From contig NZ_QTVN01000003.1 of NCBI RefSeq assembly GCF_003460605.1, forward strand, positions 288,619 to 352,618: DNA of 64,000 nucleotides, written 5' to 3'. The position numbers and the translations under genes are program-made. A model generated the notes under the pieces. It was not told where the DNA came from, searched no databases, and saw nothing but the letters and a program-made list of their open reading frames with translations. This stretch comes from Ruminococcus sp. AF31-8BH. GTDB taxonomy: Bacteria; Bacillota; Clostridia; Lachnospirales; Lachnospiraceae. Of the stretch, positions 1 to 64,000 are shown piece by piece. The number at the start of each line of letters is the position of its first letter. The first letter of the stretch is position 1.

Positions 1-102
1 GCACCTTTATGGGCAAGCCGCAAAAGAGAAGTCCTCAATCTTCTTCACCACCGATTGAAGGAAAGACAGAGTTTTCAGGGAAAAGCCAGAAAGGAGGCTT
101 GA
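1..102 (+). CDS. C-terminal end of an unidentified protein (partial, cut by window edge)
   Basis: Frame 1 is open from the first base to a TGA at 100-102 and would encode the last 33 residues of a protein, a basic tail containing WASRKREVLNLLHHRLKERQ. The stop lies 2 bp before the ATG of the next gene, and that gene's AAGGAGG site lies inside this reading frame. This is the arrangement expected for two translationally coupled operon members. Nothing in the tail identifies a family. It could also be a chance open frame, because it is short. Confidence 0.4.
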   Translation, partial: APLWASRKREVLNLLHHRLKERQSFQGKARKEA

Positions 103-104
103 AA

Positions 105-617
105 ATGGCAACACCATTTACTGTTTACAAGCTGATCATTTTATATATGCTTCGAAATTCATCCTCTCCCATTACCAATTCCGAGATTTCTGAATTTATT
201 CTGGACCGGGAATACACCAATTATTTCCATTTGCAGCAGGCTCTTTCCGAGCTTGAGGAGACGGAGCTGATCGAGAAGCGTACCATTTCCAATACTTCCT
301 ATTATTATCTCACTGAAGATGGCAAAAACACGCTTACCTATTTTGAGAATGATATTTCCCAGGACATCCGCACCGAGGTGCTGCAGTATTTAGCTGCCAG
401 AGGTGCTTCCGCCAAGAACCAGGTTAAGGCTCCTGCGGACTACTACATCAATAACCAGGGGGAATATGTGGTGCACCTGCAGCTTTTGCAGAAGGGAGCT
501 TCCGTGATTGATCTTTCTCTTGCGGCACCATCCCTTACGGCAGCCAAGGCAATGTGTAAGCAATGGCCGAAGAAATACGAAGAAATATATGCAAAAATAA
601 TGGAGGGGCTTCTGTAA
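105..617 (+). CDS. DUF4364 family protein
   Basis: A 170-residue protein starting MATPFTVYKLIILYMLRNSS. The start is taken at the ATG that follows AAGGAGG by 7 bp; an upstream in-frame ATG at position 9 has no such site and would add 32 unrelated residues. The N-terminal 90 residues look like a winged helix (LYMLR, SEISEFILDREYTNYFHLQ, ELIEKRT), followed by a mixed alpha/beta region with ADYYINNQGEYVVHLQLL. Length and motifs fit the DUF4364 family, which is widespread in Clostridia. A DNA-binding regulatory role is inferred from the fold only. It is the only clear plus-strand gene in the first 10 kb. Confidence 0.85.
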   Translation: MATPFTVYKLIILYMLRNSSSPITNSEISEFILDREYTNYFHLQQALSELEETELIEKRTISNTSYYYLTEDGKNTLTYFENDISQDIRTEVLQYLAARGASAKNQVKAPADYYINNQGEYVVHLQLLQKGASVIDLSLAAPSLTAAKAMCKQWPKKYEEIYAKIMEGLL

Positions 618-631
618 AGCTCCTCCATTTT
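600..631. terminator. Bidirectional intrinsic terminator between DUF4364 gene and rarA
   Basis: A 12-bp stem (600-611 with 617-628, one G-U pair) overlaps the DUF4364 stop codon and is followed by ATTTTAT on the plus strand. On the minus strand the same hairpin is followed by ATTATTTTTG, so it can also end rarA transcription. The two genes converge here. Confidence 0.75.
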
Positions 632-641
632 ATCACCACTT

Positions 642-1964
642 CTACTGTTTATTTCTTCGTATAAATTCCATATGCTCTTTCAATTTCTTCTCATATCCCA
701 TATCGGACAACTCATAGAATTTCTCATCCTTAATTTCATCTGGAAGATACTGCTGCTGTACATAGTGATTCGGATAATCGTGGGCATACTTATAGCCGAT
801 TCCATGACCCAGCTTCTCATGCCCGCCATAGTGTGCATCCTGGAGATGTACAGGCACTGTGGTCTTGGTGCGCTTCACGCTGTTCATCGCTGCAAAGATC
901 GCGTTCACAGCGGCGTTGCTCTTCGGCGCGCATGCCATATAAGCAGCAGCCTGGGAAAGGATGATCTGGGATTCCGGCATGCCTACCCGCTCTACTGCCT
1001 GCGCCGCAGCAGTTGCCACCACAAGGGCCTGGGGATCTGCATTTCCAATATCTTCGGAAGCAAGGATCATAATACGTCTTGCAATAAACTTCACATCTTC
1101 CCCTGCATACAGCATCTTCGCAAGATAATACACTGCAGCATCCGGGTCTGAGCCGCGCATGCTTTTGATAAATGCGGAAATAATGTCGTAATGGTTATCT
1201 CCGTTCTTATCATAGCGTACCACACGCTTCTGGATACACTCAGAAGCCACATCCAGTGTAATATGGATCTTGCCGTCATCAGACCTGGGAGTCGTCAGAA
1301 TCCCCAGCTCTATGGCATTTAAAGCGCTTCTGGCATCTCCTCCTGCCATATCTGCAAGAAACTCCAGGGCATCCTCGTCCAGAACTGCTCCATAGCTTCC
1401 CATGCCTTTCTCTTTGTCATTGACAGCCCGAAGAATCAGTTCCTTAATCTCCGGAATTTCCAGCGCCTTCAGTTCGAACACAATAGACCGGGACAAAAGA
1501 GCCCCGTTTACCTCGAAATAAGGATTCTCTGTAGTCGCACCGATCAGGATAATGGTGCCATCCTCCACAAATGGCAGAAGATAATCCTGCTGTCCCTTAT
1601 TGAAGCGGTGGATCTCATCGATAAAAAGGATGGTCTTCCTTCCGTACATGCCAAGGGCATTCTGAGCCTGCTTCACCACCTCTTCCATGTCCTTCTTGCC
1701 GGCTACAGTGGCATTGATCTGGGTAAAATCTGCGCTGGTGGTATTGGCGATGACCTTGGCAAGGGTGGTCTTGCCGGTTCCCGGAGGTCCGTAAAAAATA
1801 ACAGAAGTCAGCTTATCTGCCTTAATTGCCCGGTAAAGCAGCTTATCCTTTCCTACAATGTGCTGCTGCCCTACAACTTCCTCCAGACGGGTAGGACGAA
1901 GCCTGGAAGCCAGCGGCGACTCATTCTCCATTGTCTTTGCTTTTGCATATTCAAATAAATCCAT
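642..1964 (-). CDS. rarA: Replication-associated recombination protein A (RarA/MgsA AAA ATPase)
   Basis: A 440-residue clamp-loader-like AAA+ ATPase thought to act at stalled replication forks. The Walker A motif GPPGTGKT is at residues 59-66, Walker B LFIDEIHRFN near 113-122 and sensor 1 GATTEN near 142-147. SRS near 159-161 may be the arginine finger. The C-terminal half has the conserved RarA tetramerisation region (SDPDAAVYYLAKM, ARRIMILASEDIGNADP, YKYAHDYPNHYV). The N-terminus MDLFEYAKAKTMENESPLA is typical of clostridial members. It is transcribed alone, between its own promoter and the hairpin shared with the DUF4364 gene. Confidence 0.95.
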   Translation of the reverse strand: MDLFEYAKAKTMENESPLASRLRPTRLEEVVGQQHIVGKDKLLYRAIKADKLTSVIFYGPPGTGKTTLAKVIANTTSADFTQINATVAGKKDMEEVVKQAQNALGMYGRKTILFIDEIHRFNKGQQDYLLPFVEDGTIILIGATTENPYFEVNGALLSRSIVFELKALEIPEIKELILRAVNDKEKGMGSYGAVLDEDALEFLADMAGGDARSALNAIELGILTTPRSDDGKIHITLDVASECIQKRVVRYDKNGDNHYDIISAFIKSMRGSDPDAAVYYLAKMLYAGEDVKFIARRIMILASEDIGNADPQALVVATAAAQAVERVGMPESQIILSQAAAYMACAPKSNAAVNAIFAAMNSVKRTKTTVPVHLQDAHYGGHEKLGHGIGYKYAHDYPNHYVQQQYLPDEIKDEKFYELSDMGYEKKLKEHMEFIRRNKQ

Positions 1965-1999
1965 GTATTTTCTCCATTTTTTGTTTCTTACTCAGATGT

Positions 2000-2028
2000 A
2001 TTATACCGCACATTTGTTCTAATTATAA
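2000..2028 (-). promoter_or_regulatory. Probable rarA promoter
   Basis: On the minus strand a perfect TATAAT -10 (2000-2005) lies 17 bp from TTATAA (2023-2028), a weak -35. The -10 is about 35 bp upstream of the rarA ATG. The gap 1965-2070 between the deacetylase and rarA holds no gene. Confidence 0.55.
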
Positions 2029-2070
2029 TCCATCTTCCCAATTTAGGCAAACCTTTTTCTTTGCATTTTC

Positions 2071-2829
2071 TCACGGCAGCACCAGTTCATCCACAGTCAC
2101 AAACTCATACCCCTGTGCCGTCAGCAGATCCACGATCTGAAGGGCTGCATCCACAGAGCTCTGATATGCGTCGTGCATCAGAATCACCGCCCCGTCCTCA
2201 ATCTCTGATTCCACGATCTGCATCACCGCATTCACATTCTGGCTTTTCCAGTCCAATGTGTCAATGTCCCAAAGAACCGGAAACATGTTCACATAAAAGT
2301 CCAGATTCTTCTGCCACTCCCCGTAAGGCGGACGAAGCCACATGGGATATTCTCCTGTGATATCGTAAATTTCCTGATTGGTGGCTTCGATTTCTGTTCG
2401 GGCTGCCTCCTTGGAGATTTTGCACAGCTCCACGTGGTTGTAGGTATGGTTCCCGATCAGATGTCCTTCTGCCTGCATCCGCTTCACCAGTTCTTCTTTT
2501 CCCTCTATATTTTTCCCCATAAGAAAAAAGGTGGCATGGACGCCTCTTTCTTTCAGTCCCTCCAGAAGCAGGGGCGTATACTTGCTGCTTGGACCATCAT
2601 CGAAGGTCAGAGCTACCCTTTTCTTTTCCTGAACCAATCCCCGGTTCTGATCAAAATCTGCCTTCGCGTCTCCGTTTTTTGCTGCATTTGTCAGCTGTAC
2701 GGCTTCCTCTCCCGCCGTTCCCGTCTCCCCTTCCTTTTCCAGAATAGCTCCAGCCCCCAGCCTTGCGCACAAAAGAACCAGAACCAGCCCCTGCACCCAC
2801 ATCACCAGATGCCCTGTTTTCTCTTTCAT
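2071..2829 (-). CDS. Polysaccharide deacetylase (NodB homology), membrane-anchored or secreted
   Basis: A carbohydrate esterase 4 protein of about 252 residues. A hydrophobic N-terminus (LVMWVQGLVLVLLCARLGAGA) suggests a signal or anchor; a 45-residue linker and the NodB domain follow. Family motifs are clear: TFDDGPS with the catalytic and metal-binding Asp pair, GNHTYNHVEL with the metal-binding H-x3-H, RPPYGE, DIDTLDW, and the closing VILMHD. The likely role is de-N-acetylation of peptidoglycan or another wall polysaccharide outside the cell. The start is set at the ATG after AGGCGG. An ATG 18 bp upstream (2847), preceded by AGGAAAG, is an equally good alternative. Longer forms would run into the neighbouring gene and are unlikely. 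Confidence 0.88.
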   Translation of the reverse strand: MKEKTGHLVMWVQGLVLVLLCARLGAGAILEKEGETGTAGEEAVQLTNAAKNGDAKADFDQNRGLVQEKKRVALTFDDGPSSKYTPLLLEGLKERGVHATFFLMGKNIEGKEELVKRMQAEGHLIGNHTYNHVELCKISKEAARTEIEATNQEIYDITGEYPMWLRPPYGEWQKNLDFYVNMFPVLWDIDTLDWKSQNVNAVMQIVESEIEDGAVILMHDAYQSSVDAALQIVDLLTAQGYEFVTVDELVLP

Positions 2830-2892
2830 CTCTTCGCCGCCTGACATCTGTCTTTCCTGATAATATATGTGGATTTTCTTCAGACTATGAAA

Positions 2893-2932
2893 AGAGCACC
2901 GACAATTTCTTTTTTGAAAAAGCCGATGCTCT
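2893..2932 (-). terminator. Probable terminator after the cytidylate kinase-like gene
   Basis: An 11-bp stem with wobble pairs (AGAGCATCGGC against GTCGGTGCTCT on the minus strand) is followed by TTTTCA. It separates the kinase-like gene from the deacetylase. The short T-run makes it moderate in strength. Confidence 0.5.
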
Positions 2933-2969
2933 GTGATTCTTCTTATTTCAGTTTGCCCAAAGGAAGAAC

Positions 2970-3593
2970 TTATTTGTTCTTCAACATGTTCAGCTGGTTC
3001 TCGATTTCCTCGATGCACTTGTCATAGCCAAGCTTGCTGCTGTCCAGGCACAGGTCATACTGGGTGGCATCCTTCCACTCCTGGCCTGTAAATCTGCGGT
3101 AGTACTCGTCCTTGCGCCTGTCATCCTTCTGAAGGAATTTCTCAATCTCCCTGGTACTCATGCTCAGCTTCTCAGCAGCTTTTTCCATACGGAAATCCCA
3201 GTTTGCATGAACAAATACGCGAAGTACATTTGGATAATCCTTCAGCACAAAATTAGCACATCTTCCGATGATCACGCAGGATTCCTTCTCCGCCAGCTCG
3301 CGGATCACTTTTGCCTGATAATTAAACAGGTTTTCATCAGAGGTAAAATCCTTGCTCTGAGGCGGAATCAGCTCTCCGCTGTAAATTCCTTTTTTGCCAA
3401 ACAGCGGGCGTCTGGCACTTGTGTACTCGTCCACTCTTCCGAAAAGAGTCTCGTGAATACCGCTGTCCTCGGATGCTATGCGGATGATGTCCTTGTCGTA
3501 ATATCCAATTCCTAATTTCTTCGCAAGCATTTCACCTACGGTACGTCCGCCGCTTCCGTACTGTCTTGCAATGGTAATTACGAAATTGTCCAT
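2970..3593 (-). CDS. Cytidylate kinase-like family protein
   Basis: A 207-residue P-loop kinase of the cytidylate-kinase-like group common in Clostridia, distinct from canonical Cmk. It begins MDNFVITIARQYGSGGRTVG with the glycine-rich nucleotide loop (QYGSGGRTVGEMLAKKLG). It continues with YYDKDII, the CVIIGRCANFVL segment, and a basic lid region (KFLQKDDRRKDEYYRRFTG). AGGAGG precedes the ATG. The true substrate is not known for this group. It lies 68 bp downstream of livF and may be read through from the liv operon. Confidence 0.82.
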   Translation of the reverse strand: MDNFVITIARQYGSGGRTVGEMLAKKLGIGYYDKDIIRIASEDSGIHETLFGRVDEYTSARRPLFGKKGIYSGELIPPQSKDFTSDENLFNYQAKVIRELAEKESCVIIGRCANFVLKDYPNVLRVFVHANWDFRMEKAAEKLSMSTREIEKFLQKDDRRKDEYYRRFTGQEWKDATQYDLCLDSSKLGYDKCIEEIENQLNMLKNK

Positions 3594-3612
3594 ATTTCTC
3601 CTCCTTATTATC

Positions 3613-3643
3613 CCGGCAAAGCTCCTTTTTGCTGCCTTGCCGG
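3613..3643. other. Hairpin between livF and the kinase-like gene
   Basis: CCGGCAA at 3613-3619 pairs with TTGCCGG at 3637-3643, with further inner pairing (AGC/GCT). There is no T-run on either side, so it is more likely an mRNA processing or stabilising hairpin than a terminator. Confidence 0.35.
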
Positions 3644-3661
3644 ATTAATTTTCAAATGGAT

Positions 3662-4372
3662 TTATTCTCCAAGATAAGCCTTCTGTACAGCCTCATCATT
3701 GAGCAGGTCGCTTGCTTTTCCACTCATGGTGATCTTGCCGGTCTCAAGGACATAAGCACGGTCTGCGATGGAAAGTGCCTTCTTGGCATTCTGCTCTACC
3801 AGAAGTACAGTGGTGCCGCCTTCGCTTACCACACGGATAATATCGAAAATTTCATTTACAAAAATCGGAGAAAGCCCCATGGAAGGCTCGTCCATTACGA
3901 TCAGTCTTGGCTTGCTCATAAGGGCACGTCCCATGGCAAGCATCTGCTGCTCACCGCCGGAAAGAGTACCGGCGCGCTGTCCTTTACGCTCTTCCAGTCT
4001 TGGAAAACGCTTGTATACGCCGACAAGGCTCTCCTGGATCTCTGCCTTGTCCTTACGTGTATAAGCACCCATGATCAGGTTCTCATAAACACTTAAGTCT
4101 GCGAATACGCGGCGTCCTTCCGGAACATGTGCGATTCCCATCTCAACGATCTTATGTGCCGGAACTTTGGTAATATCTTTTCCTTCAAAAACAACGGAAC
4201 CTTCTTTTGCGGAAAGAAGTCCGGTAAGAGTCTGCAGTGTAGTGGTTTTTCCTGCACCGTTGGCACCGATCAGGGCGATGACCTCTCCCTGATTTACCTC
4301 AAAGGAAATTCCTTTCAGAGCCTGAATTACACCATAATATACGTGTAAATCTTTTACTTCCAACATTGCCAT
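3662..4372 (-). CDS. livF: Branched-chain amino acid ABC transporter ATP-binding protein LivF
   Basis: A 236-residue ABC ATPase, the second nucleotide-binding subunit of a Liv-type importer. It has Walker A GANGAGKTT, Q-loop region, signature LSGGEQQMLAMGRAL, Walker B LIVMDEPSMGL and the switch histidine replaced by VEQN, as is usual for LivF. The C-terminus ends AYLGE, shared with LivG here. AGGAGG lies 10 bp before the ATG. It is the last gene of livJHMGF and lies 15 bp after livG. Confidence 0.95.
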   Translation of the reverse strand: MAMLEVKDLHVYYGVIQALKGISFEVNQGEVIALIGANGAGKTTTLQTLTGLLSAKEGSVVFEGKDITKVPAHKIVEMGIAHVPEGRRVFADLSVYENLIMGAYTRKDKAEIQESLVGVYKRFPRLEERKGQRAGTLSGGEQQMLAMGRALMSKPRLIVMDEPSMGLSPIFVNEIFDIIRVVSEGGTTVLLVEQNAKKALSIADRAYVLETGKITMSGKASDLLNDEAVQKAYLGE

Positions 4373-4387
4373 TTCTATATTTCCTCC

Positions 4388-5146
4388 TTATTCGCCCAGA
4401 TATGCAGTAACAACAGTCGGGTCTTTGAGAACCTTAGAGGTCTCGCCCTGACAGAGAACCTGTCCGAAGTTCAGTACGGTCAGCTCCTCGCAGATACCGC
4501 CAACCAGCTTCATATCATGCTCGATCAGCAGGATCGTCATGTTAAAATGGTCTCTTACAAAGCGAATGGTATCCATCAGCTCCTGTGTCTCATTGGGGTT
4601 CATACCTGCTGCAGGCTCATCCAGAAGAAGAAGCTTGGGATCTGTGGCAAGTGCTCTGGCGATCTCCAGCTTACGCTGTTTACCATAAGGGAGGTTTCCC
4701 GCAAGAAGCTCTGCTTCCTGATCCAGGTTAAACACCTTCAGGATCTCCATGGCACGCTCGTTCATTTCTTTTTCCACCTTGAAGTACTTTGGAAGTCTTA
4801 AGATTCCGGTAAGGGTGGAATATTTATGATGGTTGTGCAGGCCTGCCTTAACATTGTCCAGCACTGTCATATCCTTGAAAAGACGGATATTCTGGAAGGT
4901 ACGGGCAATTCCTGCCTTGTTGATGTCGATAATGCTTTTTCCTGTAATGTCCTGTCCGTCCAGCTTGATGATTCCCTCATTAGGCTTGTATACACCTGTG
5001 AGAAGGTTGAATACCGTTGTTTTTCCGGCACCGTTTGGTCCGATCAGGCCGTACAGCTCGCCTTTCTCAATTTTCATATGAAAATTATCTACAGCGTGAA
5101 GACCGCCAAACTGGATGGAAAGATTGTTTACCTCTAACATTGCCAT
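4388..5146 (-). CDS. livG: Branched-chain amino acid ABC transporter ATP-binding protein LivG
   Basis: A 252-residue ABC ATPase with Walker A GPNGAGKTT, the LivG-type insertion around residues 95-130 (GLHNHHKYSTLTGILRLPKY), signature YGKQRKLEIARAL, Walker B LLLLDEPAAGMN and the D-loop/H-loop EHDMKLV. The final LAYLGE-type ending matches the BCA_ABC_TP_C tail. Its ribosome-binding site AGGAGG lies inside the last codons of livM, so the two are translationally coupled (2 bp gap). Confidence 0.95.
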   Translation of the reverse strand: MAMLEVNNLSIQFGGLHAVDNFHMKIEKGELYGLIGPNGAGKTTVFNLLTGVYKPNEGIIKLDGQDITGKSIIDINKAGIARTFQNIRLFKDMTVLDNVKAGLHNHHKYSTLTGILRLPKYFKVEKEMNERAMEILKVFNLDQEAELLAGNLPYGKQRKLEIARALATDPKLLLLDEPAAGMNPNETQELMDTIRFVRDHFNMTILLIEHDMKLVGGICEELTVLNFGQVLCQGETSKVLKDPTVVTAYLGE

Positions 5147-5148
5147 AA

Positions 5149-6231
5149 TTAAGCCGCCTCCTTTTCTTTGCCATGACCTTTGATCTTCTCAACAATACGG
5201 CTTCTGAAATCTCTTGCAGCAGGAGCCCAGTTGAACAGCATCATTGCGATCATAACGATTGCATAGATCAGCATACGGTATGTGGAGAATCCACGAAGCA
5301 GCTCAGGAAGTGCATAAAGCACGATGGTTGCGAGAATGCTTCCGCGAAGATTTCCCATTCCTCCAAGGATGACATATACCAGAATGGTAATGGACATATT
5401 GTAATCGAAGATGGAAACCTTCAGCATGGAAAGGTTGTGGGCATAAAGCACGCCAGCCACTCCTGCAATTGCAGCGGAAATGGTAAATGCAAGCAGCTTG
5501 TTCTTTGTTACGTTGATACCGATGGACTCGGCTGCGATACGGTTGTCACGGGTTGAAGTGATAGCACGTCCGCTTCTGGAATTTACCAGGTTCTGGATTA
5601 CGAAAAGCACGATCAGGATCAGGATCACGCCGATCAGGAAGAAATAATCCTTGATGTCTTTGTAAAGGGTGGAAGTTCCGGAAACTCCAAGGGCACCCTT
5701 GATGATCTGCTTTCCGCCTGGATCCAGCTTCAGGTTGGCTGCGCTTGTTGCAACATGAAGCCCTTTGTCATCTACGCCAACATAGAGAATGTTGATCAGG
5801 TTCTTGATGATCTCACCAAATGCCAGGGTTACGATAGCCAGATAGTCACCGCGAAGTCTCAGTACCGGAATACCGATGAGAACTCCAAAAACAGCAGCAA
5901 CCACTGCACCTACCAGGATTGCAAGGATCAGTCTTGGAACAGACGGGATCAGATCACTGGTAACATGGGAAAATACAGCACTGGAATAAGCTCCAACGCA
6001 CATAAAGCCAGCATGTCCAAGACTCAGCTCTCCGGAATAACCAACTACCAGGTTCAGGGAAAGGGAAGCGATGGTGTAAACGCAGATGGGAACCAGAAGT
6101 CCGGTAAGCAGTCGGGACAGGTTTCCGGTTGAGGAAAGGATCTGTACCACTGCGAAAATGGCGATTACCATGCCATATGTAATAAAGTTATTCTTTGTTG
6201 TTTTGTTCACTGTCTTTTTCATATCGGCCAC
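5149..6231 (-). CDS. livM: Branched-chain amino acid ABC transporter permease LivM
   Basis: A 360-residue polytopic membrane permease with about ten hydrophobic segments. The family signature SLNLVVGYSGELSLGHAGF is near residues 58-76, and the cytoplasmic coupling region (SRSGRAITSTRDNRIAAESIGI) is near 218-240. The C-terminal tail is cytoplasmic and lysine-rich. Together with LivH it forms the transmembrane pore of the importer. One base separates it from livH. Confidence 0.94.
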   Translation of the reverse strand: MADMKKTVNKTTKNNFITYGMVIAIFAVVQILSSTGNLSRLLTGLLVPICVYTIASLSLNLVVGYSGELSLGHAGFMCVGAYSSAVFSHVTSDLIPSVPRLILAILVGAVVAAVFGVLIGIPVLRLRGDYLAIVTLAFGEIIKNLINILYVGVDDKGLHVATSAANLKLDPGGKQIIKGALGVSGTSTLYKDIKDYFFLIGVILILIVLFVIQNLVNSRSGRAITSTRDNRIAAESIGINVTKNKLLAFTISAAIAGVAGVLYAHNLSMLKVSIFDYNMSITILVYVILGGMGNLRGSILATIVLYALPELLRGFSTYRMLIYAIVMIAMMLFNWAPAARDFRSRIVEKIKGHGKEKEAA

Positions 6232-6232
6232 C

Positions 6233-7117
6233 TCATACTTTCTCCTGGATGTTCTTGCCGAACAGTCCAGATGGTTTTACAAGCAGCACGACGATCAGAA
6301 CTGCAAACACGATGGCGTCTGCAACCTGAGAAGAAATATATGCCTTACTGAAGATCTCGATAACTCCAAGAAGGATTCCTCCTACCATGGCTCCCGGGAT
6401 AGATCCGATTCCGCCGAATACGGCTGCTACGAATGCCTTGATACCAGGCATGGCTCCTGTATATGGAGTCAGAGTCGGATATGCAGAACAAAGCAGAAGG
6501 CCTGCGATTGCGGCAAGTCCGGAACCGATTGCGAAAGTAAGGGAAATGGTTGCGTTTACATTGACACCCATCAGCTGTGCAGCGTCGCGGTCCTCAGAGA
6601 CAGCCTGCATGGCACGTCCTGGTTTGGTTTTCTTTACGAAAAGCTGAAGGCCGACCATAATTACGATACATACAAGGATAGTTACGATGGTAACACCTTT
6701 GACGGTAAGCTGTCCGCCGAAAAGTACCAGTGACGGAACATTGATAACCGGAACGAAACTCTTGGCATCTGCGCCGAAGATCAGAAGGGCCAGGTTCTGA
6801 AGCAGATAGCTGACACCGATGGCGGTGATCAGAACTGCCAGGTTGGATGATGCTTTACGAAGAGGTCTGTAGGCAACTGCCTCAATTACAACACCTGCTG
6901 CGGTACAGATCACTACGGAAAGGATGATTGCCAAAATTGGTGACATATTGGCTTTGGTGACTGCTGTCAGGATTACAAATGCTCCAACCATGATAACGTC
7001 GCCATGTGCGAAATTCAGCATTTTTGCAATACCATATACCATTGTATAGCCCAGGGCGATGATGGCGTAGATACTGCCCAGGCTGATACCATCTTTTAAA
7101 TAGGATATAAAACTCAT
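6233..7117 (-). CDS. livH: Branched-chain amino acid ABC transporter permease LivH
   Basis: A 294-residue permease with the LivH hallmark GYTMVYGIAKMLNFAHGD near residues 23-40 and the coupling loop TKPGRAMQAVSEDRDAAQLMGV near 163-184. About eight hydrophobic helices can be seen. The start MSFISYLKDGISLGSIYA is typical. It heads the membrane part of the operon, separated from livJ by a 279-bp gap that holds an inverted-repeat element and a hairpin. Confidence 0.94.
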   Translation of the reverse strand: MSFISYLKDGISLGSIYAIIALGYTMVYGIAKMLNFAHGDVIMVGAFVILTAVTKANMSPILAIILSVVICTAAGVVIEAVAYRPLRKASSNLAVLITAIGVSYLLQNLALLIFGADAKSFVPVINVPSLVLFGGQLTVKGVTIVTILVCIVIMVGLQLFVKKTKPGRAMQAVSEDRDAAQLMGVNVNATISLTFAIGSGLAAIAGLLLCSAYPTLTPYTGAMPGIKAFVAAVFGGIGSIPGAMVGGILLGVIEIFSKAYISSQVADAIVFAVLIVVLLVKPSGLFGKNIQEKV

Positions 7118-7146
7118 AATGCACCTCTTAACTGGATTTTTTCCAT

Positions 7147-7243
7147 GAGCGTGTTTGAAAATTCATTCCCGTTCTTTTTCCACTGTAATCTTTTTATGTT
7201 GCCTCGAATTTGAAAAAGCGGAAGTAAATTTTCAGACACGCTC
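7147..7243. repeat. Inverted-repeat element, GAGCGTG ends (97 bp)
   Basis: The arm at 7147-7171 (starting GAGCGTGTTTGAAAATT) is matched in reverse complement by 7219-7243 (ending AATTTTCAGACACGCTC), 22 of 25 positions. The same terminal motif, GAGCRTGTYTGA, bounds a 189-bp element at 46091-46279. No direct repeat of the flanks is visible. It sits in the livJ-livH gap and would fold into a long hairpin in the liv mRNA. Confidence 0.6.
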
Positions 7244-7271
7244 CAGTTATTTTGTAAGTTATTTTTCATAG

Positions 7272-7315
7272 TGCAAAGAAGGAGACGGACCCACAGGTAA
7301 CCGTCTCCCCTTTGC
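7272..7315 (-). terminator. Hairpin downstream of livJ (partial terminator or stabiliser)
   Basis: GGAGACGG at 7281-7288 pairs with CCGTCTCC at 7301-7308, extended by GCAAAG and CTTTGC outside. On the minus strand the hairpin follows livJ. The bases after it are ACTATGAAAAAT, with no T-run, so full termination is doubtful. Such hairpins commonly keep binding-protein mRNA in excess over permease mRNA. Confidence 0.45.
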
Positions 7316-7396
7316 TAACGGCCATCCCCTGCGCAATCAGGGAAATGGTTAAGACTCTGCCGGCTGCCCGGCATATTGTCCTGTATTCTTATGAAA

Positions 7397-8557
7397 TTAC
7401 TCCATAGAAGCGTAAACGCCGTCTTTGATCACATAAGCCTTAGGAGCTTTATCGCACTCGCCGTCCTCTGTCCATTTAGCTTCTCCTGTAAGACCGTTTA
7501 CAGTGATGTTCAGCATGGAAGCGGAAAGAGCTGCGCTGATGTCCTCGTTGGACATATCCGGTGTAATACCAGCATCATCTGCTGCTGCTTTCATAGCGTA
7601 AAGTACATCATATGCATCTGCTGCGAACTGGTTTGGTGTCTCACCGTTGTTCGCATCGCCGTATGCTTTTACGAAGTTTACAGTTGCCTCATCCTCGCCT
7701 GTTGCGGAGAATGGTGTCAGAAGCATAACGCCTTCTGCAAGGGATGTATCGAAGTTCTCAACGTTCAGGATACCGTCCATACCGTCAACACCGAAGATCT
7801 TCATGTCAAGACCAAGGTCATGAGCCTGCTGAAGGATCAGTGCGTTGTCTGAGTAGTAGTTCGGCAGGAACAGAAGCTCTGCGCCGCTGTCTTTGATCTT
7901 GCCAAGCTGTACGGAGAAGTCTGTGTTGTTGTCTGTTGTGTAAGCTTCATCAGCTACAACCTCAAGGCCGTAGTCACCGCATGCTGCAACGAATGCATCA
8001 TGTACACCGGAGTTGTAGTCAGCCATGGAATCATAAAGAGTTGCTACCTTTGTAGCAAGTCCGTTCTCGGAGATGTACTCAGCAGATTTGGTTCCCTGCA
8101 TCGGGTCTGTGAAGCACATACGGAACTCATTGTCACCAGCTGTGATGCTGTCTACTGCTGTTGCAGATGGTGTGAAGAGGAATGTGCTGTCAGCTGCCTC
8201 TGCACCTACTGCGATACAAGCACCGGAAGTAACGGTACCGCAAAGCATCTGCATACCCTTGTCAAGAAGGTCGTTGTATGCATTAACAGCTTTCTCCGGA
8301 TCTCCCTGATCATCGCCGGCATCAAGAATCTCTACCTGATATCCGTTGAATCCGCCGTTTGCATTGATCTCATCTGCTGCAATCTTCGCTGCGTTATATA
8401 CGCCATTACCATACTGTGCATAGTCTCCTGTCATAGGTCCGATGACACCAATCTTGAAGGTTTCCTCGCTCTCTGCAAATACGGATACAGGTGTTACAGT
8501 GGATACTGCCATTGCTGCGGCTGCAGTAATGCTGAGTACTTTTTTCAGATTTCTCAT
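7397..8557 (-). CDS. livJ: Branched-chain amino acid ABC transporter substrate-binding protein LivJ
   Basis: A 386-residue periplasmic-binding-protein-like type I receptor. The N-terminus MRNLKKVLSITAAAAMAVST with a following VSVFAES is a signal peptide; it has no cysteine, so it is not an obvious lipoprotein. The mature part has FKIGVIGPMTGDYAQYGNG, the glycine-rich ligand segment around MLCGTVTSGACIAVG, and the DGVYASME end. It delivers substrate to LivHMGF. AGGAGG precedes the ATG and a strong promoter lies about 150 bp upstream. Confidence 0.94.
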   Translation of the reverse strand: MRNLKKVLSITAAAAMAVSTVTPVSVFAESEETFKIGVIGPMTGDYAQYGNGVYNAAKIAADEINANGGFNGYQVEILDAGDDQGDPEKAVNAYNDLLDKGMQMLCGTVTSGACIAVGAEAADSTFLFTPSATAVDSITAGDNEFRMCFTDPMQGTKSAEYISENGLATKVATLYDSMADYNSGVHDAFVAACGDYGLEVVADEAYTTDNNTDFSVQLGKIKDSGAELLFLPNYYSDNALILQQAHDLGLDMKIFGVDGMDGILNVENFDTSLAEGVMLLTPFSATGEDEATVNFVKAYGDANNGETPNQFAADAYDVLYAMKAAADDAGITPDMSNEDISAALSASMLNITVNGLTGEAKWTEDGECDKAPKAYVIKDGVYASME

Positions 8558-8706
8558 AATAAATCTCCTCCTTAATTTATGTAAGAGTTTCTGTCATCTC
8601 GCCTTCCGATAAGTCTACCACCAACGGATAATAGAAAAGCCCACTGGTGGTTTCCCAGCCGGCTTTGGCTTCCATAACTTCTTCTCTTTACCACTTTAAT
8701 GTTATG

Positions 8707-8735
8707 ATTATAGCATCCTGCTTTTTTGATTGCAA
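8707..8735 (-). promoter_or_regulatory. livJ operon promoter
   Basis: On the minus strand TTGCAA (8730-8735) and a perfect TATAAT (8707-8712) are 17 bp apart. Transcription from here gives a leader of about 140 nt. It contains a possible hairpin (ACCACCA/TGGTGGT, 8617-8623 with 8645-8651). No known riboswitch was recognised. The remaining gap up to 8900 is AT-rich and holds no gene. Confidence 0.8.
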
Positions 8736-8899
8736 GAGAAAATTTTATAATTTTTTAAGAATTAGAGAGGAAAAATCCGTTAAATTAACCAAAATACGCC
8801 ATTTTTGTTATTTCTGCGGCGCACAAACGTGCGCTGTCAAGCACACATAAATATTTTTTGTATTATTTTGTTTTAAATAGCAGTTCTAAATTTCTGTAT

Positions 8900-8932
8900 A
8901 AAAAAGGGAGATGGTTTCCCATCTCCCGTAAA
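8900..8932 (-). terminator. rplT operon terminator
   Basis: GGGAGATGG at 8906-8914 pairs perfectly with CCATCTCCC at 8919-8927. On the minus strand the hairpin is followed by six T residues. It ends the infC-rpmI-rplT transcript. Confidence 0.9.
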
Positions 8933-8950
8933 AGTATCTTCTTAATGTAA

Positions 8951-9307
8951 TTAAGCGATTGCTTTCTTAGCGATCTCAGCAAGTGCTGCGAATCCCTGAG
9001 CATCGTTTACAGCCATCTCAGCAAGCATCTTTCTGTTGATGTCGATGTTTGCAACTTTAAGGCCGTGCATCATTTTGCTGTAGGATAATCCGTTCATTCT
9101 TGCAGCAGCGTTGATACGTGCGATCCAGAGCTGTCTGAACTGACGTTTCTTCTGCTTTCTTCCAGCATAAGAGCTGGTAAGTGCACGCATAACAGACTGT
9201 TTTGCTACTCTATACTGTTTGGAACGAGCTCCTCTGTAGCCCTTTGCCAGTTTTAATACACGATTATGTTTTTTCTTTGCGTTTAATCCGCCTTTAATTC
9301 TTGCCAT
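8951..9307 (-). CDS. rplT: 50S ribosomal protein L20
   Basis: A 118-residue basic protein with the full L20 pattern: [33 protein letters not shown] (start of a longer run), [20 protein letters not shown], and a C-terminal [10 protein letters not shown] helix. It binds 23S rRNA early in assembly and in Firmicutes also represses its own operon through the leader mRNA. AGGAGG precedes the ATG, and the gene lies 40 bp after rpmI. Confidence 0.98.
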
Positions 9308-9347
9308 TTCTTATTTTCCTCCTGTTCGTCTTCTTCTATGCTATATC

Positions 9348-9545
9348 TTATAAATACGGTAATGCTTTCTTCATGCTCTTAACATTAGTAGAATCAACAA
9401 CAGTAGCTTTTCTAAGATTTCTCTTTCTCTTCTGAGATTTCTTTGTTAAGATATGGCTCTTGTAAGCTTTATTTCTTACTAATTTTCCTGTTCCTGTTTT
9501 TTTGAAGCGCTTTGCTGCTGCTCTACAAGTTTTAATTTTTGGCAT
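9348..9545 (-). CDS. rpmI: 50S ribosomal protein L35
   Basis: A 65-residue, strongly basic protein of the usual L35 length. It begins [20 protein letters not shown] and contains [16 protein letters not shown] and the closing KKALPYL. AAGGAGG lies just upstream of the ATG. It is the middle gene of infC-rpmI-rplT, with 89 bp to infC. Confidence 0.98.
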
Positions 9546-9634
9546 TGTAATTTCCTCCTTAATATCGTATCTATTTAATGTCCCTCATCCAGCCTGGCCG
9601 AACCCTTCCGGTCTCTCCAAATGAATGCAACATC

Positions 9635-10141
9635 CTAGTGTTTCTGTGCTAAAAACATTGTCATGCTTCTGCCTTCTACCTTAGCTGCCTTCTCAACTAC
9701 GGCAACGTCCTTCAGCATCTCGGCAAAATCATCCAGAACATGCTTGCTGCTTGACATGTGTGCCATCTCTCTTCCGCGGAAGCGAAGTGTTACTTTAACT
9801 CTGTCGCCCTTGGTAAGGAATTTGCGTGCCGCCCCAGCCTTTGTGTTCAGGTCATTGGTATCAATATTTGGTGAAAGACGCACTTCTTTGACATCGATGG
9901 TCTTCTGCTTCTTCTTGGCTTCTTTTTCTTTTCTGGCAAGTTCGTAGCGATATTTACCATAGTCAATGATTTTGCATACCGGCGGCTTTGCCTGTGGGGC
10001 AATCTTTACTAAATCAAGCTCTGCCTCCTGAGCCTTGGCCATAGCTTCTCTTGCGGACATGATTCCAAGCTGTTCTCCGTCCGGACCAATTAAGCGTACC
10101 TCTTTGTCTCTGATTTGTTCGTTGATCATTAAATTGCTAAT
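9635..10141 (-). CDS. infC: Translation initiation factor IF-3 (AUU start codon)
   Basis: A 168-residue protein with both IF3 domains: N-terminal MINEQIRDKEVRLIGPDGEQ, a basic linker near residues 75-90, and a C-terminal domain with VKVTLRFRGREMAH and a short tail after VEGRSMTMFL. The start is assigned to ATT at 10139-10141. A GGAGG site lies 9 bp before it, while the first in-frame ATG is 12 bp further in and too far from that site. Upstream in-frame ATGs give non-conserved residues. Use of AUU for infC, allowing IF3 autoregulation, is known from E. coli and Bacillus. Confidence 0.95.
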   Translation of the reverse strand: MSNLMINEQIRDKEVRLIGPDGEQLGIMSAREAMAKAQEAELDLVKIAPQAKPPVCKIIDYGKYRYELARKEKEAKKKQKTIDVKEVRLSPNIDTNDLNTKAGAARKFLTKGDRVKVTLRFRGREMAHMSSSKHVLDDFAEMLKDVAVVEKAAKVEGRSMTMFLAQKH

Positions 10142-10410
10142 TGTTGTGCACCTCCATACCTGATAGATGATCTGTTCTGTTCCAGTTTCTAACCCCTGGA
10201 CTCTCATTCCCCTTCGCAGGAAATTCCTGCCTCATACATGACTTCCTGTTCTTATGCTTCCTCAAACATAAAAAAAGTGCGGACAGAATCCACACTTCTC
10301 CTATTACACCCGCGAACTAAGTCACGCGCTGCTGTGCAATATGAACCCGAGCCGCATCTAAATGTGCGCTGAGGTGAGAGTGAACTCTGCTTTCTTTTCA
10401 TCACGTACTG
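10142..10410 (-). promoter_or_regulatory. infC leader with attenuator, L20-leader type
   Basis: About 270 nt of gene-free leader precede infC. Read on the minus strand, it carries several pairing segments (CTCTCACCTC, CGGCTCGGGTTC, CAGCAGCGCGTG). It then ends in a clear intrinsic terminator: AAGTGTGGA (10289-10297) pairs with TCCGCACTT (10275-10283) and seven T residues follow. Firmicutes infC operons are known to be attenuated by free L20 binding such a leader. The assignment rests on position and terminator, not on a covariance match. Confidence 0.7.
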
Positions 10411-10414
10411 TTGA

Positions 10415-10443
10415 ATAATACCATGTCTTTTCTTGAAAGTCAA
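10415..10443 (-). promoter_or_regulatory. infC-rpmI-rplT promoter
   Basis: On the minus strand TTGACT (10438-10443) and TATTAT (10415-10420) are 17 bp apart. This is close to consensus and placed to transcribe the whole leader. Confidence 0.8.
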
Positions 10444-10571
10444 GATATTTTTCTTATTTTTTCACATATTTTTTATTCCAAATAATGTAAGGAGCAACAG
10501 GTATATTTTGAATAATTCCGGAAAAACTAAAAATGTTTCATAACACAATCATTACTATCAGGAGGCAAACT

Positions 10572-10892
10572 ATGACTATTTTAAAATGTTCCGCAACAAC
10601 CTGTGCCTACAACGAGGATATGCTCTGTTCCAGAGGCGAAATTGATATGATGGGGGAAAGTGCCCATAGTGCTGAAGAAACCTGCTGCGGCAGTTTTCGG
10701 GAAAAAGGCCAGGGTACTATGAACAGTGCAAAAAATGGCTGTGGCTGCGAAACCATCCAGATTGACTGTAAAGCCTGCGGCTGCACCTACAATGACAAGT
10801 GTAAATGTACTGCCGCTTCCATTAATGTAGATGGAAATGATGCCAGAAAATGTGATGAAACAAAGTGCAGCACTTTCCAGTGCGAATACTAA
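10572..10892 (+). CDS. DUF1540 domain protein, cysteine-rich
   Basis: A 106-residue protein with two cysteine-rich repeats. The first is near residues 4-40 (KCSATTCAYNEDMLC ... TCCGSF) and the second near 61-103 (DCKACGCTYNDKCKC ... KCSTF). Both match the DUF1540 pattern of small, probably metal-binding modules common in Clostridia. The start is the ATG 7 bp after AGGAGG. It is a single-gene unit transcribed opposite to its neighbours, and its role is unknown. Confidence 0.85.
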   Translation: MTILKCSATTCAYNEDMLCSRGEIDMMGESAHSAEETCCGSFREKGQGTMNSAKNGCGCETIQIDCKACGCTYNDKCKCTAASINVDGNDARKCDETKCSTFQCEY

Positions 10893-10926
10893 AAGCAGTA
10901 ATTCAAATTTCCTGCTGCAGGTAAAA

Positions 10927-10957
10927 AAGCCTCCGCATATACATGCGGAGGTCTTTT
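10927..10957. terminator. Bidirectional terminator between DUF1540 gene and ftsZ
   Basis: CCTCCGCAT (10931-10939) pairs with ATGCGGAGG (10943-10951) around a 3-base loop. On the minus strand it is followed by CTTTTTTAC, a strong tail for ftsZ. On the plus strand TCTTTTG follows, serving the DUF1540 gene. Confidence 0.88.
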
Positions 10958-10969
10958 GTCTGCAATAAA

Positions 10970-12130
10970 TTATCTGTTTCTTAAGAAATCCGGAATCTGG
11001 ATATCTTTCTTCTGAACAGTGCTGGATGGTGTCTTCGCTGTGAATGGTGTCGCATTCATAGTAGGCATGCTGAAGCTAGGCATGTTCAGGTTCACGCCGG
11101 CAGATGCTGTGGAAGCCGGTCTCTTGTTGGAAAATACGGAATTGCTTGCCTTGCTTCCAAATGGGTTGTTGGCCTGTGCATTGTCTGTAAGACCTGTAGC
11201 AATAACTGTGATTCTTGCATAATCAGCAACAGAGTCATCATACATAGCACCGAAGATGATGTTTGCATCCTCACCAGTAAGCTCCTGTACATAGCTTGCT
11301 GCATCGTTTGCATCCATAAGGGAGATATCACCGGAAATGTTGATGATAACATGTGTAGCACCCTTGATGGTAGTCTCAAGCAGCGGAGAAGAAACTGCCT
11401 GCTGAACAGCCTCCATAGCCTTGTCATCGCCTCTTGCCTCACCGATACCGATGTGAGCGATTCCCTTATCTGTCATAACAGTCTGTACATCAGCAAAGTC
11501 GAGGTTGATAAGAGCCGGCAGATTGATCAGGTCTGTGATGCCCTGAACGGCCTGCTGCAGAACCTCGTCTGCCTTTCTCAGTGCTTCCGGCATAGTAGTA
11601 CGGCGGTCCACGATCTCCAGTAATTTATCATTCGGGATCACGATCAGTGTATCAACTGCTTTCTTCAGGTTCTCGATACCTGCAAGGGCATTGTTCATAC
11701 GTGTCTTCGCTTCAAAACGGAAAGGCTTGGTCACAACACCTACAGTGAGGATACCCATTTCCTTCGCTGCTGCTGCGATAACCGGTGCAGCACCTGTACC
11801 GGTTCCACCGCCCATACCGCAGGTAACGAATACCATGTCAGCACCTTCGATGATCTGCTTTACTTCCTCAATGCTTTCTTCTGCTGCTTTCTGTCCAACC
11901 TCAGGCTGTGCTCCTGCACCAAGACCTTTGGTAATCTTCTCACCGATCTGAAGTACAGTTGGAGCTTTACACAGAGTCAGAGCCTGCTTATCTGTATTAA
12001 CTCCTACAAACTCTACCCCGCCGATGGCTTCCTCAACCATTCTGTTGACTGCGTTATTTCCGGCGCCGCCTACTCCGATTACAATAATCTTTGCAGAGGA
12101 TTCCGCCTCATTTGACATTATCTCTAACAA
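10970..12130 (-). CDS. ftsZ: Cell division protein FtsZ
   Basis: A 386-residue tubulin-like GTPase that forms the Z-ring. The N-terminal nucleotide fold has [15 protein letters not shown] near residues 17-31, the tubulin signature GGGTGTG is at 107-113, and the catalytic T7 loop [11 protein letters not shown] is near 210. A variable linker rich in N, S, T and P leads to the C-terminal peptide [11 protein letters not shown], which binds FtsA/SepF-type partners. The start is TTG, 7 bp after GGAGG, giving the clostridial MLEI beginning. It is the last gene of the dcw cluster and has its own terminator. Confidence 0.97.
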
Positions 12131-12196
12131 TGTACTTCCTCCTTTATTTCTACCTTATATCCTTTATCTCTAATCTTAGTCAATATACATGATACC

Positions 12197-12385
12197 AGTG
12201 TCAAAAGATCAAAAAGCTGTTCATGCTTGCACGATAAGGCTTTTGAGCTTGGGACACGCCAAATATGAGAAAGCAGCGATTTACATAGTAAATCAGCGGA
12301 TTTCGAATATTTGAAGAATTGTGGGAGCAGCATAGCTGCGGAACAATCCGGGTATCAAATGAGTGGCAAAATTCATTTTGACACT
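12197..12385. repeat. Palindrome-rich element upstream of ftsZ (possible MITE, 189 bp)
   Basis: The 363-bp gap between ftsQ and ftsZ has no gene. It is bounded internally by an exact 10-bp inverted repeat, AGTGTCAAAA (12197-12206) and TTTTGACACT (12376-12385). Inside are further hairpins: an imperfect stem near 12197-12255, GCAGCATAGCTGC at 12327-12339, and a near-perfect 30-bp palindrome at 12359-12388. No target duplication was seen, so mobility is a guess. The ftsZ promoter must lie here or upstream, and none is convincing. Confidence 0.45.
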
Positions 12386-12493
12386 CATCTCATATACATA
12401 CCAAGCTGCATATAGCTATATCATATATTTTTTTTAGGAATTTATCAACCACTAATTTTGTTTTTTTACACTTTTTTCTCGAAAATTGAAAGA

Positions 12494-13570
12494 TTACTCT
12501 TCATAATCGTCCTCTTCCTGGTCATCCCAGTTGGATTCTTCCGTATAATCTTCCTCGTCGCTGGTGTCATTTGGATTAGGACCTACGTAATTTCCATCCT
12601 TGTCAAGCTGTCCGTATCCGGTGTAGCTGCCGTCCTCCATATAGCCGCCCAGCCAGTCACCGTTTGCCGCAATGCTTTCCTCGGTAGGCTTTGGACCTAC
12701 GTAATTCATATTGGCATCATACTCGCCCTCGCCGGTATAGTCCCCCTCTTCGTCATAGCCGCCGTGCCAGTTCGCGATCGCATTCTCATAGGCACTAGTG
12801 GTGTCAATACTCGTCGTGGTATCTTCCTCGTCCATTTCTCGCTCAAAGGTGATGAGCTTGGAAGAATCCGTTACATTCTCCATGTGAAGGATTCCTTTTT
12901 CCCCGGAAAGCTTTGGCAGGATCGCGCTTACCCGGATCATCTTGTCCTCCAGGTACTCGTCCTTTCCCAACATAACCTGCACATCGCCGTAGGTCAGGGT
13001 GATCTGATAGCTGCTGTCAAACTCTATGTGATCTGGGATTACGTCATTTTTCTGGAAAATGGTGGAAAGCGCCACTGCAGTAGTCAGAACCGAACTTCCC
13101 TTGATTGGAAGCTTCTCCCCCTGGATCACATGGCTTACCTGGATCCCGTCAAAAAAAGGAACCAGCTCGTCCCGTGTGTGGGAACTCTCAATAAAAATAC
13201 CATTGCGGTCAAAATACACGTAGCTGTCCAGATAGGGAATGCATCCCACTGCCTTCTTCTCCCGGACACTGATGCAGATGCTGTTATGGGAAAGGCGGGT
13301 AATGTTAAAGCCCTCTACAAACGGCACATCCTCCACATCCACCCTGGAATGAAGAAGCACAGCAAGAACAGAGTTATCTGTAAATGCACCCTGCAGAGCC
13401 ATGCTTTTTACTTCCTCATCGGAATAACGGGCAGTTCCCATTACTTCCACTTTGCTTACATGAAAATAAGAAAAGAAAAAAACAAGGCCTGCCAGCAAAA
13501 CTGCTCCCAGGGTACAAAAAATCATTTTCTTATGTTTTTTGTCAATCAGATTCTTTTTGAATAATTTCAT
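12494..13570 (-). CDS. ftsQ: Cell division protein FtsQ/DivIB with acidic repeat tail
   Basis: A 358-residue bitopic division protein. A short basic cytoplasmic N-terminus is followed by a membrane helix (residues 16-37), a POTRA-like domain (VSKVEVMGTARYSDEEV onward, about 38-105) and the beta domain to about 240. It scaffolds the FtsL/DivIC/PBP septal complex. From about 245 it has a highly acidic tail with two imperfect 26-residue repeats, 270-295 and 308-333 (GGY-x-E-x-G-x-YTG-x-G ... NYVGP-x-P), ending in a Glu/Asp run. This tail is unusual for the family. It lies 7 bp after murA. Confidence 0.9.
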   Translation of the reverse strand: MKLFKKNLIDKKHKKMIFCTLGAVLLAGLVFFFSYFHVSKVEVMGTARYSDEEVKSMALQGAFTDNSVLAVLLHSRVDVEDVPFVEGFNITRLSHNSICISVREKKAVGCIPYLDSYVYFDRNGIFIESSHTRDELVPFFDGIQVSHVIQGEKLPIKGSSVLTTAVALSTIFQKNDVIPDHIEFDSSYQITLTYGDVQVMLGKDEYLEDKMIRVSAILPKLSGEKGILHMENVTDSSKLITFEREMDEEDTTTSIDTTSAYENAIANWHGGYDEEGDYTGEGEYDANMNYVGPKPTEESIAANGDWLGGYMEDGSYTGYGQLDKDGNYVGPNPNDTSDEEDYTEESNWDDQEEDDYEE

Positions 13571-13577
13571 AATCCTG

Positions 13578-14837
13578 TTATTCCTGTATCCTTTTTACTG
13601 CCGCACCTAACTGCTCAAGATCCTGGCAAATATGCTCATATCCCCTTCGCACAAAAGAATAGCCTTCCAGAACCGTGGTTCCGGCCGCCACCAGTGCTGC
13701 CAGTATCAGCGCTGCACCGCCTCTTAATTCCTGTGCTCTTACAAAGGTGCCGGTAAGGGGCTTCCCGCCCTGGATCAGAGCGTCTCTTCCCAGAATCCGG
13801 ATGTCTGCTCCCATACGCACCAGTTCCGGCGCTGCCTTGTAGCGGTCCTCAAAAATAGCTTCCCGAATAAGGCTTGTGCCTTCCACAGTGGCCAGAACCG
13901 CCATCAGAGGAGACTGCAGGTCTGTGGGAAAGCCCGGATATACGCCTGTTTCCAGAAATGCTACGGGGCTGTGAACATTTTTTCCATTGACTAACAGTTT
14001 ACCACCGATGCCGCTATATTGTCCACCTATTTTCCGATATACTTCCAGAAAGGAATCAAGTTCCCCCTCCGGCGGACCGGTCAGGGTGATCTCACTTCTT
14101 GTAATGGCAGCCGCACAGATATAGGTTCCTGCCACAATCCGGTCCGGCGGCACCCAACTGCTGCCTCCCCTCAGGCCTTCCACTCCACTGACACAGATTC
14201 GCCCGGTACCGTCCCCTGTAATCTGCGCGCCCATGGTACGAAGATAATGACAAAGCCAGCTGATTTCCGGCTCGCAGGCACAGTTTTCCAGAACCGTTTC
14301 TCCCTTTGCCAGCACTGCCCCCAGAATTCCCTGCTGGGTGGCTCCCACACTTCTTTTTGGAAAAGAGAACTCTGTTCCCTTCATTCTTTCACACTCTGCG
14401 CTTAACTGCCCTGCCACTTCCTGTATCCTGGCCCCAAGACTTTCCAGAACCAGAAGATGCATGTCAATGGGGCGTTTTCCGATCACGCATCCCCCCGGAT
14501 AGCCAAGACTGCCTTTTTTATTTCTTCCAAGAAGTGCCCCCAGAAGGATCACAGAAGACCGCATTCTCCCTGTGAAGGAAAATGGGACCTCTGTTTTGTC
14601 CGCTTTGGTGCAGTCCAGATACAGATCGTGGTCCTCCCACCAGGTTACAGCCCCCAGATTCTGCAGGATTTCTTCCATGCAAAATACATCCGCAATTCTC
14701 GGACAGCCTTTCAGTACGCTCACTCCCCGGTGTAAAAGAGAAGCCGCCATCATAGGCAGCGCTGCATTTTTGGAGCCCTGTATCTGAACATTTCCCTTCA
14801 GCTTGTGTCCCCCTTCAATGAAAATCCGGTCATTCAA
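13578..14837 (-). CDS. murA: UDP-N-acetylglucosamine 1-carboxyvinyltransferase MurA
   Basis: A 419-residue enolpyruvyl transferase catalysing the first committed step of peptidoglycan synthesis (PEP plus UDP-GlcNAc). It has the conserved QGSKNAALPMMAA near residue 20 and the catalytic loop YPGGCVIGKRPID with the PEP-reactive cysteine near 117. GVYPGFPTDLQSPLMA and the closing RRGYEHI are also conserved. The start is the TTG that follows GGAG by 8 bp and gives MNDRIFIEGG. An in-frame GTG 9 bp upstream directly abuts the site and is less likely. Its place in the dcw cluster, 7 bp before ftsQ, fits. Confidence 0.95.
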   Translation of the reverse strand: MNDRIFIEGGHKLKGNVQIQGSKNAALPMMAASLLHRGVSVLKGCPRIADVFCMEEILQNLGAVTWWEDHDLYLDCTKADKTEVPFSFTGRMRSSVILLGALLGRNKKGSLGYPGGCVIGKRPIDMHLLVLESLGARIQEVAGQLSAECERMKGTEFSFPKRSVGATQQGILGAVLAKGETVLENCACEPEISWLCHYLRTMGAQITGDGTGRICVSGVEGLRGGSSWVPPDRIVAGTYICAAAITRSEITLTGPPEGELDSFLEVYRKIGGQYSGIGGKLLVNGKNVHSPVAFLETGVYPGFPTDLQSPLMAVLATVEGTSLIREAIFEDRYKAAPELVRMGADIRILGRDALIQGGKPLTGTFVRAQELRGGAALILAALVAAGTTVLEGYSFVRRGYEHICQDLEQLGAAVKRIQE

Positions 14838-14900
14838 GCCATTCACTCCTAAAGGGCCTCTTACCTTTTATTGTATGCAGTTTTCTTAATCTGGTGATAA

Positions 14901-15060
14901 AATCAGACGTTACTGTTCACTCCGTTCACAGCAACGCGCTTCGCGATGCACAGAAATCATGCATTCGCATGATTTCGCGCCGCAATTCTCAGGTTTTCTG
15001 TGAACTTTGTTCACAAAAAACACCTCGCGGAACATTGCCAGTGAACAGTAACAATCAGAC
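14901..15060. mobile_element. MITE-like element, 144 bp, with 8-bp target duplication
   Basis: The element at 14909-15052 begins GTTACTGTTCAC and ends with the exact reverse complement GTGAACAGTAAC. It is flanked by identical 8-bp direct repeats AATCAGAC (14901-14908 and 15053-15060). The interior holds further palindromes (CGCGCTTCGCG, ATCATGCATTCGCATGAT) and no open frame. Perfect inverted ends plus a perfect target duplication show insertion by a transposase supplied elsewhere. It sits 2 bp from the ftsW stop codon, in the ftsW-murA gap. Two 27-bp relatives occur at 27760 and 43438. Confidence 0.85.
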
Positions 15061-15062
15061 AG

Positions 15063-16154
15063 CTATTTCATTCCGCCGCGGCTTACGCTTAAGGCCAGCC
15101 CCATTTCCCCCAGAAGAAACACCACAGACGTTCCTCCGTAGCTTACAAAAGGAAGTGTAATTCCTGTATTGGGGATGGTGTTGGTCACAACCGCAATGTT
15201 CAGGATCACCTGGATCGCCATGTGACTCATAATGCCGCTGCAGATCAAAGTGCCTTCCAGATCCCGGCAGTGCAGGGCAATTACGCACAGCCTCCACAAA
15301 AGCAGTCCGAAGATCAGGATCAGAAAAGAAGCCCCTGCAAGCCCCTGTTCCTCACAGATAATGGAAAAAATCATATCATTCTGCGCCTCCGGCACGAACC
15401 CCAGCTTCTGAAGGCTGCTGCCAAATCCCCTGCCGAAGATTCCGCCGCTTCCAATGGCATAAAGCCCCTGTATGGTCTGGAAGCCTTTTTCGTATTTCTC
15501 AGGATTCCGCCAGATTGCCAGCCGTTCCAGCCGGTAGCTTTCCGCTGCCAGAAACACCGCGATCACCGCCACCCCGGCGGCTCCCATTCCAATAAACCTG
15601 GCATATCCAGGGTCTGATACAAAGATCAGCACCACGCCGATTCCAAGTATGATAATAGCAGTACTCAGGTTATTGGTGCCGACCAGTCCCACGATTGGAA
15701 GCAGGGTCATCATAGTCCTGCACATAAACCAGAAGCCAGCTGTCTTTTTTCTGCTCTTTTCGATCTGCCAAGTAAGGAACAGAATCACGGCGACCTTGGC
15801 AAACTCTGAGGGCTGAAAGGAAAGAGGCCCAAAATTCAGCCACCTCTTGGAACCGTTAATCTCCTGTCCCACCAGCAGAACCGCAGTGGAAAGTGCCATG
15901 GACAAAAGATAGGCAGCCGGTGCCAGCCCCACGAAAAAGCGGTAATCCATTTCCGCTACTATGTACATTGCCATAAGTCCAAGGGCAGTGGCAAAAAGCT
16001 GCTTTTTAAAATAATAGGCAGAGTCGCCGAAACGCACTCTGCCATTGTATTCACTGATGGAAAACAGCATGATCAGCCCGAATACTGCCAGAAGCAGCAC
16101 CAGGATCAGAAGGACCATATCTGTTTTCATTTTTGGATTTTTCTCCCGGATCAT
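15063..16154 (-). CDS. ftsW: FtsW/RodA/SpoVE family peptidoglycan glycosyltransferase
   Basis: A 363-residue SEDS-family integral membrane enzyme with about ten hydrophobic helices. Conserved parts include GSKRWLNFGPLSFQPSEFAK near residues 110-129, with the functional ASP/SEFAK region, and the large extracellular loop with ERLAIWRNPEKYEKGFQTIQGLYAIGSGG. AQNDMIFSIICEEQG and the C-terminal PFVSYGGTSVVFLLGEMGLAL follow. It polymerises lipid II at the septum together with a class B PBP. AGGAG lies 6 bp before the ATG. SpoVE versus FtsW cannot be told from sequence alone; position in the dcw cluster favours a divisional role. Confidence 0.93.
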   Translation of the reverse strand: MIREKNPKMKTDMVLLILVLLLAVFGLIMLFSISEYNGRVRFGDSAYYFKKQLFATALGLMAMYIVAEMDYRFFVGLAPAAYLLSMALSTAVLLVGQEINGSKRWLNFGPLSFQPSEFAKVAVILFLTWQIEKSRKKTAGFWFMCRTMMTLLPIVGLVGTNNLSTAIIILGIGVVLIFVSDPGYARFIGMGAAGVAVIAVFLAAESYRLERLAIWRNPEKYEKGFQTIQGLYAIGSGGIFGRGFGSSLQKLGFVPEAQNDMIFSIICEEQGLAGASFLILIFGLLLWRLCVIALHCRDLEGTLICSGIMSHMAIQVILNIAVVTNTIPNTGITLPFVSYGGTSVVFLLGEMGLALSVSRGGMK

Positions 16155-16230
16155 AGCTTGCTCCTGCTGGCTGCCTTATTTAAGCATATGCCAGAGGATG
16201 AACACCTATGTCTGGGGATTTTTCCCCTAT

Positions 16231-16263
16231 GTAAAAATAACCCAGGGAAATAGCTCCCTGGGT
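16231..16263 (-). terminator. Intrinsic terminator between murD and ftsW
   Basis: ACCCAGGGA pairs with TCCCTGGGT (16240-16248 with 16255-16263); on the minus strand TATTTTTAC follows. A second small hairpin (GGGG/CCCC, 16214-16226) lies just downstream. It would split the dcw cluster into a mraZ-to-murD transcript and a separate ftsW-murA-ftsQ transcript, or attenuate read-through. Confidence 0.7.
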
Positions 16264-16275
16264 CAATATGCATTC

Positions 16276-17631
16276 TTACAGAGCTCTTACGAACTCCTTG
16301 AACATCTCGCCTCTCTGCTCATAGTTGTCAAACTGTCCCCAGCTTGCGCAGGCAGGAGATAACAGAACTGCGTCTCCGGCATTTGCCTTGTCTGCACACA
16401 CCTGAACCGCTTCCTTTAAGTCCTCACAGAGGATAATATCATGGAAGCCGTTCTTCTCGGCTGCTGCCTTGATTTTCTCCTTGGTCTGACCGATGAGAAC
16501 CAGGTATCTTACCTTACCGTCAAAGGCCTGAATCCACTCGTCATAGCTGGATTCCTTATCATAGCCGCCGCCGATCAGAAGTGTAGGACGGTTCATAGCC
16601 TGGATTCCCTTGATGGCTGCGTCCGGGTTAGTTCCCTTGGAATCGTTGTAGTAAGCGACACCATTCTTCTCTGTCACATACTCGATTCTGTGCTCAACAG
16701 CTGTAAATTCGCAGACGCTCTTACGGATGCTGTCCATATCAACGCCAGCGCAATAAGCCATGGCAACTGCTGCCATTACATTCTCAAAGTTATGAAGTCC
16801 AAGAAGCTTCAGGTCTCCTGTCTTCACTACCGGAATCTCTTCTGTCTTGGTGCGAAGAATGATCTGGTCTCCCTCAAGGAAAATACCCTGTTCCAGTCTT
16901 CTTGCGCTGGAGAAATATACGGTCTTCGGTACGATATGCTTACCAAACTCGCAGAGAACCTCATCCTCATAATTCAGTACGCACACATCCTCCGGGCCCT
17001 GGTTGCTGGTGATCAGCTCTTTCACACGGATGTACTCTGCCATGGTATGATGGCGGTTCAGATGATCCTCTGTAATGTTCAGAATGGCGCTTACCTTGGG
17101 AGCAAATTTGGAAATGGTCTCAAGCTGGAAGCTGCTGATCTCTGCAACTGTAATGGTGTTGTCTTTCATCTCCAATGCCTTGGAGGTGTATGGGGTACCG
17201 ATATTTCCTACTACAAAAACAGACTCTCTTGCATCCTTCATGATCTTGCCAAGAAGAGCGGTTGTGGTTGTTTTGCCGTTGGTTCCAGTAATGGCAAGAA
17301 CCTCTCCCTTTCCGGTCTCATAGGCGAGCTCAACCTCTCCCCATACAGGAAGTCCCTGCTCATAAAAGCCCTTCACGATCGGAAGGTCCGTAGGAACGCC
17401 AGGGCTTAACACAACCAGGTCAAGGCTGTCCTGAACCTCCTTTGGAAGCTCTCCTGCATAGATCTGAAGTTCATAATTGCCGCTTGTTTTATGTAATACG
17501 CTTTCTTTATCCAAGTCTGCTTTTCCGTCATAGAGAATTGGGCAGGCACCTACAGCACCCAGAAGGTCTGCTGCACCGATGCCGCTTTTGCCGGCTCCGA
17601 AAACCAGAACCTTTTTTCCTTTTAATTCCAT
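16276..17631 (-). CDS. murD: UDP-N-acetylmuramoylalanine--D-glutamate ligase MurD
   Basis: A 451-residue Mur ligase that adds D-glutamate to UDP-MurNAc-L-Ala in the cytoplasm. The N-terminal Rossmann-like domain starts KKVLVFGAGKSGIGAA. The ATP site is ITGTNGKTTTTALLGKI near residues 113-129. TEDHLNRH, the ligase motif YNDSKGTNPDA and the closing LLSPACASWGQFDNYEQRGEMF are all family hallmarks. AAGGAGG lies upstream of the ATG, 22 bp after mraY. Confidence 0.96.
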   Translation of the reverse strand: MELKGKKVLVFGAGKSGIGAADLLGAVGACPILYDGKADLDKESVLHKTSGNYELQIYAGELPKEVQDSLDLVVLSPGVPTDLPIVKGFYEQGLPVWGEVELAYETGKGEVLAITGTNGKTTTTALLGKIMKDARESVFVVGNIGTPYTSKALEMKDNTITVAEISSFQLETISKFAPKVSAILNITEDHLNRHHTMAEYIRVKELITSNQGPEDVCVLNYEDEVLCEFGKHIVPKTVYFSSARRLEQGIFLEGDQIILRTKTEEIPVVKTGDLKLLGLHNFENVMAAVAMAYCAGVDMDSIRKSVCEFTAVEHRIEYVTEKNGVAYYNDSKGTNPDAAIKGIQAMNRPTLLIGGGYDKESSYDEWIQAFDGKVRYLVLIGQTKEKIKAAAEKNGFHDIILCEDLKEAVQVCADKANAGDAVLLSPACASWGQFDNYEQRGEMFKEFVRAL

Positions 17632-17653
17632 AATAAAATTCCTCCTTAATGCC

Positions 17654-18610
17654 TTACAAAGCCAAAAGACCGATCAGGCACATGATGGCAGTCACAATGG
17701 TAAACACTGCAACTACGCGGGCTTCAGACCATCCGCAAAGCTCGAAATGGTGATGGATGGGAGCCATTTTGAAAATACGCTTGCCATGTGTAGCCTTGAA
17801 GTATGTTACCTGGATCATAACGGACAGTACCTCAACCAGGTAGATCAGTCCTACGATCAGGATAAACAGGGGCATCTGCAGCATATAGGCCACGCCAGCC
17901 ACAAAGCCGCCAAGTGCCAGGGAACCAGTATCTCCCATAAATACGCTTGCCGGATATACGTTGTAAAGCAAAAATCCCATCAGTCCGCCGATAACCGCAC
18001 AGGTAACCGGCTCAATTCCGGACTGTGTTCCAATGGATACCACGGTAAAGAACACTGCCACGATCAGGGTAACGCTTGTGGCAAGGCCATCAACACCGTC
18101 TGTGAAGTTCACGCCATTGACAGTTCCGATCACGGCAAAAAACAGAACCGGAACCGCAAGCCATCCAAGGTTCAGATAATGTCCGCCCCAGAACGGAATG
18201 CGCATAGTCAGGGATACATCGGTATATTTCAGCAGATAGAAGGTGAAAATACCGGTTACAACCACCTGAAGCAGGAACTTCTGCCAGGGAAGAAGTCCAT
18301 CTGATCTGCGAAGCACTACCTTCAGGTAGTCATCCAGAAATCCGATCAGTCCGAAGCCTAATGTCAGGAACAGCACCGGAATGATCTTCGGGTAGTCTTT
18401 CACATAGAATAATGAAGTAATAATCGTGGATATCAGAAAAATCACGCCGCCCATAGTCGGGGTTCCGGCTTTCTTCAGATGGGACTGTACGCCCTCTGTA
18501 CGCTCTGTCTGTCCCATTTTCAGTTTCCTAAGAAACGGAATGATGACAGGTCCTAATACTGCACTGATCGCAAAAGAAATCAGCACCGGGATCACAATAT
18601 GAAATTCCAT
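17654..18610 (-). CDS. mraY: Phospho-N-acetylmuramoyl-pentapeptide-transferase MraY
   Basis: A 318-residue integral membrane enzyme making lipid I from UDP-MurNAc-pentapeptide and undecaprenyl phosphate. It has about ten hydrophobic helices and the signatures GTPTMGG near residue 50, FGLIGFLDDYLK with the catalytic Asp pair, VNFTDGVDGLA, and MAPIHHHFELCGWSE. The ATG at 18608-18610 is chosen because AGAGG lies 7 bp upstream; a GTG two codons earlier overlaps that site. Confidence 0.96.
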   Translation of the reverse strand: MEFHIVIPVLISFAISAVLGPVIIPFLRKLKMGQTERTEGVQSHLKKAGTPTMGGVIFLISTIITSLFYVKDYPKIIPVLFLTLGFGLIGFLDDYLKVVLRRSDGLLPWQKFLLQVVVTGIFTFYLLKYTDVSLTMRIPFWGGHYLNLGWLAVPVLFFAVIGTVNGVNFTDGVDGLATSVTLIVAVFFTVVSIGTQSGIEPVTCAVIGGLMGFLLYNVYPASVFMGDTGSLALGGFVAGVAYMLQMPLFILIVGLIYLVEVLSVMIQVTYFKATHGKRIFKMAPIHHHFELCGWSEARVVAVFTIVTAIMCLIGLLAL

Positions 18611-18686
18611 CCTCACACCTCTTTAACTCTTTCGTTTTTCATTTTTGTTTTTTGAAGCATCTTATAGTATAAAGCTTTTCCCCTTA

Positions 18687-20417
18687 TTAATCAACCCATA
18701 GGTTGCTTTTCGACGATAAAACTGCTTCAAAAATGCTTTTGATCACAGGTGCCGCAATGGTTCCGCCGTAGTAAACGCCCTGTGGATCATGGATGATGCA
18801 AAGTCCCAGAATCTGTGGATTTTCTGCAGGCATAAAGCCAAGGAAGGAAGAAATGTACCGATTGGCACTTCTGGGAAGCGTCTGGGATGTGGCGGTTTTG
18901 CCGCCCACTGTATAGCCCTCGATCTGAGCATTTCGCCCGGAGCCCTCTGACACTACTTTTTCCAGGATCTGCCGCACAGTTTCAGAGGTTTTCTCAGAGA
19001 CGATGCCCTCTTCCACCGGATATTCCAGCTTCCTTCCGCTGAGGCCGTCAGCACTTAGCACTGACACTCCAAAATGGGGCGTGATCCGCCTTCCCCCGTT
19101 GATCAGGGAGCTTACGGTAGTGGCAAGCTGAATAGGCGTGATCTGAAAAGACTGGCCGAATGCCACTGTGGCCAGCTCTACATTTCCCATATTTTCCATT
19201 TTGTGCATAATGGTTCCTGCTTCTCCTGGAAGATCCACGCCTGTTTTCTTTTTCAGTCCAAATTGTTCGAAGTAATGATAGTAATTTTCCACGCCAAGAC
19301 GCAGGCCTACCTCGATAAATACCGGGTTGCAGGAGTTCTGTGCCCCTTCCACAAAATTCTGGGAGCCGTGCCCCGTCCTTCTGGCACAGTGGATCCGGCG
19401 GTCATCTACTACCTTGTAGCCAGGACAGTAAAAGCGGTCATTTACAGAAACCACGCCAGCCTCCAGTCCTGCTGACATGGTGATGATTTTAAAGGTAGAA
19501 CCCGGCTCATAGGTATCATTCAGACAGGGATTTCGCCACATCTGGTTCAGAAGGTCCTGTTTTTCCTGCTGGGTCATTCCTGTAGTATCCACATCTGTAT
19601 TTAAAGTAAAGGGATCGTTCAGGTCAAATTCCGGCACATTGACGCAGGCATAGATTTCCCCGTTCTGAGGATTCATAAGCAGGATGGACACACGAGTGGC
19701 CTGCTTTTCTTCCATCACCTTAAGGGCAGCCTGCTGGGCGTACTGCTGGATATCAATATCCAGACTGATCTTCAGGTTTTCACCGGGGACCGGATCCTTT
19801 CTGCTTTCTCCAATCTGGTCTATTTCCACGCCACGGGCATCTGTGGTGGTCAAAATTTTGCCATTTTCCCCTTTCAGAACCTCTTCATACTTTACCTCAA
19901 GCCCGATGATTCCCTGGTTATCCCCTCCTGTAAAACCCAGAACCTTGGAGGCCAGAGAGCCGTAGGGATAGTATCTTTTGTAGTCTTCGTCTACCTTCAC
20001 GCCCTCAAGACCGTAATCCCGGATGGTATCTCCCACAGATTTCTCAACATTGGTTTTGATCCTTTCAATAGAAGATACCTTTTCCACTCTTTTTCGCACG
20101 GTTTCTGTGTCCATATCCAGTTCTTTTGACAGAATCTGGATCACCTTTTCCGGCTCCTTGATCTGGCTGTGTATGACAGAAATGGTGCAGACTGTCTTAT
20201 TATCTGCCAGCACCCGCCCCTGGGCATCCAGGATCTGGCCTCTTGCGGCTTTGATGTCCCTCTCTCTTTCATGAAGGTCCTGTGCTTTCTGGTAATAGTA
20301 ATCTGACCGGAACCCCATCAGATAGACCAGCCGGCCGATCATTCCCAGCATCATGACTGCACATATGAGAAAGACCAGCCAGATTTTTTTCCTGTGAAAG
20401 GTCATGGCTTTTTTCAT
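18687..20417 (-). CDS. Class B penicillin-binding protein (SpoVD/PBP2B-like)
   Basis: A 576-residue transpeptidase with a short cytoplasmic N-terminus, a membrane helix (residues 12-34) and a dimerisation domain (RDIKAARGQILDAQGRVLA). The catalytic domain has the SxxK serine motif STFK at 307-310, SCN at 362-364 and KTA at 507-509, where KTG is usual. It has no C-terminal PASTA domain. It cross-links septal or spore peptidoglycan outside the membrane. A hairpin with a T-run lies directly over its ribosome-binding region, GGGGGA just before the ATG. It is the second of two PBP genes in tandem. Confidence 0.9.
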   Translation of the reverse strand: MKKAMTFHRKKIWLVFLICAVMMLGMIGRLVYLMGFRSDYYYQKAQDLHERERDIKAARGQILDAQGRVLADNKTVCTISVIHSQIKEPEKVIQILSKELDMDTETVRKRVEKVSSIERIKTNVEKSVGDTIRDYGLEGVKVDEDYKRYYPYGSLASKVLGFTGGDNQGIIGLEVKYEEVLKGENGKILTTTDARGVEIDQIGESRKDPVPGENLKISLDIDIQQYAQQAALKVMEEKQATRVSILLMNPQNGEIYACVNVPEFDLNDPFTLNTDVDTTGMTQQEKQDLLNQMWRNPCLNDTYEPGSTFKIITMSAGLEAGVVSVNDRFYCPGYKVVDDRRIHCARRTGHGSQNFVEGAQNSCNPVFIEVGLRLGVENYYHYFEQFGLKKKTGVDLPGEAGTIMHKMENMGNVELATVAFGQSFQITPIQLATTVSSLINGGRRITPHFGVSVLSADGLSGRKLEYPVEEGIVSEKTSETVRQILEKVVSEGSGRNAQIEGYTVGGKTATSQTLPRSANRYISSFLGFMPAENPQILGLCIIHDPQGVYYGGTIAAPVIKSIFEAVLSSKSNLWVD

Positions 20418-20474
20418 AAAAAAATCCCCCGACGGAAACTGTCACAATTAATATATGACAGTTCCCCGCGGGGG
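20418..20474 (-). promoter_or_regulatory. Terminator-like hairpin overlapping the ribosome-binding site of the second PBP gene
   Basis: Between the PBP genes, a 19-bp imperfect stem (20426-20444 with 20456-20474, 16 matches) has GGGGG at its minus-strand 3' edge. A and seven T residues follow immediately, and then the ATG. It has the form of an intrinsic terminator, and the same G-run is the only candidate ribosome-binding site. It may therefore limit both transcription and translation of the downstream PBP. Confidence 0.6.
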
Positions 20475-20490
20475 TATGTTTCATCTCTGC

Positions 20491-22740
20491 TCAATCAAGA
20501 CCAGCTTCTTCGTTTGTAATGCCTTCGCTTTCCATGTTGTTATCCTGGATGGGATCTGTGGTATCTTCCGGCGGACCGGGGACGTTGGTATCGGAAACAG
20601 CCTCTGGCAGTGTCTCACCTGCAGAGCCTGTATAGGTATTGCTGGTTCCCTCAAGATTGTCGGATTTGATATACTCTCCGTTTTCATCCATCTTGTAGCT
20701 TCCATCGATGTTGAGAAGATAGCCGTTCTCGTCAATGCGGTTGCCGTCCCAGTCGATCAGGTTTCCATTTCCGTCTACAAGATTGCCGTTTTCATCGATC
20801 TGGCTATTAGACACATTGTTCGCATAACCGCTGAAATTCTCCCACAGCTCTGTCTCCGGAATGGTTCCGTCTGTGGATTCATCCGGCTGAATGTTCATAT
20901 AAGGCAGCATCTCAGAAAGAATGGCCTGTGCCACGTACTGGGCATAAACACTGCTTGCCTGATCTTCCACGTTTGGCTCATCAATGACTACATAGATTAC
21001 CACCTGGGGCTCCTCTACCGGGGCAAAACCAATGAAGGAAACTACATATTTGCCGTTTCCTCGCGGGAATTTCTCCGCAGTTCCGGTCTTACCGCCTGAG
21101 CTGTAGCCCTGCACCTTGGAGGTCATACTGGTACCCTGTTCCACACTGGCCTGCATGTAGCTGCGGATATCTGCAGAAATACTCTCGGAAATGGTCTGCT
21201 TCTGAAGGATCGGGCTGATGTTTTTCACTGTAGCACCGCTGGCATCCTTAATCTTGGTAACAAGATGGGGCTGATAGTAGTAGCCGCCATTGATCACAGA
21301 GCACATGGCATTGATCTCCTGGATCATGGTGCAGCTGAATCCCTGACCAAAGGCAGAACATGCAAGCTCCGTCTCCTTCATGGTCTCAATGGTATGCATA
21401 ATGCCGTAGCCTTCATTTGGAAGATCGATTCCGGTTCTGCTTCCGAAGTTGAAGGTGCTCTGGGCCTTCAAGAAATTCTCTGCGCCCATGGCTGCACCAA
21501 TCTGCATCATGGCATCATTGCAGGAATTGGCAATTACCTCTGCAAGGGTCTCCATGCCATGACCGTAGATATTCGCACACTTGATGGTAGTCATATTTCC
21601 TTCCACACCAAAGTTCTGGAATCCATCGCAGTAGAATGTGTCGCTTGTGGAAATTTTGCCCTGCTCCAGAGCTGCTGCCATAACAATGGGCTTCACAACA
21701 GAACCCGGTTCATAAATATCTGTAACGCAGAAGTTGTTCCATCTGTCGCTTAAGATCGTCATGGTCTCCGAATCACTCATGGCAGCCTGTTCTTCCTTTG
21801 TATACTGATCAGAAAGATCACGGGGATCGTTCAGGTCATAACGGTCTCCGCCATCCATTGCAAGGATTTCACCGTTATTAGGGTTCTCCACAATCACGCC
21901 GATGTTCTTGGCTCCTGTGGATTCCATAAAAGCATTCACCCATTTTTCCACAATTTGCTGAATGCCAAGATCCAGGCTGGTTTCCAGGTTGTTTCCATCC
22001 TTTGCCTCAATAATAGTCTGCTCCACATTGGAATCATCGTTGAGGTAGCCGTACTGGCGGCCATCGATTCCCACAAGGCTGCTGTTGTAATAGCCTTCCA
22101 GGCCATAATCTGCCGAGTCCCTGGAATAGGTGAAGCCAAGTGTATCGCAGGCAAGCTCATTATAAGGATAAACTCTCTGGTAATCCTCCTCAAACCAGAC
22201 GCCCTTCACATTCTGCCGTTCCTTAATTTCTGCTGCTGTAAGGCCTGTAGTATCGGAAAGGTCACAGTAATCCTCAAAGGCTTTCTGGTCATCCATACTG
22301 GCCGCCCTTTTGATCACCCAGTACTGGCTGTCCTTTGTTTCATCATCTGTCAGCGCCTTTCGGACAGCGGTCTCTTCCACTCCAAAAATATTTTCCAGTG
22401 CCCGGATCGTGGGCTCTATATAATCGGTCTCTGAGTTTATGGTCCTGCAGTCCAGAATTACATTGTATACCTTGTTGCTGGTTGCCAGAAGGTTTCCATT
22501 CCGGTCGTAGATACTGCCTCGCTTGGATGGTATGGTACGATTCTGGTATTTCTGCTGGGCCTGGCTTAATACCTGTTTCTTGTATTTTTCACCGCTATGA
22601 AAATTGATATAGGTAATAACTCCCAATAAAACGACTAAAGCTCCCAATACGCATAAGAACAGTATTGACAGCTTATTTTTCATAGTGTGATTTATTTTTT
22701 TAATTGGTTTTTTCTTTGCTTTTCTTCCTGAAGTACTCAA
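20491..22740 (-). CDS. Class B penicillin-binding protein (FtsI/PBP2-like) with Asp/Asn/Gly repeat tail
   Basis: A 749-residue transpeptidase. A lysine-rich cytoplasmic N-terminus leads to a membrane helix (residues 23-46), a dimerisation domain (RTIPSKRGSIYDRNGNLLATS) and the catalytic domain. The active-site motifs are SVVK 347-350, SCN 406-408 and KTGT 551-554. From 648 to about 692 a tail repeats D-x-NGN-L-x-D-like units, followed by a Pro/Asp/Glu-rich end. Neither resembles PASTA. The start is TTG after AGGTG; no later ATG has a site. It lies 22 bp after ftsL and is the likely divisional PBP. Confidence 0.9.
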   Translation of the reverse strand: MSTSGRKAKKKPIKKINHTMKNKLSILFLCVLGALVVLLGVITYINFHSGEKYKKQVLSQAQQKYQNRTIPSKRGSIYDRNGNLLATSNKVYNVILDCRTINSETDYIEPTIRALENIFGVEETAVRKALTDDETKDSQYWVIKRAASMDDQKAFEDYCDLSDTTGLTAAEIKERQNVKGVWFEEDYQRVYPYNELACDTLGFTYSRDSADYGLEGYYNSSLVGIDGRQYGYLNDDSNVEQTIIEAKDGNNLETSLDLGIQQIVEKWVNAFMESTGAKNIGVIVENPNNGEILAMDGGDRYDLNDPRDLSDQYTKEEQAAMSDSETMTILSDRWNNFCVTDIYEPGSVVKPIVMAAALEQGKISTSDTFYCDGFQNFGVEGNMTTIKCANIYGHGMETLAEVIANSCNDAMMQIGAAMGAENFLKAQSTFNFGSRTGIDLPNEGYGIMHTIETMKETELACSAFGQGFSCTMIQEINAMCSVINGGYYYQPHLVTKIKDASGATVKNISPILQKQTISESISADIRSYMQASVEQGTSMTSKVQGYSSGGKTGTAEKFPRGNGKYVVSFIGFAPVEEPQVVIYVVIDEPNVEDQASSVYAQYVAQAILSEMLPYMNIQPDESTDGTIPETELWENFSGYANNVSNSQIDENGNLVDGNGNLIDWDGNRIDENGYLLNIDGSYKMDENGEYIKSDNLEGTSNTYTGSAGETLPEAVSDTNVPGPPEDTTDPIQDNNMESEGITNEEAGLD

Positions 22741-22762
22741 TCAAACACCTGCCTTCATTCCC

Positions 22763-23314
22763 TTACTTCCCGGTTACTTCCTGATACTGCCGGACAAAGC
22801 TGCCGCCCTCAGTTGTATAGGTCTCTGTCTGCTGGTTGCTTGGATATTTCATTCCCAGTCGTCCAATCGCGATCTTTCGTATTCTTTCAAGATCCTCGCT
22901 GGATGTTACCTGGCTTTCATATGCATCATTATCTTCCTTCAGCTCTGCTAACTGGGATTCTAAGGAAGCCACCTGGCTTCTTTTGCTTGTGCATTCTGTT
23001 TTCAGACGCAGATAATTGATGCTGCAAAATACAACTATAACGCCAAGCACGCCCAGAAATATGGCAAAATTCCGGTTCATGCTGTTGGCCTTGGCACGGT
23101 TTCGACGCGCTTCCCTGGAAAGGGACTTGCCCTGGCGGGTCAGTTCCTGACCTGGGCCAAGTGCAGGTCTTGCCTGTTTCTTTCTAACTGAATGCTCTGG
23201 CTGACGGTATTCCCTTTTTACAGGAACTTCCTGTACTTTACGCACAGTGTTGCCATCAACATACATGCTCTGTGAACTTCTTCTGGAAGTAGTATGTCTG
23301 CCTGTCTTCGCCAT
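22763..23314 (-). CDS. ftsL: FtsL/DivIC-like cell division protein
   Basis: A 183-residue bitopic protein. It has a basic, low-conservation cytoplasmic part of about 80 residues, one membrane helix (about 82-103, FAIFLGVLGVIVVFCSINYL) and an extracellular coiled coil (KRSQVASLESQLAELKEDNDAYES). The short DLERIRKIAIGRLGMKYP motif is typical of FtsL. It is called from architecture and its place between rsmH and the PBPs; sequence identity in this family is low. Confidence 0.82.
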   Translation of the reverse strand: MAKTGRHTTSRRSSQSMYVDGNTVRKVQEVPVKREYRQPEHSVRKKQARPALGPGQELTRQGKSLSREARRNRAKANSMNRNFAIFLGVLGVIVVFCSINYLRLKTECTSKRSQVASLESQLAELKEDNDAYESQVTSSEDLERIRKIAIGRLGMKYPSNQQTETYTTEGGSFVRQYQEVTGK

Positions 23315-23327
23315 TTTTTACCCTTCT

Positions 23328-24263
23328 TTAAATCCTTCGCTCAAAAATTCTTAGTTTTGCGCTCTTAGAACGCGGATTTGTTTCCATTTCCTCATCACTG
23401 GGAAGAATCGGCTTCCTGGTGATCACTTTTCCTTTGGACTTCTTCCCGCACACGCAAACCGGAAAATCCGGCGGACAAGTACAGGGATTCTCATTCTTGC
23501 GGAAGATGGTCTTGACGATTCTGTCTTCCAGGGAATGGAACGTAATAATACAAAGCCTTCCCCCATCATCCAGAAGATCGATCATCCCGTCAAGGGAATC
23601 CCGAAGTACATCCAGCTCCTTGTTCAGCTCAATACGGATTGCCTGGAAGGTACGCTTGGCAGGATGTCCGCCTGCTGCCTGTATCTTCATAGGGATAGAT
23701 TCCCGTATGATCTGTGTAAGCTGCCCTGTGGTGGTGATCGGGGCCTGCTGCCTTGCGGCAACAATATGTTTCGCTATATTCTTAGCAAATTTATCTTCAC
23801 CGTAATCGCGTATAATGCGATATAGTTCTCTTTCTTCGTAACCGTTTACAATGTCACTGGCGGTCTGAGTCTGTCTCTGGTCCATACGCATGTCAAGAGG
23901 TGCATCTACCCGGTAGGTAAATCCACGTTCTTCATTGTCCAGCTGATATGAGGATACTCCCAGATCCAGCACAATACCATCTACCTTGTGAACTCCCCTT
24001 GCGGCGAGCTCCGGTACCATGTAACAATAATTGCTGCGAATGATTGTCACCTGATCAAAGGCGGCAAGTCGTTCACTCGCAGCAATTATCGCATCCTGGT
24101 CTTGATCTATACCAATAAATCTCCCCTTGGCAGAAAGTTTCCTGCATACCTCTATGGCATGTCCAGCGCCGCCCAAAGTGCCATCCACATAGATTCCATC
24201 CGGCTTGATGTTAAGCCCGCCAACGGTCTCGTCCAGTAATACAGATTTGTGTTTAAATTCCAT
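23328..24263 (-). CDS. rsmH: 16S rRNA (cytosine(1402)-N(4))-methyltransferase RsmH
   Basis: A 311-residue SAM-dependent methyltransferase, also called MraW. It begins with the conserved [10 protein letters not shown] and [15 protein letters not shown], the SAM loop. It continues with [47 protein letters not shown] and the C-terminal [10 protein letters not shown] and [20 protein letters not shown] lies before the ATG. It is the second gene of the cluster, 35 bp after mraZ. Confidence 0.97.
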
Positions 24264-24298
24264 TTCCGTCTCCTGTTGGATTTCTGCTTGTTTTATGC

Positions 24299-24730
24299 TC
24301 AGATAACGATACCGATGCTTTCCATGCTCTCTGCAATGCTGTCCATATCGTCAAAATTGCAATTCTCGCTCCATTTCTCCTTGCTCCAGACCTCAACTCT
24401 GTTCAAGTTGCCTGTCAGGACCACGTCCTTCTCCAGACCAGCGAACTCACGTAACGTCTGAGGTACGAGAATTCTCCCCTGCTTGTCCAGTTCACACATG
24501 GTAGCTCCAGCTACAAAGAATCGCGAAAAGGCTCTAGCGTTTTTGTTTGTAAGTGGTAATGCTCTGAGCTTCTCTTCAAAGGCCTCCCATTCATCCATAG
24601 GATAAATAAAAAGGCAACCATCAAGTCCCTTGGTCAGTACAAATTCTTCTCCTAAGAGTTCCCTGAACTTAGCCGGGATAATCAAACGCCCCTTCGCGTC
24701 GATTATATGATTGTATTCTCCCATGAACAT
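24299..24730 (-). CDS. mraZ: Transcriptional regulator MraZ
   Basis: A 143-residue protein of two SpoVT/AbrB-like repeats. Each carries the DxKGR-type signature: [14 protein letters not shown] near residues 11-24 and [14 protein letters not shown] near 84-97. MraZ forms rings that bind GTG-rich repeats in its own promoter and represses the dcw cluster. A matching array of AAGTGG repeats is found upstream here. It is the first gene of the cluster. Confidence 0.96.
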
Positions 24731-24803
24731 AGAAACTCACCTACTCTCGTGAAATACGATTCTCCCCTTCGTATTTCATGATGGGAAACAAATGGAAGTT
24801 CTG

Positions 24804-24848
24804 CCACTTCGTCCCCATTTGTCACCACTTTTCTCCACTTCCTACCAC
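24804..24848 (-). promoter_or_regulatory. MraZ-binding repeat array (operator)
   Basis: Read on the minus strand, AAGTGG occurs at 24845, 24835 and 24825 (plus-strand position of each CCAC) with exact 10-bp spacing. A fourth copy is at 24804, and a degenerate step lies between. MraZ operators in other bacteria are direct GTGG-type repeats at 10-bp spacing, so this is very likely the autoregulatory site. It lies just downstream of the -10 of the mraZ promoter. Confidence 0.8.
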
Positions 24849-24858
24849 TTATGCGTTT

Positions 24859-24887
24859 ATTCTAACCCATTTGCTTCTAAATTACAA
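24859..24887 (-). promoter_or_regulatory. mraZ (dcw cluster) promoter
   Basis: On the minus strand TTGTAA (24882-24887) and TAGAAT (24859-24864) are 17 bp apart. Transcription would begin just before the repeat array. The leader also holds a hairpin (24751-24759 with 24769-24777). Confidence 0.7.
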
Positions 24888-24941
24888 GTGGCAAATTATG
24901 AAATCTATTACATAATTGTGTTACAAAGTCCTTACAAACAC

Positions 24942-24985
24942 AGAAAAAGCGCCGCTTTGATGAGTCATTCACCAAAGCGGCGCTT
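24942..24985 (-). terminator. lgt terminator
   Basis: A perfect 13-bp stem (AAGCGCCGCTTTG 24947-24959 with its complement 24973-24985) is followed on the minus strand by TTTCTG, giving a run of five T with the stem end. It ends the ychF-lgt transcript and insulates mraZ. Confidence 0.85.
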
Positions 24986-25062
24986 CGCCTTCCATCCCTT
25001 TTTGGAATGGTCAAAATATTTCATTCAGCCCGGCAAGATCGTGATATCTGGCGATCATACCG

Positions 25063-26475
25063 TCAATTTTTCTGCTCATTGGCAGGTTTTTTCGCAAATC
25101 TGCGCGGCTTGCTATACAGCCACTCATCATCTTCTGAAAGTGATGGATCCGCTGCAGAAGCAGCTTCTGTTCCATAAGGTGCAGCAGTCTCTTCCACCTC
25201 TTCATAGGCGGAATCGTCTTTTTGTAAGCTGCCGTCTTCCTGAAGTGCTTCCTCAGATACGGCTTCATCGCCTTCATTTTCTTCGTATTCTTCCGAAGCT
25301 GTTTCTTCAGTCTCAGCGTCTTCGCCAGCAACTGCTTCCTGATTTTCAGAGACTTCTTCATAACCATCCTTTGCAGCTTCTTCCATCTGGTCAGAAGCTG
25401 ATCCGGCAGTCTCTTCTTCCTTTGGATCATCCTGAGTGCTTTCTTCTTCCTGGCTTTCATAGACCGGAACACTGCCGGAATATGCTTCCGGGACACTGCC
25501 TTTCTTTTCATCTGCAAAAGCCCGCTCAAGCTTAAGCCTGTCTCTGTATTCTTCCGCTTCAGCCTGTCTGGCCGCCATCTCCTGTGCTTCATAATCCTGT
25601 TCTCTCCTGCGTCTGCGCCTTGCAGCTCTCTTCTTCGCCATAGAGCTCTCCACAGTTACCACTACCGCACATATGAGAAACAGTGCCGCTGAGATCACCT
25701 GGCAAATTCCGATGGAAGTTCCGGGAATCGTCAGCTTGTCTGTTCTCAGATATTCCAGAATGAATCTGCCAAGTCCGTATCCAGCCAGATATCTTAAGAA
25801 TACCTCTCCATGAAAACGTTTCTTTCTTTTCCACACAAGCATGAGCAGAAACAAAAGCAGGCACCACAGACTTTCGTAAAGAAAGACCGGATGAACCTGA
25901 ATATAGGAAACGCCTCCTATGGTCTCAAGATTCTCCCTCATAACGGATGTGACTTCACTGGAACGCACAGCGGATAAAGGAAGCTGCATTGCAAATATGC
26001 TGTTGGTATATTCACCGAAGGATTCCCGGTTAAAGAAATCCCCCCACCTTCCTATTATCTGCGCGATCACCAGTCCCATACAGGCAGTATCTGCCATCTG
26101 CATGAAGGCCTTTTTGCGGATGGCACAGTAGATGGCTGCGCCCAGCATGCCGCCGAACAGCCCGCCGTAAAAAGCAAGGCCGCCGCCTCTTAAATTAAAG
26201 ATCTGATTCACATTTCCTTTATAAAGATTCCAGGAAAAACATACATAAAGTGCTCTTGCACCGATCACTCCCGTCACCAGTGAGAGGATCATCATTTCCA
26301 GGTAATCATCTTCTTTTTCTCCGCATCTTCTTGCCTCAAGGACTATAAATCCCAGTCCCAGAAGCATTCCGGCTGCAATCAGAAGACCGAAGAAGGTAAT
26401 TTCAAATCCAAATATGCGAATGGATTTTCCCACATAATCCAGGTTGATCCCCAGATTTGGAAACTGAATTGACAT
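25063..26475 (-). CDS. lgt: Prolipoprotein diacylglyceryl transferase Lgt with long acidic C-terminal extension
   Basis: The first 275 of 470 residues form a normal Lgt: about seven membrane helices, GGGLAFYGGLFGG near residues 96-108, the signature GRWGDFFNRESFGEYT near 142-157, and HPVFLYES. Lgt transfers diacylglycerol from phosphatidylglycerol to the lipobox cysteine of prolipoproteins. From about 280 a basic stretch (KKRAARRRRRREQD) leads to an extension of some 190 residues very rich in Glu and Asp. Canonical Lgt is 260-300 residues, so this tail is unusual and probably cytoplasmic and disordered. AGAGGG precedes the ATG. It follows ychF. Confidence 0.93.
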   Translation of the reverse strand: MSIQFPNLGINLDYVGKSIRIFGFEITFFGLLIAAGMLLGLGFIVLEARRCGEKEDDYLEMMILSLVTGVIGARALYVCFSWNLYKGNVNQIFNLRGGGLAFYGGLFGGMLGAAIYCAIRKKAFMQMADTACMGLVIAQIIGRWGDFFNRESFGEYTNSIFAMQLPLSAVRSSEVTSVMRENLETIGGVSYIQVHPVFLYESLWCLLLFLLMLVWKRKKRFHGEVFLRYLAGYGLGRFILEYLRTDKLTIPGTSIGICQVISAALFLICAVVVTVESSMAKKRAARRRRRREQDYEAQEMAARQAEAEEYRDRLKLERAFADEKKGSVPEAYSGSVPVYESQEEESTQDDPKEEETAGSASDQMEEAAKDGYEEVSENQEAVAGEDAETEETASEEYEENEGDEAVSEEALQEDGSLQKDDSAYEEVEETAAPYGTEAASAADPSLSEDDEWLYSKPRRFAKKPANEQKN

Positions 26476-26516
26476 TTATTATCCCTCTGTCTCTTTCGGT
26501 TGGATCGCATTGATCA

Positions 26517-27614
26517 TTATACGTTAAAGCGGAATAAGATTACATCGCCGTCCTGTACCACGTAATCCTTACCTTCCATTCTCACAAGGCCTTTCTCTCT
26601 TGCACCTGCATAGGAGCCGCAATCCAGAAGATCCTGATAATTCACTACCTCAGCCTTAATGAATCCTCTCTCGAAATCAGAGTGGATCTTACCAGCTGCC
26701 TGAGGTGCCTTGGTTCCAATCTTGATGGTCCATGCTCTTGTCTCATCTTCACCGGAAGTAAGGAAGCTCATCAGGCCAAGAAGATGGTAGCTTGCTTTTA
26801 CCAGCTTCTCAAGGCCGGACTCCTTAAGACCAAGATCCTCTAAGAACATTTTTCTCTCATCCTCATCCAGCTCGGAAATCTCTTCCTCGATCTGGGCACA
26901 GATCACGAAAATCTCGCTGTTCTGCTCTGCTGCATACTTTCTTACAGCCTGAACATGAGCATTGTCAGCTCCGTCGTTTGCAAGGTCATCCTCTGCAACA
27001 TTGGCTGCATAAATCACTGGCTTCTGGGTGAGCAGGTTATAGGTTCCCATCCATGCTTCCTCATCCTCATTCTCAAGCTCCATGGTAATTGCCATCTTGC
27101 CGTCTTCCAGCCATTTCTTAATCTTCTGAAGGAAGTCAAGCTCCTTGGCCGCTTCCTTATCCATACGTGCGGTCTTGGTAACCTTGGCAATTCTTCTCTC
27201 CAGGATCTCAAGGTCAGAAAAGATCAGCTCCAGATTAATGGTCTCAATGTCACGGATTGGATCAATGCTTCCGTCTACGTGGATTACATTGGTATCCTCA
27301 AAGCAGCGTACTACATGTACGATTGCGTCTACTTCACGGATATTTGCAAGGAACTGGTTTCCAAGACCTTCGCCCTTGGAGGCGCCCTTTACAAGTCCGG
27401 CAATATCAACAAACTCGATGACTGCAGGTGTTACCTTCTTGGAATGATAGAAATCTCCAAGCAGAGCCAGTCTCTCATCCGGTACAGTAACAACGCCCAC
27501 GTTAGGGTCAATGGTACAGAATGGATAGTTGGCGGATTCTGCTCCTGCCTTGGTTAAAGAGTTAAAAAGTGTACTTTTTCCTACGTTTGGTAAACCAACG
27601 ATACCTAATTTCAT
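26517..27614 (-). CDS. ychF: Redox-regulated ATPase YchF (OLA1/Obg family)
   Basis: A 365-residue P-loop ATPase of the standard family length. It has G1 [12 protein letters not shown] at residues 7-18, the G3 region [25 protein letters not shown] in place of the GTP-specific NKxD (the basis of ATP preference) and the C-terminal TGS-like domain ([32 protein letters not shown], in part). The ATG at 27612-27614 is preceded by AGGAGG and gives the family start [15 protein letters not shown]. The ribosome-associated role is known only in outline. Confidence 0.96.
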
Positions 27615-27695
27615 TTCTGTATATTCCTCCTTGTATTTCTTCCGAAATACCAATTCTTAATGTAGCAGGGCTGCAAGGCAGCCCAATCCTGTTAA

Positions 27696-27724
27696 ATCAT
27701 ACCACACCGCGTTTCAAAAGTAAA
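27696..27724 (-). promoter_or_regulatory. ychF promoter with extended -10
   Basis: On the minus strand TTTACT (27719-27724), 17 bp, then TATGAT (27696-27701) preceded by TGG, an extended -10. A hairpin GGGCTGC/GCAGCCC (27668-27684) lies in the leader. Similar TGGTATGAT sites precede dapF and the class V aminotransferase gene. Confidence 0.65.
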
Positions 27725-27751
27725 TTGTAACTGTATATGGTCTGCGCAGTT

Positions 27752-27794
27752 ACAGCAAGGTTACTATTCGCTCCGTGCCCAGTAACACAGCAAG
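27752..27794. mobile_element. MITE-like element, 27-bp form, with 8-bp target duplication
   Basis: The 27 bp at 27760-27786 start GTTACTATTCGC and end GTGCCCAGTAAC around a central TCC. They are flanked by identical ACAGCAAG (27752-27759 and 27787-27794). The arms are more decayed than in the copies at 14909 and 43438, but the target duplication is perfect. It lies a few bases after the thiN stop codon. Confidence 0.75.
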
Positions 27795-27798
27795 ATCT

Positions 27799-28476
27799 TT
27801 ATCTGCGGTCCCGGGACATGATCATCAGAAGGCTGCCGCTCTGGTAGCGGATCACTGCCTCTTCTTCCTGGATCTCATTACTTACGGTAAGTCCGCTGTC
27901 CGCTACTGTCAGATTATATCCGGCCAGCGTATACTTAAAGCCCTCAAGGGTAAGTCCCTCAACCGCTCCTCCTGCTGGAAAAAAAGAAACATATTTTCCA
28001 AACTGCCTGTCCTTATAAAGCCTGGTTCCACTCTCCACAAGACAGATATAATTCTGCTCGTCTGCCAGGGCAACCTTCACGCCTTTTTGTTTTCCCAGGG
28101 TAAGAAGTCCCAGATTGCCAAGGAAGTGGTCCAGCCTGCCTCCTGTCGCTCCCAGGATCAAAATGCTTCTGGCACCCTGTTTGATTGCCAGGTTTAATGC
28201 AGACTGTGTGTCCGTATCATCCTTCTCCGGCTGAAGCTGGACGATACTGGTTTTGGTCAGGCTGTCAAGGTATGCCTTTCCATCTGCAGATACGCTGTCA
28301 AAATCCCCGTCTGCAAGATCTGGCACCAGCCCGGTCTCCCTGAAAAAATCCAGTCCCCGGTCAGCTGCCACAAGCTGCAGCTTTTGGTCTTTATTCTCTT
28401 TTTGCAGTTTTTTTAAAAAATCGAGGGCAAAATCTTTCTGGATCATGCCCCCGCTTACGATTACTGTGTCTGTCAT
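27799..28476 (-). CDS. thiN: Thiamine diphosphokinase
   Basis: A 225-residue enzyme that makes thiamine diphosphate from thiamine and ATP. It has AADRGLDFF near residues 37-45, the catalytic acidic motif DLADGDFDSV, PEKDDTDTQSAL, and GATGGRLDHFLGNLGLL. The C-terminal beta domain ends SGSLLMIMSRDRR. The ATG giving MTDTVIVSGG is chosen; a GTG four codons upstream overlaps the rpe stop codon and is possible. It is the last gene of the long prkC-rpe operon. Confidence 0.93.
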   Translation of the reverse strand: MTDTVIVSGGMIQKDFALDFLKKLQKENKDQKLQLVAADRGLDFFRETGLVPDLADGDFDSVSADGKAYLDSLTKTSIVQLQPEKDDTDTQSALNLAIKQGARSILILGATGGRLDHFLGNLGLLTLGKQKGVKVALADEQNYICLVESGTRLYKDRQFGKYVSFFPAGGAVEGLTLEGFKYTLAGYNLTVADSGLTVSNEIQEEEAVIRYQSGSLLMIMSRDRR

Positions 28477-28484
28477 ACTGTATC

Positions 28485-29156
28485 TCACTCGATTCGGTCG
28501 CTGATTTCTTCAATTTCTTTCTGAATGTGACGGACATTTTCTGCGATGTCACCGCCAAATACCCAGGATCCGGCAACAAAAATATTTGCCCCGGCCTTCA
28601 TAACAGTCTCAAGAGTACCCTCATTGATTCCGCCGTCCACCTCAATATTCACATCCAGATTCTCTTTGTCGATCAGTTCTCTCAGTTCCTGAATCTTCTC
28701 TGTACACTCATCCATATATTTCTGTCCGCCAAATCCTGGCTGAACCGTCATCACAAGGACCATATCCACATCCCCCAGCATATGGCTGATGTCATTCACC
28801 GGAGTCGCAGGCTTGATGGAGACTCCCACCTTCACGCCAGCGTCCTTGATGCGCTCAATTGTCCTTTCCAGATCCTCACAGGCTTCTGCATGTACGGTAA
28901 TGGAATCTGCACCGCAGTTTACAAAATCCTGAATGTATCTCTCTGGCTCTGTCACCATAAGATGAACATCAAAAAACATCTTGGATTCCTTACGAATGGA
29001 TTTGATCACAGGCATTCCGAAAGAAATGCTTGGAACGAAATCCCCATCCATAACGTCAATGTGGAGCCACTGTACTCCTTCGTTTTCAAGAATTTTAATC
29101 TGTTCGCCCAGGCGGTTAAAATCCGCTGATAAAATGGAAGGGCATAGCTGATACAT
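28485..29156 (-). CDS. rpe: Ribulose-phosphate 3-epimerase
   Basis: A 223-residue TIM-barrel enzyme interconverting ribulose-5-phosphate and xylulose-5-phosphate. Conserved features are the start PSILSADFNRLGEQI, the metal/catalytic HIDVMDGDFVPSISFGMPVI, FDVHLMVTEPERYI, MTVQPGFGGQKYM and the catalytic EVDGGIN near residue 176. The C-terminal ANIFVAGSWVFG binds phosphate. It lies 4 bp after rsgA. Confidence 0.97.
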   Translation of the reverse strand: MYQLCPSILSADFNRLGEQIKILENEGVQWLHIDVMDGDFVPSISFGMPVIKSIRKESKMFFDVHLMVTEPERYIQDFVNCGADSITVHAEACEDLERTIERIKDAGVKVGVSIKPATPVNDISHMLGDVDMVLVMTVQPGFGGQKYMDECTEKIQELRELIDKENLDVNIEVDGGINEGTLETVMKAGANIFVAGSWVFGGDIAENVRHIQKEIEEISDRIE

Positions 29157-29160
29157 AGTT

Positions 29161-30039
29161 TTAGTATCTCCTTTTCTCTTTTAATTCCTCATATAATGCC
29201 AGATAATCATCATAACGCAGCTGGCTGATCTTTCCCTCTGCCAGTGCTTCCTTAACGCCGCAGTCCGGTTCGTGGATGTGTCTGCATCCCTGGAAACGGC
29301 ACTGCGGTTCATATTTCAGAAATTCCGGAAAATAATTTCTCAGTTCATCTTCTTCCATATCCGTAAGATACAAAGAAGAAAATCCCGGAGTATCCACAAG
29401 GAAGGTATCCTTCTCCACAGGAATTACCTGGGAATGTCTGGTAGTGTGCTTTCCTCTTTTCAGCTTCCGGCTGATTTCCCCGGTCTCCATCTGAATCTCA
29501 CCCTGCATGCAGTTGGTGATGGAAGATTTGCCAACTCCGGAAGGACCTGCTACCACGGTTGTCTTTCCTCTCAGGATCTGACGGATCTCGTCGATGCCCT
29601 CTCCTTCTAAGGTACTGGACAGAACCACCTGGTATCCGCATCCGGTATAGGTCAGATACAGCCGTTCCAGTTCTTCCTTCTCTCCTAAATCCTTCTTGTT
29701 AAAACAGATAACAGCAGGAATCCCCTGCTGCTCCATCATGATCAGAAATCTGTCCAGAAGAAGAAAATTCGGCTTTGGATCCTCCATTGCAAAGATAACA
29801 AATGCCTGATCCACATTGGCAACTGCCGGACGGATCAGGGAATTGCGGCGGGGAAGAATGGCAGTTACGCTGCCTTCCTTCGCCTCCTGGTCCAGAACGG
29901 AAATTTCCGCATTATCCCCTACAAGGGGCTTGAAATTATCCTTTCGGAAAATCCCCTTTGCCTTGCATTCATACACATTGCCGTCCTGGGCATAAATGTA
30001 ATAAAAACCTGCGATTCCTTTAATGATCTTTCCCTGCAT
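29161..30039 (-). CDS. rsgA: Ribosome small subunit-dependent GTPase A (RsgA/YloQ)
   Basis: A 292-residue circularly permuted GTPase that checks late 30S maturation. An N-terminal OB domain (GKIIKGIAGFYYIYA) is followed by the permuted G motifs in the order G4 CFNKKDL, G5, G1 GPSGVGKSSITN and G3 DTPGFSSL. The C-terminal zinc-binding module has C-x5-C-x-H-x5-C (CRFQGCRHIHEPDC, spacing read by eye). It lies 3 bp after prkC, an arrangement shared by most Firmicutes. Confidence 0.97.
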   Translation of the reverse strand: MQGKIIKGIAGFYYIYAQDGNVYECKAKGIFRKDNFKPLVGDNAEISVLDQEAKEGSVTAILPRRNSLIRPAVANVDQAFVIFAMEDPKPNFLLLDRFLIMMEQQGIPAVICFNKKDLGEKEELERLYLTYTGCGYQVVLSSTLEGEGIDEIRQILRGKTTVVAGPSGVGKSSITNCMQGEIQMETGEISRKLKRGKHTTRHSQVIPVEKDTFLVDTPGFSSLYLTDMEEDELRNYFPEFLKYEPQCRFQGCRHIHEPDCGVKEALAEGKISQLRYDDYLALYEELKEKRRY

Positions 30040-30042
30040 GGA

Positions 30043-32310
30043 TTACTCTGCTTTCTCAAAAGTAAGCGGATAATGTCCAAGTTCCTGGTAGCTTCCGTCT
30101 GACTGCTGTTCAGACAGATATAAGGTACCCTCAGCCACACCAGGTGCTCCAATGATGTCCAGCTGATACGGGAAAGTCAGCTGCTGTCCGTCTACTACAG
30201 TGCTTGCAGTGGGAACTCCGCTCACTTCCTGAACCAGTTCCAGTCTGACAAGACCGCCTGTGTATCCGGTAGGTGTGTTCAGTCTCTGAGTGCATTTCCA
30301 GATTTCACCGTTTGCAACAGCGGCTGCAGCAGCGTCGGAAGAGCTCTGTGTCTGAGTTGTATCTTCTGTGCTCTCTGCGGCAGAAGTATCCTGTGTACCA
30401 CTGCTTACGGTAATGGTAATGGTATCTGTGTCAGGATTTCCGTAAACCGGATCATCATCTGTGAATCCGATCGGATCCTGGGAAATAACGGTTCCTTCTG
30501 CAACATCTGTGCTTACCTGTGTCTCCACATTGATATTAAGGAATTTGCCAAGCTTGGCAATTGCTTCATTTTTCTCAAGTCCGGTTACATCCGGTACCTG
30601 TACGCTGTCGCCATAGTCAATACCGCGGCTGATGGTAAGGGTAACCGTATCCCCGGCCTTCACAGTCGTGCCGGCTGTCGGCTCTGTATCCAGTACGCAT
30701 CCGATATCCACAGAAGAGGTATCATCCGGGTAGATCTTATTGATCTGAACATTCACGCCCTGGCTCTCCAGAGTTTCCTGTGCGGCAGCAGCATTCTGGC
30801 CAAACAGATCCGGTACTGTAATTTCTTCTGAACCTTTACTTACATAATAATTGACTGTTGAATTCTTCTCTACTCTGGTACCCTCTACAGGATCCTGGGA
30901 AGAAATATTGCCTTTGGCCTGAGTGGAAGCTTCCTCACCCTTGTAGCTCATTCCGATATTCAGGGATGCAAGGAGTTCCTGAGCCTCAGCCTCTGTCTTG
31001 CCAACCAGATCCGGTACTGGTACCAGTCCGTCATCTGTGTTATCCTGCTGTGTGGTCTGCTCCTGCTGGTCTGCTTCAGTATTTGCCTTGCCGCCTCCGA
31101 TCAGGCCGGTGGCCTTTCCTGCTACAACGATCACAGCAATGAGAACAGCTGCGCCTGCGATCAGTGCCACAATACTTCCTGCTACGCTGACGCCTCTTTT
31201 CTTTTTCTTAAGGCGGCGCTCTCTGTCATCTCTGTCATCTCTGTCCCTTTCTCTGTCCCTTTCTCTGTCACGGTCCCTGCTGCTTCTGCTGCGGGAACGG
31301 CTGGTTCTGTCTTCGTCCTCATCCGGATCGTAATCATCATAGTTGGTCTCATTAAGTTCCTTCTCAAGAGCCTCAATGTCAGCCTTTATGGACTGCTTCG
31401 GGGTATGCTTGATCTCCCCAAGCTCCTCGTCAGAGATTACCACCGTCTTGGCATCTGTATCTACAGAAGTCAGCTTCACAAAATCCCCCTGCGGGTCGAT
31501 CAGGGAATGCTTCAGGTCTGCGATCACATCCTCCATCTTGTTGTATCTGCGGTCCACACTCTTCTGGGTACATTTCAAAATGATCTGCTCCAAGCTGTAC
31601 GGAAGATCCGGCGCATAGAGGCTGGGCGGAACCATTTCCTCCTGAAGATGCTTGATGGCAATGGCAACTGTGGTATCCCCGTCAAAGGGAACCCTGCCTG
31701 TTACCATCTCATATAAGGTAATACCCAATGAATAGATATCACTCTTCTCATCGCTGTAACCGCCTCGTACCTGCTCCGGTGAACTGTAATGTACAGATCC
31801 CATCACATTGGAGCTGATGGTATTGGAGGATGCGGCTCTGGCAATACCAAAGTCTGTTACCTTTACTTTACCGTCTGTAGAAATAATAATGTTCTGCGGC
31901 TTCACATCACGGTGTACAATTCCGTGGCTGTGTGCAGCCTCCAGTCCCATGGATACCTGAATGGCAATACTGGTTGCTTCCTTTACGGAAAGCTTGCCTT
32001 TCTTGGAAATATACTCCTTCAGGGTAATTCCCTCGATCAGTTCCATTACAATGTAATAAACGCCCTCATCATCTCCTACGTCAAATACATTGACGATATT
32101 GGGATGCGTCAGTCCTGCTGCTGCCTGCGCCTCACTTCTGAATTTCTTTACAAAAGTTGCATCTTCCCGGAATTCCGGCTTCAGAACCTTAACTGCCACA
32201 AAGCGGTTCAGTTTATGGTCCATTGCCTTATATACGTCCGCCATTCCGCCGGTACCGATTTTGCTTACAATTTCATAGCGCTCAGCTATGATCATACCTG
32301 TCTTTAACAT
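30043..32310 (-). CDS. prkC: Serine/threonine protein kinase with PASTA domains (PrkC/Stk)
   Basis: A 755-residue membrane kinase. The Hanks kinase domain spans about 10-275 (glycine loop IGTGGMADVYKA, K41, HRDVKPQN 133-140, DFG 153-155, SPEQ near 177). The juxtamembrane region includes an Arg/Asp/Ser low-complexity stretch at about 335-367. One membrane helix (about 376-398) follows, then three PASTA domains (about 430-500, 500-572, 575-645) and a unique C-terminal domain. It senses muropeptides or lipid II and phosphorylates division and wall proteins. Its start overlaps the cognate phosphatase gene by 7 bp. Confidence 0.96.
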   Translation of the reverse strand: MLKTGMIIAERYEIVSKIGTGGMADVYKAMDHKLNRFVAVKVLKPEFREDATFVKKFRSEAQAAAGLTHPNIVNVFDVGDDEGVYYIVMELIEGITLKEYISKKGKLSVKEATSIAIQVSMGLEAAHSHGIVHRDVKPQNIIISTDGKVKVTDFGIARAASSNTISSNVMGSVHYSSPEQVRGGYSDEKSDIYSLGITLYEMVTGRVPFDGDTTVAIAIKHLQEEMVPPSLYAPDLPYSLEQIILKCTQKSVDRRYNKMEDVIADLKHSLIDPQGDFVKLTSVDTDAKTVVISDEELGEIKHTPKQSIKADIEALEKELNETNYDDYDPDEDEDRTSRSRSRSSRDRDRERDRERDRDDRDDRERRLKKKKRGVSVAGSIVALIAGAAVLIAVIVVAGKATGLIGGGKANTEADQQEQTTQQDNTDDGLVPVPDLVGKTEAEAQELLASLNIGMSYKGEEASTQAKGNISSQDPVEGTRVEKNSTVNYYVSKGSEEITVPDLFGQNAAAAQETLESQGVNVQINKIYPDDTSSVDIGCVLDTEPTAGTTVKAGDTVTLTISRGIDYGDSVQVPDVTGLEKNEAIAKLGKFLNINVETQVSTDVAEGTVISQDPIGFTDDDPVYGNPDTDTITITVSSGTQDTSAAESTEDTTQTQSSSDAAAAAVANGEIWKCTQRLNTPTGYTGGLVRLELVQEVSGVPTASTVVDGQQLTFPYQLDIIGAPGVAEGTLYLSEQQSDGSYQELGHYPLTFEKAE

Positions 32311-33050
32311 GTTTCCACCTCATTCGTGAATGGTTCTACCAATACTATTGCAATGTTGTCTTTGCCGCCGTTGTTGTTGGCCTCCCGGATCAGGGTCTCC
32401 CCTTTCCAGTTAATGTCTTCATCGGAATTCAATATGATCTCTTCCATCTTGGAATCCTCAACCATATTGGAAAGACCGTCCGAGCACATCAGAATCGTAC
32501 TTCCCGGCTCCAGACGCATGTCAAAGAAATCTACATCTACGGTTTTCTCTGCACCAAGCGCTCTGGTGATAATATTCTTATCCGGATGATTCCGTGCCTC
32601 CTCGGCTGTAATTTCACCCATTCTTACCATTTCCTGTACCAGCGAATGATCTCTGGTAACCTGTCTCAGTTGTTTGTCTGCCACATACAGTCTGCTGTCT
32701 CCCACATTGGCCACATAGGCATACTGGCCAACAATGGTGGCTACCACCATGGTGGTGCCCATTCCACGAAGTTTCTCGTCTTTTTGTGCCTGTTCTATAA
32801 TTTCTGTGTTAGCAGTCTCGATGGCATGGCGGATCACCTTTACTGGATTGTAATCCGTATCTTCCCTGATTTCATCTACCAGTATCCTGACAGCGTGAGA
32901 GGAAGCGTAATCACCTGCGTTGTGCCCTCCCATTCCATCAGCAACAGCAAAGAGGTTCGGGAGATTTCCAACCGGGGTCTGGGAAGCGAACACATAATCC
33001 TGGTTCATCTTCCGCTTCATTCCGATATTCGTAGCTGAATATACCCTCAT
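32304..33050 (-). CDS. stp: PP2C-type protein phosphatase (Stp/PrpC)
   Basis: A 248-residue metal-dependent phosphatase that reverses PrkC phosphorylation. The family's acidic metal-binding motifs are visible: MNQDYVFASQ, VADGMGGHNAGDYAS near residues 37-51, VGDSRLYV near 117, MCSDGLSNMVED near 193, and GGKDNIAIVLVEP near the end. Overlap with prkC indicates coupled expression. Confidence 0.96.
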   Translation of the reverse strand: MRVYSATNIGMKRKMNQDYVFASQTPVGNLPNLFAVADGMGGHNAGDYASSHAVRILVDEIREDTDYNPVKVIRHAIETANTEIIEQAQKDEKLRGMGTTMVVATIVGQYAYVANVGDSRLYVADKQLRQVTRDHSLVQEMVRMGEITAEEARNHPDKNIITRALGAEKTVDVDFFDMRLEPGSTILMCSDGLSNMVEDSKMEEIILNSDEDINWKGETLIREANNNGGKDNIAIVLVEPFTNEVETC

Positions 33051-33076
33051 GTCACTTCTCGCTTTCTGCTTCTTGG

Positions 33077-34117
33077 TTACTGCTGATCGTAACCTTTTTC
33101 CATATAACTCTTTCTCAATTGTCCACAGGCACCGTCTATATCACTGCCCATTTCCCTTCTAATAGTAACATTAATTCCGCATTTTTCAAGTTTTATTTTA
33201 AAATTCTCCACAGCCTGATGGGTGGAACGCCTGTAAGAACGCTCTTTGATCGGGTTCACAGGAATCAGATTTACATGACAGTTAATGTCATGGATCCGGC
33301 TGCTTAGCTCTTTTGCGTCCTCATCACTGTCATTAACACCAGCCACAAGACTGTATTCAAAGGTGATTCTCCTGCCTGTTTCCTGGAAATAATTCCGGCA
33401 TGCATCCAGGACCTCATCCATACTGTAGCGGTTGGCAATGGGCATCAGCTCACGCCTTTTCTCATCATTCGGAGCATGCAGGGATAACGCAAGGGTAATC
33501 TGCAGCTTTTCCTTTGCAAGCTCATAGATTTTCGGAACAATCCCGCAGGTCGATACGGTTATATTCCTCTGGCTGATATTAAGACCGCCTTCCTCGGAAA
33601 GCAGATGTACAAAACGTACAATGTTATCATAGTTATCCATCGGTTCGCCGGTTCCCATCACCACTACATTGGATACACGCTCGCCGGTAATGCTCTGGAT
33701 CCGGTAGATCTGGTCCAGCATCTCGGAAGGAAGCAGGTTTCTGGTCCAGCCTCCAATGGTAGAGGCGCAGAAACGGCATCCCATTTTGCAGCCCACCTGG
33801 GAGGAAATGCACACAGAGTTCCCATGTTTATAACGCATGAGAACGCTCTCGATCACATTTCCATCAGAAAGACGAAACAGATATTTCCTTGTGCCGTCAA
33901 TGGCGGAAATCTGCTCGTCCACCATTTCCAGGGCCGTGATGGGATATTCCTTCAGTTTTTCTTTTAATTTTCCCGGGATATTTCCCATTTCTTCATAGGA
34001 AGTTACCAGGTGTTCATGAAGCCAGCTGTAGATCTGTTTGGCACGAAAAGGCTTTTCTCCAACCTGTACCATCAGATCCTTCAGTTCTTCTTTATTCATG
34101 GACTTAATGTCTGTCAT
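33077..34117 (-). CDS. rlmN: Dual-specificity RNA methyltransferase RlmN
   Basis: A 346-residue radical SAM enzyme methylating A2503 of 23S rRNA and A37 of some tRNAs. It has an N-terminal helical domain (MNKEELKDLMVQVGEKPFRA), the iron-sulfur motif GCKMGCRFCAS (C-x3-C-x2-C), MGTGEPMDNYDN and the methyl-carrying cysteine region REMGSDIDGACGQLR near the C-terminus. The start has AGGA 9 bp upstream. It lies between rsmB (12 bp) and the phosphatase gene. Confidence 0.96.
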   Translation of the reverse strand: MTDIKSMNKEELKDLMVQVGEKPFRAKQIYSWLHEHLVTSYEEMGNIPGKLKEKLKEYPITALEMVDEQISAIDGTRKYLFRLSDGNVIESVLMRYKHGNSVCISSQVGCKMGCRFCASTIGGWTRNLLPSEMLDQIYRIQSITGERVSNVVVMGTGEPMDNYDNIVRFVHLLSEEGGLNISQRNITVSTCGIVPKIYELAKEKLQITLALSLHAPNDEKRRELMPIANRYSMDEVLDACRNYFQETGRRITFEYSLVAGVNDSDEDAKELSSRIHDINCHVNLIPVNPIKERSYRRSTHQAVENFKIKLEKCGINVTIRREMGSDIDGACGQLRKSYMEKGYDQQ

Positions 34118-34128
34118 AATTTCGTTTC

Positions 34129-35478
34129 CTATTTTCTTCTGAATTTTGCAATAAAAAATCCATCTGTCTTATGTACGCCTGGAAGCAGCTGCAGATATCC
34201 AAGAGCCGTTGTCTCAGAATGCAGTTCCTCTGGAAGATAAGGATCCAGGCTTTCCAGCTTAAACGGATAATTCTGCAAAAACCACATCATATTCTCTTCG
34301 TTTTCTTCTTTTGCAATGGTGCAGGTACTGAAGATCAGTTCTCCTCTTGGCTTCACATAGTTGGCTGCACGGTCCAGAATGGTTCTCTGCAGGATTACGA
34401 TTTCCTCCTGTTTCTGAGGAGTTACCCGGTATTTGATCTCCGGTTTCTTGCCGATGACGCCATAGCCGGAGCAGGGAACATCTGCGATCACAATGTCTGC
34501 CAGCAGCTCTGACTCCTGATCAAACACGGTGGCATCCTGTACCTTTGCCTGCACATTGATGGAGTTGGTTCTCTGAATATTCTCCTCGATCAGGTTCACC
34601 TTGTACTGGCTCACATCCCTGGCATCCACAGTTCCGTAGCCTTCCATTTTGTCACCCATGTGAAGGCTTTTGCCTCCCGGTGCCGCGCACACATCAATCA
34701 CATAATCCCCCTTCTTAGGGTTTGCCACCTCTGCAACCAGCATGGAGCTTACGTCCTGCACTACAATCTGTCCTTTAATGAAGGCATCCAATGCAAGAAT
34801 ATGGTTGAAACCGGAGATTCCATATGCATAAGGAAGATAAGGGGCAGGCGTTACCTCTACGCCCTGATTTTCCAGGCTCTTCACAATTTCTTCTTTGGAA
34901 TTCAGATAGGTGCGGCAGCGGATGGTAAGAGGCCGCTCGGTAAGAAAATCAGCCAGGATCTTTTCTGTAATTTCCTCTCCATATGCATCCAGCCATCTTG
35001 TTACCAGATTCTCCGGCATGGAATACTTCACGGAAAGATATTTCAGAAGATCTTCTTCCTTCTTCGGGAAGCTGACCTTGTCCATTTCCCTTGCAATGGT
35101 GCGAAGCACACCGTTTACAAAAGGCTTCAGGTTATAAAAGCCCTTGCGCTGTGCCAGCTTCACAGCTTCATTGCACACTGCGCTGTCCGGCACGCTGTCC
35201 ATATATTTCAGCTGGTATACCGCACTTCTTAAGATTTCCCGAATGGCAGGCTTCATCTTATCCACAGTCACCTTGGAAAAAGAATTGATAATATAGTCGA
35301 TCTGGATCCGATATTCTAAGGTTCCCTCGCAGACCCGGGTAATAAATGCCCGGTCCTGCTTGGGAAGAAACTGGTATTTAGAAAGGGCATTTCGGATCGC
35401 CACATGGCTGTGCTCGCCCTCTTCAATTTCAAGTAATATTTCCAGGATCATTTCCCTGGAATTGATTCCGTTAATCAT
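34129..35478 (-). CDS. rsmB: 16S rRNA (cytosine(967)-C(5))-methyltransferase RsmB
   Basis: A 449-residue protein. The N-terminal NusB-like helical domain (about 1-140, VCEGTLEYRIQIDYIINSFS, LRSAVYQL) is followed by the SAM-binding Rossmann fold. The latter has VCAAPGGKSLHMG, VDARDVS, IADVPCSGYGVIGKKPEIKY with the catalytic PCSG cysteine, and FSTCTIAKEENE with the second cysteine. The GGAGG site lies within the end of the upstream peptidase gene, which it overlaps by 8 bp. Confidence 0.95.
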   Translation of the reverse strand: MINGINSREMILEILLEIEEGEHSHVAIRNALSKYQFLPKQDRAFITRVCEGTLEYRIQIDYIINSFSKVTVDKMKPAIREILRSAVYQLKYMDSVPDSAVCNEAVKLAQRKGFYNLKPFVNGVLRTIAREMDKVSFPKKEEDLLKYLSVKYSMPENLVTRWLDAYGEEITEKILADFLTERPLTIRCRTYLNSKEEIVKSLENQGVEVTPAPYLPYAYGISGFNHILALDAFIKGQIVVQDVSSMLVAEVANPKKGDYVIDVCAAPGGKSLHMGDKMEGYGTVDARDVSQYKVNLIEENIQRTNSINVQAKVQDATVFDQESELLADIVIADVPCSGYGVIGKKPEIKYRVTPQKQEEIVILQRTILDRAANYVKPRGELIFSTCTIAKEENEENMMWFLQNYPFKLESLDPYLPEELHSETTALGYLQLLPGVHKTDGFFIAKFRRK

Positions 35479-36184
35479 CCCGTCTTCTACCTCCGGAAAG
35501 TATGATCAGTCTCAAAAGCTGCAAAATGGAGGAAGCCAGCGCTGCTACATAAGTCAGGGCTGCTGCGGTAAGCACCTTTTTTGCACCTGCATTTTCCTCG
35601 TGACTTAGAATTCCGGTACTTTCCAGCATTTTTAAGGCTCTCGAGGAAGCATTAAACTCCACCGGAAGGGTCACAAGCTGGAACAGCACGGCCAGTGAAA
35701 ACAGCACAATTCCTGCTGTGGTAAGAGCCGGAATGGAAAGGATCAGTCCCAGAAGAAAGATCGGCCAGGAAAGGGAAGATCCGATATTTGCCACTGGTAC
35801 AATGGCAGAGCGGATGTTCAGCGGTGCATAATTCACATTGTGCTGGATGGCGTGTCCGCACTCATGGGCGGCCACACACACAGCAGCCACAGAAGTTCTT
35901 CCGTATACATCTTGGGAAAGTGCCAGCTTCTTTGTTCTTGGATCATAGTGATCCGTGAGGCTTCCTGCAATGGGAACCACTGTCACATCATAGATTCCAG
36001 CAGCATTTAGGATTCTCTGGGCCGTCTGGGCTCCGGTAAGTCCGCTGTGGCTTCTTACCTGTTGGTAGCGGGCAAACGTGCTTTTCATTTTTCCGGAAGC
36101 TGCCAGCGCCAGGATCATTCCGATAATCAGCAAAACATAGGTAGGATCAAAATAAAATCCATAAGGATATCCATATCCGTACAT
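35471..36184 (-). CDS. Zinc metallopeptidase, YugP family (membrane)
   Basis: A 237-residue membrane protein of the neutral zinc metallopeptidase type 2 family. One N-terminal helix (about 15-30) precedes a domain with the zinc site HECGH at 107-111, within AAVCVAAHECGHAIQHNVNY. Two more hydrophobic segments (about 128-170) and a C-terminal one follow. The glycine/tyrosine-rich start MYGYGYPYGFYFDPTY is typical. Its substrates are unknown. It is conserved between fmt and rsmB in Clostridia. Confidence 0.9.
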   Translation of the reverse strand: MYGYGYPYGFYFDPTYVLLIIGMILALAASGKMKSTFARYQQVRSHSGLTGAQTAQRILNAAGIYDVTVVPIAGSLTDHYDPRTKKLALSQDVYGRTSVAAVCVAAHECGHAIQHNVNYAPLNIRSAIVPVANIGSSLSWPIFLLGLILSIPALTTAGIVLFSLAVLFQLVTLPVEFNASSRALKMLESTGILSHEENAGAKKVLTAAALTYVAALASSILQLLRLIILSGGRRRDD

Positions 36185-36188
36185 ACGA

Positions 36189-37139
36189 TCACTCCTTTTT
36201 ATCTGCGAATCTGTTTCCGGCTTCTATGCGGCATCCGCGAAGGAATGCATCTGCGTCCATTCGTTTCTTTCCTTCCAACTGAACCTGGGAAAGCACCAGA
36301 ACGCCCTCGCCGCAGGCCACATAAATTCCTTTTTTGTCTGCTTTTACAACGGTTCCAGGTTCTGCCTGGTTAAGATCGTCACTCTCTGCCACAAAGCTCT
36401 CCCATACCTTTAATGTTTTTCCATTATAGAAGGTAAAGGCACTTGGCCATGGATTCAGGCCTCGCACAAGTCTTTCCAGTTCTGCGGCAGATTTGGAGAA
36501 ATCCATCAGTCCCATCTGCTTGGTGATCATGCCTGCATATGGAGTCGGGCTTTCTTCCGGCTGCTTCTCGTAAACGGCTGTGCCGTCAAAAATATGAGGC
36601 AAAGTCGCAATAAGAAGCTTTGCGCCTGCTTCTGCCAGCTTGTCAAACAGGCTTCCGCCAGTCTCATCTGCAGCAAGGGGTACTATGATCTTGGAAATCA
36701 TATCTCCTGTATCAAGACCGGCTCCCATTTGCATGATCGTTACGCCGGATTCTTTTTCCCCGTCAATCACCGCCTGCTGGATTGGCGCTGCACCGCGGTA
36801 TTTGGGAAGCAGGGAGGCATGGATGTTGATGCATCCGTACTTTGGCAGTTCCAGAATGCTCTTCGGAATGATCTGTCCGAATGCTGCTACCACAATAATA
36901 TCCGGCTCCAGTCCCTCCAGAACCTCCTGAAATTCCGGATCCCGTACTTTCACCGGCTGAAAAACAGGAAATCCATGCTTCATTGCCTCTTCCTTTACAG
37001 GTGTTGGCAGCATGGTCTTTCCTCTGCCCTTTGGCTTGTCAGGCTGTGTGACAACGCCCACAACTTCATATCCGGCTTCTGCCAGGGCATGAAGAGGATT
37101 CACCGCAAAATCCGGTGTTCCCATATAAACAATTCTCAT
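36189..37139 (-). CDS. fmt: Methionyl-tRNA formyltransferase
   Basis: A 316-residue enzyme that formylates initiator Met-tRNA. It begins MRIVYMGTPDFAV, with TQPDKPKGRG near residues 31-40 and the catalytic/folate motif INIHASLLPKYRGAAPI near 106-122. GLDTGDMI and a C-terminal tRNA-binding domain (PWPSAFTFYNGKTLKVW) follow. It directly abuts def, forming the usual deformylase-formyltransferase pair. Confidence 0.97.
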   Translation of the reverse strand: MRIVYMGTPDFAVNPLHALAEAGYEVVGVVTQPDKPKGRGKTMLPTPVKEEAMKHGFPVFQPVKVRDPEFQEVLEGLEPDIIVVAAFGQIIPKSILELPKYGCINIHASLLPKYRGAAPIQQAVIDGEKESGVTIMQMGAGLDTGDMISKIIVPLAADETGGSLFDKLAEAGAKLLIATLPHIFDGTAVYEKQPEESPTPYAGMITKQMGLMDFSKSAAELERLVRGLNPWPSAFTFYNGKTLKVWESFVAESDDLNQAEPGTVVKADKKGIYVACGEGVLVLSQVQLEGKKRMDADAFLRGCRIEAGNRFADKKE

Positions 37140-37622
37140 TTAATCTTCTTCCTCCTCGTTATCATAGCTTACATGATGGAGCTCGCCTTCAACCAGACGG
37201 GTGTACATTTTTCCATCCAGATGATCGATCTCATGACAGAAAGCTCTTGCAAGAAGTCCTTCTCCTTCGTATTCCTGCTCCTTCATATCCATATCAAGCG
37301 CTTTCACCTTCACATAGTTGGGGCGGGTAACCTGGCCGGACATTCCCGGAACGCTTAAACAGCCTTCCTCACCAGTCTGCTCACCGGAAGTCATAAGAAT
37401 CTCCGGATTTACAAGAACCAGCGGGCCGTCTCCGATATCGATCACTACGATTCTTTTTAATACACCTACCTGAGGGGCTGCAAGACCTACACCGCAGGCA
37501 TCGTACATGGTCTCCAGCATGTCTCCTACCAGATCCTTGGTACGCTTGTCAATTTTCTCTACAGGTCTGCAGACTTTCTCCAAAACGGAATCTCCCTCTG
37601 TTCTGATTGTTCTAAGTGCCAT
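37140..37622 (-). CDS. def: Peptide deformylase
   Basis: A 160-residue Fe/Zn hydrolase that removes the N-terminal formyl group from new proteins. All three family motifs are present: [10 protein letters not shown] (residues about 45-54), EGCLSVPG, and HEIDHLDG with the metal-binding histidines. The start is the ATG giving [16 protein letters not shown], after AAGGAG. The conserved start and length argue against an upstream extension. It ends with an acidic tail. Confidence 0.97.
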
Positions 37623-37641
37623 CTTATTTAATCTCCTTTTT

Positions 37642-39870
37642 CTATAAAAAATCAAACTGTATATTTACCTTCCTGAAGCCGGAATTAATTTCAATATATT
37701 CCTCCAGCCTGTCCTTGATCCGCACAAGCAGGTCATAATTCTCATGCTTCAGATAGATTACTCTTCTGTATATGTCTTTTACTTTTCCCACAGGTGCCGG
37801 GGCAGGGCCGATCACATGCAGCGCTTTTCCAGAGTGAAGCTTGTCCACAAACAGCCTGAGATAATGCATGGCTGCCTCCAGCACAGCCTCATCCTCCGAC
37901 GCTCCAAGCACTGCCATCATATGGGCAGAGGGCGGATAATCCATAAGGATCCGGTATCCCATCTCCTCCTCATAGAACTCCTCGTAGTCCTGCCTGGACG
38001 CTGTCTGGATGCTGTAATGATCCGGGCTGTAAGTCTGGATCAGGGCGTGCCCCTCTTTTTTGCCTCTTCCGGAACGTCCTACTGCCTGAGTCAGAAGCTG
38101 GAAGGTGCGCTCCCCGCTGCGGTAATCGTCTGCATTCAGGGAAAGATCCGCCGCGATCACGCCGACTAAAGTCACATCTGGAAAATCATGTCCCTTGACG
38201 ATCATCTGGGTTCCAATGAGGATGTCTGCCCTGTGCTGGGAAAAAGCTTCCAGGATTTCCTCATAACTGCCCTTGGCCCGTGTGGTGTCATAATCCATGC
38301 GAAGGACTCTCGCCTCTGGAAATTCTTTTTCCACCACCTGTTGGATCTGCTGGGTTCCTGCTTTGAATCCTCCTATATAAGGGGAGGAACAGACCGGACA
38401 TCTGTCCGGCTTAGCGGTCTCATAGCCGCAGTAATGACAAATCAGCTTTCTTCCATTATGCTCACTTAAGGACACGTCGCAGTGGGGACATTTCATCACA
38501 TGGCCGCAGGAACGGCAGGACACAAAGCCTGCATAACCCCGGCGGTTGAGAAACAGCATGGCCTGTTCTCCTTTTGCAAGGCACTGGCCAAGGGCTCCTT
38601 TCAGCTCCATGCTAAGAGCGGAGCGGTTGCCTTTTTTTAATTGTTCCCGCATATCCACAATTGATACCTGGGGAAGAGGACGCTCTTCATATCTGGCCTC
38701 CAGCTTCACCATGGCATATTCCCCTTTGCTGGCGCGGTAATAAGCTTCCATCGATGGGGTTGCAGAACCAAGTATCACATTTGCCCCTTCCATTTTCGCC
38801 CTGTATATGGCAGTTTCCCGTGCATGATACCTGGGACTGTTCTCACTTTTATAGGAGGATTCATGTTCCTCGTCAATAATGATCAGCCCTAAGTTCCCAA
38901 AGGGGGTAAAAAGTGCAGAACGGGGACCTACCATTACCTGGAGTTCCCCCTGCTTTGCTCTTTTGAACTGGTCGTAGCGCTCCCCCTGGGAAAGCCTGGA
39001 ATTGATCACAGATACCTTATCACCAAATCGCCCGTAAAAACGTCTCACAGTCTGATAAGTAAGGGCTATCTCCGGAATCAGTACAATGGCCTGTCTGCCC
39101 TGCCGGATCACCTGGTCGATCAGTTCCATATAGACCTGAGTCTTGCCGCTTCCGGTAACACCGTGAAGCAGAACCGGGCGGGGTGCTGGCTTTTGCCACT
39201 CTGCAAGAATCTGTTCTACTGCCTTTTTCTGCGGATCACTTAAGGTATCCGGTGCCAGGTGAGGAATCTTCTCAGCGTCGTAAACCGCATTTCGGTAAAT
39301 CTGGTCAGATTCCACAGTGACAACCTTGTTTTCCGTAAAATACTTCAGAACTGAAACGGTAGTTCCAAGTTTCTTCAGTGCCAGGGATGCTTCGATTCTA
39401 CCTTCCTCTTCCCCAAGCAATGCCTCAAGGAGACGGATCCTTGCCTTGAACCGGGTTTTCTTTAGCTCTTCCAGAAGCTTTTCCCCCTCTTCCCTGGAAA
39501 TGGAAAGGGTTATCCACCGTTTTTCCTGGGCTTTCACCTTTTTCTGAATGGGAAGTACGGTTTTTAGCGCCTGGATCATGGTGGAACCGTAATGCTCCTT
39601 CATCCATCCCGCAAGAGCAATCAGACGGGATTCAATGGTCTCCTGGTCATTCTCAATGCTTACAATGGATTTGATACAGCTTCCGTCTACTTTAAGCTTG
39701 CTGGAAAGCCCCACCACATATCCCTTTCGTACATGGTTCCCCCGGCCGAAAGGAATCTGCACCACCATTCCCACCTGAATCTGTTCCTCCAACTGCTGGG
39801 GAACCAGATACTGAAAGCTTTTGTCCAGCTTTTCATGGGAAATATCTACAATAATATCTGCATAGGTCAT
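37642..39870 (-). CDS. priA: Primosomal protein N' (replication restart helicase PriA)
   Basis: A 742-residue superfamily 2 helicase that reloads the replisome at stalled forks. An N-terminal DNA-binding region (about 1-110) leads to Walker A GVTGSGKT at 237-244, DEEH ([11 protein letters not shown]), and the zinc-binding cysteine pairs ([24 protein letters not shown]). The C-terminal helicase motifs include [18 protein letters not shown] and TQAVGRSGR. It lies 4 bp after murE. Confidence 0.96.
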
Positions 39871-39873
39871 GTT

Positions 39874-41331
39874 TTATTTTCCGGCAAGGATATCTGCGAT
39901 CAGCACACGCTCATCCATTGGATATTTCTTGCCTTTGATTTCCTGGTAATCCTCGTGGCCCTTGCCTGCAAGAACTACGATGTCTCCTGGCTCGCCGTGA
40001 TGGATGGCATATGCGATTGCTTCCTTGCGGTCCGGAATCTCCACATATTTGCCCTCTGTCTTGGCCATTCCTACCTTGATATCATCAATGATCGCCTGCG
40101 GCTCCTCATCTCTTGGGTTATCGGAAGTGATAATGGTCAGGTCTGCCAGACGTCCAGAAACCTCGCCCATCTCATAGCGGCGAAGCTTGGAACGGTTGCC
40201 GCCGCAGCCAAACAGGCACACCAGTCTGTGGGGATGGTACTCCCGAAGGGTGGTAAGAAGGCTCTCTAGAGCCATTGCATTGTGTGCATAATCGATCATC
40301 AGGGTAAACTCATCGGACACCTTCACCATCTCAATACGGCCTTTTACTTTGGCTACCTTCAGGGCTTTCAGAATATTCTCTTTGGAAACCTTGAAATGAC
40401 GGCAGATTGCAATGGCTGTCAGGGAATTGTAGATGCTGAATTTACCTGGAATGTCAATTTCCACAGGGAAATCCATAAGTCCCTTCAGATGGTAGGAAAT
40501 TCCAAGATATCCCTTGCCGCCAACCAGCTTGGCGTCCTCTGCGCGAAGGTCTGCTTTCTCTGAAAATCCGTATGTCTCCAATGTGCAGGTATGTCCCTCC
40601 ACGATCCGGTCAAAGTGCTCATCATCCCGGTTTACGATTCCTACCCGGCACTGCTTCAGAAGCATAGCCTTGCAGGACAGATAGTGATCAAAATCCTTAT
40701 GCTCATTGGGGCCGATGTGGTCTGGCTCAATGTTGGTGAAAATACCAAAATCAAACACAAAACCCTGGGTACGGTGAAGCATAAGTCCCTGTGAAGAAAC
40801 CTCCATTACCACACAGTCACAGCCGGCTTCCACCATTTCGTGGAAATATTCCTGTACCACATAGGATTCCGGTGTGGTATTGGAAGCAGGGATCACCTTA
40901 TCGCCAATGATCGCCTCGATGGTACCGATCAGGCCAACCTTGTATCCTGCATTTTCCAGAATGGATTTCACCATGTAAGTAGTGGTGGTTTTTCCCTTGG
41001 TTCCGGTAATTCCGATTGTCTTTAACTTCTCTGCCGGATGTCCGAACCAGGCTGCAGCAATAAATGCCATGGCATATCTGGTATCTGCTACCTGAATGAC
41101 GGTAACATCAGATGGTGCAGTGACAGGCTCTTCCACAACCAGAACCTTCGCTCCCTTGGCTACTACATCCGGTACAAATTTATGTCCATCCACAACAGCG
41201 CCTCTGATACAGATAAACAGAGAACCTTCTGTCACTTTTCTGGAGTCATAAACAACACCGGTAACTTCCTGCTGGGGATTTCCCTGTACGCAGGTGTATT
41301 CTAACTTCTCTAATAAGGATGATAATTTCAT
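39874..41331 (-). CDS. murE: UDP-N-acetylmuramoyl-L-alanyl-D-glutamate--2,6-diaminopimelate ligase MurE
   Basis: A 485-residue Mur ligase. The N-terminal domain has TGVVYDSRKVTEGSLFICIRG; the ATP loop is GTKGKTTT at 110-117. NIEPDHIGPNEHKDFDHYL and YAHNAMALE are typical. The substrate motif SDNPRDEEP contains DNPR, the signature for meso-diaminopimelate, so the wall is of the mDAP type; the dapF gene in this window agrees. It heads the long minus-strand operon. Confidence 0.95.
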   Translation of the reverse strand: MKLSSLLEKLEYTCVQGNPQQEVTGVVYDSRKVTEGSLFICIRGAVVDGHKFVPDVVAKGAKVLVVEEPVTAPSDVTVIQVADTRYAMAFIAAAWFGHPAEKLKTIGITGTKGKTTTTYMVKSILENAGYKVGLIGTIEAIIGDKVIPASNTTPESYVVQEYFHEMVEAGCDCVVMEVSSQGLMLHRTQGFVFDFGIFTNIEPDHIGPNEHKDFDHYLSCKAMLLKQCRVGIVNRDDEHFDRIVEGHTCTLETYGFSEKADLRAEDAKLVGGKGYLGISYHLKGLMDFPVEIDIPGKFSIYNSLTAIAICRHFKVSKENILKALKVAKVKGRIEMVKVSDEFTLMIDYAHNAMALESLLTTLREYHPHRLVCLFGCGGNRSKLRRYEMGEVSGRLADLTIITSDNPRDEEPQAIIDDIKVGMAKTEGKYVEIPDRKEAIAYAIHHGEPGDIVVLAGKGHEDYQEIKGKKYPMDERVLIADILAGK

Positions 41332-41368
41332 TATACATGCCTCCCTATATTTGAACGTACTCTTTTAT

Positions 41369-41397
41369 AGAATAGCACACACCGTAATTGTTTTCAA
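41369..41397 (-). promoter_or_regulatory. murE operon promoter
   Basis: On the minus strand TTGAAA (41392-41397), 17 bp, then TATTCT (41369-41374). The -35 overlaps the stop codon of the upstream surface-protein gene. GGGAGG precedes the murE ATG. Confidence 0.6.
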
Positions 41398-43106
41398 TCT
41401 TTCCTGCGAAAAAACATCCGTCTGGCAGCCAGGGCTGAAATCAGAAAAGACACTAAAATCAATGCCTGGAACAGTTCTCTGTGAGAATTATCCCCGGTCT
41501 TTGGAGCCTGGCCTTTGCCAGTTCTGCCCGCACCTGAGCTGCCGTTCCCGGATTTTGCCCCAGAGGAAACAGCATCTGAGGTTTTCTTATTTTCTACCCG
41601 TATGGAAGTCTGATCCCGAACTGCCTCATCTTCTCCTGTTTCATCCGTAACTACAATGACCTGATTGACCAGATTCTGGTCTTCCAGCTGGTCAGGCAGC
41701 ACAACTCTAGCTTTTAGATTTACGCATCCTCCCGGTACGATTTCCGGAATTTTCGCCTGGGTTTTCGTTTTGTTCAGGGTCACGCCTTCCTGCTCCAGGA
41801 AAGCGGCGGAAACTCCTGCCATTTGGAACCGTTCTGTGGTAATGACGGAATGAAGGGTCTGCTGCCCGGTGTTGTGGATGCTAATCTGATAAGTAACGGT
41901 GTCGCCGGGGCGGGCTGTGTCGCAGTCTGCTGTCTTTTTCACGGTAAAAGAGGCCTTTTGGGGCTGTATGAATACAAGTGCTTCCCCTGTCTGTTCCAGC
42001 GAAACAGGATTTTCCGTCTTTGCCAGAACCTTCAGGCGCAGATTTCCCTTTTGCGCAGAAGAGGGATCCGCATAAAAGGAAAGCGTCCGCTCTTCTCCTT
42101 CCGCTAAGCTTTGCAAAACTGCATGTGCTCCATCCGTTTCCACTTCCGGTTCTTTTTCCCACACAGGCGTTACTTCCATTTCTTCTGCCTGGGCTTCCAG
42201 AGAAAGATCATACAGCGGTACCTGCCCGGTGTTTATCAGCCTGGCATTCATAAGGAGTCTTTCTCCTGCCACCGCATTTTCCTCTTGTGGGCTTATCTCC
42301 ACGGAAAAATTCGCTATTCCTGCCGGAATTTCCAGAAAATCCGAGGTTGTCTGACAAATGATACGCTGTCTGTCACCTGACTTTTCCACGATATAGACGC
42401 CTCCCTGGCACAGGTTTTCCACACCTTTTTCAAGAGGAGCATCCTGGCAGGTGGATACCGTCCTTTTTTCCAGTGGATAACGGTATTCCCTGCGCAAGCT
42501 GACTGGAATTTCCAGGATTTTTTCGGTTTCCCCGGGATTTATTTTGTATCGGAAGCCGTAGATGGAAGCGCTTCGTCCGTCCGCAGTCTGTATGGGCATT
42601 TCTTCCATCAGACAGCCTTCAGGCAAAGACACAGGCAGGTCTGGCTGAAAATATTCAGACAGCCAGACAACCAGATGGCGGGATTGTATGCCTGAGACTG
42701 TTTCGGGTGTGGATTCTGAAGGCAATTCTGATAGAACTTCTGAGGTGTCCTCCAGATTCGAAGCAGGTTCTGACTGGATTTCTGAGATGATGTCTGGTTC
42801 GATTTCTGTTGTATCCTTTCCGCCATCAGATTGAAAACCAGCAGCTTTGCCTTCCGGGCTTTCATTGTCCTCATTCCCTTCGTTCCCGGTCCATGACAAA
42901 TTACCAAGTCCGTCTGCCCTGACCGAAATTACCGCCTGGAAATTTTCCAGATCCGTCCACCTTGCGCTTTGCGAAACCGTTACAATTCCGCCATCTGCAG
43001 CCGCTGCTCCCACAGGCTGTGCCATACAGCCGGAGAAAAGACCTGCTCCGGTCAGCAGGCAGCATCCCAATGCAGCAATTCTTTTCCATATTCTGTTTTT
43101 GATCAT
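41394..43106 (-). CDS. Secreted cell-wall-anchored protein with DUF11-like domains and APKTGD sorting signal
   Basis: A 570-residue exported protein. The N-terminal signal peptide (residues 1-35, IAALGCCLLTGAGLFSGCMA) has a cysteine, but the residue at -3 is Phe, a poor lipobox. A Glu/Ser/Pro-rich linker (about 75-140) precedes an unassigned region and then two DUF11-like beta-sandwich repeats (about 265-375 and 385-505, with YQISIHNTGQQTL). The C-terminus is a sortase-type signal: APKTGDNS, a hydrophobic helix, and RRMFFRRKD. No ligand is suggested. It is transcribed toward murE. Confidence 0.8.
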   Translation of the reverse strand: MIKNRIWKRIAALGCCLLTGAGLFSGCMAQPVGAAAADGGIVTVSQSARWTDLENFQAVISVRADGLGNLSWTGNEGNEDNESPEGKAAGFQSDGGKDTTEIEPDIISEIQSEPASNLEDTSEVLSELPSESTPETVSGIQSRHLVVWLSEYFQPDLPVSLPEGCLMEEMPIQTADGRSASIYGFRYKINPGETEKILEIPVSLRREYRYPLEKRTVSTCQDAPLEKGVENLCQGGVYIVEKSGDRQRIICQTTSDFLEIPAGIANFSVEISPQEENAVAGERLLMNARLINTGQVPLYDLSLEAQAEEMEVTPVWEKEPEVETDGAHAVLQSLAEGEERTLSFYADPSSAQKGNLRLKVLAKTENPVSLEQTGEALVFIQPQKASFTVKKTADCDTARPGDTVTYQISIHNTGQQTLHSVITTERFQMAGVSAAFLEQEGVTLNKTKTQAKIPEIVPGGCVNLKARVVLPDQLEDQNLVNQVIVVTDETGEDEAVRDQTSIRVENKKTSDAVSSGAKSGNGSSGAGRTGKGQAPKTGDNSHRELFQALILVSFLISALAARRMFFRRKD

Positions 43107-43154
43107 ACACTTCTCCCTTTCTTAAACTAAAAAAATAAAATAAACAGGGTATCC

Positions 43155-43200
43155 TGCGCCGAACAGGCGCGATAGAACTTCTTCTCCGCAGAACGCGGAT
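43155..43200 (-). other. Two small tandem hairpins in the surface-protein leader
   Basis: GCGCC/GGCGC (43156-43160 with 43166-43170) and TCCGC/GCGGA (43185-43189 with 43195-43199) have 5-bp stems and 5-base loops, 29 bp apart. They lie 50-95 bp upstream of the surface-protein ATG in its presumed leader. The pattern resembles a structured regulatory RNA, but I could not match it to a known riboswitch. Confidence 0.35.
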
Positions 43201-43312
43201 TTGTGATATGTCCACTTTAACACAAATATTTTCCAATTTCAAACTTTATTTTCATTTCATATTTTTTCGATTTCTTTTAGATTTGCGACACACTTTCCTC
43301 ACAAATTACAGA

Positions 43313-43405
43313 TATAATAGCTCTCGGATAGATGAAAAACCACTCTCTATCTCCCCCCTCAAAAAATATAGGAAATAAGCCATCCGCACCGCGCGGATGG
43401 CTTTT
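43313..43405 (+). ncRNA. Possible small RNA with own -10 and terminator
   Basis: A perfect TATAAT at 43313-43318 is followed about 60 bp later by a strong hairpin (43379-43387 with 43393-43401) and TTTTCC on the plus strand. No open frame of note lies between. The transcript would be about 80 nt with an internal GATAGA/TCTATC hairpin. No good -35 is present. The hairpin could instead end read-through. It is speculative. Confidence 0.3.
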
Positions 43406-43429
43406 CCTGTTTCTAATCCTTTTCCAATT

Positions 43430-43472
43430 CCAAAGAAGTTACTGTTCACTCCGTGAACAATAACCCAAAGAA
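43430..43472. mobile_element. MITE-like element, 27-bp form, with 8-bp target duplication
   Basis: The 27 bp at 43438-43464 start GTTACTGTTCAC, have a central TCC, and end GTGAACAATAAC. They are flanked by identical CCAAAGAA (43430-43437 and 43465-43472). The first 17 bases equal those of the 144-bp element at 14909. It ends 12 bp before the -35 of the arcC promoter. Confidence 0.82.
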
Positions 43473-43476
43473 TCTA

Positions 43477-43505
43477 TTGCAATTCCCGCCTTTACCTTTT
43501 ATAAT
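43477..43505 (+). promoter_or_regulatory. arcC promoter
   Basis: TTGCAA (43477-43482), 17 bp, then a perfect TATAAT (43500-43505). The leader to the arcC ATG is about 45 nt. Confidence 0.82.
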
Positions 43506-43554
43506 GAATTATATTACATTCTATTATATTCTTGACAGAAACGAGGTATCTCCT

Positions 43555-44487
43555 ATGAGTGAAAAAATCGTAGTAGTTGCATTAGGCCACAGAGCTCTGG
43601 GCACAACACTTCCTGAGCAGAAAATTGCTACACAGGCTGCAGCAAAGGCAGTCGCAGATCTTGTTGAAGACGGAGCGAAGGTAGTGATCTCCCACAGCAA
43701 CGGTCCGCAGATCGGTATGATTCACACTGCAATGAATGAATTTGGAAAAGCCCATCCGGATTACACATTCGCTCCTATGTCCGTATGCTCCGCAATGAGC
43801 CAGGGCTACATTGGATACGACCTTCAGAATGCAATCCGTACAGAGTTTATCAAACGCGGTATTTATAAACCTGTTGCCACCGTCCTTACCCAGACTGTCA
43901 TCGATCCTTATGACGATGCATTCGCAGATCCGGAGAAGATTATCGGACGTGTGCTTACAGAGGAAGAGGCAGAAGCAGAGGAAGAGAAGGGCAATTTCGT
44001 TACCAAGCTTCCAGATGGCGGCTACAGACGTATTGTAGCAGCTCCCAAGCCTCAGAAGATCGTTGAGATTGAGACTGTCCGCGCACTTCTCAATGCAGAC
44101 CAGGTAGTCATCGCAGCAGGCGGCGGCGGAATCCCGGTTCTTGAGCAGGGCATCAACCTTCACGGTGCCAGCGCTATTATTGAGAAGGATCTTGCTGCTG
44201 GACTTCTTGCAGAAGAACTGAATGCAGACACACTTCTCATCCTTACCAGCGTAGAGAATGTAAGCCTGAATCTTGGCAAGGCAGATGAGCAGAAGCTTGG
44301 TTCCATTTCTGCAGCAGATGCTAAGAAATACATAGAGGAAGATCAGTTTGCTTCCGGCTCCATGCTTCCGAAGATTGAAGCAGGTATCTCCTTCATCGAA
44401 AAAGGCGAAGGACGTGCCGCTGTTATCACAGATATGGCTCATGCCAAGGAAGGATATGAAGAGAAAGCTGGAACTATCATTCGATAA
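43555..44487 (+). CDS. arcC: Carbamate kinase
   Basis: A 310-residue amino acid kinase-fold enzyme that makes ATP and carbamate from carbamoyl phosphate and ADP, the last step of fermentative citrulline-type pathways. It has VVALGHRALG near the N-terminus (the usual motif is GGNAL, so this is a slightly divergent member), SHSNGPQIG near 56, CSAMSQGYIGYDL, the adenine-site AAGGGGIPV near 209, and ASGSMLPKIEAGISF near 268. The ATG follows GAGG by 8 bp. No arginine deiminase or ornithine transcarbamoylase gene is adjacent, so the carbamoyl phosphate source is not shown here. Confidence 0.92.
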   Translation: MSEKIVVVALGHRALGTTLPEQKIATQAAAKAVADLVEDGAKVVISHSNGPQIGMIHTAMNEFGKAHPDYTFAPMSVCSAMSQGYIGYDLQNAIRTEFIKRGIYKPVATVLTQTVIDPYDDAFADPEKIIGRVLTEEEAEAEEEKGNFVTKLPDGGYRRIVAAPKPQKIVEIETVRALLNADQVVIAAGGGGIPVLEQGINLHGASAIIEKDLAAGLLAEELNADTLLILTSVENVSLNLGKADEQKLGSISAADAKKYIEEDQFASGSMLPKIEAGISFIEKGEGRAAVITDMAHAKEGYEEKAGTIIR

Positions 44488-44532
44488 GCCACTAAAGCGT
44501 GTCCCAAAGGGCTTTCTATTTCGTAGAAACAA

Positions 44533-44595
44533 AATAAAACCTTGCGTTCATCGTCATTTTCTATTTTTCATGACTATGAACACAAGGTTTTTCCT
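44533..44595. terminator. Bidirectional terminator between arcC and the convergent membrane-protein gene
   Basis: A 20-bp stem (44537-44556 with 44571-44590, 18 matches) has T-rich flanks on both strands. It separates two converging genes. Confidence 0.88.
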
Positions 44596-45047
44596 TACAC
44601 CCGGTAATGCTGTTTTCTCTTTCCAATCCGGAATTTCCCGTAGAGTCTCCAGATTCCCCACACAATCCCATAACAGATTGCAAACTGTATAGCATACATA
44701 ATGAAAATCACAGGCGGAGAAATCTTCTGGCTTCTGATCTGTACATCCGCTTTTTCCGCCAGCGCCTCCATTTCTGCCTGGTCGGTTTCATCTGCAAGGG
44801 CATACCAGTCGCTTGCCTGCTCCTGTTCGTCGCAGATCATCACCACGTAAGAGCCGTTGATGCATTCGATTTGATTGATCAGTTCCTGGCTGGCATAATC
44901 TTCCAGTTCCTTCATGGTCACGGTCTTGGACGGATGCATGGAATTCCAGGAAATACAGGTGAACACAGCCGCGATCACAAGGATCGTACCTGCCACCAGC
45001 ATCCATTTTTTCCTGCGTCCTGATTTTGTTTCTTTTTCTTCTGTCAT
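44595..45047 (-). CDS. Hypothetical membrane protein
   Basis: A 150-residue protein I do not recognise. It has a charged N-terminus (EEKETKSGRRKKW), a membrane helix (about 15-34), an acidic extracytoplasmic loop of about 75 residues (MKELEDYASQELINQIECINGSYVV), a second helix (about 110-132) and a basic cytoplasmic tail (GKFRIGKRKQHYR). The loop resembles no family I know. Codon use is like the neighbours. It lies about 100 bp downstream of the zinc-ribbon gene on the same strand. Confidence 0.7.
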   Translation of the reverse strand: MTEEKETKSGRRKKWMLVAGTILVIAAVFTCISWNSMHPSKTVTMKELEDYASQELINQIECINGSYVVMICDEQEQASDWYALADETDQAEMEALAEKADVQIRSQKISPPVIFIMYAIQFAICYGIVWGIWRLYGKFRIGKRKQHYRV

Positions 45048-45148
45048 TTCCTGGTTGTATCCTTTCTTCTGGTGAGTCTCTTACGGCAAAAACCTCCTGC
45101 CAATATGCTGCCTATCCTGCTTCACAATCAATACCTGCATCCATCCTG

Positions 45149-45967
45149 TTAATTTTCATGCAAGGTCAGCCGCAGGGCAGCATCCTGGGGATCTGCACTG
45201 ACCACATGTATCATGTCACCCTCATTTAAGGTAATCTTACACTCTTCATCTTCTGCCACAGACATTCTTCCGTTTTCGCCATCTTTTCCCTGGATGGTAA
45301 AATATAGAACACCTTTATCACAGGATGCTGTATAATAACCAGCCTCAATTCCTCCGCCGACTACCAGAGTATCTCCTGCGTGCATTTCATAGGCTTCTCC
45401 GAACATCTCACTGAAAGAATCCCCGAACTCCTGCATAAAACCTTCCTGGATCCCATCTCTCAGCCCAGGCACCACAGAACAGATCACAATGATCATGATC
45501 AGCCAGCCAAGCCAGCTGTTTTTCTTCTTAGCAGATGCTTTTGTATGAGTACCGCTTTTGCCTCCTGCGCTATAGTTCTTGGCATATGTACTGTTTGCGG
45601 TCTGTTTCTGTCCATAGGAATTTCCCATATTCGGTCTGCTGGCATTCGCAGAATATCCGCCAGGCTTATTCGCCGCAGTTTGCTTATAGCCGTTCCCCGC
45701 CGCTTTATTTCCACTGGCATTCTTTTTTGCTGCCGCCGTCTGTGCACATGCCTTATAGGTTCCTGCGCTTCCCGGCATCTTATCCCCCAGCGGGATTTCC
45801 TCCTGGCGCATCATAGCACGCGCCCTGCTGGTGGCATGGCGGTAATGATCGCTTCTGTTCTCATTCAGATGATACAGCGTCTCATCATTTCGATAAGGCA
45901 TTCCGCACAGCTTGCATCTGCCGTTTACAACAGGTCCGTCACAGACCTGACACCGTTTTCTCTCCAT
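45149..45967 (-). CDS. Zinc-ribbon membrane protein of unknown function
   Basis: A 272-residue protein with an N-terminal double-CxxC zinc ribbon (CQVCDGPVVNGRCKLCG, residues 6-22). A long low-complexity linker rich in Ala, Asn, Lys, Gly and Tyr (about 65-155) precedes one membrane helix (WLGWLIMIIVICSVVPGL, about 157-174). The C-terminal beta-rich domain (about 200-272, DTLVVGGGIEAGYYTASCD) is probably extracytoplasmic. GGGAGG precedes the chosen ATG. Such zinc-ribbon-linker-helix proteins are common in Clostridia, and their function is unknown. Confidence 0.75.
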   Translation of the reverse strand: MERKRCQVCDGPVVNGRCKLCGMPYRNDETLYHLNENRSDHYRHATSRARAMMRQEEIPLGDKMPGSAGTYKACAQTAAAKKNASGNKAAGNGYKQTAANKPGGYSANASRPNMGNSYGQKQTANSTYAKNYSAGGKSGTHTKASAKKKNSWLGWLIMIIVICSVVPGLRDGIQEGFMQEFGDSFSEMFGEAYEMHAGDTLVVGGGIEAGYYTASCDKGVLYFTIQGKDGENGRMSVAEDEECKITLNEGDMIHVVSADPQDAALRLTLHEN

Positions 45968-46049
45968 AAAAAACCTCCCGTATCCTGCAAATTCCCCGGA
46001 CAACTTTTCTTTATTGTATCTTTTTTATATATTTCTTGCAAGGTGTAAA

Positions 46050-46078
46050 TTGCCAACTGGGAAAATACCTGTTATAAT
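46050..46078 (+). promoter_or_regulatory. asnA promoter
   Basis: TTGCCA (46050-46055), 17 bp, then a perfect TATAAT (46073-46078). Transcription would begin at about 46085, just before the palindromic element, giving a 5' leader of about 220 nt. Confidence 0.78.
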
Positions 46079-46090
46079 AAACCAAGATTA

Positions 46091-46279
46091 GAGCATGTTT
46101 GAAAAAGGCTTTCTGCAAGATGTGTGTCACAATTTGTGGGAGATTTTGTCCGGATGAGGGCGCCGTAGCGGGCTACGGCAACTGAATTCGGGCAAAATCT
46201 CCCGCAAAGTGGGGGGTGCAGATTGCAGGAATGATTTTGGGGGCAGGCTCTAGAGCCTGTCTGCAACTCAGACATGCTC
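46091..46279. repeat. Long palindromic element forming most of the asnA leader (189 bp)
   Basis: The ends GAGCATGTTTGA (46091-46102) and TCAGACATGCTC (46268-46279) are inverted repeats with one mismatch. Inside, GGGAGATTTTG pairs with CAAAATCTCCC and GCCGTAG with CTACGGC around a central GGG, so the whole segment folds into one long imperfect hairpin. The right arm also contains AGGCTCTAGAGCCT. The ends match those of the 97-bp element at 7147. No T-box features (such as AGGGTGGNACCGCG) are present. No flanking direct repeat is seen. Confidence 0.65.
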
Positions 46280-46305
46280 CACCAACATCAACAAGGAGGA
46301 TTCCC

Positions 46306-47313
46306 ATGGAACAATTGAAAATTCCTATGGGCTATCATGCAGACCTTAATCTCCATGATACTCAGGTAGCAATTAAAACTGTCAAAGACTTTTTCCAGCA
46401 GACACTTGCCCAGAAGCTGAACCTTCTGCGTGTCTCCGCACCTATATTTGTAGACCCAAGCTCCGGCCTCAATGACAACTTAAATGGCGTGGAACGCCCG
46501 GTAAGCTTCGATATCAAGAATATGGAAGGCAATGCCGAGATCGTCCACTCCCTTGCGAAATGGAAAAGATACGCACTGAAGAAATACGGCTTCGCCCAGG
46601 GCGAGGGCTTATATACCGATATGGTTGCCATCCGCCGCGACGAGGACGTAGACAACATCCACTCCATCTATGTGGACCAGTGGGACTGGGAGAAGATCAT
46701 CTCCAAGGAAGAAAGAAACGTGGAAACACTGATCAATACTGTCCGCTCCATCTACAGCGTTCTTAGAAAGACCGAGAAATACATGGCTGTACAGTATGAT
46801 TACATAGAAGAGATCCTTCCAAGAGAGATTGCATTCGTTTCCACAGAAGAGCTTGTAGACATGTATCCGGACCTTACTCCTAAGGAAAGAGAATACAAGA
46901 TCGTCAAAGAAAAAGGTGCCGTTTTCCTTATGCAGGTCGGCAAGATGCTGTCCAATGGGGAGCGCCACGACGGACGTGCCCCGGACTACGATGACTGGGA
47001 ATTAAACGGTGATATTCTGGTATACTATCCGGTACTGGACATTGCCCTTGAGCTTTCCTCCATGGGTATCCGTGTAGACGAAACAGCACTTGACAAACAG
47101 CTTACAGAAGCCGGATGCGATGACAGAAGAGAGCTTCCATTCCAGAAAGCCATCCTGAACAAGGAGCTTCCATACACCATCGGCGGCGGTATCGGACAGT
47201 CCCGTATCTGTATGTTCTTCCTGCGCAAGGCTCACATCGGTGAGGTACATGTTTCCCTGTGGCCTAAGGAAATACAGGAGGAAGCTGCAAAGAACGGAAT
47301 TCCGCTTCTGTAA
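46306..47313 (+). CDS. asnA: Aspartate--ammonia ligase (asparagine synthetase A)
   Basis: A 335-residue class II aminoacyl-tRNA synthetase-like enzyme making asparagine from aspartate, ammonia and ATP. Family features are LNLLRVSAPIFVDPSSGLNDNLNGVERPVSFDI, in part, near residues 34-65. Others are EGLYTDMVAIRRDE, SIYVDQWDWEKII, ERHDGRAPDYDDWELNGDI (each read in parts) and the C-terminal motif 3 GGGIGQSRICMFFL. Length matches the family. AAGGAGG precedes the ATG. It is followed after 27 bp by the CBS gene. Confidence 0.97.
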   Translation: MEQLKIPMGYHADLNLHDTQVAIKTVKDFFQQTLAQKLNLLRVSAPIFVDPSSGLNDNLNGVERPVSFDIKNMEGNAEIVHSLAKWKRYALKKYGFAQGEGLYTDMVAIRRDEDVDNIHSIYVDQWDWEKIISKEERNVETLINTVRSIYSVLRKTEKYMAVQYDYIEEILPREIAFVSTEELVDMYPDLTPKEREYKIVKEKGAVFLMQVGKMLSNGERHDGRAPDYDDWELNGDILVYYPVLDIALELSSMGIRVDETALDKQLTEAGCDDRRELPFQKAILNKELPYTIGGGIGQSRICMFFLRKAHIGEVHVSLWPKEIQEEAAKNGIPLL

Positions 47314-47340
47314 ATCCATCAACGAAACGAGGGATTAAAA

Positions 47341-47751
47341 TTGAATATACTTTTTTTCCTAACACCGAAAAATGATGTTGCCTACATTTTCGAGAATGAA
47401 ACCCTGCGTCAGACCATTGAGAAAATGGAGCACCGCAAGTTCTCCTGTATTCCTATTCTGAATCCAGAGGGCAAATATGTAGGAACCATTTCCGAGGGAG
47501 ACCTTCTCTGGGGCATGAAGAATCTGAACATTACAGATATGAAGAGTGCTGAGGACATCCCGGTTATGGCGATCCAGCGAAGAGCCACCTACAAGCCGGT
47601 TCATGTTGACTGTGATATGGAGGATCTTCTGGACCGGGCCATCAACCAGAACTTTGTTCCGGTTATCGATGACCAGGATCATTTTATCGGAATCGTAACA
47701 CGTAAAGAGATCATCAAATACTGTTACAAAGAAATGAAGAAAAATGCCTGA
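47341..47751 (+). CDS. CBS-domain pair protein
   Basis: A 136-residue protein made almost wholly of two CBS motifs: KNDVAYIFENETLRQTIEKMEHRKFS with PILNPEGKYVGTISEGDLL (about 8-58), and a second near 75-130 ending DDQDHFIGIVTRKEIIKYC. CBS pairs usually bind adenosyl ligands. The start is TTG, with GAGGG about 7 bp upstream. Its position after asnA suggests one transcript. Confidence 0.85.
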   Translation: MNILFFLTPKNDVAYIFENETLRQTIEKMEHRKFSCIPILNPEGKYVGTISEGDLLWGMKNLNITDMKSAEDIPVMAIQRRATYKPVHVDCDMEDLLDRAINQNFVPVIDDQDHFIGIVTRKEIIKYCYKEMKKNA

Positions 47752-47759
47752 ATAAAATT

Positions 47760-47814
47760 ACGGCAGTCACACATCTTCCCATTTCATAAGGGAATGCATG
47801 GCTGCCGTTTTTTA
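47760..47814. terminator. Bidirectional terminator after the asnA-CBS operon and the glnQ-like operon
   Basis: ACGGCAG (47760-47766) pairs with CTGCCGT (47802-47808), with inner TCCC/GGGA pairing. A run of six T residues follows on the plus strand and TAATTTTATT on the minus strand. The two operons converge here. Confidence 0.82.
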
Positions 47815-47822
47815 TTGTTTAT

Positions 47823-48569
47823 TTAAAGAACCTTGGATAAAAATTCCTTCAGACGCGGGTTCTTTGGATTTTCGAAAAATTCCTTAGGGGAATTCTGCTC
47901 CTGAATTTTTCCATCGTCAATGAACAGAACCCTTGTTGCTACCTCACGGGCAAATCCCATCTCGTGAGTAACCACCACCATGGTCATGCCGCTTTTGGCA
48001 AGCTCTTTCATCAGCTCCAGAACCTCGCCTACCATCTCCGGGTCCAGCGCAGAAGTTGGCTCATCAAACAACATCACATCCGGATTCATGGCAAGGGATC
48101 TTGCAATGGCAATACGCTGTTTCTGTCCGCCGGAAAGCATATCCGGGTAAGCATTTGCCTTGTCCGGAAGTCCTACGCGGGCAAGAAGTTCATCAGCACG
48201 CTTAGATGCCTCTTCTTTGGTCATCAGCTTCAGGGCAACCGGTGCCATCATAATGTTCTGCTTTACAGTTTTGTGTGGAAACAGGTTAAACTGCTGGAAA
48301 ACCATTCCGATTTTCTGGCGGTGACGGTTAATGTCAACCTTGGGATCAGTAATGTCCGTTCCCTCAAACAGGATTTTGCCGCCTGTGGGCACTTCCAGAA
48401 GATTCAGGGAACGAAGGAAGGTGGATTTTCCGGAACCGGAAGGTCCGATAATGGCAACAACCTCGCCCTGACAGATATCTGTGGAAATTCCATCCAGTAC
48501 CTGGTTTGCTCCAAATGCTTTCTTCAGATCCTGTACCTGGATCAAAACTTTGCTCTTATCAACGCTCAC
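47823..48569 (-). CDS. Polar amino acid ABC transporter ATP-binding protein
   Basis: A 248-residue GlnQ/HisP-type ATPase with Walker [11 protein letters not shown]-loop [14 protein letters not shown], signature [15 protein letters not shown], Walker [15 protein letters not shown] and switch [10 protein letters not shown]. The set fits amino acid importers of the PAAT family. It overlaps the end of the permease gene by 11 bp and is the last gene of the operon. Confidence 0.94.
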
Positions 48570-49251
48570 TGGTTCTCAGTCTCCTCTCCAGTTTATTCAT
48601 AAAGAAGGTCAGTACCATGACCACGATCAGGTAGATTGCAGCCGCTGCCAGAAGAGGCATAAATGCATTGTAGGTACGGCTCTGGATCAGCATAGCACCC
48701 TTGGTCAGGTCCATCATTCCGATGTAGCCGATGATGGATGTCTCCTTGATCAACACGATAAACTCATTTACCAGTGCAGGAAGCACGTTCTTGAACGCCT
48801 GCGGAATAATGATCAGACGCATAGTCTGGGTAAAATTAAGTCCAAGGCTTCGTCCTGCCTCTGTCTGTCCCTGGTCAATGGACATGATTCCGGAACGGAC
48901 GATTTCCGCAACGTATGCACCGGAGTTGATACCAAACGCCAGGCTTCCTACCAGGATTTCATTGACGCTGACAGATCCGAACACAACGAAGTTCATGATC
49001 AGCAGCTGGATGACGGTCGGGGTACCGCGGATGACAGTCAGATAAACCTTGCAGATCGCATTTGCAATCTTGAAGTTCCCGGATTTGTCATGGGAGGAAC
49101 GGATGATCGCAACAAGAAAACCGATGCAGATACCAATGAGAAGGGCAAATACAGTGATGATCATGGTGTTTTTCAGACCATCCAGAAGCCAAGTATATCT
49201 GTCATCTTTTATAAAATTGATATAAAAATCGTGTCCAAATTTTTCAAACAT
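48559..49251 (-). CDS. Polar amino acid ABC transporter permease
   Basis: A 230-residue HisMQ/GlnP-type permease with about five hydrophobic helices. It has [20 protein letters not shown] near residues 88-107 and the EAA-like loop [24 protein letters not shown] near 138-161. The N-terminus [22 protein letters not shown] is typical. It forms a homodimeric pore for the adjacent ATPase and the substrate-binding protein. AAGGA precedes the ATG. Confidence 0.93.
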
Positions 49252-49301
49252 ATTTTTTTCCTTTTTACTTTAACAGAATTCACAGCATTCAATAACACCA
49301 G

Positions 49302-49352
49302 ATGAGCCACCCCGGGGCAGTTCTTCGCGGATTGCCGTTCAGGGTGACTCAT
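49302..49352 (-). other. Hairpin between binding-protein and permease genes
   Basis: ATGAGCCACCC (49302-49312) pairs with GGGTGACTCAT (49342-49352), with one mismatch. No T-run follows on the minus strand. It is probably an mRNA processing or stability hairpin that sets binding-protein excess, as at livJ. Confidence 0.45.
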
Positions 49353-49383
49353 GATCAGGGCAGCTTATACTGTATTTCTTCTA

Positions 49384-50163
49384 TCAGTCAGCTTTTACAA
49401 TGATAACCTGGCTTGCGTTTGCATAGGTGTCTGTGAAATCAACGCTCTCCAGACGGTCCTCTGTAACAGTCATTCCGGCAGCACCGAAGTCAGCTTTTCC
49501 GGACTGTACAGCTGCAAGGATTGCATCGAATTCCATGTCGTCGATCTCAAGCTCATATCCAAGCTTGTCGCAGATTGCCTGTGCGATATCCGCATCAATA
49601 CCTACAATGGTGTCACCCTCACGGTATTCATATGGCTCGAACTCAGCGTTTGTAGCCATTATCAGTGTTCCATTGGAACGGTCAACATCTTCCGGGGACT
49701 CATATGGTGTCTCACCAATGTTGTCACCGATGTAGTTATTCATGATATCATCAACGGTTCCGTCTTCTTTGAGTTCCTCTAAAGCTCCGTTGATCTTGTC
49801 AAGAAGCTCGTCATTGCCTTTCTTCAGGCAGATTGCATACTCTTCTTCTACGAATGGCTCGTCTAAGATTTTCAGTCCGTCTGCGTTCTCAACGAATTTC
49901 TGAGCTGGCTGGGAATCGATGATCACACAGTCGATCTGTCCTGCCAGAAGTGCCTGGATTGCTTCGCTTCCTTTGCTGTAACGCTTAACAGTTGCGCCGT
50001 CTTTCTCATATTCACTTGCTTCAATATCACCGGTGGTTCCAAGCTGTACGCCGATGGTAGCGTTCTTAAGGTCATCCTTGGACTCGACAGTTGCAGCGGA
50101 TACGCCAGCTGTCATGGAAACTGCCATTACAGTGCCAAGTGCTAAAGCTGTTAATTTTTTCAT
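49384..50163 (-). CDS. Circularly permuted amino acid substrate-binding protein (SBP_bac_3 type)
   Basis: A 259-residue exported protein with signal peptide (1-24, MKKLTALALGTVMAVSMTAG). Residues 28-146 match what is normally the C-terminal half of family 3 binding proteins: KDDLKNATIGVQLGTTGDIE, GSEAIQALLAGQIDCVIID, EEYAICLKKGNDELLDKING, LKEDGTVDDIMNNYIG. After a linker (147-165), residues 166-259 match the normal N-terminal half: GTLIMATNAEFEPYEYREGD, IVGIDADIAQAICDKLG, MEFDAILAAVQSGKADF, AAGMTVTEDRLESVDFTDTY. The order is therefore swapped. There is no lipobox cysteine. AGGAGG precedes the ATG. Genes for a polar amino acid permease and ATPase follow. Confidence 0.93.
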   Translation of the reverse strand: MKKLTALALGTVMAVSMTAGVSAATVESKDDLKNATIGVQLGTTGDIEASEYEKDGATVKRYSKGSEAIQALLAGQIDCVIIDSQPAQKFVENADGLKILDEPFVEEEYAICLKKGNDELLDKINGALEELKEDGTVDDIMNNYIGDNIGETPYESPEDVDRSNGTLIMATNAEFEPYEYREGDTIVGIDADIAQAICDKLGYELEIDDMEFDAILAAVQSGKADFGAAGMTVTEDRLESVDFTDTYANASQVIIVKAD

Positions 50164-50239
50164 ATTTTTTCCTCCTCTTAATTGTATGCAGGAATAATTA
50201 TGCATAGTTCCCGCATATTCATTCATCTATCTTTCCCCC

Positions 50240-50267
50240 ATTTTATCAGCTTTTGTGAAAAATGCAA
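50240..50267 (-). promoter_or_regulatory. Promoter of the polar amino acid transporter operon
   Basis: On the minus strand TTGCAT (50262-50267), 16 bp, then TAAAAT (50240-50245), about 75 bp before the ATG. Confidence 0.6.
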
Positions 50268-50350
50268 GACTTTCCATAAGATTCCTTATTTTTTTGCTTC
50301 CTGTTTTCTGAGAAAATTTGGAAAAATTCACTTTTTCATAACAGACTTGT

Positions 50351-50358
50351 GGTATGAT
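50351..50358 (+). promoter_or_regulatory. dapF promoter, extended -10
   Basis: TGGTATGAT with the hexamer TATGAT at 50353-50358 is an extended -10 element with no clear -35. The same TGGTATGATARGATA sequence precedes the aminotransferase gene at 58018. Confidence 0.5.
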
Positions 50359-50428
50359 AAGATAGAGACACGTGATGAGGAGTATAAAAACAAGGCGTTT
50401 ACCCGCCGGATACAAGGAGGTAATTATT

Positions 50429-51283
50429 ATGAAATTTACAAAAATGCATGGTATCGGAAACGATTATGTATATGTGAACTGCTTCAAAGAAACTGTGAAA
50501 GACCCGTCAGCGGTGGCGAAGTTTGTAAGTGACCGCCATTTCGGCATTGGCTCTGACGGGCTGATCCTGATCAAGCCCTCTGACATTGCAGACTGTGAGA
50601 TGGATATGTATAACCTGGATGGTTCCCAGGGCGCCATGTGCGGAAACGGAATCCGCTGCGTTGCCAAATATGCCTACGATTACGGCATTGTAAACAAGAC
50701 CAGCATCAGCGTTGCCACCAAAAGCGGCGTGAAATATCTGGATCTTTCCATCCGCGACGGCAAGGTCAGCATGGTAAAGGTAAATATGGGGGCACCAATT
50801 CTTCAGGCATCTCTCATTCCTGTTGTTTCAGAGGATGAGCAGGTGATCGATGCACCGATCGAAGTGAACGGACAGACCTACCGTTTCACAGCTGTTTCCA
50901 TGGGAAATCCTCATGCCATTGTCTACATGGATGATGTAGACGGACTGGATATTGAGAAAATCGGACCGTCTTTTGAATCTCATGTGAACTTCCCGGACCG
51001 TGTGAATACAGAGTTTGTCAGGGTAATCGACCGTCACACTGTCCAGATGAGGGTGTGGGAGCGCGGTTCTGGCGAAACACTTGCCTGCGGTACCGGAGCC
51101 TGTGCAGTTGCGGTTTCTTCTATTTTAAACGGACTGGTTGACAGGAATCAGCCGGTTACTGTGAAGCTTCTTGGAGGCGACCTGAATATTTTCTGGGATG
51201 AAAGCGACGATCAGGTTTACATGACCGGTCCGGCAACTACTGTATTTGACGGAGAAATTGATTTAGGATTTCTTGGAGAATAA
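50429..51283 (+). CDS. dapF: Diaminopimelate epimerase
   Basis: A 284-residue cofactor-independent epimerase converting LL- to meso-diaminopimelate for lysine and peptidoglycan. It has the start KFTKMHGIGNDYVYVN, the first catalytic cysteine in GAMCGNGIRCVAKYA near residue 72, FVRVIDRHTVQMRVWERGSGET (in parts) and the second catalytic cysteine in LACGTGACAVAVSS near 220. AAGGAGG precedes the ATG. MurE in this window is of the meso-DAP type, in agreement. Confidence 0.96.
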   Translation: MKFTKMHGIGNDYVYVNCFKETVKDPSAVAKFVSDRHFGIGSDGLILIKPSDIADCEMDMYNLDGSQGAMCGNGIRCVAKYAYDYGIVNKTSISVATKSGVKYLDLSIRDGKVSMVKVNMGAPILQASLIPVVSEDEQVIDAPIEVNGQTYRFTAVSMGNPHAIVYMDDVDGLDIEKIGPSFESHVNFPDRVNTEFVRVIDRHTVQMRVWERGSGETLACGTGACAVAVSSILNGLVDRNQPVTVKLLGGDLNIFWDESDDQVYMTGPATTVFDGEIDLGFLGE

Positions 51284-51295
51284 ATACGGAAAAGA

Positions 51296-51352
51296 AATGG
51301 CCCTTGCGAACCGTAAGCACTGCAAAATGCTTACGCCGCAAAGGCCATTATT
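51296..51352. terminator. Terminator between dapF and azlD
   Basis: A long stem (AATGGCC 51296-51302 with GGCCATT 51343-51349, then TTGCG/CGCAA and CGTAAGCA/TGCTTACG inside) is followed by ATTCTTT on the plus strand. It overlaps the last codons of azlD, which converges with dapF. Confidence 0.8.
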
Positions 51353-51648
51353 CTTTCTACAATAAATACTGCAGCGCAAGCCCAAAGGGCTACGGTCAGC
51401 AGGCTTTTTTCTCTGTAGGCTGCGATCAGCGCTACGATAAATCCGGCTACAGCAGAGACCACACTTGCCGTTGCTGACAAAATGGCCGGGAAGGTCATCG
51501 CTGCAAGGCAGGCATAAGGCACATAAAACAGAAAAGATTTTACAAAAGGATTGGTAATCTCCTTCTTCGCCAATGCCAGGGGAAGCATACGGATCAGGTA
51601 TGTCACTCCCGCCATAACCAGTATATAAATATAAACATTAGGCTTCAT
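51331..51648 (-). CDS. azlD: AzlD-family branched-chain amino acid exporter subunit
   Basis: A 105-residue protein with four hydrophobic helices and the family pattern VYIYILVMAGVTYLIRMLPL, FLFYVPYACLAAMTFPAIL, and a terminal ERIMAF. It pairs with AzlC to export branched-chain amino acids. The ATG follows AAGGAGG by 6 bp and overlaps azlC by 11 bp, giving tight coupling. Confidence 0.92.
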   Translation of the reverse strand: MKPNVYIYILVMAGVTYLIRMLPLALAKKEITNPFVKSFLFYVPYACLAAMTFPAILSATASVVSAVAGFIVALIAAYREKSLLTVALWACAAVFIVERIMAFAA

Positions 51649-52363
51649 GAGCTTCCTCCTTCTCGTTTTCTTCTGCAACCGGGCAAAGCACAGCCGCAAT
51701 TCCGGCAACCAGAATGGTAGTGATAATGATCACAAATCCGGATGATACCTTTGATAAAACCGGAACCCAGGCGAACAGTGCACTCACTGCCATGGCTCCA
51801 AGCACTACCAGAAACACCGCTTTGTTTTTCTTGGAAGGAGGAATGATCACAGCCAGGAACATTCCGTAAATTGCCACGCTAAGTGCGCTCATAATAAAAT
51901 CAGGCAGAAGACTGCCGGAAACCGCTCCAAGCAGGGTGCCAAATGTCCAGCCTGGAATAGCCACGCTCATCACGCCATAATTGTAAAAAGCACTGACCTT
52001 GCCAGGCTTGCTGGCACTGACACCAAAAATTTCGTCTGTCACGCCAAAAGCCACTCCATAGCGGTGTCCCCAGGGCTCATCCCTGCGCAGCTTCTGGGAA
52101 AGAGAGAAGGACATCAAGCAGTATCTCAAATTGATGATCAGCTGAGTCAGTGCCATCTCCCACAGAGAGCCTCCTGCTATAATAATGTCCAGTCCCGCAA
52201 ACTGTCCCGCTGACGTAAGATTGGTCAGGGAAATCAGAACTGCCTGCCAGATGGTAAGTCCGCCCTGCACCGCCATCATGCCAAACGTAAAGGAAACTGC
52301 CAGATACCCCAGGGCAATGGGGATTCCATCTGTAATTCCCTGCTTAAAGCTCTCTTTTTTCAT
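51638..52363 (-). CDS. azlC: AzlC-family branched-chain amino acid permease
   Basis: A 241-residue polytopic protein with the AzlC/YgaZ pattern: KQGITDGIPIALGYLAVSFTFG near residues 7-28, NLTSAGQFAGLDII, LRYCLMSFSLSQKL, and FGVTDEIFGVS. It is the large subunit of the AzlCD exporter. GGAGG lies before the ATG. An exporter here and the LivJHMGF importer at 3.6-8.6 kb act on the same substrate class. Confidence 0.93.
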   Translation of the reverse strand: MKKESFKQGITDGIPIALGYLAVSFTFGMMAVQGGLTIWQAVLISLTNLTSAGQFAGLDIIIAGGSLWEMALTQLIINLRYCLMSFSLSQKLRRDEPWGHRYGVAFGVTDEIFGVSASKPGKVSAFYNYGVMSVAIPGWTFGTLLGAVSGSLLPDFIMSALSVAIYGMFLAVIIPPSKKNKAVFLVVLGAMAVSALFAWVPVLSKVSSGFVIIITTILVAGIAAVLCPVAEENEKEEAHEA

Positions 52364-52433
52364 GAGAGATTTCCTCCGGTTTCTTCTGCCTGTCTGCTTT
52401 TTTAGAAATACCAGTCAGGCTTTTTTCGCATAA

Positions 52434-52469
52434 ATAGCCTGGGAAGCATTCTTTTGCCTCCCAGGCTAT
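52434..52469 (-). terminator. Terminator after the BceAB-type transporter genes
   Basis: A perfect 11-bp stem, ATAGCCTGGGA (52434-52444) with TCCCAGGCTAT (52459-52469), lies 40 bp after the permease stop. The T-run is short (TTTATG). Confidence 0.65.
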
Positions 52470-52509
52470 CTCATTGTAACACTTTACACTGGTAAATACA
52501 ACCCTGCCC

Positions 52510-54534
52510 TTATCTTCTTTCTACGATTTTATAATAGGTTCTGGCTGTAAGCCCGTAAATAATTCCATAGATCACAGCAAATACCAGAATGGTAATCACC
52601 GTACATCCTGCAAACAGACCAATATTGGTCATGCTGAACAGCGCCAACAGTCTTTTTACCATAGGAAATGCCATAGCAATATGAAGAGCCGCCATTCCAA
52701 GCGGAAGGAAAAATACCATAAGGATCTGTCTGTGAATGGAGGATTTCACCTCTTTGTGGGTCATACCCACCTTCTGCATGATTTCAAAACGGTCTTTATC
52801 CTCATAGCCCTCGGAAACCTGCTTGTAGTAAATGATCATGGCTGCACCCATTAAGAACAAAAGGCCAAGGAAAATTCCAAGAAACAAAATTCCGCCAAAC
52901 AAGCTGTAGAAGCTTTCATACAGTTCGTACCGCACAGAGGTCATACAATAGCTTTCTGCCGGGAGATTTCCCGCTTCCTTCTGTCCATCAAAAAATTCCA
53001 TGGCAAGGTCACGAATTTTCGACGCATCAGCCTCTTTTTCCTCTTCTGTTCCATTAAGATAAACATCCATCTCCATGGATGCCATAGAAGAAACGCCTCC
53101 ATAAGCCTCGGCCTGTTCCTCATATAGCTTCTGGAAATCTTCATCATTTACAATCAGCTTAATGGAATCCATGGAAGAAAAATTATCTCCCACATATTCA
53201 TAATCCTTCAGCCATTCTTTTACCTGGTAAACGCTGTCATGAATTTCCAGAGCATCTTCACCTGCTTTTCCATCCCTGTAAGCAAGGACTTCACCGGGTT
53301 CAAGAGAAATTTCTTCACCGGTAATTCTGGAATATTCCTCCTGGGGAACAACGGTAAGGGTCTCCAGCTGGTTTTGAAGTTCGGAAAAGGTACTCCCATC
53401 TGATTTTTCAAATCTCCAGTTGCCGCTCCCATCTTTAACCAGAGTGCTGGAAAAATTAATTTCCGTATTTAATTTTTCGTAAGAAGCCTGATCCTCAATT
53501 TCCTGCAAAAGCTTCGCTCTGATATTTTCCAGCTGTTCCTTTGAATCCGCTTTGTACATCACGCTCACATCTGATGGACAGCGCAGATTAATAATGTCAT
53601 CAATTCCGGAATTCAGGCATACCGTAGTGGATACCATCAAAAGCACGCCGGTACTTAAAATACAGATACTTGCAAGTCCCACCGCATTTTGCTTCATTCG
53701 GTAAAGCATACCGGAAATGGCAGTAAAATTCTTTGCCTTATAGTAAAATTTCTTGTTCCAGCGCATGATTTTCAGGATTACAATGCTTCCTGTTGTAAAA
53801 AGCAGATAGGTTCCTGCCATAACCAGCAAGACGGCAACAAAAAACAGTGCCAGGGCAGACAAAGGGGATTCCGTGGTAACTGCAATATAATATCCTGCAA
53901 ACAGACAGATAAATCCAATCAGGGCCATCAGCCACTTTGCTTTTGGTTCCCGCTCTCCTGCATTTTCTGCCTTAAGAAGTTCAATTGGCTTTGCCTTATA
54001 TACTTTCCGTATGTTTACCAAAAGAATCACTGCAAATATAACGCCATACACTTCCAGACAAGTGATGATTGCCTGAATGCCTATTTCAAATCCAAACGCA
54101 GCCGGCAGCCGAATCAGCTTCAGAAGCAGCAAAAGGACAAGCTTGCTTCCCAGAATTCCTACAAGAATTCCTCCTGCTAAACTGATCAAAGAAGTAATCA
54201 CGGTTTCCATACTCATCACAATACTGATGTGCCTTTTTTCCAGACCCAGAATATTGTAAAGTCCCAGTTCCTTCTGTCTTCGCTTCATTAAAAAGCTGTT
54301 GCTGTACAGAAGAAAAATAAAGGAAAAAATAATGATAATTCCCACACCCATGCTGGTGATCATCAGCACATCCCCACTATGGCGGATCCTTTTCATTCCT
54401 GCATTATTGTTGATAAACAGCATCATATACAGCATTGCCACATCGAACAGGCTCGCCAGAATGTAAGGCACATAGGTCTGGTGGTTTTTCTTTATGTTTA
54501 CCAGTGCCAGCTTTGCAAAAAGTCCGTTACGCAT
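52510..54534 (-). CDS. FtsX-type ABC transporter permease (BceB-like)
   Basis: A 674-residue membrane protein with about ten helices. The N-terminal helix (KNHQTYVPYILASLFDVAMLYMM) and three FtsX helices are followed by a second set and a large extracytoplasmic domain (about 315-525). A final FtsX block (SLFGGILFLGIFLGLLFLMG) ends the protein. The layout matches BceB-family permeases that sense or remove antimicrobial peptides acting on lipid II-cycle intermediates. The ATG is 8 bp after AGGCGG and overlaps the ATPase gene by 8 bp. No two-component genes are adjacent. Confidence 0.88.
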   Translation of the reverse strand: MRNGLFAKLALVNIKKNHQTYVPYILASLFDVAMLYMMLFINNNAGMKRIRHSGDVLMITSMGVGIIIIFSFIFLLYSNSFLMKRRQKELGLYNILGLEKRHISIVMSMETVITSLISLAGGILVGILGSKLVLLLLLKLIRLPAAFGFEIGIQAIITCLEVYGVIFAVILLVNIRKVYKAKPIELLKAENAGEREPKAKWLMALIGFICLFAGYYIAVTTESPLSALALFFVAVLLVMAGTYLLFTTGSIVILKIMRWNKKFYYKAKNFTAISGMLYRMKQNAVGLASICILSTGVLLMVSTTVCLNSGIDDIINLRCPSDVSVMYKADSKEQLENIRAKLLQEIEDQASYEKLNTEINFSSTLVKDGSGNWRFEKSDGSTFSELQNQLETLTVVPQEEYSRITGEEISLEPGEVLAYRDGKAGEDALEIHDSVYQVKEWLKDYEYVGDNFSSMDSIKLIVNDEDFQKLYEEQAEAYGGVSSMASMEMDVYLNGTEEEKEADASKIRDLAMEFFDGQKEAGNLPAESYCMTSVRYELYESFYSLFGGILFLGIFLGLLFLMGAAMIIYYKQVSEGYEDKDRFEIMQKVGMTHKEVKSSIHRQILMVFFLPLGMAALHIAMAFPMVKRLLALFSMTNIGLFAGCTVITILVFAVIYGIIYGLTARTYYKIVERR

Positions 54535-55294
54535 GATATTCACCGCCTGTCATCAATATGGTAAGAGTATCGGAAATCATCTGGTACATTTCTTCTTTTG
54601 TTTTTTCCCCTCGGTAAATCTGATGGAATACCTCACCGTCCTTGATGAAAAGGACTCTGGAAGCCCGGCTTGCTGCCTGTGCGCTGTGCGTAACCATAAG
54701 AATAGTCTGTCCCTGCCTATTTACTTCTCCGAATACATTCAGAAGAGCATTGGCTGCCTTGGAATCCAGGGCGCCTGTCGGCTCATCTGCCAGCACCAGC
54801 CGTGGGTTTGTGATCAGTGCTCTTGCCACTGCGCAGCGCTGCTTCTGACCGCCAGATACCTCATAGGGATATTTTTCCAGAAGCTCGGTAATGTGAAGGG
54901 CCTGGGCAATGGGGCGGATTTTCTGTGCCATTTCCCGGTAATCTTCCCCGGCAAGCACCAGCGGAAGGTAAATGTTGTCTCTTAAACTAAAGGTATCCAG
55001 AAGATTAAAATCCTGGAATACAAATCCCAGATTTTTTCTTCGGAATGCGGAAACCTCCTTGTCGGAAATGTGCACCAGGCTTTTTCCGTCCAGAAGAATC
55101 TCTCCGGAGGTTGGCTTATCCAGAGTCGCAAGAATATTCAGAAGGGTGGTTTTTCCGGAACCGCTCTCTCCCATGATGGCAACGAATTCTCCTTTTTCCA
55201 CGGAGAAATTTACGTTGGATAAGGCCTGTACTTTATTGCCGCCGAAGCGGGTGGTATATATTTTCTTCAGGTTTGTAACTTCAAGCAATGGCAT
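54527..55294 (-). CDS. ABC transporter ATP-binding protein (BceA-like)
   Basis: A 255-residue ATPase with Walker A GESGSGKTT near residues 40-48, Q-loop FVFQDFNLLDTFSLRDNIYLP, signature VSGGQKQRCAVARAL, Walker B LVLADEPTGALD and switch VTHSAQAASRA. It belongs to the MacB/BceA group that partners FtsX permeases. It is first in a two-gene operon with the permease. Confidence 0.92.
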   Translation of the reverse strand: MPLLEVTNLKKIYTTRFGGNKVQALSNVNFSVEKGEFVAIMGESGSGKTTLLNILATLDKPTSGEILLDGKSLVHISDKEVSAFRRKNLGFVFQDFNLLDTFSLRDNIYLPLVLAGEDYREMAQKIRPIAQALHITELLEKYPYEVSGGQKQRCAVARALITNPRLVLADEPTGALDSKAANALLNVFGEVNRQGQTILMVTHSAQAASRASRVLFIKDGEVFHQIYRGEKTKEEMYQMISDTLTILMTGGEYHA

Positions 55295-55418
55295 GTTTTA
55301 TGTCCTCTCTTTCTTTACTATGTCTGACAGTATAGTGAAAAAATCAGGTCACTGCCATCGAATCAGGTTACAAAATGCGGTGGGAAACTTACGATTTTGT
55401 AAGGTTGGATGGATTTTA

Positions 55419-56087
55419 TTACTCTGCGTAAATTTTTTCCCCGGGAAGGCCTGCTGCCAGGGTCAGATAATAGACTGCATCAGCTGCCACACAGACTACA
55501 TTTTCTTCATGCATAAACTCTGTGATTTCCGAATCAAACAGCATGTTTGCCTGGGCATCGAACTCCTCATCCCCATCCCAGAAAAGAACGGCTATGTTTA
55601 AAAACGGGAAAACAGGCAGCATATAACCTACATCTCCCTGTGGAAGCGGCGTGCCGCCAAGGGCTTCACATGCCATTTTCAGTTCCTGTGTTTTCCCGGA
55701 AAAGATGGTCTGCAGTTTGGAAATGATAGTTCTTCGGTAGGCAGCCTCGAAAGGATACACTCTTTTTACCTGGCGGAAGGCCACCAGATTTCCAGATGCA
55801 ACGGGATGTTCGGATGCATAATAAAAGGTGTTGTAAATATTCATCACGGTGTCAAAGCCCGGATGCACCCCCTGATCCGTAATCACTCCGCTCTTCCGGT
55901 CGATCCGAAGCTTCCTGGAAAAATATACGATATACAGCGCCTCTTCGTCCGCCTCCAGATGAAACTTCCGGGTCAGTTTCTCCTGATCCATTTCCAGGAA
56001 TTTCAGACGCCAGTTCTCGATTACCTGGTCATAGTTGGATTTCTCTGTTTCTTTCAAAGATACACCTTCTTTCTGATTTCGTTTCAT
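55419..56087 (-). CDS. DUF3786 family protein
   Basis: A cytoplasmic protein of about 222 residues matching DUF3786: YDQVIENWRLKFLEMD, LYIVYFSRKLRIDRKSGVI, MNIYNTFYYASEHPVASG, NLVAFRQVKRVYPFEAAYRR, LFWDGDEEFDAQANMLFD and ITEFMHEENVVCVAADA. The family is found in anaerobes and has no firm function. The start is uncertain. The ATG used has a weak site (GGAAA); a TTG at 56055-56057, preceded by GAAGGTG, is a good alternative and removes ten non-conserved residues. Confidence 0.85.
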   Translation of the reverse strand: MKRNQKEGVSLKETEKSNYDQVIENWRLKFLEMDQEKLTRKFHLEADEEALYIVYFSRKLRIDRKSGVITDQGVHPGFDTVMNIYNTFYYASEHPVASGNLVAFRQVKRVYPFEAAYRRTIISKLQTIFSGKTQELKMACEALGGTPLPQGDVGYMLPVFPFLNIAVLFWDGDEEFDAQANMLFDSEITEFMHEENVVCVAADAVYYLTLAAGLPGEKIYAE

Positions 56088-56142
56088 TGGTTTCCATTCT
56101 AGCAAACTTTATATGGATATGCAAATATACCCATAAACCACA

Positions 56143-56204
56143 AAGCAGCGCTGCCTTTCTATCACTTTGTAAAAGATGATAGAGGGCGCGCTGCTTCTCT
56201 TTTT
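56143..56204. terminator. Hairpin between DUF3343 gene and DUF3786 gene
   Basis: AAGCAGCG (56143-56150) pairs with CGCTGCTT (56189-56196), with inner TCTATCA/TGATAGA pairing. Seven or more T residues follow on the plus strand, while TTTGTGGTTT follows on the minus strand. It probably ends the yedE-yedF-DUF3343 transcript. Confidence 0.6.
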
Positions 56205-56205
56205 T

Positions 56206-56448
56206 TTAGCTATGCCAGATTACCTGAAAGGTTCCGTTTTCCAGAACCTGGGCCAGCTGTTCTAATTCATCTGAGTTCCAGTTCCGGGCTTTCTCTGCGG
56301 TTCCGGTGAATTTCACGCAGGTTCCGCAGGAGGAGCTTAAATTTCTCGGCACCGGCATGATCACAGCCGGGTAGCCTTCTTTGTCACATTTTTTCTTAAA
56401 TGCCATCGCTCCGAAATGGGAAAAAAATGTGGCAATATAGTCTTCCAT
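56206..56448 (-). CDS. DUF3343 protein (putative Se/S carrier-like)
   Basis: An 80-residue protein of the DUF3343 family: IATFFSHFGAMAFKKKCDKEG at the start, PAVIMPVPRNLSSSCGTCVKF with a conserved CxxC near residues 41-44. Family members accompany YedF/YedE and SelD-related genes, and a role as selenium or sulfur carrier has been proposed. Its start overlaps the stop region of the TusA-like gene (1 bp shared). Confidence 0.88.
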   Translation of the reverse strand: MEDYIATFFSHFGAMAFKKKCDKEGYPAVIMPVPRNLSSSCGTCVKFTGTAEKARNWNSDELEQLAQVLENGTFQVIWHS

Positions 56449-56654
56449 TATTTTTCCAGGGTCAGAATGAAATCTTCCCCGTCCTCTTTCCAGGAAACCT
56501 GATATCCCTGATGCATGGCAAAACGGGATACGTTCTCTCTTGCGGTTACGTTATCTACCATTACGGTGTATGCCTTTTCCCCGGATGCCAGAGCATTCTT
56601 GGTGCGGATCACAGGCTCCGGACAGGAAAGGCCTCTTGCGTCTACTGTTTTCAT
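56448..56654 (-). CDS. TusA/SirA-like sulfurtransferase (YedF-type)
   Basis: A 68-residue TusA-fold protein with the active-site motif GLSCPEPVIRTKNAL, cysteine at residue 10 and the following Pro-x-Pro. TVMVDNVTARENVSRFAMHQGYQ follows (in parts), the pattern of the selenium-associated YedF N-terminal domain. It probably relays sulfur or selenium as a persulfide/perselenide. It lies 116 bp downstream of yedE on the same strand. Confidence 0.9.
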   Translation of the reverse strand: MKTVDARGLSCPEPVIRTKNALASGEKAYTVMVDNVTARENVSRFAMHQGYQVSWKEDGEDFILTLEK

Positions 56655-56770
56655 AAATGAAATCCCCTTTCTTTGAAGATGAAATTTCTGCTGCGTTTCA
56701 ACTGAATAATCTCTTATCTGTATTGGTTGACAGGATTTTGATCCAAGGTCATATTGGACTTTATTGCCTT

Positions 56771-57850
56771 TTAACTCTCTGCCTTACGTGCAGAGTTAAC
56801 TGCCGCGATCACAAACAGCACAACAAATCCAATTATAACTGCTGCCTTTCCATTTGCTGTAGGGCCTTCGCCAGAAGAAGCAAGCCCAAAGTTATGAGCC
56901 ACAGCTGCGCCAGCCATCAGTCCAAATACAGTAATTGCGGAATCTGTATTTCCTTCTCCTGCCAGTACCAGCTGACGAAGTGGGCAGCCGCCAAGAAGCA
57001 CGCAGCCAAATCCAGCCAGTGCCATTCCAAGTGCATTCCACAGACCATCTGTGTGCGCGATTGCCTGTCCTGCAAATCCAGGATGGAAATATCCAAGAAT
57101 CATATTTCCGATCAGGGCACTTACCAGAATTGCAACAAATCCAAGAAGCAGCTTCCATTCTCCAAACAGAACTACATCACGGATACCGCCAACCATGCAA
57201 AGACGGGTTCTCTGTGCCAGGGCACCAACTACAAGTCCTGCAATCAGGGAAATGGCAATTGCCGCATGCTTTGCGCCAGGGCCGCCGTCTGCTTCTGTGA
57301 AATGAATAAATGCAGGTGCCGCGATCAGAAGTACCAGAATTCCAATTTCCACGACCGGGAAAATGACACCCTCAACCGGCTGCATCTTATAGGAACGTTT
57401 CAGAGTGTATCCTTTTTTCAGGAAAAATACGCCAGCCAGAATTCCAACAATAAATCCAATCAGCCCAAAAATGGCGTTCCAGTCACCGCCTGCAAGACGA
57501 AGGATCATACGGAACGGACAACCAAGGAACATCAGGCATCCGATCATAACGAACATTCCAATGACAAAACGGGTGACAGGTGCAGAGCCGCCTCTTGGCT
57601 TGAATTCTTTGGTTGCAAGGGCCAGGATGCAGGAACCAAGAACCAGTCCCACAATCTCCGGACGTATGTACTGCACTGCCGCTGCGGAATGAAATCCCAG
57701 GGCACCTGTGGTATCACGCAGGAAACATGCAATACAGAAACCCATATTTGCAGGATTTCCGAAATAGACCAGAGCCACTGCAATGATTCCAATGATGACG
57801 CCCGCTCCAATGATCATAGGCGTCTCTTTCTTTGACAAACTTTCTTTCAT
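56771..57850 (-). CDS. yedE: YedE-family putative selenium/sulfur transporter
   Basis: A 359-residue membrane protein with nine to ten helices and the duplicated YeeE/YedE pattern: CFLRDTTGALGFH near residues 33-45, LMFLGCPFRMILRLAGGDWNAIFG near 110-133, a second half with RTRLCMVGGIRDVVLFGEWKLL, and LLGGCPLRQLVLAGEGNTDSA. The conserved cysteines in the GCP motifs are those used for thiosulfate in YeeE. The family is tied to selenium metabolism by gene context. The ATG follows AGGAGG by 7 bp. Confidence 0.92.
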   Translation of the reverse strand: MKESLSKKETPMIIGAGVIIGIIAVALVYFGNPANMGFCIACFLRDTTGALGFHSAAAVQYIRPEIVGLVLGSCILALATKEFKPRGGSAPVTRFVIGMFVMIGCLMFLGCPFRMILRLAGGDWNAIFGLIGFIVGILAGVFFLKKGYTLKRSYKMQPVEGVIFPVVEIGILVLLIAAPAFIHFTEADGGPGAKHAAIAISLIAGLVVGALAQRTRLCMVGGIRDVVLFGEWKLLLGFVAILVSALIGNMILGYFHPGFAGQAIAHTDGLWNALGMALAGFGCVLLGGCPLRQLVLAGEGNTDSAITVFGLMAGAAVAHNFGLASSGEGPTANGKAAVIIGFVVLFVIAAVNSARKAES

Positions 57851-57964
57851 ACTCTTTCCTCCTTGTACAAGTGTCAACTCTTTCCTTTATTTTAACATTT
57901 TTTGTCAGAAAACTCTAATTGATTATGGGGGATTATTTTGTGTATTTATAGATATTTTCGATAG

Positions 57965-57977
57965 ATTATGGTATGAT
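57965..57977 (+). promoter_or_regulatory. Promoter of the aminotransferase-lysR unit, extended -10
   Basis: TGGTATGAT with TATGAT at 57972-57977 lies 40 bp before the ATG. The 167-bp divergent gap to yedE is AT-rich and contains ATAGATA/TCGATAGAT-type partial repeats that could bind the LysR regulator; this is inference. Confidence 0.5.
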
Positions 57978-58017
57978 AGGATACAAATAAAAACTTTCAA
58001 GAAAGGATTTCGTCACT

Positions 58018-59199
58018 ATGAACCGCATATATCTCGATCATGCCAGCACCTCTTTTCCAAAGGCTCCTGGGGTGGCCCAGGCCATGATGGATTACCTGAC
58101 TTTAAACGGAGCCAACGTAAACCGCGGCTGCTATTCCAGCGCATACTCCGCAGAAGAGGTCATTTATGAAACCCGCCAGCTTCTCGCCCAGCTGTTTCAT
58201 TTTCCAAAATGTAAAAATGTGATCTTTACCCCCAATATCACCACCAGCCTGAATTTTATCCTGAAAGGACTTCTAAAACCGGGTGATCACATTCTAGTTT
58301 CCGCCATGGAACACAATGCGGTGATGCGTCCTGTAGTGCAGCTGACCTCCCATGGAATTACTTTCGATCGTATTCCTTGCAGAGAAGACGGCTCTATGAT
58401 CCCGGAACAGGTGGAACCTTTGATCCGCCCCAACACCAGAGCCATCGTCACCCTTCATTCTTCCAATGTTTGCGGAACCTGCATGCCCCTGGCAGAACTT
58501 GGGGAAATTTGCCGGAAGCATTACCTTTTTTTCATTGTAGATACTGCTCAGACAGCCGGGATTCTGCCTGTTGATATGGAGAAATTTCACATTGATGCCC
58601 TGGCTTTTACCGGTCATAAAGGGCTTCGCGGGCCTCAAGGCACAGGGGGCTTTCTGGTTACACAAGAAATAGCAGAATTAATGGAACCGCTGATTTCCGG
58701 AGGAACGGGAAGCGTATCCCATACAGAAGAAATCCCGGATTTTTTGCCGGATCGTTTTGAATCCGGAACGCCCAATCTTCCGGGAATCTATGGACTGCAT
58801 CAGGCACTTTTATTTTTGAAAAACGGAGAGGAAAATTTTGAAACTCATATGGCACAGCTGTACCAGAGGGAAATGAAGCTGACCGGATATTTTCTGGAAA
58901 AACTGCTGGAACTTGATGATACTGGAAAGCATATCCGTATTGTGGGAAAGAATGATCTGCAGGATCGAACTGCTGTTGTTTCCATTCAGACGCCAGAGCA
59001 GGACTTGGCACAGGTTGCCTGGAGACTGGATAGTGAATACAGTGTTATGACAAGAGTTGGGCTGCACTGCGCCCCTAACGCCCACAAAACGCTTGACACC
59101 TATCCTGCCGGAACCATCCGCTTTTCCTTTGGACCAGAAAATACAGAGGAAGAACTGGATACGGCAATTGATGGGCTAAAGAAAATTCTGGATATTTAA
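58018..59199 (+). CDS. Class V aminotransferase, cysteine desulfurase-like (EF2568 family)
   Basis: A 393-residue PLP enzyme. It starts [17 protein letters not shown] and has [27 protein letters not shown] with the PLP-binding Asp, and the PLP lysine K201 in [26 protein letters not shown] and a mobile-loop cysteine C351 in [16 protein letters not shown] follow. These fit the SufS-like subgroup associated with selenium genes. It may supply sulfur or selenium to the TusA-like and DUF3343 carriers encoded divergently. The gene for LysR follows after 40 bp. Confidence 0.9.
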
Positions 59200-59239
59200 T
59201 TTTAGGAAAGGACTGCGAGATCTTCGCACTCATAACTCT

Positions 59240-60142
59240 ATGGAATTTAAACAATTAGAAGCCTTCGTGGCTGTAGTTGAAAATAAAAGCTTTTCCGAAG
59301 CGGCCAGGCAGCTGAATCTGACCCAGCCTACCATCAGTGCACACATCCAGTCCTTGGAGCAGGAACTAAACTCCCGGCTGCTGATCCGCACCACCAAGAA
59401 GCTGACCATCACCCAAAGAGGACTTCAGCTTTATGACTGTGCTTCCAACATTCTGAATATGCGCAGCAATATTATAGAAGAATTTACTGGAATCAATAAA
59501 AAGATTGTAGATCTAGCAGTTTCCACCATTCCTTCCTCTTATCTGCTTCCGGAGATTCTCAGTGCTTTTACCTGTCAGATTCCGGATGTCTATTTCCATT
59601 CCTGGCAGTCGGACAGCCTGGGGGCCGTGTCCAGGGTGCTGGACGGAAGCGTGGATCTGGCACTTGTGGGAAATACTTTCGAGGAACCAGACTGCTGCTT
59701 CATTCCTTTTCGAACGGACAAACTGGTAATTGCCACGCCTGTGAATGAGCATTACCTGAAATATCAGGTAAAGGCAGATCTTGGTACTCTGGATTTTTCT
59801 GATTTTCTGGATGAGCCGTTTATTATGCGGGAAAGCGGATCTGGTACCAAAAAGGAAATTGACCGTTATCTGGAATCCCATAATATTCCGGATACCAGTC
59901 TGCATGTTGTGGCACGAATGAACGATCTGGAAGCCATCCGCAAGTCTGTGGCAGAAGGACTTGGCATCTCCATTTTATCCGCCTGCTCCGCCCAGGACCT
60001 GGCTGCCACACACCAGATTCTCATGTTCCCTCTGAACCACGAAAAGGCCATGCGTACCTTTTACATCGTCTACAGCAAAAACCGCATCCTCAAGCCCCAC
60101 GTAAAACAGTTCTTACGTTTCGTGCAGCACTTTTATCAATAA
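59240..60142 (+). CDS. LysR family transcriptional regulator
   Basis: A 300-residue regulator. The winged helix-turn-helix is at about 1-60 (MEFKQLEAFVAVVENKSFSE, AARQLNLTQPTISAHIQSLE) and a LysR substrate-binding domain at about 88-296. Members of this CysB/CysL-like group often bind sulfur compounds. Its position after the desulfurase-like gene and opposite yedE suggests it controls this cluster. Confidence 0.92.
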   Translation: MEFKQLEAFVAVVENKSFSEAARQLNLTQPTISAHIQSLEQELNSRLLIRTTKKLTITQRGLQLYDCASNILNMRSNIIEEFTGINKKIVDLAVSTIPSSYLLPEILSAFTCQIPDVYFHSWQSDSLGAVSRVLDGSVDLALVGNTFEEPDCCFIPFRTDKLVIATPVNEHYLKYQVKADLGTLDFSDFLDEPFIMRESGSGTKKEIDRYLESHNIPDTSLHVVARMNDLEAIRKSVAEGLGISILSACSAQDLAATHQILMFPLNHEKAMRTFYIVYSKNRILKPHVKQFLRFVQHFYQ

Positions 60143-60154
60143 CATCCGTAAAAC

Positions 60155-60203
60155 AGAACCAGGGAATCCATCAGTCTCACCACTGTCATTCCCTGGTTCT
60201 ATA
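60155..60203 (+). terminator. Terminator after lysR
   Basis: A perfect 12-bp stem, AGAACCAGGGAA (60155-60166) with TTCCCTGGTTCT (60189-60200). The T-run is poor (ATAAAC), but the convergent Rpn pseudogene begins its 3' end 20 bp further on. Confidence 0.6.
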
Positions 60204-60220
60204 AACTCAAATGTCACACC

Positions 60221-60761
60221 TTACTTCCTCTCCAACAAAGCAAGTTTTTCTTTCAGAAGCAAAAGTTCCTTTTCTGCATTGTCAGCCCGCATTTTTTCCG
60301 AATCTGCACGCATTTTTTCTGAGTCTGCGCAGTGGCGTTCTTTTGCTGTATTCTTCCGTTCCTCTTCCTTGCCAAGTTTTCTCCCAAGTTTTTCCCCAAG
60401 CTCTTTTCCCATTTCTTTCCCGGCCTCAAATTCTTCTTTTCGCAAAATTTCTTCTTCCCACTCCCGGTCATATTCAAATATACTCATTGCAACCACCTCT
60501 GCTTTGTTTGCCAGAAGAAATTCCCGAAGAATTCCTTCCCGAATGCACTCCTCCACTGCTTTTTCTACCGCTTCATTTAATTTCAGCGTTTTCTTGTATG
60601 TTCTTACTTTTGACACGTACTGGGCATATTCTTTCAGGATCTGGCAGCTCTCCATCAACTTTTGGTTGTAGCCTTCATTGATATTGATCACCAGGACCTT
60701 CAATTCCAATGCAGGCTCTCTGCTCCTCCTGTACTCCACTGTCAGCTTGTAGTTCCATCAT
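60221..60761 (-). pseudogene. Rpn-family nuclease/transposase gene, internally deleted copy
   Basis: The DNA matches the 330-codon copy at 62949-63941. After the shared start (ATG ATG GAA CTA CAA GCT) and about 13 codons, roughly 450 bp are missing, and the remainder (from EPALELKVLVININEG) continues in another frame. The whole catalytic PD-(D/E)XK region is lost. Only the C-terminal part, with the lysine/glutamate coiled coil and two ADSEKMR repeats, could be made, from an internal ATG at 60739. It has 10-20 scattered differences from the intact copy. Confidence 0.85.
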
Positions 60762-61022
60762 AATAGGTACTCCTTTCCCAGGAGACCTGAATACACTTAT
60801 TCCGAAATCTCCTGCTCTTAAATGTTTTGGGGTTAAAAGCATAGATTTCTGAAATGTGTTTAGATGATAGATAGTGCCAACGCACCTTGATAATTGAAAG
60901 AAATATGCTTTGTGTTTATCTTACCACAGTCTGGGCCTTTTGGGAATAGGAAATATATTAAAAATATATAAAGCAAATTTGTAAGTCATATATTCAGGAC
61001 AATATTTTACAGATGGGTTTTT
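60762..61022. other. Gene-free stretch with duplicated Rpn leader
   Basis: Positions 60762-60820 are nearly identical to 63942-64000 (one difference), the leader of the intact Rpn gene. It includes a hairpin with CAGGAGA/TCTCCTG and GAATA/TATTC stems. The rest is AT-rich (several ATATAT runs near 60945-60995), with no gene or clear promoter. Confidence 0.6.
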
Positions 61023-61280
61023 CTATGTATTTTTCTCGCTTTTTAGGAGGATTTCAGGGAGGGGCATGCCCATGAGACCGGCGTTTTCTATGATGGAAAG
61101 TGCCTCATTGCAAATAAATCCGATGCATACAGCGTCACGAACATATTCTGTACCCATCAGGGAATCTAACTGGGCGCCTACCAGAACATAAGCAAGGATT
61201 TGTCCCATCCGCCCAGCAAAGAAATGACGGTGCTGCCGATAAAGCTTATGATCGTTATAATTCGGTACTTCATTTTTCAC
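61023..61280 (-). pseudogene. Phage/toxin-secretion holin remnant
   Basis: An 85-residue frame. Residues about 22-80 match the C-terminal half of family 4 holins: GRMGQILAYVLVGAQLDSLM, AVCIGFICNEALSIIENAGL, MGMPLPEILLKS. Complete members are about 130-150 residues with further N-terminal helices, which are missing here. The first 20 residues (NYNDHKLYRQHRHFF) do not fit the family. It is likely a decayed piece of a prophage or toxin-export cassette. Confidence 0.65.
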
Positions 61281-61393
61281 CTTCTTTCAAAAAAGAGTAC
61301 AAAAAGGGAATGGTTAGTCGAAAATACCAACCATCCCCTGTGGTTTTGATTTACACTAGCTTGGAAAAGTATATGAAATTAAATTTTATGAAC

Positions 61394-61951
61394 TTATTTA
61401 TTTCTTTTTTTGTATAGCTTTTTACGCTGTTCTCGCAGATTAATCTTCTCTGCTAATTTTTGTTCATATGCTTCCTTTTCTGCAAGTTTTGGACTTGTAA
61501 TTACTTCTACGCCCCATTCTTTTAACTGGTTCAAAACTTTTTCTTTTTCTTTTTCATCTTTCCAGAAAATGCAAAAGGAATTAAAAAGATCCAGTGATGA
61601 ATGAATTCTTCGAGCGGTCAATTCTTTTCCATTTTTTCTCGTAGCTTTTGTCGAAAAAAATATGCCTTCAAAAGCAGCATTCCTTGATGATACAATATCT
61701 CTATGAATATATAAGATATCTTTCCACTTATGTTGCTTCTTTAATCGAAATAAATGGACAGTACACCCTTCTTTTGTTAATTCAATCATCCTTAAATCAG
61801 GAATGAAAACGCATATCGCATAAAATCCACTCCAACATAGAAACAAATTAACAGCTCCATACTCATTGCTGTTACATCCAGCAAAAATGCCAATTAGAAT
61901 AATAATAAAGAAAATTAAATGATTCGACCAAAATACAGACTTAAATTTCAT
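61394..61951 (-). CDS. Hypothetical membrane protein, possible immunity protein
   Basis: A 185-residue protein I do not recognise. Two hydrophobic helices (about 10-28 and 33-52) are followed by a beta-rich region like YcxB/PH-type bacterial domains (IELTKEGCTVHLFRLKKQHK, WKDILYIHRDIV). The C-terminus is a highly charged coiled-coil tail (EKEAYEQKLAEKINLREQRK). It starts 18 bp after the RHS toxin fragment on the same strand, where immunity genes normally lie, and its base composition is AT-rich like that fragment. The immunity role is inference. Confidence 0.6.
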   Translation of the reverse strand: MKFKSVFWSNHLIFFIIILIGIFAGCNSNEYGAVNLFLCWSGFYAICVFIPDLRMIELTKEGCTVHLFRLKKQHKWKDILYIHRDIVSSRNAAFEGIFFSTKATRKNGKELTARRIHSSLDLFNSFCIFWKDEKEKEKVLNQLKEWGVEVITSPKLAEKEAYEQKLAEKINLREQRKKLYKKRNK

Positions 61952-61969
61952 ATACACCTCTCACTTTTA

Positions 61970-62805
61970 TCATACTGTGCAAGCATTTCTCGAATGGTAA
62001 CTCTTCCTTTTCTTACAAGCTAATTTTCCACTTGAAGTTCGATAAATAAAAGAAGTTCTATAGCTTTTTGTTTTTCCATTATAACTACGTTTCTGGCCAA
62101 TAGCTGCCTTTGGAACAGGCACTTGAACATGAGATATGGCTACCATGTTACTTAAAATATTATTTCCAGATGTGTCAAATACCGAAGTTCCTGCGGATAC
62201 ACCAGCCGCAATTAGATTTGCACCCAAACCATATGTAAATCCCCAAGCACTACTAATGACTGTAGGTACTTCAGGAAGTCCTGAAAAACCAGTTAGATTT
62301 CCAATGTATGAATTTACCCCAAAAGCAATGCCTACATTTAAAGCAATCATTAATAGGGAATCCCCCCTCTTCAAACTGCAATATACAGCATATGAACCAC
62401 TAATACAACCTCCAATCATACTAACTATACCTGGTGAAAAACATGTAAGACCGCCTGCAAAAAAGCCAGATACAGCAGCAACCATATCTACTATAGTATA
62501 TCTCTGACCTGTTACAGAAGCAGCAATTCCTCCAGTCACAACATTTACAGCAGCACCAATCAGTCCACCTATCCAAAAAAATTGTCCATCGCCATCAACT
62601 CTCATGATCGGGTTATCATCACAATATACATACAGGTTCTTCTCACCTAGCATATCAAGATTGTCCCTTAAAACCTGTGTGTCATCCACGCTGATGAATC
62701 TGCGGATCGCAGGATCGTAGTAACGGCCGCGGCAGTAATACAGACCGGTTTCCAACTGTCATAGGTATATCTTACAACCACCTTTTCGTCCTTGTCAATA
62801 TGACT
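61970..62805 (-). pseudogene. C-terminal tip of an RHS-repeat polymorphic toxin, truncated
   Basis: The main frame (61970-62755, 261 codons, possible TTG start) opens with the RHS core end ETGLYYCRGRYYDPAIRRFI. A glycine-rich hydrophobic segment (about 55-195) and a basic C-terminal domain (KRSYNGKTKSYRTSFIYRTS, CKKRKSYHSRN) follow. Upstream, in another frame, IDKDEKVVVRYTYDSW (62754-62799) is also RHS sequence. It is joined to ETGLYY with about 35 core residues missing and a frame shift. The rest of the large RHS gene is absent. It is therefore a displaced toxin tip. Confidence 0.75.
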
Positions 62806-62879
62806 TCAACCACCATTCTGCCATTTCAAAACTACATATAAATTTCTATTTCAGCAACTCTGAAATTGTTCAGTATTTC

Positions 62880-62928
62880 ATAAAATAAAACCAGGAAATC
62901 AGCAGTATACAGTACTGCAATTTCCTGG
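62880..62928 (-). terminator. Terminator of the intact Rpn gene
   Basis: CCAGGAAAT (62891-62899) pairs with ATTTCCTGG (62920-62928), with inner GCAGTA/TACTGC pairing. On the minus strand TTTTATTTTA follows. A shortened relative follows lysR near 60155. Confidence 0.75.
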
Positions 62929-62948
62929 CTTGGTAAACACCTGATTTT

Positions 62949-63941
62949 CTATTTTCCCTCCAGCAAAGCAAGCTTTTCTTTCAGAAGCAAAAGTTCCTTT
63001 TCTGCATTGTCAGCCCGTATTTTTTCCGAATCTGCGCGCATTTTTTCTGAGTCTGCACGCATTTTTTCTGAGTCTGCGCGGTGGCGTTCTTTTTCTGTAT
63101 TCTTCCGTTCTTCTTCCTTGCCAAGTTTTCTCCCAAGTTTTTCTCCAAGCTCTTTTCCCATTTCTTTCCCGGCCTCAAATTCTTCTTTTCGTAAAATCTC
63201 TTCTTCCCATTCCCGGTCATATTCAAATATACTCATTGCAACCACCTCTGCTTTGTTTGCCAGAAGAAATTCCCGAAGAATTCCTTCCTGAATGCATTCT
63301 TCCACTGCTTTTTCTACCGCTTCGTTTAAGCTCAGCGTTTTCTTGTATGTTCTTACTTTTGACACGTACTGGGCATATTCTTTCAGAATCTGGCAACTCT
63401 CCATCAACTTTTGGTTGTAGCCTTCATTGATATTGATCACCAGGACCTTCAATTCCAATGCAGGCTCTCCGCTGGATGTTCCATAGGCATCGGACAAGCG
63501 GTGCTCCATCCGTTCTCCGATCTTACGGTTCCCGTTGTAGAATACAATAAACTGCGGTGCGGGAATTTTCTGCTGTCTGTTGGAGTATAAGGAAATTCCT
63601 TTTTCCTTTATATACTTCTCGTATTCCTTAGCTATGTACATCAGATCACGCAGGGGAATATTAGGATTATACGTAGATTGGTGCTCCCACAGAAACAAGG
63701 CCAGATCCAGGATAAATGCCAGATCATTTTTCATGCTCATGTATATGGCATTCTCCAATGTTACAATCTCCAGCTTGTCACAATCCCTATAATCTTTCCC
63801 ATTCAATGCATTGTACAATGACAGCAGATTTTTCTTATCTGAAAAAAGCATTCGAAAAATAGTATCCTTGTACTTCCTGTTTGCTACCGGAAGGATGTTC
63901 GACTCCTCCTGCAATCCATTACCAGCTTGTAGTTCCATCAT
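62949..63941 (-). CDS. Rpn-family recombination-promoting nuclease/putative transposase
   Basis: A 330-residue PD-(D/E)XK nuclease-type transposase. The N-terminal domain has YKDTIFRMLFSDKKNLLSLY near residues 23-42, then FILDLALFLWEHQSTYNPNI near 76-95 with the catalytic Asp and E-x-Q-like EHQ. PLRDLMYIAKEYEKYI and PQFIVFYNG also match. The C-terminal part is a long charged coiled coil with ADSEKMR heptad repeats and an EKELLLLKEKL end. Rpn proteins are linked to RecA-independent recombination and some act in phage defence. The leader is shared with the deleted copy and runs off the window. Confidence 0.88.
   Translation of the reverse strand: MMELQAGNGLQEESNILPVANRKYKDTIFRMLFSDKKNLLSLYNALNGKDYRDCDKLEIVTLENAIYMSMKNDLAFILDLALFLWEHQSTYNPNIPLRDLMYIAKEYEKYIKEKGISLYSNRQQKIPAPQFIVFYNGNRKIGERMEHRLSDAYGTSSGEPALELKVLVININEGYNQKLMESCQILKEYAQYVSKVRTYKKTLSLNEAVEKAVEECIQEGILREFLLANKAEVVAMSIFEYDREWEEEILRKEEFEAGKEMGKELGEKLGRKLGKEEERKNTEKERHRADSEKMRADSEKMRADSEKIRADNAEKELLLLKEKLALLEGK
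63016..63078. repeat. 21-bp tandem repeat inside the Rpn gene
   Basis: Three 21-bp units (starting 63016, 63037, 63058) encode ADSEKMR/ADSEKIR heptads in the coiled coil. The deleted copy has two units (60288-60329). The repeat number differs between the two paralogues while the frame is kept. Confidence 0.8.
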
Positions 63942-63956
63942 AATAGATACTCCTTT

Positions 63957-63996
63957 CCCAGGAGACCTGAATACACTTATTCCGAAATCTCCTGCT
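63957..63996 (-). promoter_or_regulatory. Conserved leader hairpin of the Rpn genes
   Basis: CAGGAGA (63959-63965) pairs with TCTCCTG (63988-63994) and GAATA (63969-63973) with TATTC (63978-63982), 20-55 bp upstream of the Rpn ATG. The same structure is present at the deleted copy (60779-60814). It may be part of the mobile unit or control expression. Confidence 0.45.
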
Positions 63997-64000
63997 CTTA

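Follow-up and report, generated by a model that had tools for sequence, protein, structure and literature searches.

The locus described here raises the question of whether a binding protein (SBP) of the SBP_bac_3 family, whose two lobes appear in reversed order, is a true circular permutant serving an amino-acid ABC importer or an accident of assembly. The gene, from a Blautia-like gut bacterium, lies in the window, that is, the whole stretch of 64,000 nucleotides that was analysed, and had been placed correctly at 49384..50163 by the first-pass annotation; the reading frame is on the minus strand with its own ATG at 50163, stop codon at 49384-49386 and ribosome-binding site. For the description of its parts the fold was divided in three segments: N, the N-lobe to the first hinge strand; C, the core of the C-lobe; and T, the return strand with the C-terminal helices. 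Ordinary proteins of the family are read N-C-T, while the order of the window protein is C-T-linker-N. The features of the locus are as follows.

49384..50163, minus strand: gene of the circularly permuted SBP_bac_3 protein, 259 aa (P0001)
50171..50178, minus strand: ribosome-binding site AGAGGAGG, ahead of the ATG at 50163, read from the sequence
50095..50163, minus strand: signal peptide, residues 1-23, ending in VSA-A and without a lipobox; putative cleavage site, predicted from the sequence
49882..50091, minus strand: segment C, C-lobe core, residues 25-94, found mid-protein in the ordinary order
49723..49875, minus strand: segment T (residues 97-147), comprising the return hinge strand with the C-terminal helices, which close the chain in the ordinary order
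49675..49722, minus strand: new linker from the old C-terminus to the old N-terminus, with a PYESPEDVDRSN motif
49387..49674, minus strand: segment N, N-lobe to the first hinge strand, residues 164-259, where the chain stops
48559..49251, minus strand: polar amino-acid ABC permease (BPD_transp_1, HEQRo_perm_3TM)
47823..48569, minus strand: GlnQ-like ABC ATPase
46216..47751, plus strand: asnA and a CBS-domain gene (CbpB model, below cut-off), beyond the ATPase and on the strand opposite to the operon

Segment order of the window protein

The Pfam family PF00497 (SBP_bac_3) is recognised with 125.4 bits against a gathering score of 26.4, the match falling in two stretches, and residues 167-259 correspond to positions 1-93 of the 132-column profile. 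Separate alignment of the two segments gives the reversed order both in Pfam and in phmmer comparisons with solved structures, in which the N-lobe of a chain is matched by residues ~161-259 and its C-lobe plus tail by residues ~25-146, as two distinct stretches inverted with respect to ordinary SBPs (e.g., 4zv1 and 6svf). Against a profile built of ordinary N-C-T proteins only, the unrotated mature protein scores 159.8 bits over columns 99-221 of 221, and the mature chain rotated at residues 120-136 reaches 319 bits over columns 1-221 of 221 (59 rotations tried); since rotation raises the score to this extent over the full profile, a chance or biased reading of the order is excluded. Of the 71 stand-alone C-T-N proteins, 70 gain in best single-domain score when reordered to N-C-T, as do 18 of 20 proteins of a second permuted type (T-N-C) in best-domain score; ordinary proteins recast as C-T-N have their median lowered from 352 bits to 162. 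Since rotation of the chain recovers a match to the parent family over its full length, the window protein is a circular permutant of PF00497, as had been recognised in the first pass, and by its C-T-N order a permuted homologue instead of an ordinary member.

The extent of segment T is based on structure-matched phmmer, the module scan and the secondary structure of the model (return strand 105-109), and segment N ends in the predicted model with the strand E248-257; the cut, thought at first to be close to the hinge, falls right at the first hinge crossing. A linker does join the old termini, and the module scan assigns it 18 residues in the window protein in place of the 19 first proposed; across 97 C-T-N proteins its length is 16-23, with 18 or 19 in 80 of them. 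In sequence searches of solved structures, the only chain spanning both segments in one stretch is the GlnPQ tandem 6h30 (among the best 60 of 109 and of 131 matches), because its tandem contains a C-T-N stretch across the linker, and for the second type 6h30 is likewise the sole one-stretch span (among the best 60 of 217). A frameshifted or split ordinary gene was rejected, as no lobe remnant was found around the stand-alone permuted genes when the downstream gap (or 150 bases) and 400 bases upstream were read in three frames of the coding strand, the best matches having E values of 1.7 or worse except at L132, which has a second permuted gene upstream.

Distribution, operon and membrane anchoring

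Counted from the match listing, a near-full-length contiguous permuted copy is present in 48 of 64 genomes from the genus of a Blautia wexlerae genome, two further copies cut by contig ends being outside this figure, and in 81 of the 397 genomes of the family sample, from which three matches were left out, a partial, a frameshifted and a multi-domain one. In 58 of these 81 genomes the frame is stand-alone and in 26 it reaches about 500 aa or more, both kinds being present in 3; in the class sample, a permuted match with E <= 1e-55 occurs in 14 of 391 genomes. Among the best 120 of 7994 matches of the protein search, many assemblies hold the same protein or one nearly identical to it, and the named relatives include those of Blautia schinkii and Ruminococcus sp. 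5_1_39BFAA; a scan of reference genomes yielded 76 loci with 78 ORFs matching a lobe (23 C-T-N, 46 ordinary, 2 of the second type and 7 with a single lobe), the permuted loci including Blautia wexlerae, B. glucerasea and B. schinkii. The homologue search is thus in agreement with the lineage-wide form that had been envisaged. Between the window gene and that of L001, dN/dS is about 0.06 for C and T together and about 0.03 for N; the permuted gene is under purifying selection.

An assembly join, named in the first-pass annotation as a finding that could overturn the permutation, would make the gene the middle piece cut from a tandem N-C-T-N-C-T, truncated or misassembled, with its order due to the joining of contigs. 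Mixed proteins do exist among 238 metagenome proteins (37 C-T-N-C-T and 7 N-C-T-N) and, since they often lie on short contigs with a single member, chimeras may occur in metagenome data. However, the C-T-N order recurs in 48 of the 64 genomes of the genus sample, also on contigs about as long as a genome (e.g., G068:C1 of 4.69 Mb and G020:C1 of 3.74 Mb), the gene has its own start, stop and signal peptide, its dN/dS is about 0.05, and the flanks scanned are free of lobe remnants bar the one locus with an adjoining permuted gene. An artefact of this kind is extremely improbable for the window gene and is rejected for the lineage on account of the genus and family spread, the chromosome-sized contigs and dN/dS: the permuted form is real and old in the lineage.

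The SBP, permease and ATPase genes follow one another in that order on the same strand, as in operons of the PAAT type, and the polar amino acid ABC operon read in the first pass is borne out. The permease scores 62.5 bits with TIGR01726 (cutoff 42.2) and the ATPase 323.9 bits with the GlnQ model, which is below the cutoff of 379 of that model. Upstream of the SBP gene lies dapF, in divergent orientation; asnA, the CBS gene and dapF are all present in 12 of the 18 longer loci of the first scan and one or two of them in five more, while none was found in 9 more distant stand-alone loci or in 20 fused loci, which indicates that inheritance of the operon in place is confined to the Blautia group. 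A tie of the asnA and CBS neighbours to asparagine or c-di-AMP can be guessed at. Elsewhere in the window, a Clostridiales-1 RNA (RF01699) is found at 12190-12357 (+) with 123 bits.

Permease and ATPase genes adjoin 67 of the 71 stand-alone permuted genes, that of the window included; the four exceptions are a gene that runs into a contig end, one (L132) that is ahead of a second permuted gene and two (L186 and L188) that have no matching permease. L132 and L184 (genome G180, contig C48 57944-59680) are two adjacent permuted SBP genes, and L186:3512-4294 and L188:3602-4381 encode divergent permuted proteins with no matching permease gene inside the 8-kb locus.

The window protein (MKKLTALALGTVMAVSMTAGVSAA...) does not have the lipobox cysteine of monoderm lipoprotein SBPs, so that the early reading of a protein without a lipobox is confirmed by the sequence and by the pattern count. 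By this pattern, a lipobox is present in 64 of 65 stand-alone ordinary proteins, 19 of 20 T-N-C proteins, 41 of 71 stand-alone C-T-N proteins and 18 of 26 fused ones, and is missing in the form of the window and in 29 of the other 70 stand-alone permuted proteins, most Blautia rows being without it like the window; the pattern is rough, at least two of the fused proteins scored as negative having a plausible lipobox by eye and the positive row of L102 being a possible false match in an upstream extension of the frame. Such a protein could be a secreted amino-acid sink or sensor instead of a transport subunit, as the host cell has one membrane and the protein no lipobox, this absence by pattern concerns 30 of 71 stand-alone permuted proteins versus 1 of 65 ordinary and 1 of 20 of the second type, and L186 and L188, both with a lipobox by pattern, lack a matching permease within 8 kb. 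This role is nevertheless improbable: nearly all stand-alone permuted genes, the window's among them, stand beside a permease and an ATPase, two of the four exceptions are the contig-end cut and the gene ahead of a second copy, and relatives that share the order are either lipoproteins or permease fusions.

Hinge, pocket and docking

In the topology of GlnH and HisJ, the chain of an ordinary protein crosses between the lobes twice. The AlphaFold2 model of the window protein has a pLDDT of 88.3, below 50 only at residues 1-21, and a pTM of 0.82; in the model, the last strand (248-257) corresponds to the first hinge strand and the return strand 105-109 is continuous. Sequential structure comparison gives TM values up to 0.48, Foldseek and VIA being both limited by the permutation itself, and the top VIA row, OpuAC 2b4l with 210 residues aligned, is tied with a LysR-type domain. 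Residues T43, T44, D83, F175, F212, G230, T232 and R237, which presumably have pocket roles, are invariant in 22 aligned permuted proteins, and in phmmer the R and D pocket positions align with those of AncQR.

The chain is opened at the first of the two hinge strands, with both new termini at the hinge and the old termini bridged on the N-lobe side by a linker of ~18 residues; according to the mechanism proposed, the lobes would thus be covalently joined by one crossing, the return strand, and not by two. With the cleft and the ligand residues presumably kept, closing on the amino acid should still be possible, and the permuted protein would dock on its own permease. The best explanation for the order, conservation, operon, purifying selection and confident model observed is that the window gene very probably encodes a functional secreted SBP of a polar amino-acid ABC importer, a permutant with one covalent hinge crossing instead of two; binding of an amino acid, an effect on the hinge and docking of the window protein would follow from this reading. 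In particular, an invariant pocket in a confident model with one crossing open leads us to expect that the protein would close on its ligand, though with an altered hinge. The new termini may, as suggested in the first pass, alter docking; a special permease is unlikely to be strictly required, since some permuted proteins have permeases that fall among those of ordinary proteins in the permease tree.

The lobes could also come together between chains, in a domain-swapped dimer where the N-lobe of one molecule closes on the C-lobe of another. A permuted half of ribose-binding protein is reported to dimerise by segment swapping (in an excerpt of PMC9815098), and the length of the linker would permit such an exchange; the confident single-chain model (pTM 0.82) suggests instead that the lobes pack within one chain, and in the 26 fused proteins one domain is tied to one permease chain. 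The dimer is accordingly held to be unlikely, and the monomeric permutant with a single covalent crossing is preferred.

Cyclic orders, permease fusions and origin

A second permutation occurs in the same family, in which tail, N-lobe and C-core follow one another and the cut is at the other hinge strand (T-N-C; L025:5917-6723, L026:5860-6729 and L193-L207). This order accounts for 112 of the 238 metagenome proteins and is found in several Clostridia samples; with the ordinary and the two permuted forms, all three cyclic orders of the three segments exist.

Of the 97 distinct C-T-N proteins that the fetched loci encode, 26 (L153-L171, L173-L178 and L182) are 497-583 aa long and carry the permuted domain and the permease in one chain, a proportion that is not a frequency because the loci were fetched for long frames; in the family sample, fused forms occur in 26 of 397 genomes. 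The permease starts a few residues past the hinge strand of the N-lobe, so the fusion point is the new C-terminus, i.e., the hinge end of the permuted domain. Frames of 500-540 aa had been considered as two-domain tandems, a duplication intermediate, and this was rejected since the module scan resolves them into one permuted domain and a permease. At L181:2907-4488, a permuted gene fused to a permease is seemingly split by a frameshift, with C in one frame and T-N-permease in another. Tandem arrays of ordinary domains are exemplified by L172:2410-5313 (minus strand), 967 aa, with three similar ordinary domains fused to a permease; an open frame of 1137 aa at L085/L092 (genome G002, contig C4) holds several SBP_bac_3-like segments in tandem.

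The permutant would date from the ancestors of the Blautia group of Clostridia, duplication followed by trimming being the simplest route, and the permuted domain would later have been fused to or separated from the permease. A duplication-and-trimming model of circular permutation is described in part of PMC3320104. A quick SBP tree, made with 209 reordered columns and 95 of 186 rows, a selection in which every group is represented, places 35 of 38 C-T-N rows in one starred group, adjoining 25 ordinary rows of the family sample that include L172, although joined to them at 80% support only; the three domains of L172 group together, as expected of a triplication, and this fits the model. The tree splits both permuted types, with 2 changes for C-T-N and 3 for T-N-C, but in AU tests (one long row left out) a single clade is not rejected for either (p 0.80 and 0.62, respectively), the trees held to a single clade even scoring higher. 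In the permease tree (89 rows, 4 proteins for which no permease was found being left out), C-T-N needs 8 changes, of which at least 3 are forced by starred branches; this untidiness points to a reshuffling of permeases and SBP orders by exchange of SBP genes or to a permutation that recurred, with several origins.

The tandem duplication trimmed at both ends that had been suggested at first is plausible: the in-frame triplication of L172, in the neighbouring ordinary lineage, speaks for it, but one query of the 397 family genomes gave no half-trimmed form, and the flanks scanned gave no remnants. Fission and refusion, or recombination between paralogues, would account for these absences, and the reciprocal C-T-N-C-T and N-C-T-N metagenome forms resemble crossovers inside the N-lobe. 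In particular, a full-length C-T-N-C-T protein was absent from the 397 family genomes searched with the one query P0057 at E <= 1e-100, at most 4 candidates per genome being scored; 14 genomes matched, 13 of them with rows that stop at residue 263-274 of 389 and the last with 162-389 alone. On the other side, lobes as separate genes were not seen in searches aimed at other targets, and the copies of L172 show that domain duplication takes place next to the permuted lineage. Fission and refusion retains an appreciable share of probability, though a minority one, and trimmed duplication is kept as the simpler origin. The multi-turn metagenome proteins (C-T-N-C-T, N-C-T-N and one T-N-C-T-N on a 23.6-kb contig; P0057, P0088, P0012, P0123 and others) may be intermediates, recombinants or assembly chimeras; as intermediates, the C-T-N-C-T proteins were set aside, none being full-length in the 397 genomes and many being possible chimeras.

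Compared with ordinary SBP_bac_3/PBP2 proteins (GlnH, ArgBP and AncQR 4zv1), the window protein has the three segments homologous, the pocket residues kept and the same type of operon, and differs in its order, C-T-N instead of N-C-T, in the termini at the hinge and in the absence of a lipobox. Its Pfam matches are PF00497 and relatives, with no homology to the Type I (sugar) family; PF00497 and its relatives are presumably of Type II, to which we also assign the glycine-betaine binders. In GlnPQ the tail helices lead to the membrane part. The fused C-T-N forms are SBD-permease fusions like GlnPQ (6h30), described in part of PMC8025302 as tandem SBDs fused to a permease; unlike GlnPQ, with its domains in the ordinary order, they hold a single permuted domain joined by its hinge end. 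Natural permutation has precedents in TpMglB-2 (Tp0684; 'Type Ic / Cluster Bc'), a circular permutant that, in the excerpted text of PMC4990184, binds its ligand and changes conformation, with a topology shared by many Gram-positive species, many of them gut commensals. The window protein resembles it as a natural permutant of an ABC importer binding protein, a likeness that would be one of working and not of membership, TpMglB-2 having the Type I sugar-binding fold of another family and being a tethered lipoprotein. Permuted relatives were also reported with CPSARST, in a section of PMC2395249, for the glycine-betaine binders OpuAC and ProX, so that permutation within Type II is shared with the window protein, the model of which has OpuAC 2b4l as top VIA row. 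No report of a natural SBP_bac_3 permutant appeared among the matches listed from open-access titles and abstract openings, a range with subscription papers and preprints outside it, and a term search of the L. lactis OpuAC paper (PMC2861598) gave no word beginning with 'permut'. Natural permutants are thus already known in other SBP families, and the SBP_bac_3 case would add another family.

Amino-acid SBPs serve as models of a hinge machine and as scaffolds for many biosensors, and their closure is usually credited to a two-strand hinge. Natural homologues are now available for the intact hinge and for a cut in either the first or the second strand, some of them beside related permeases; with the hinge-end permease fusions, these wild-type proteins make the role of each strand and of the anchor site directly testable. 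The plain PF00497 tag hides the permutation in about a fifth of the sampled family, which calls for caution in annotation from domain hits. It is tentatively proposed, as a rather doubtful extension, that Clostridia may use the SBP fold as a ring of three segments, opened more than once at each joint, both hinge strands included, and that the opening site would shift the anchor or the permease fusion and tune hinge stiffness, tether geometry and uptake; if so, a Venus-flytrap importer would need neither hinge strand individually.
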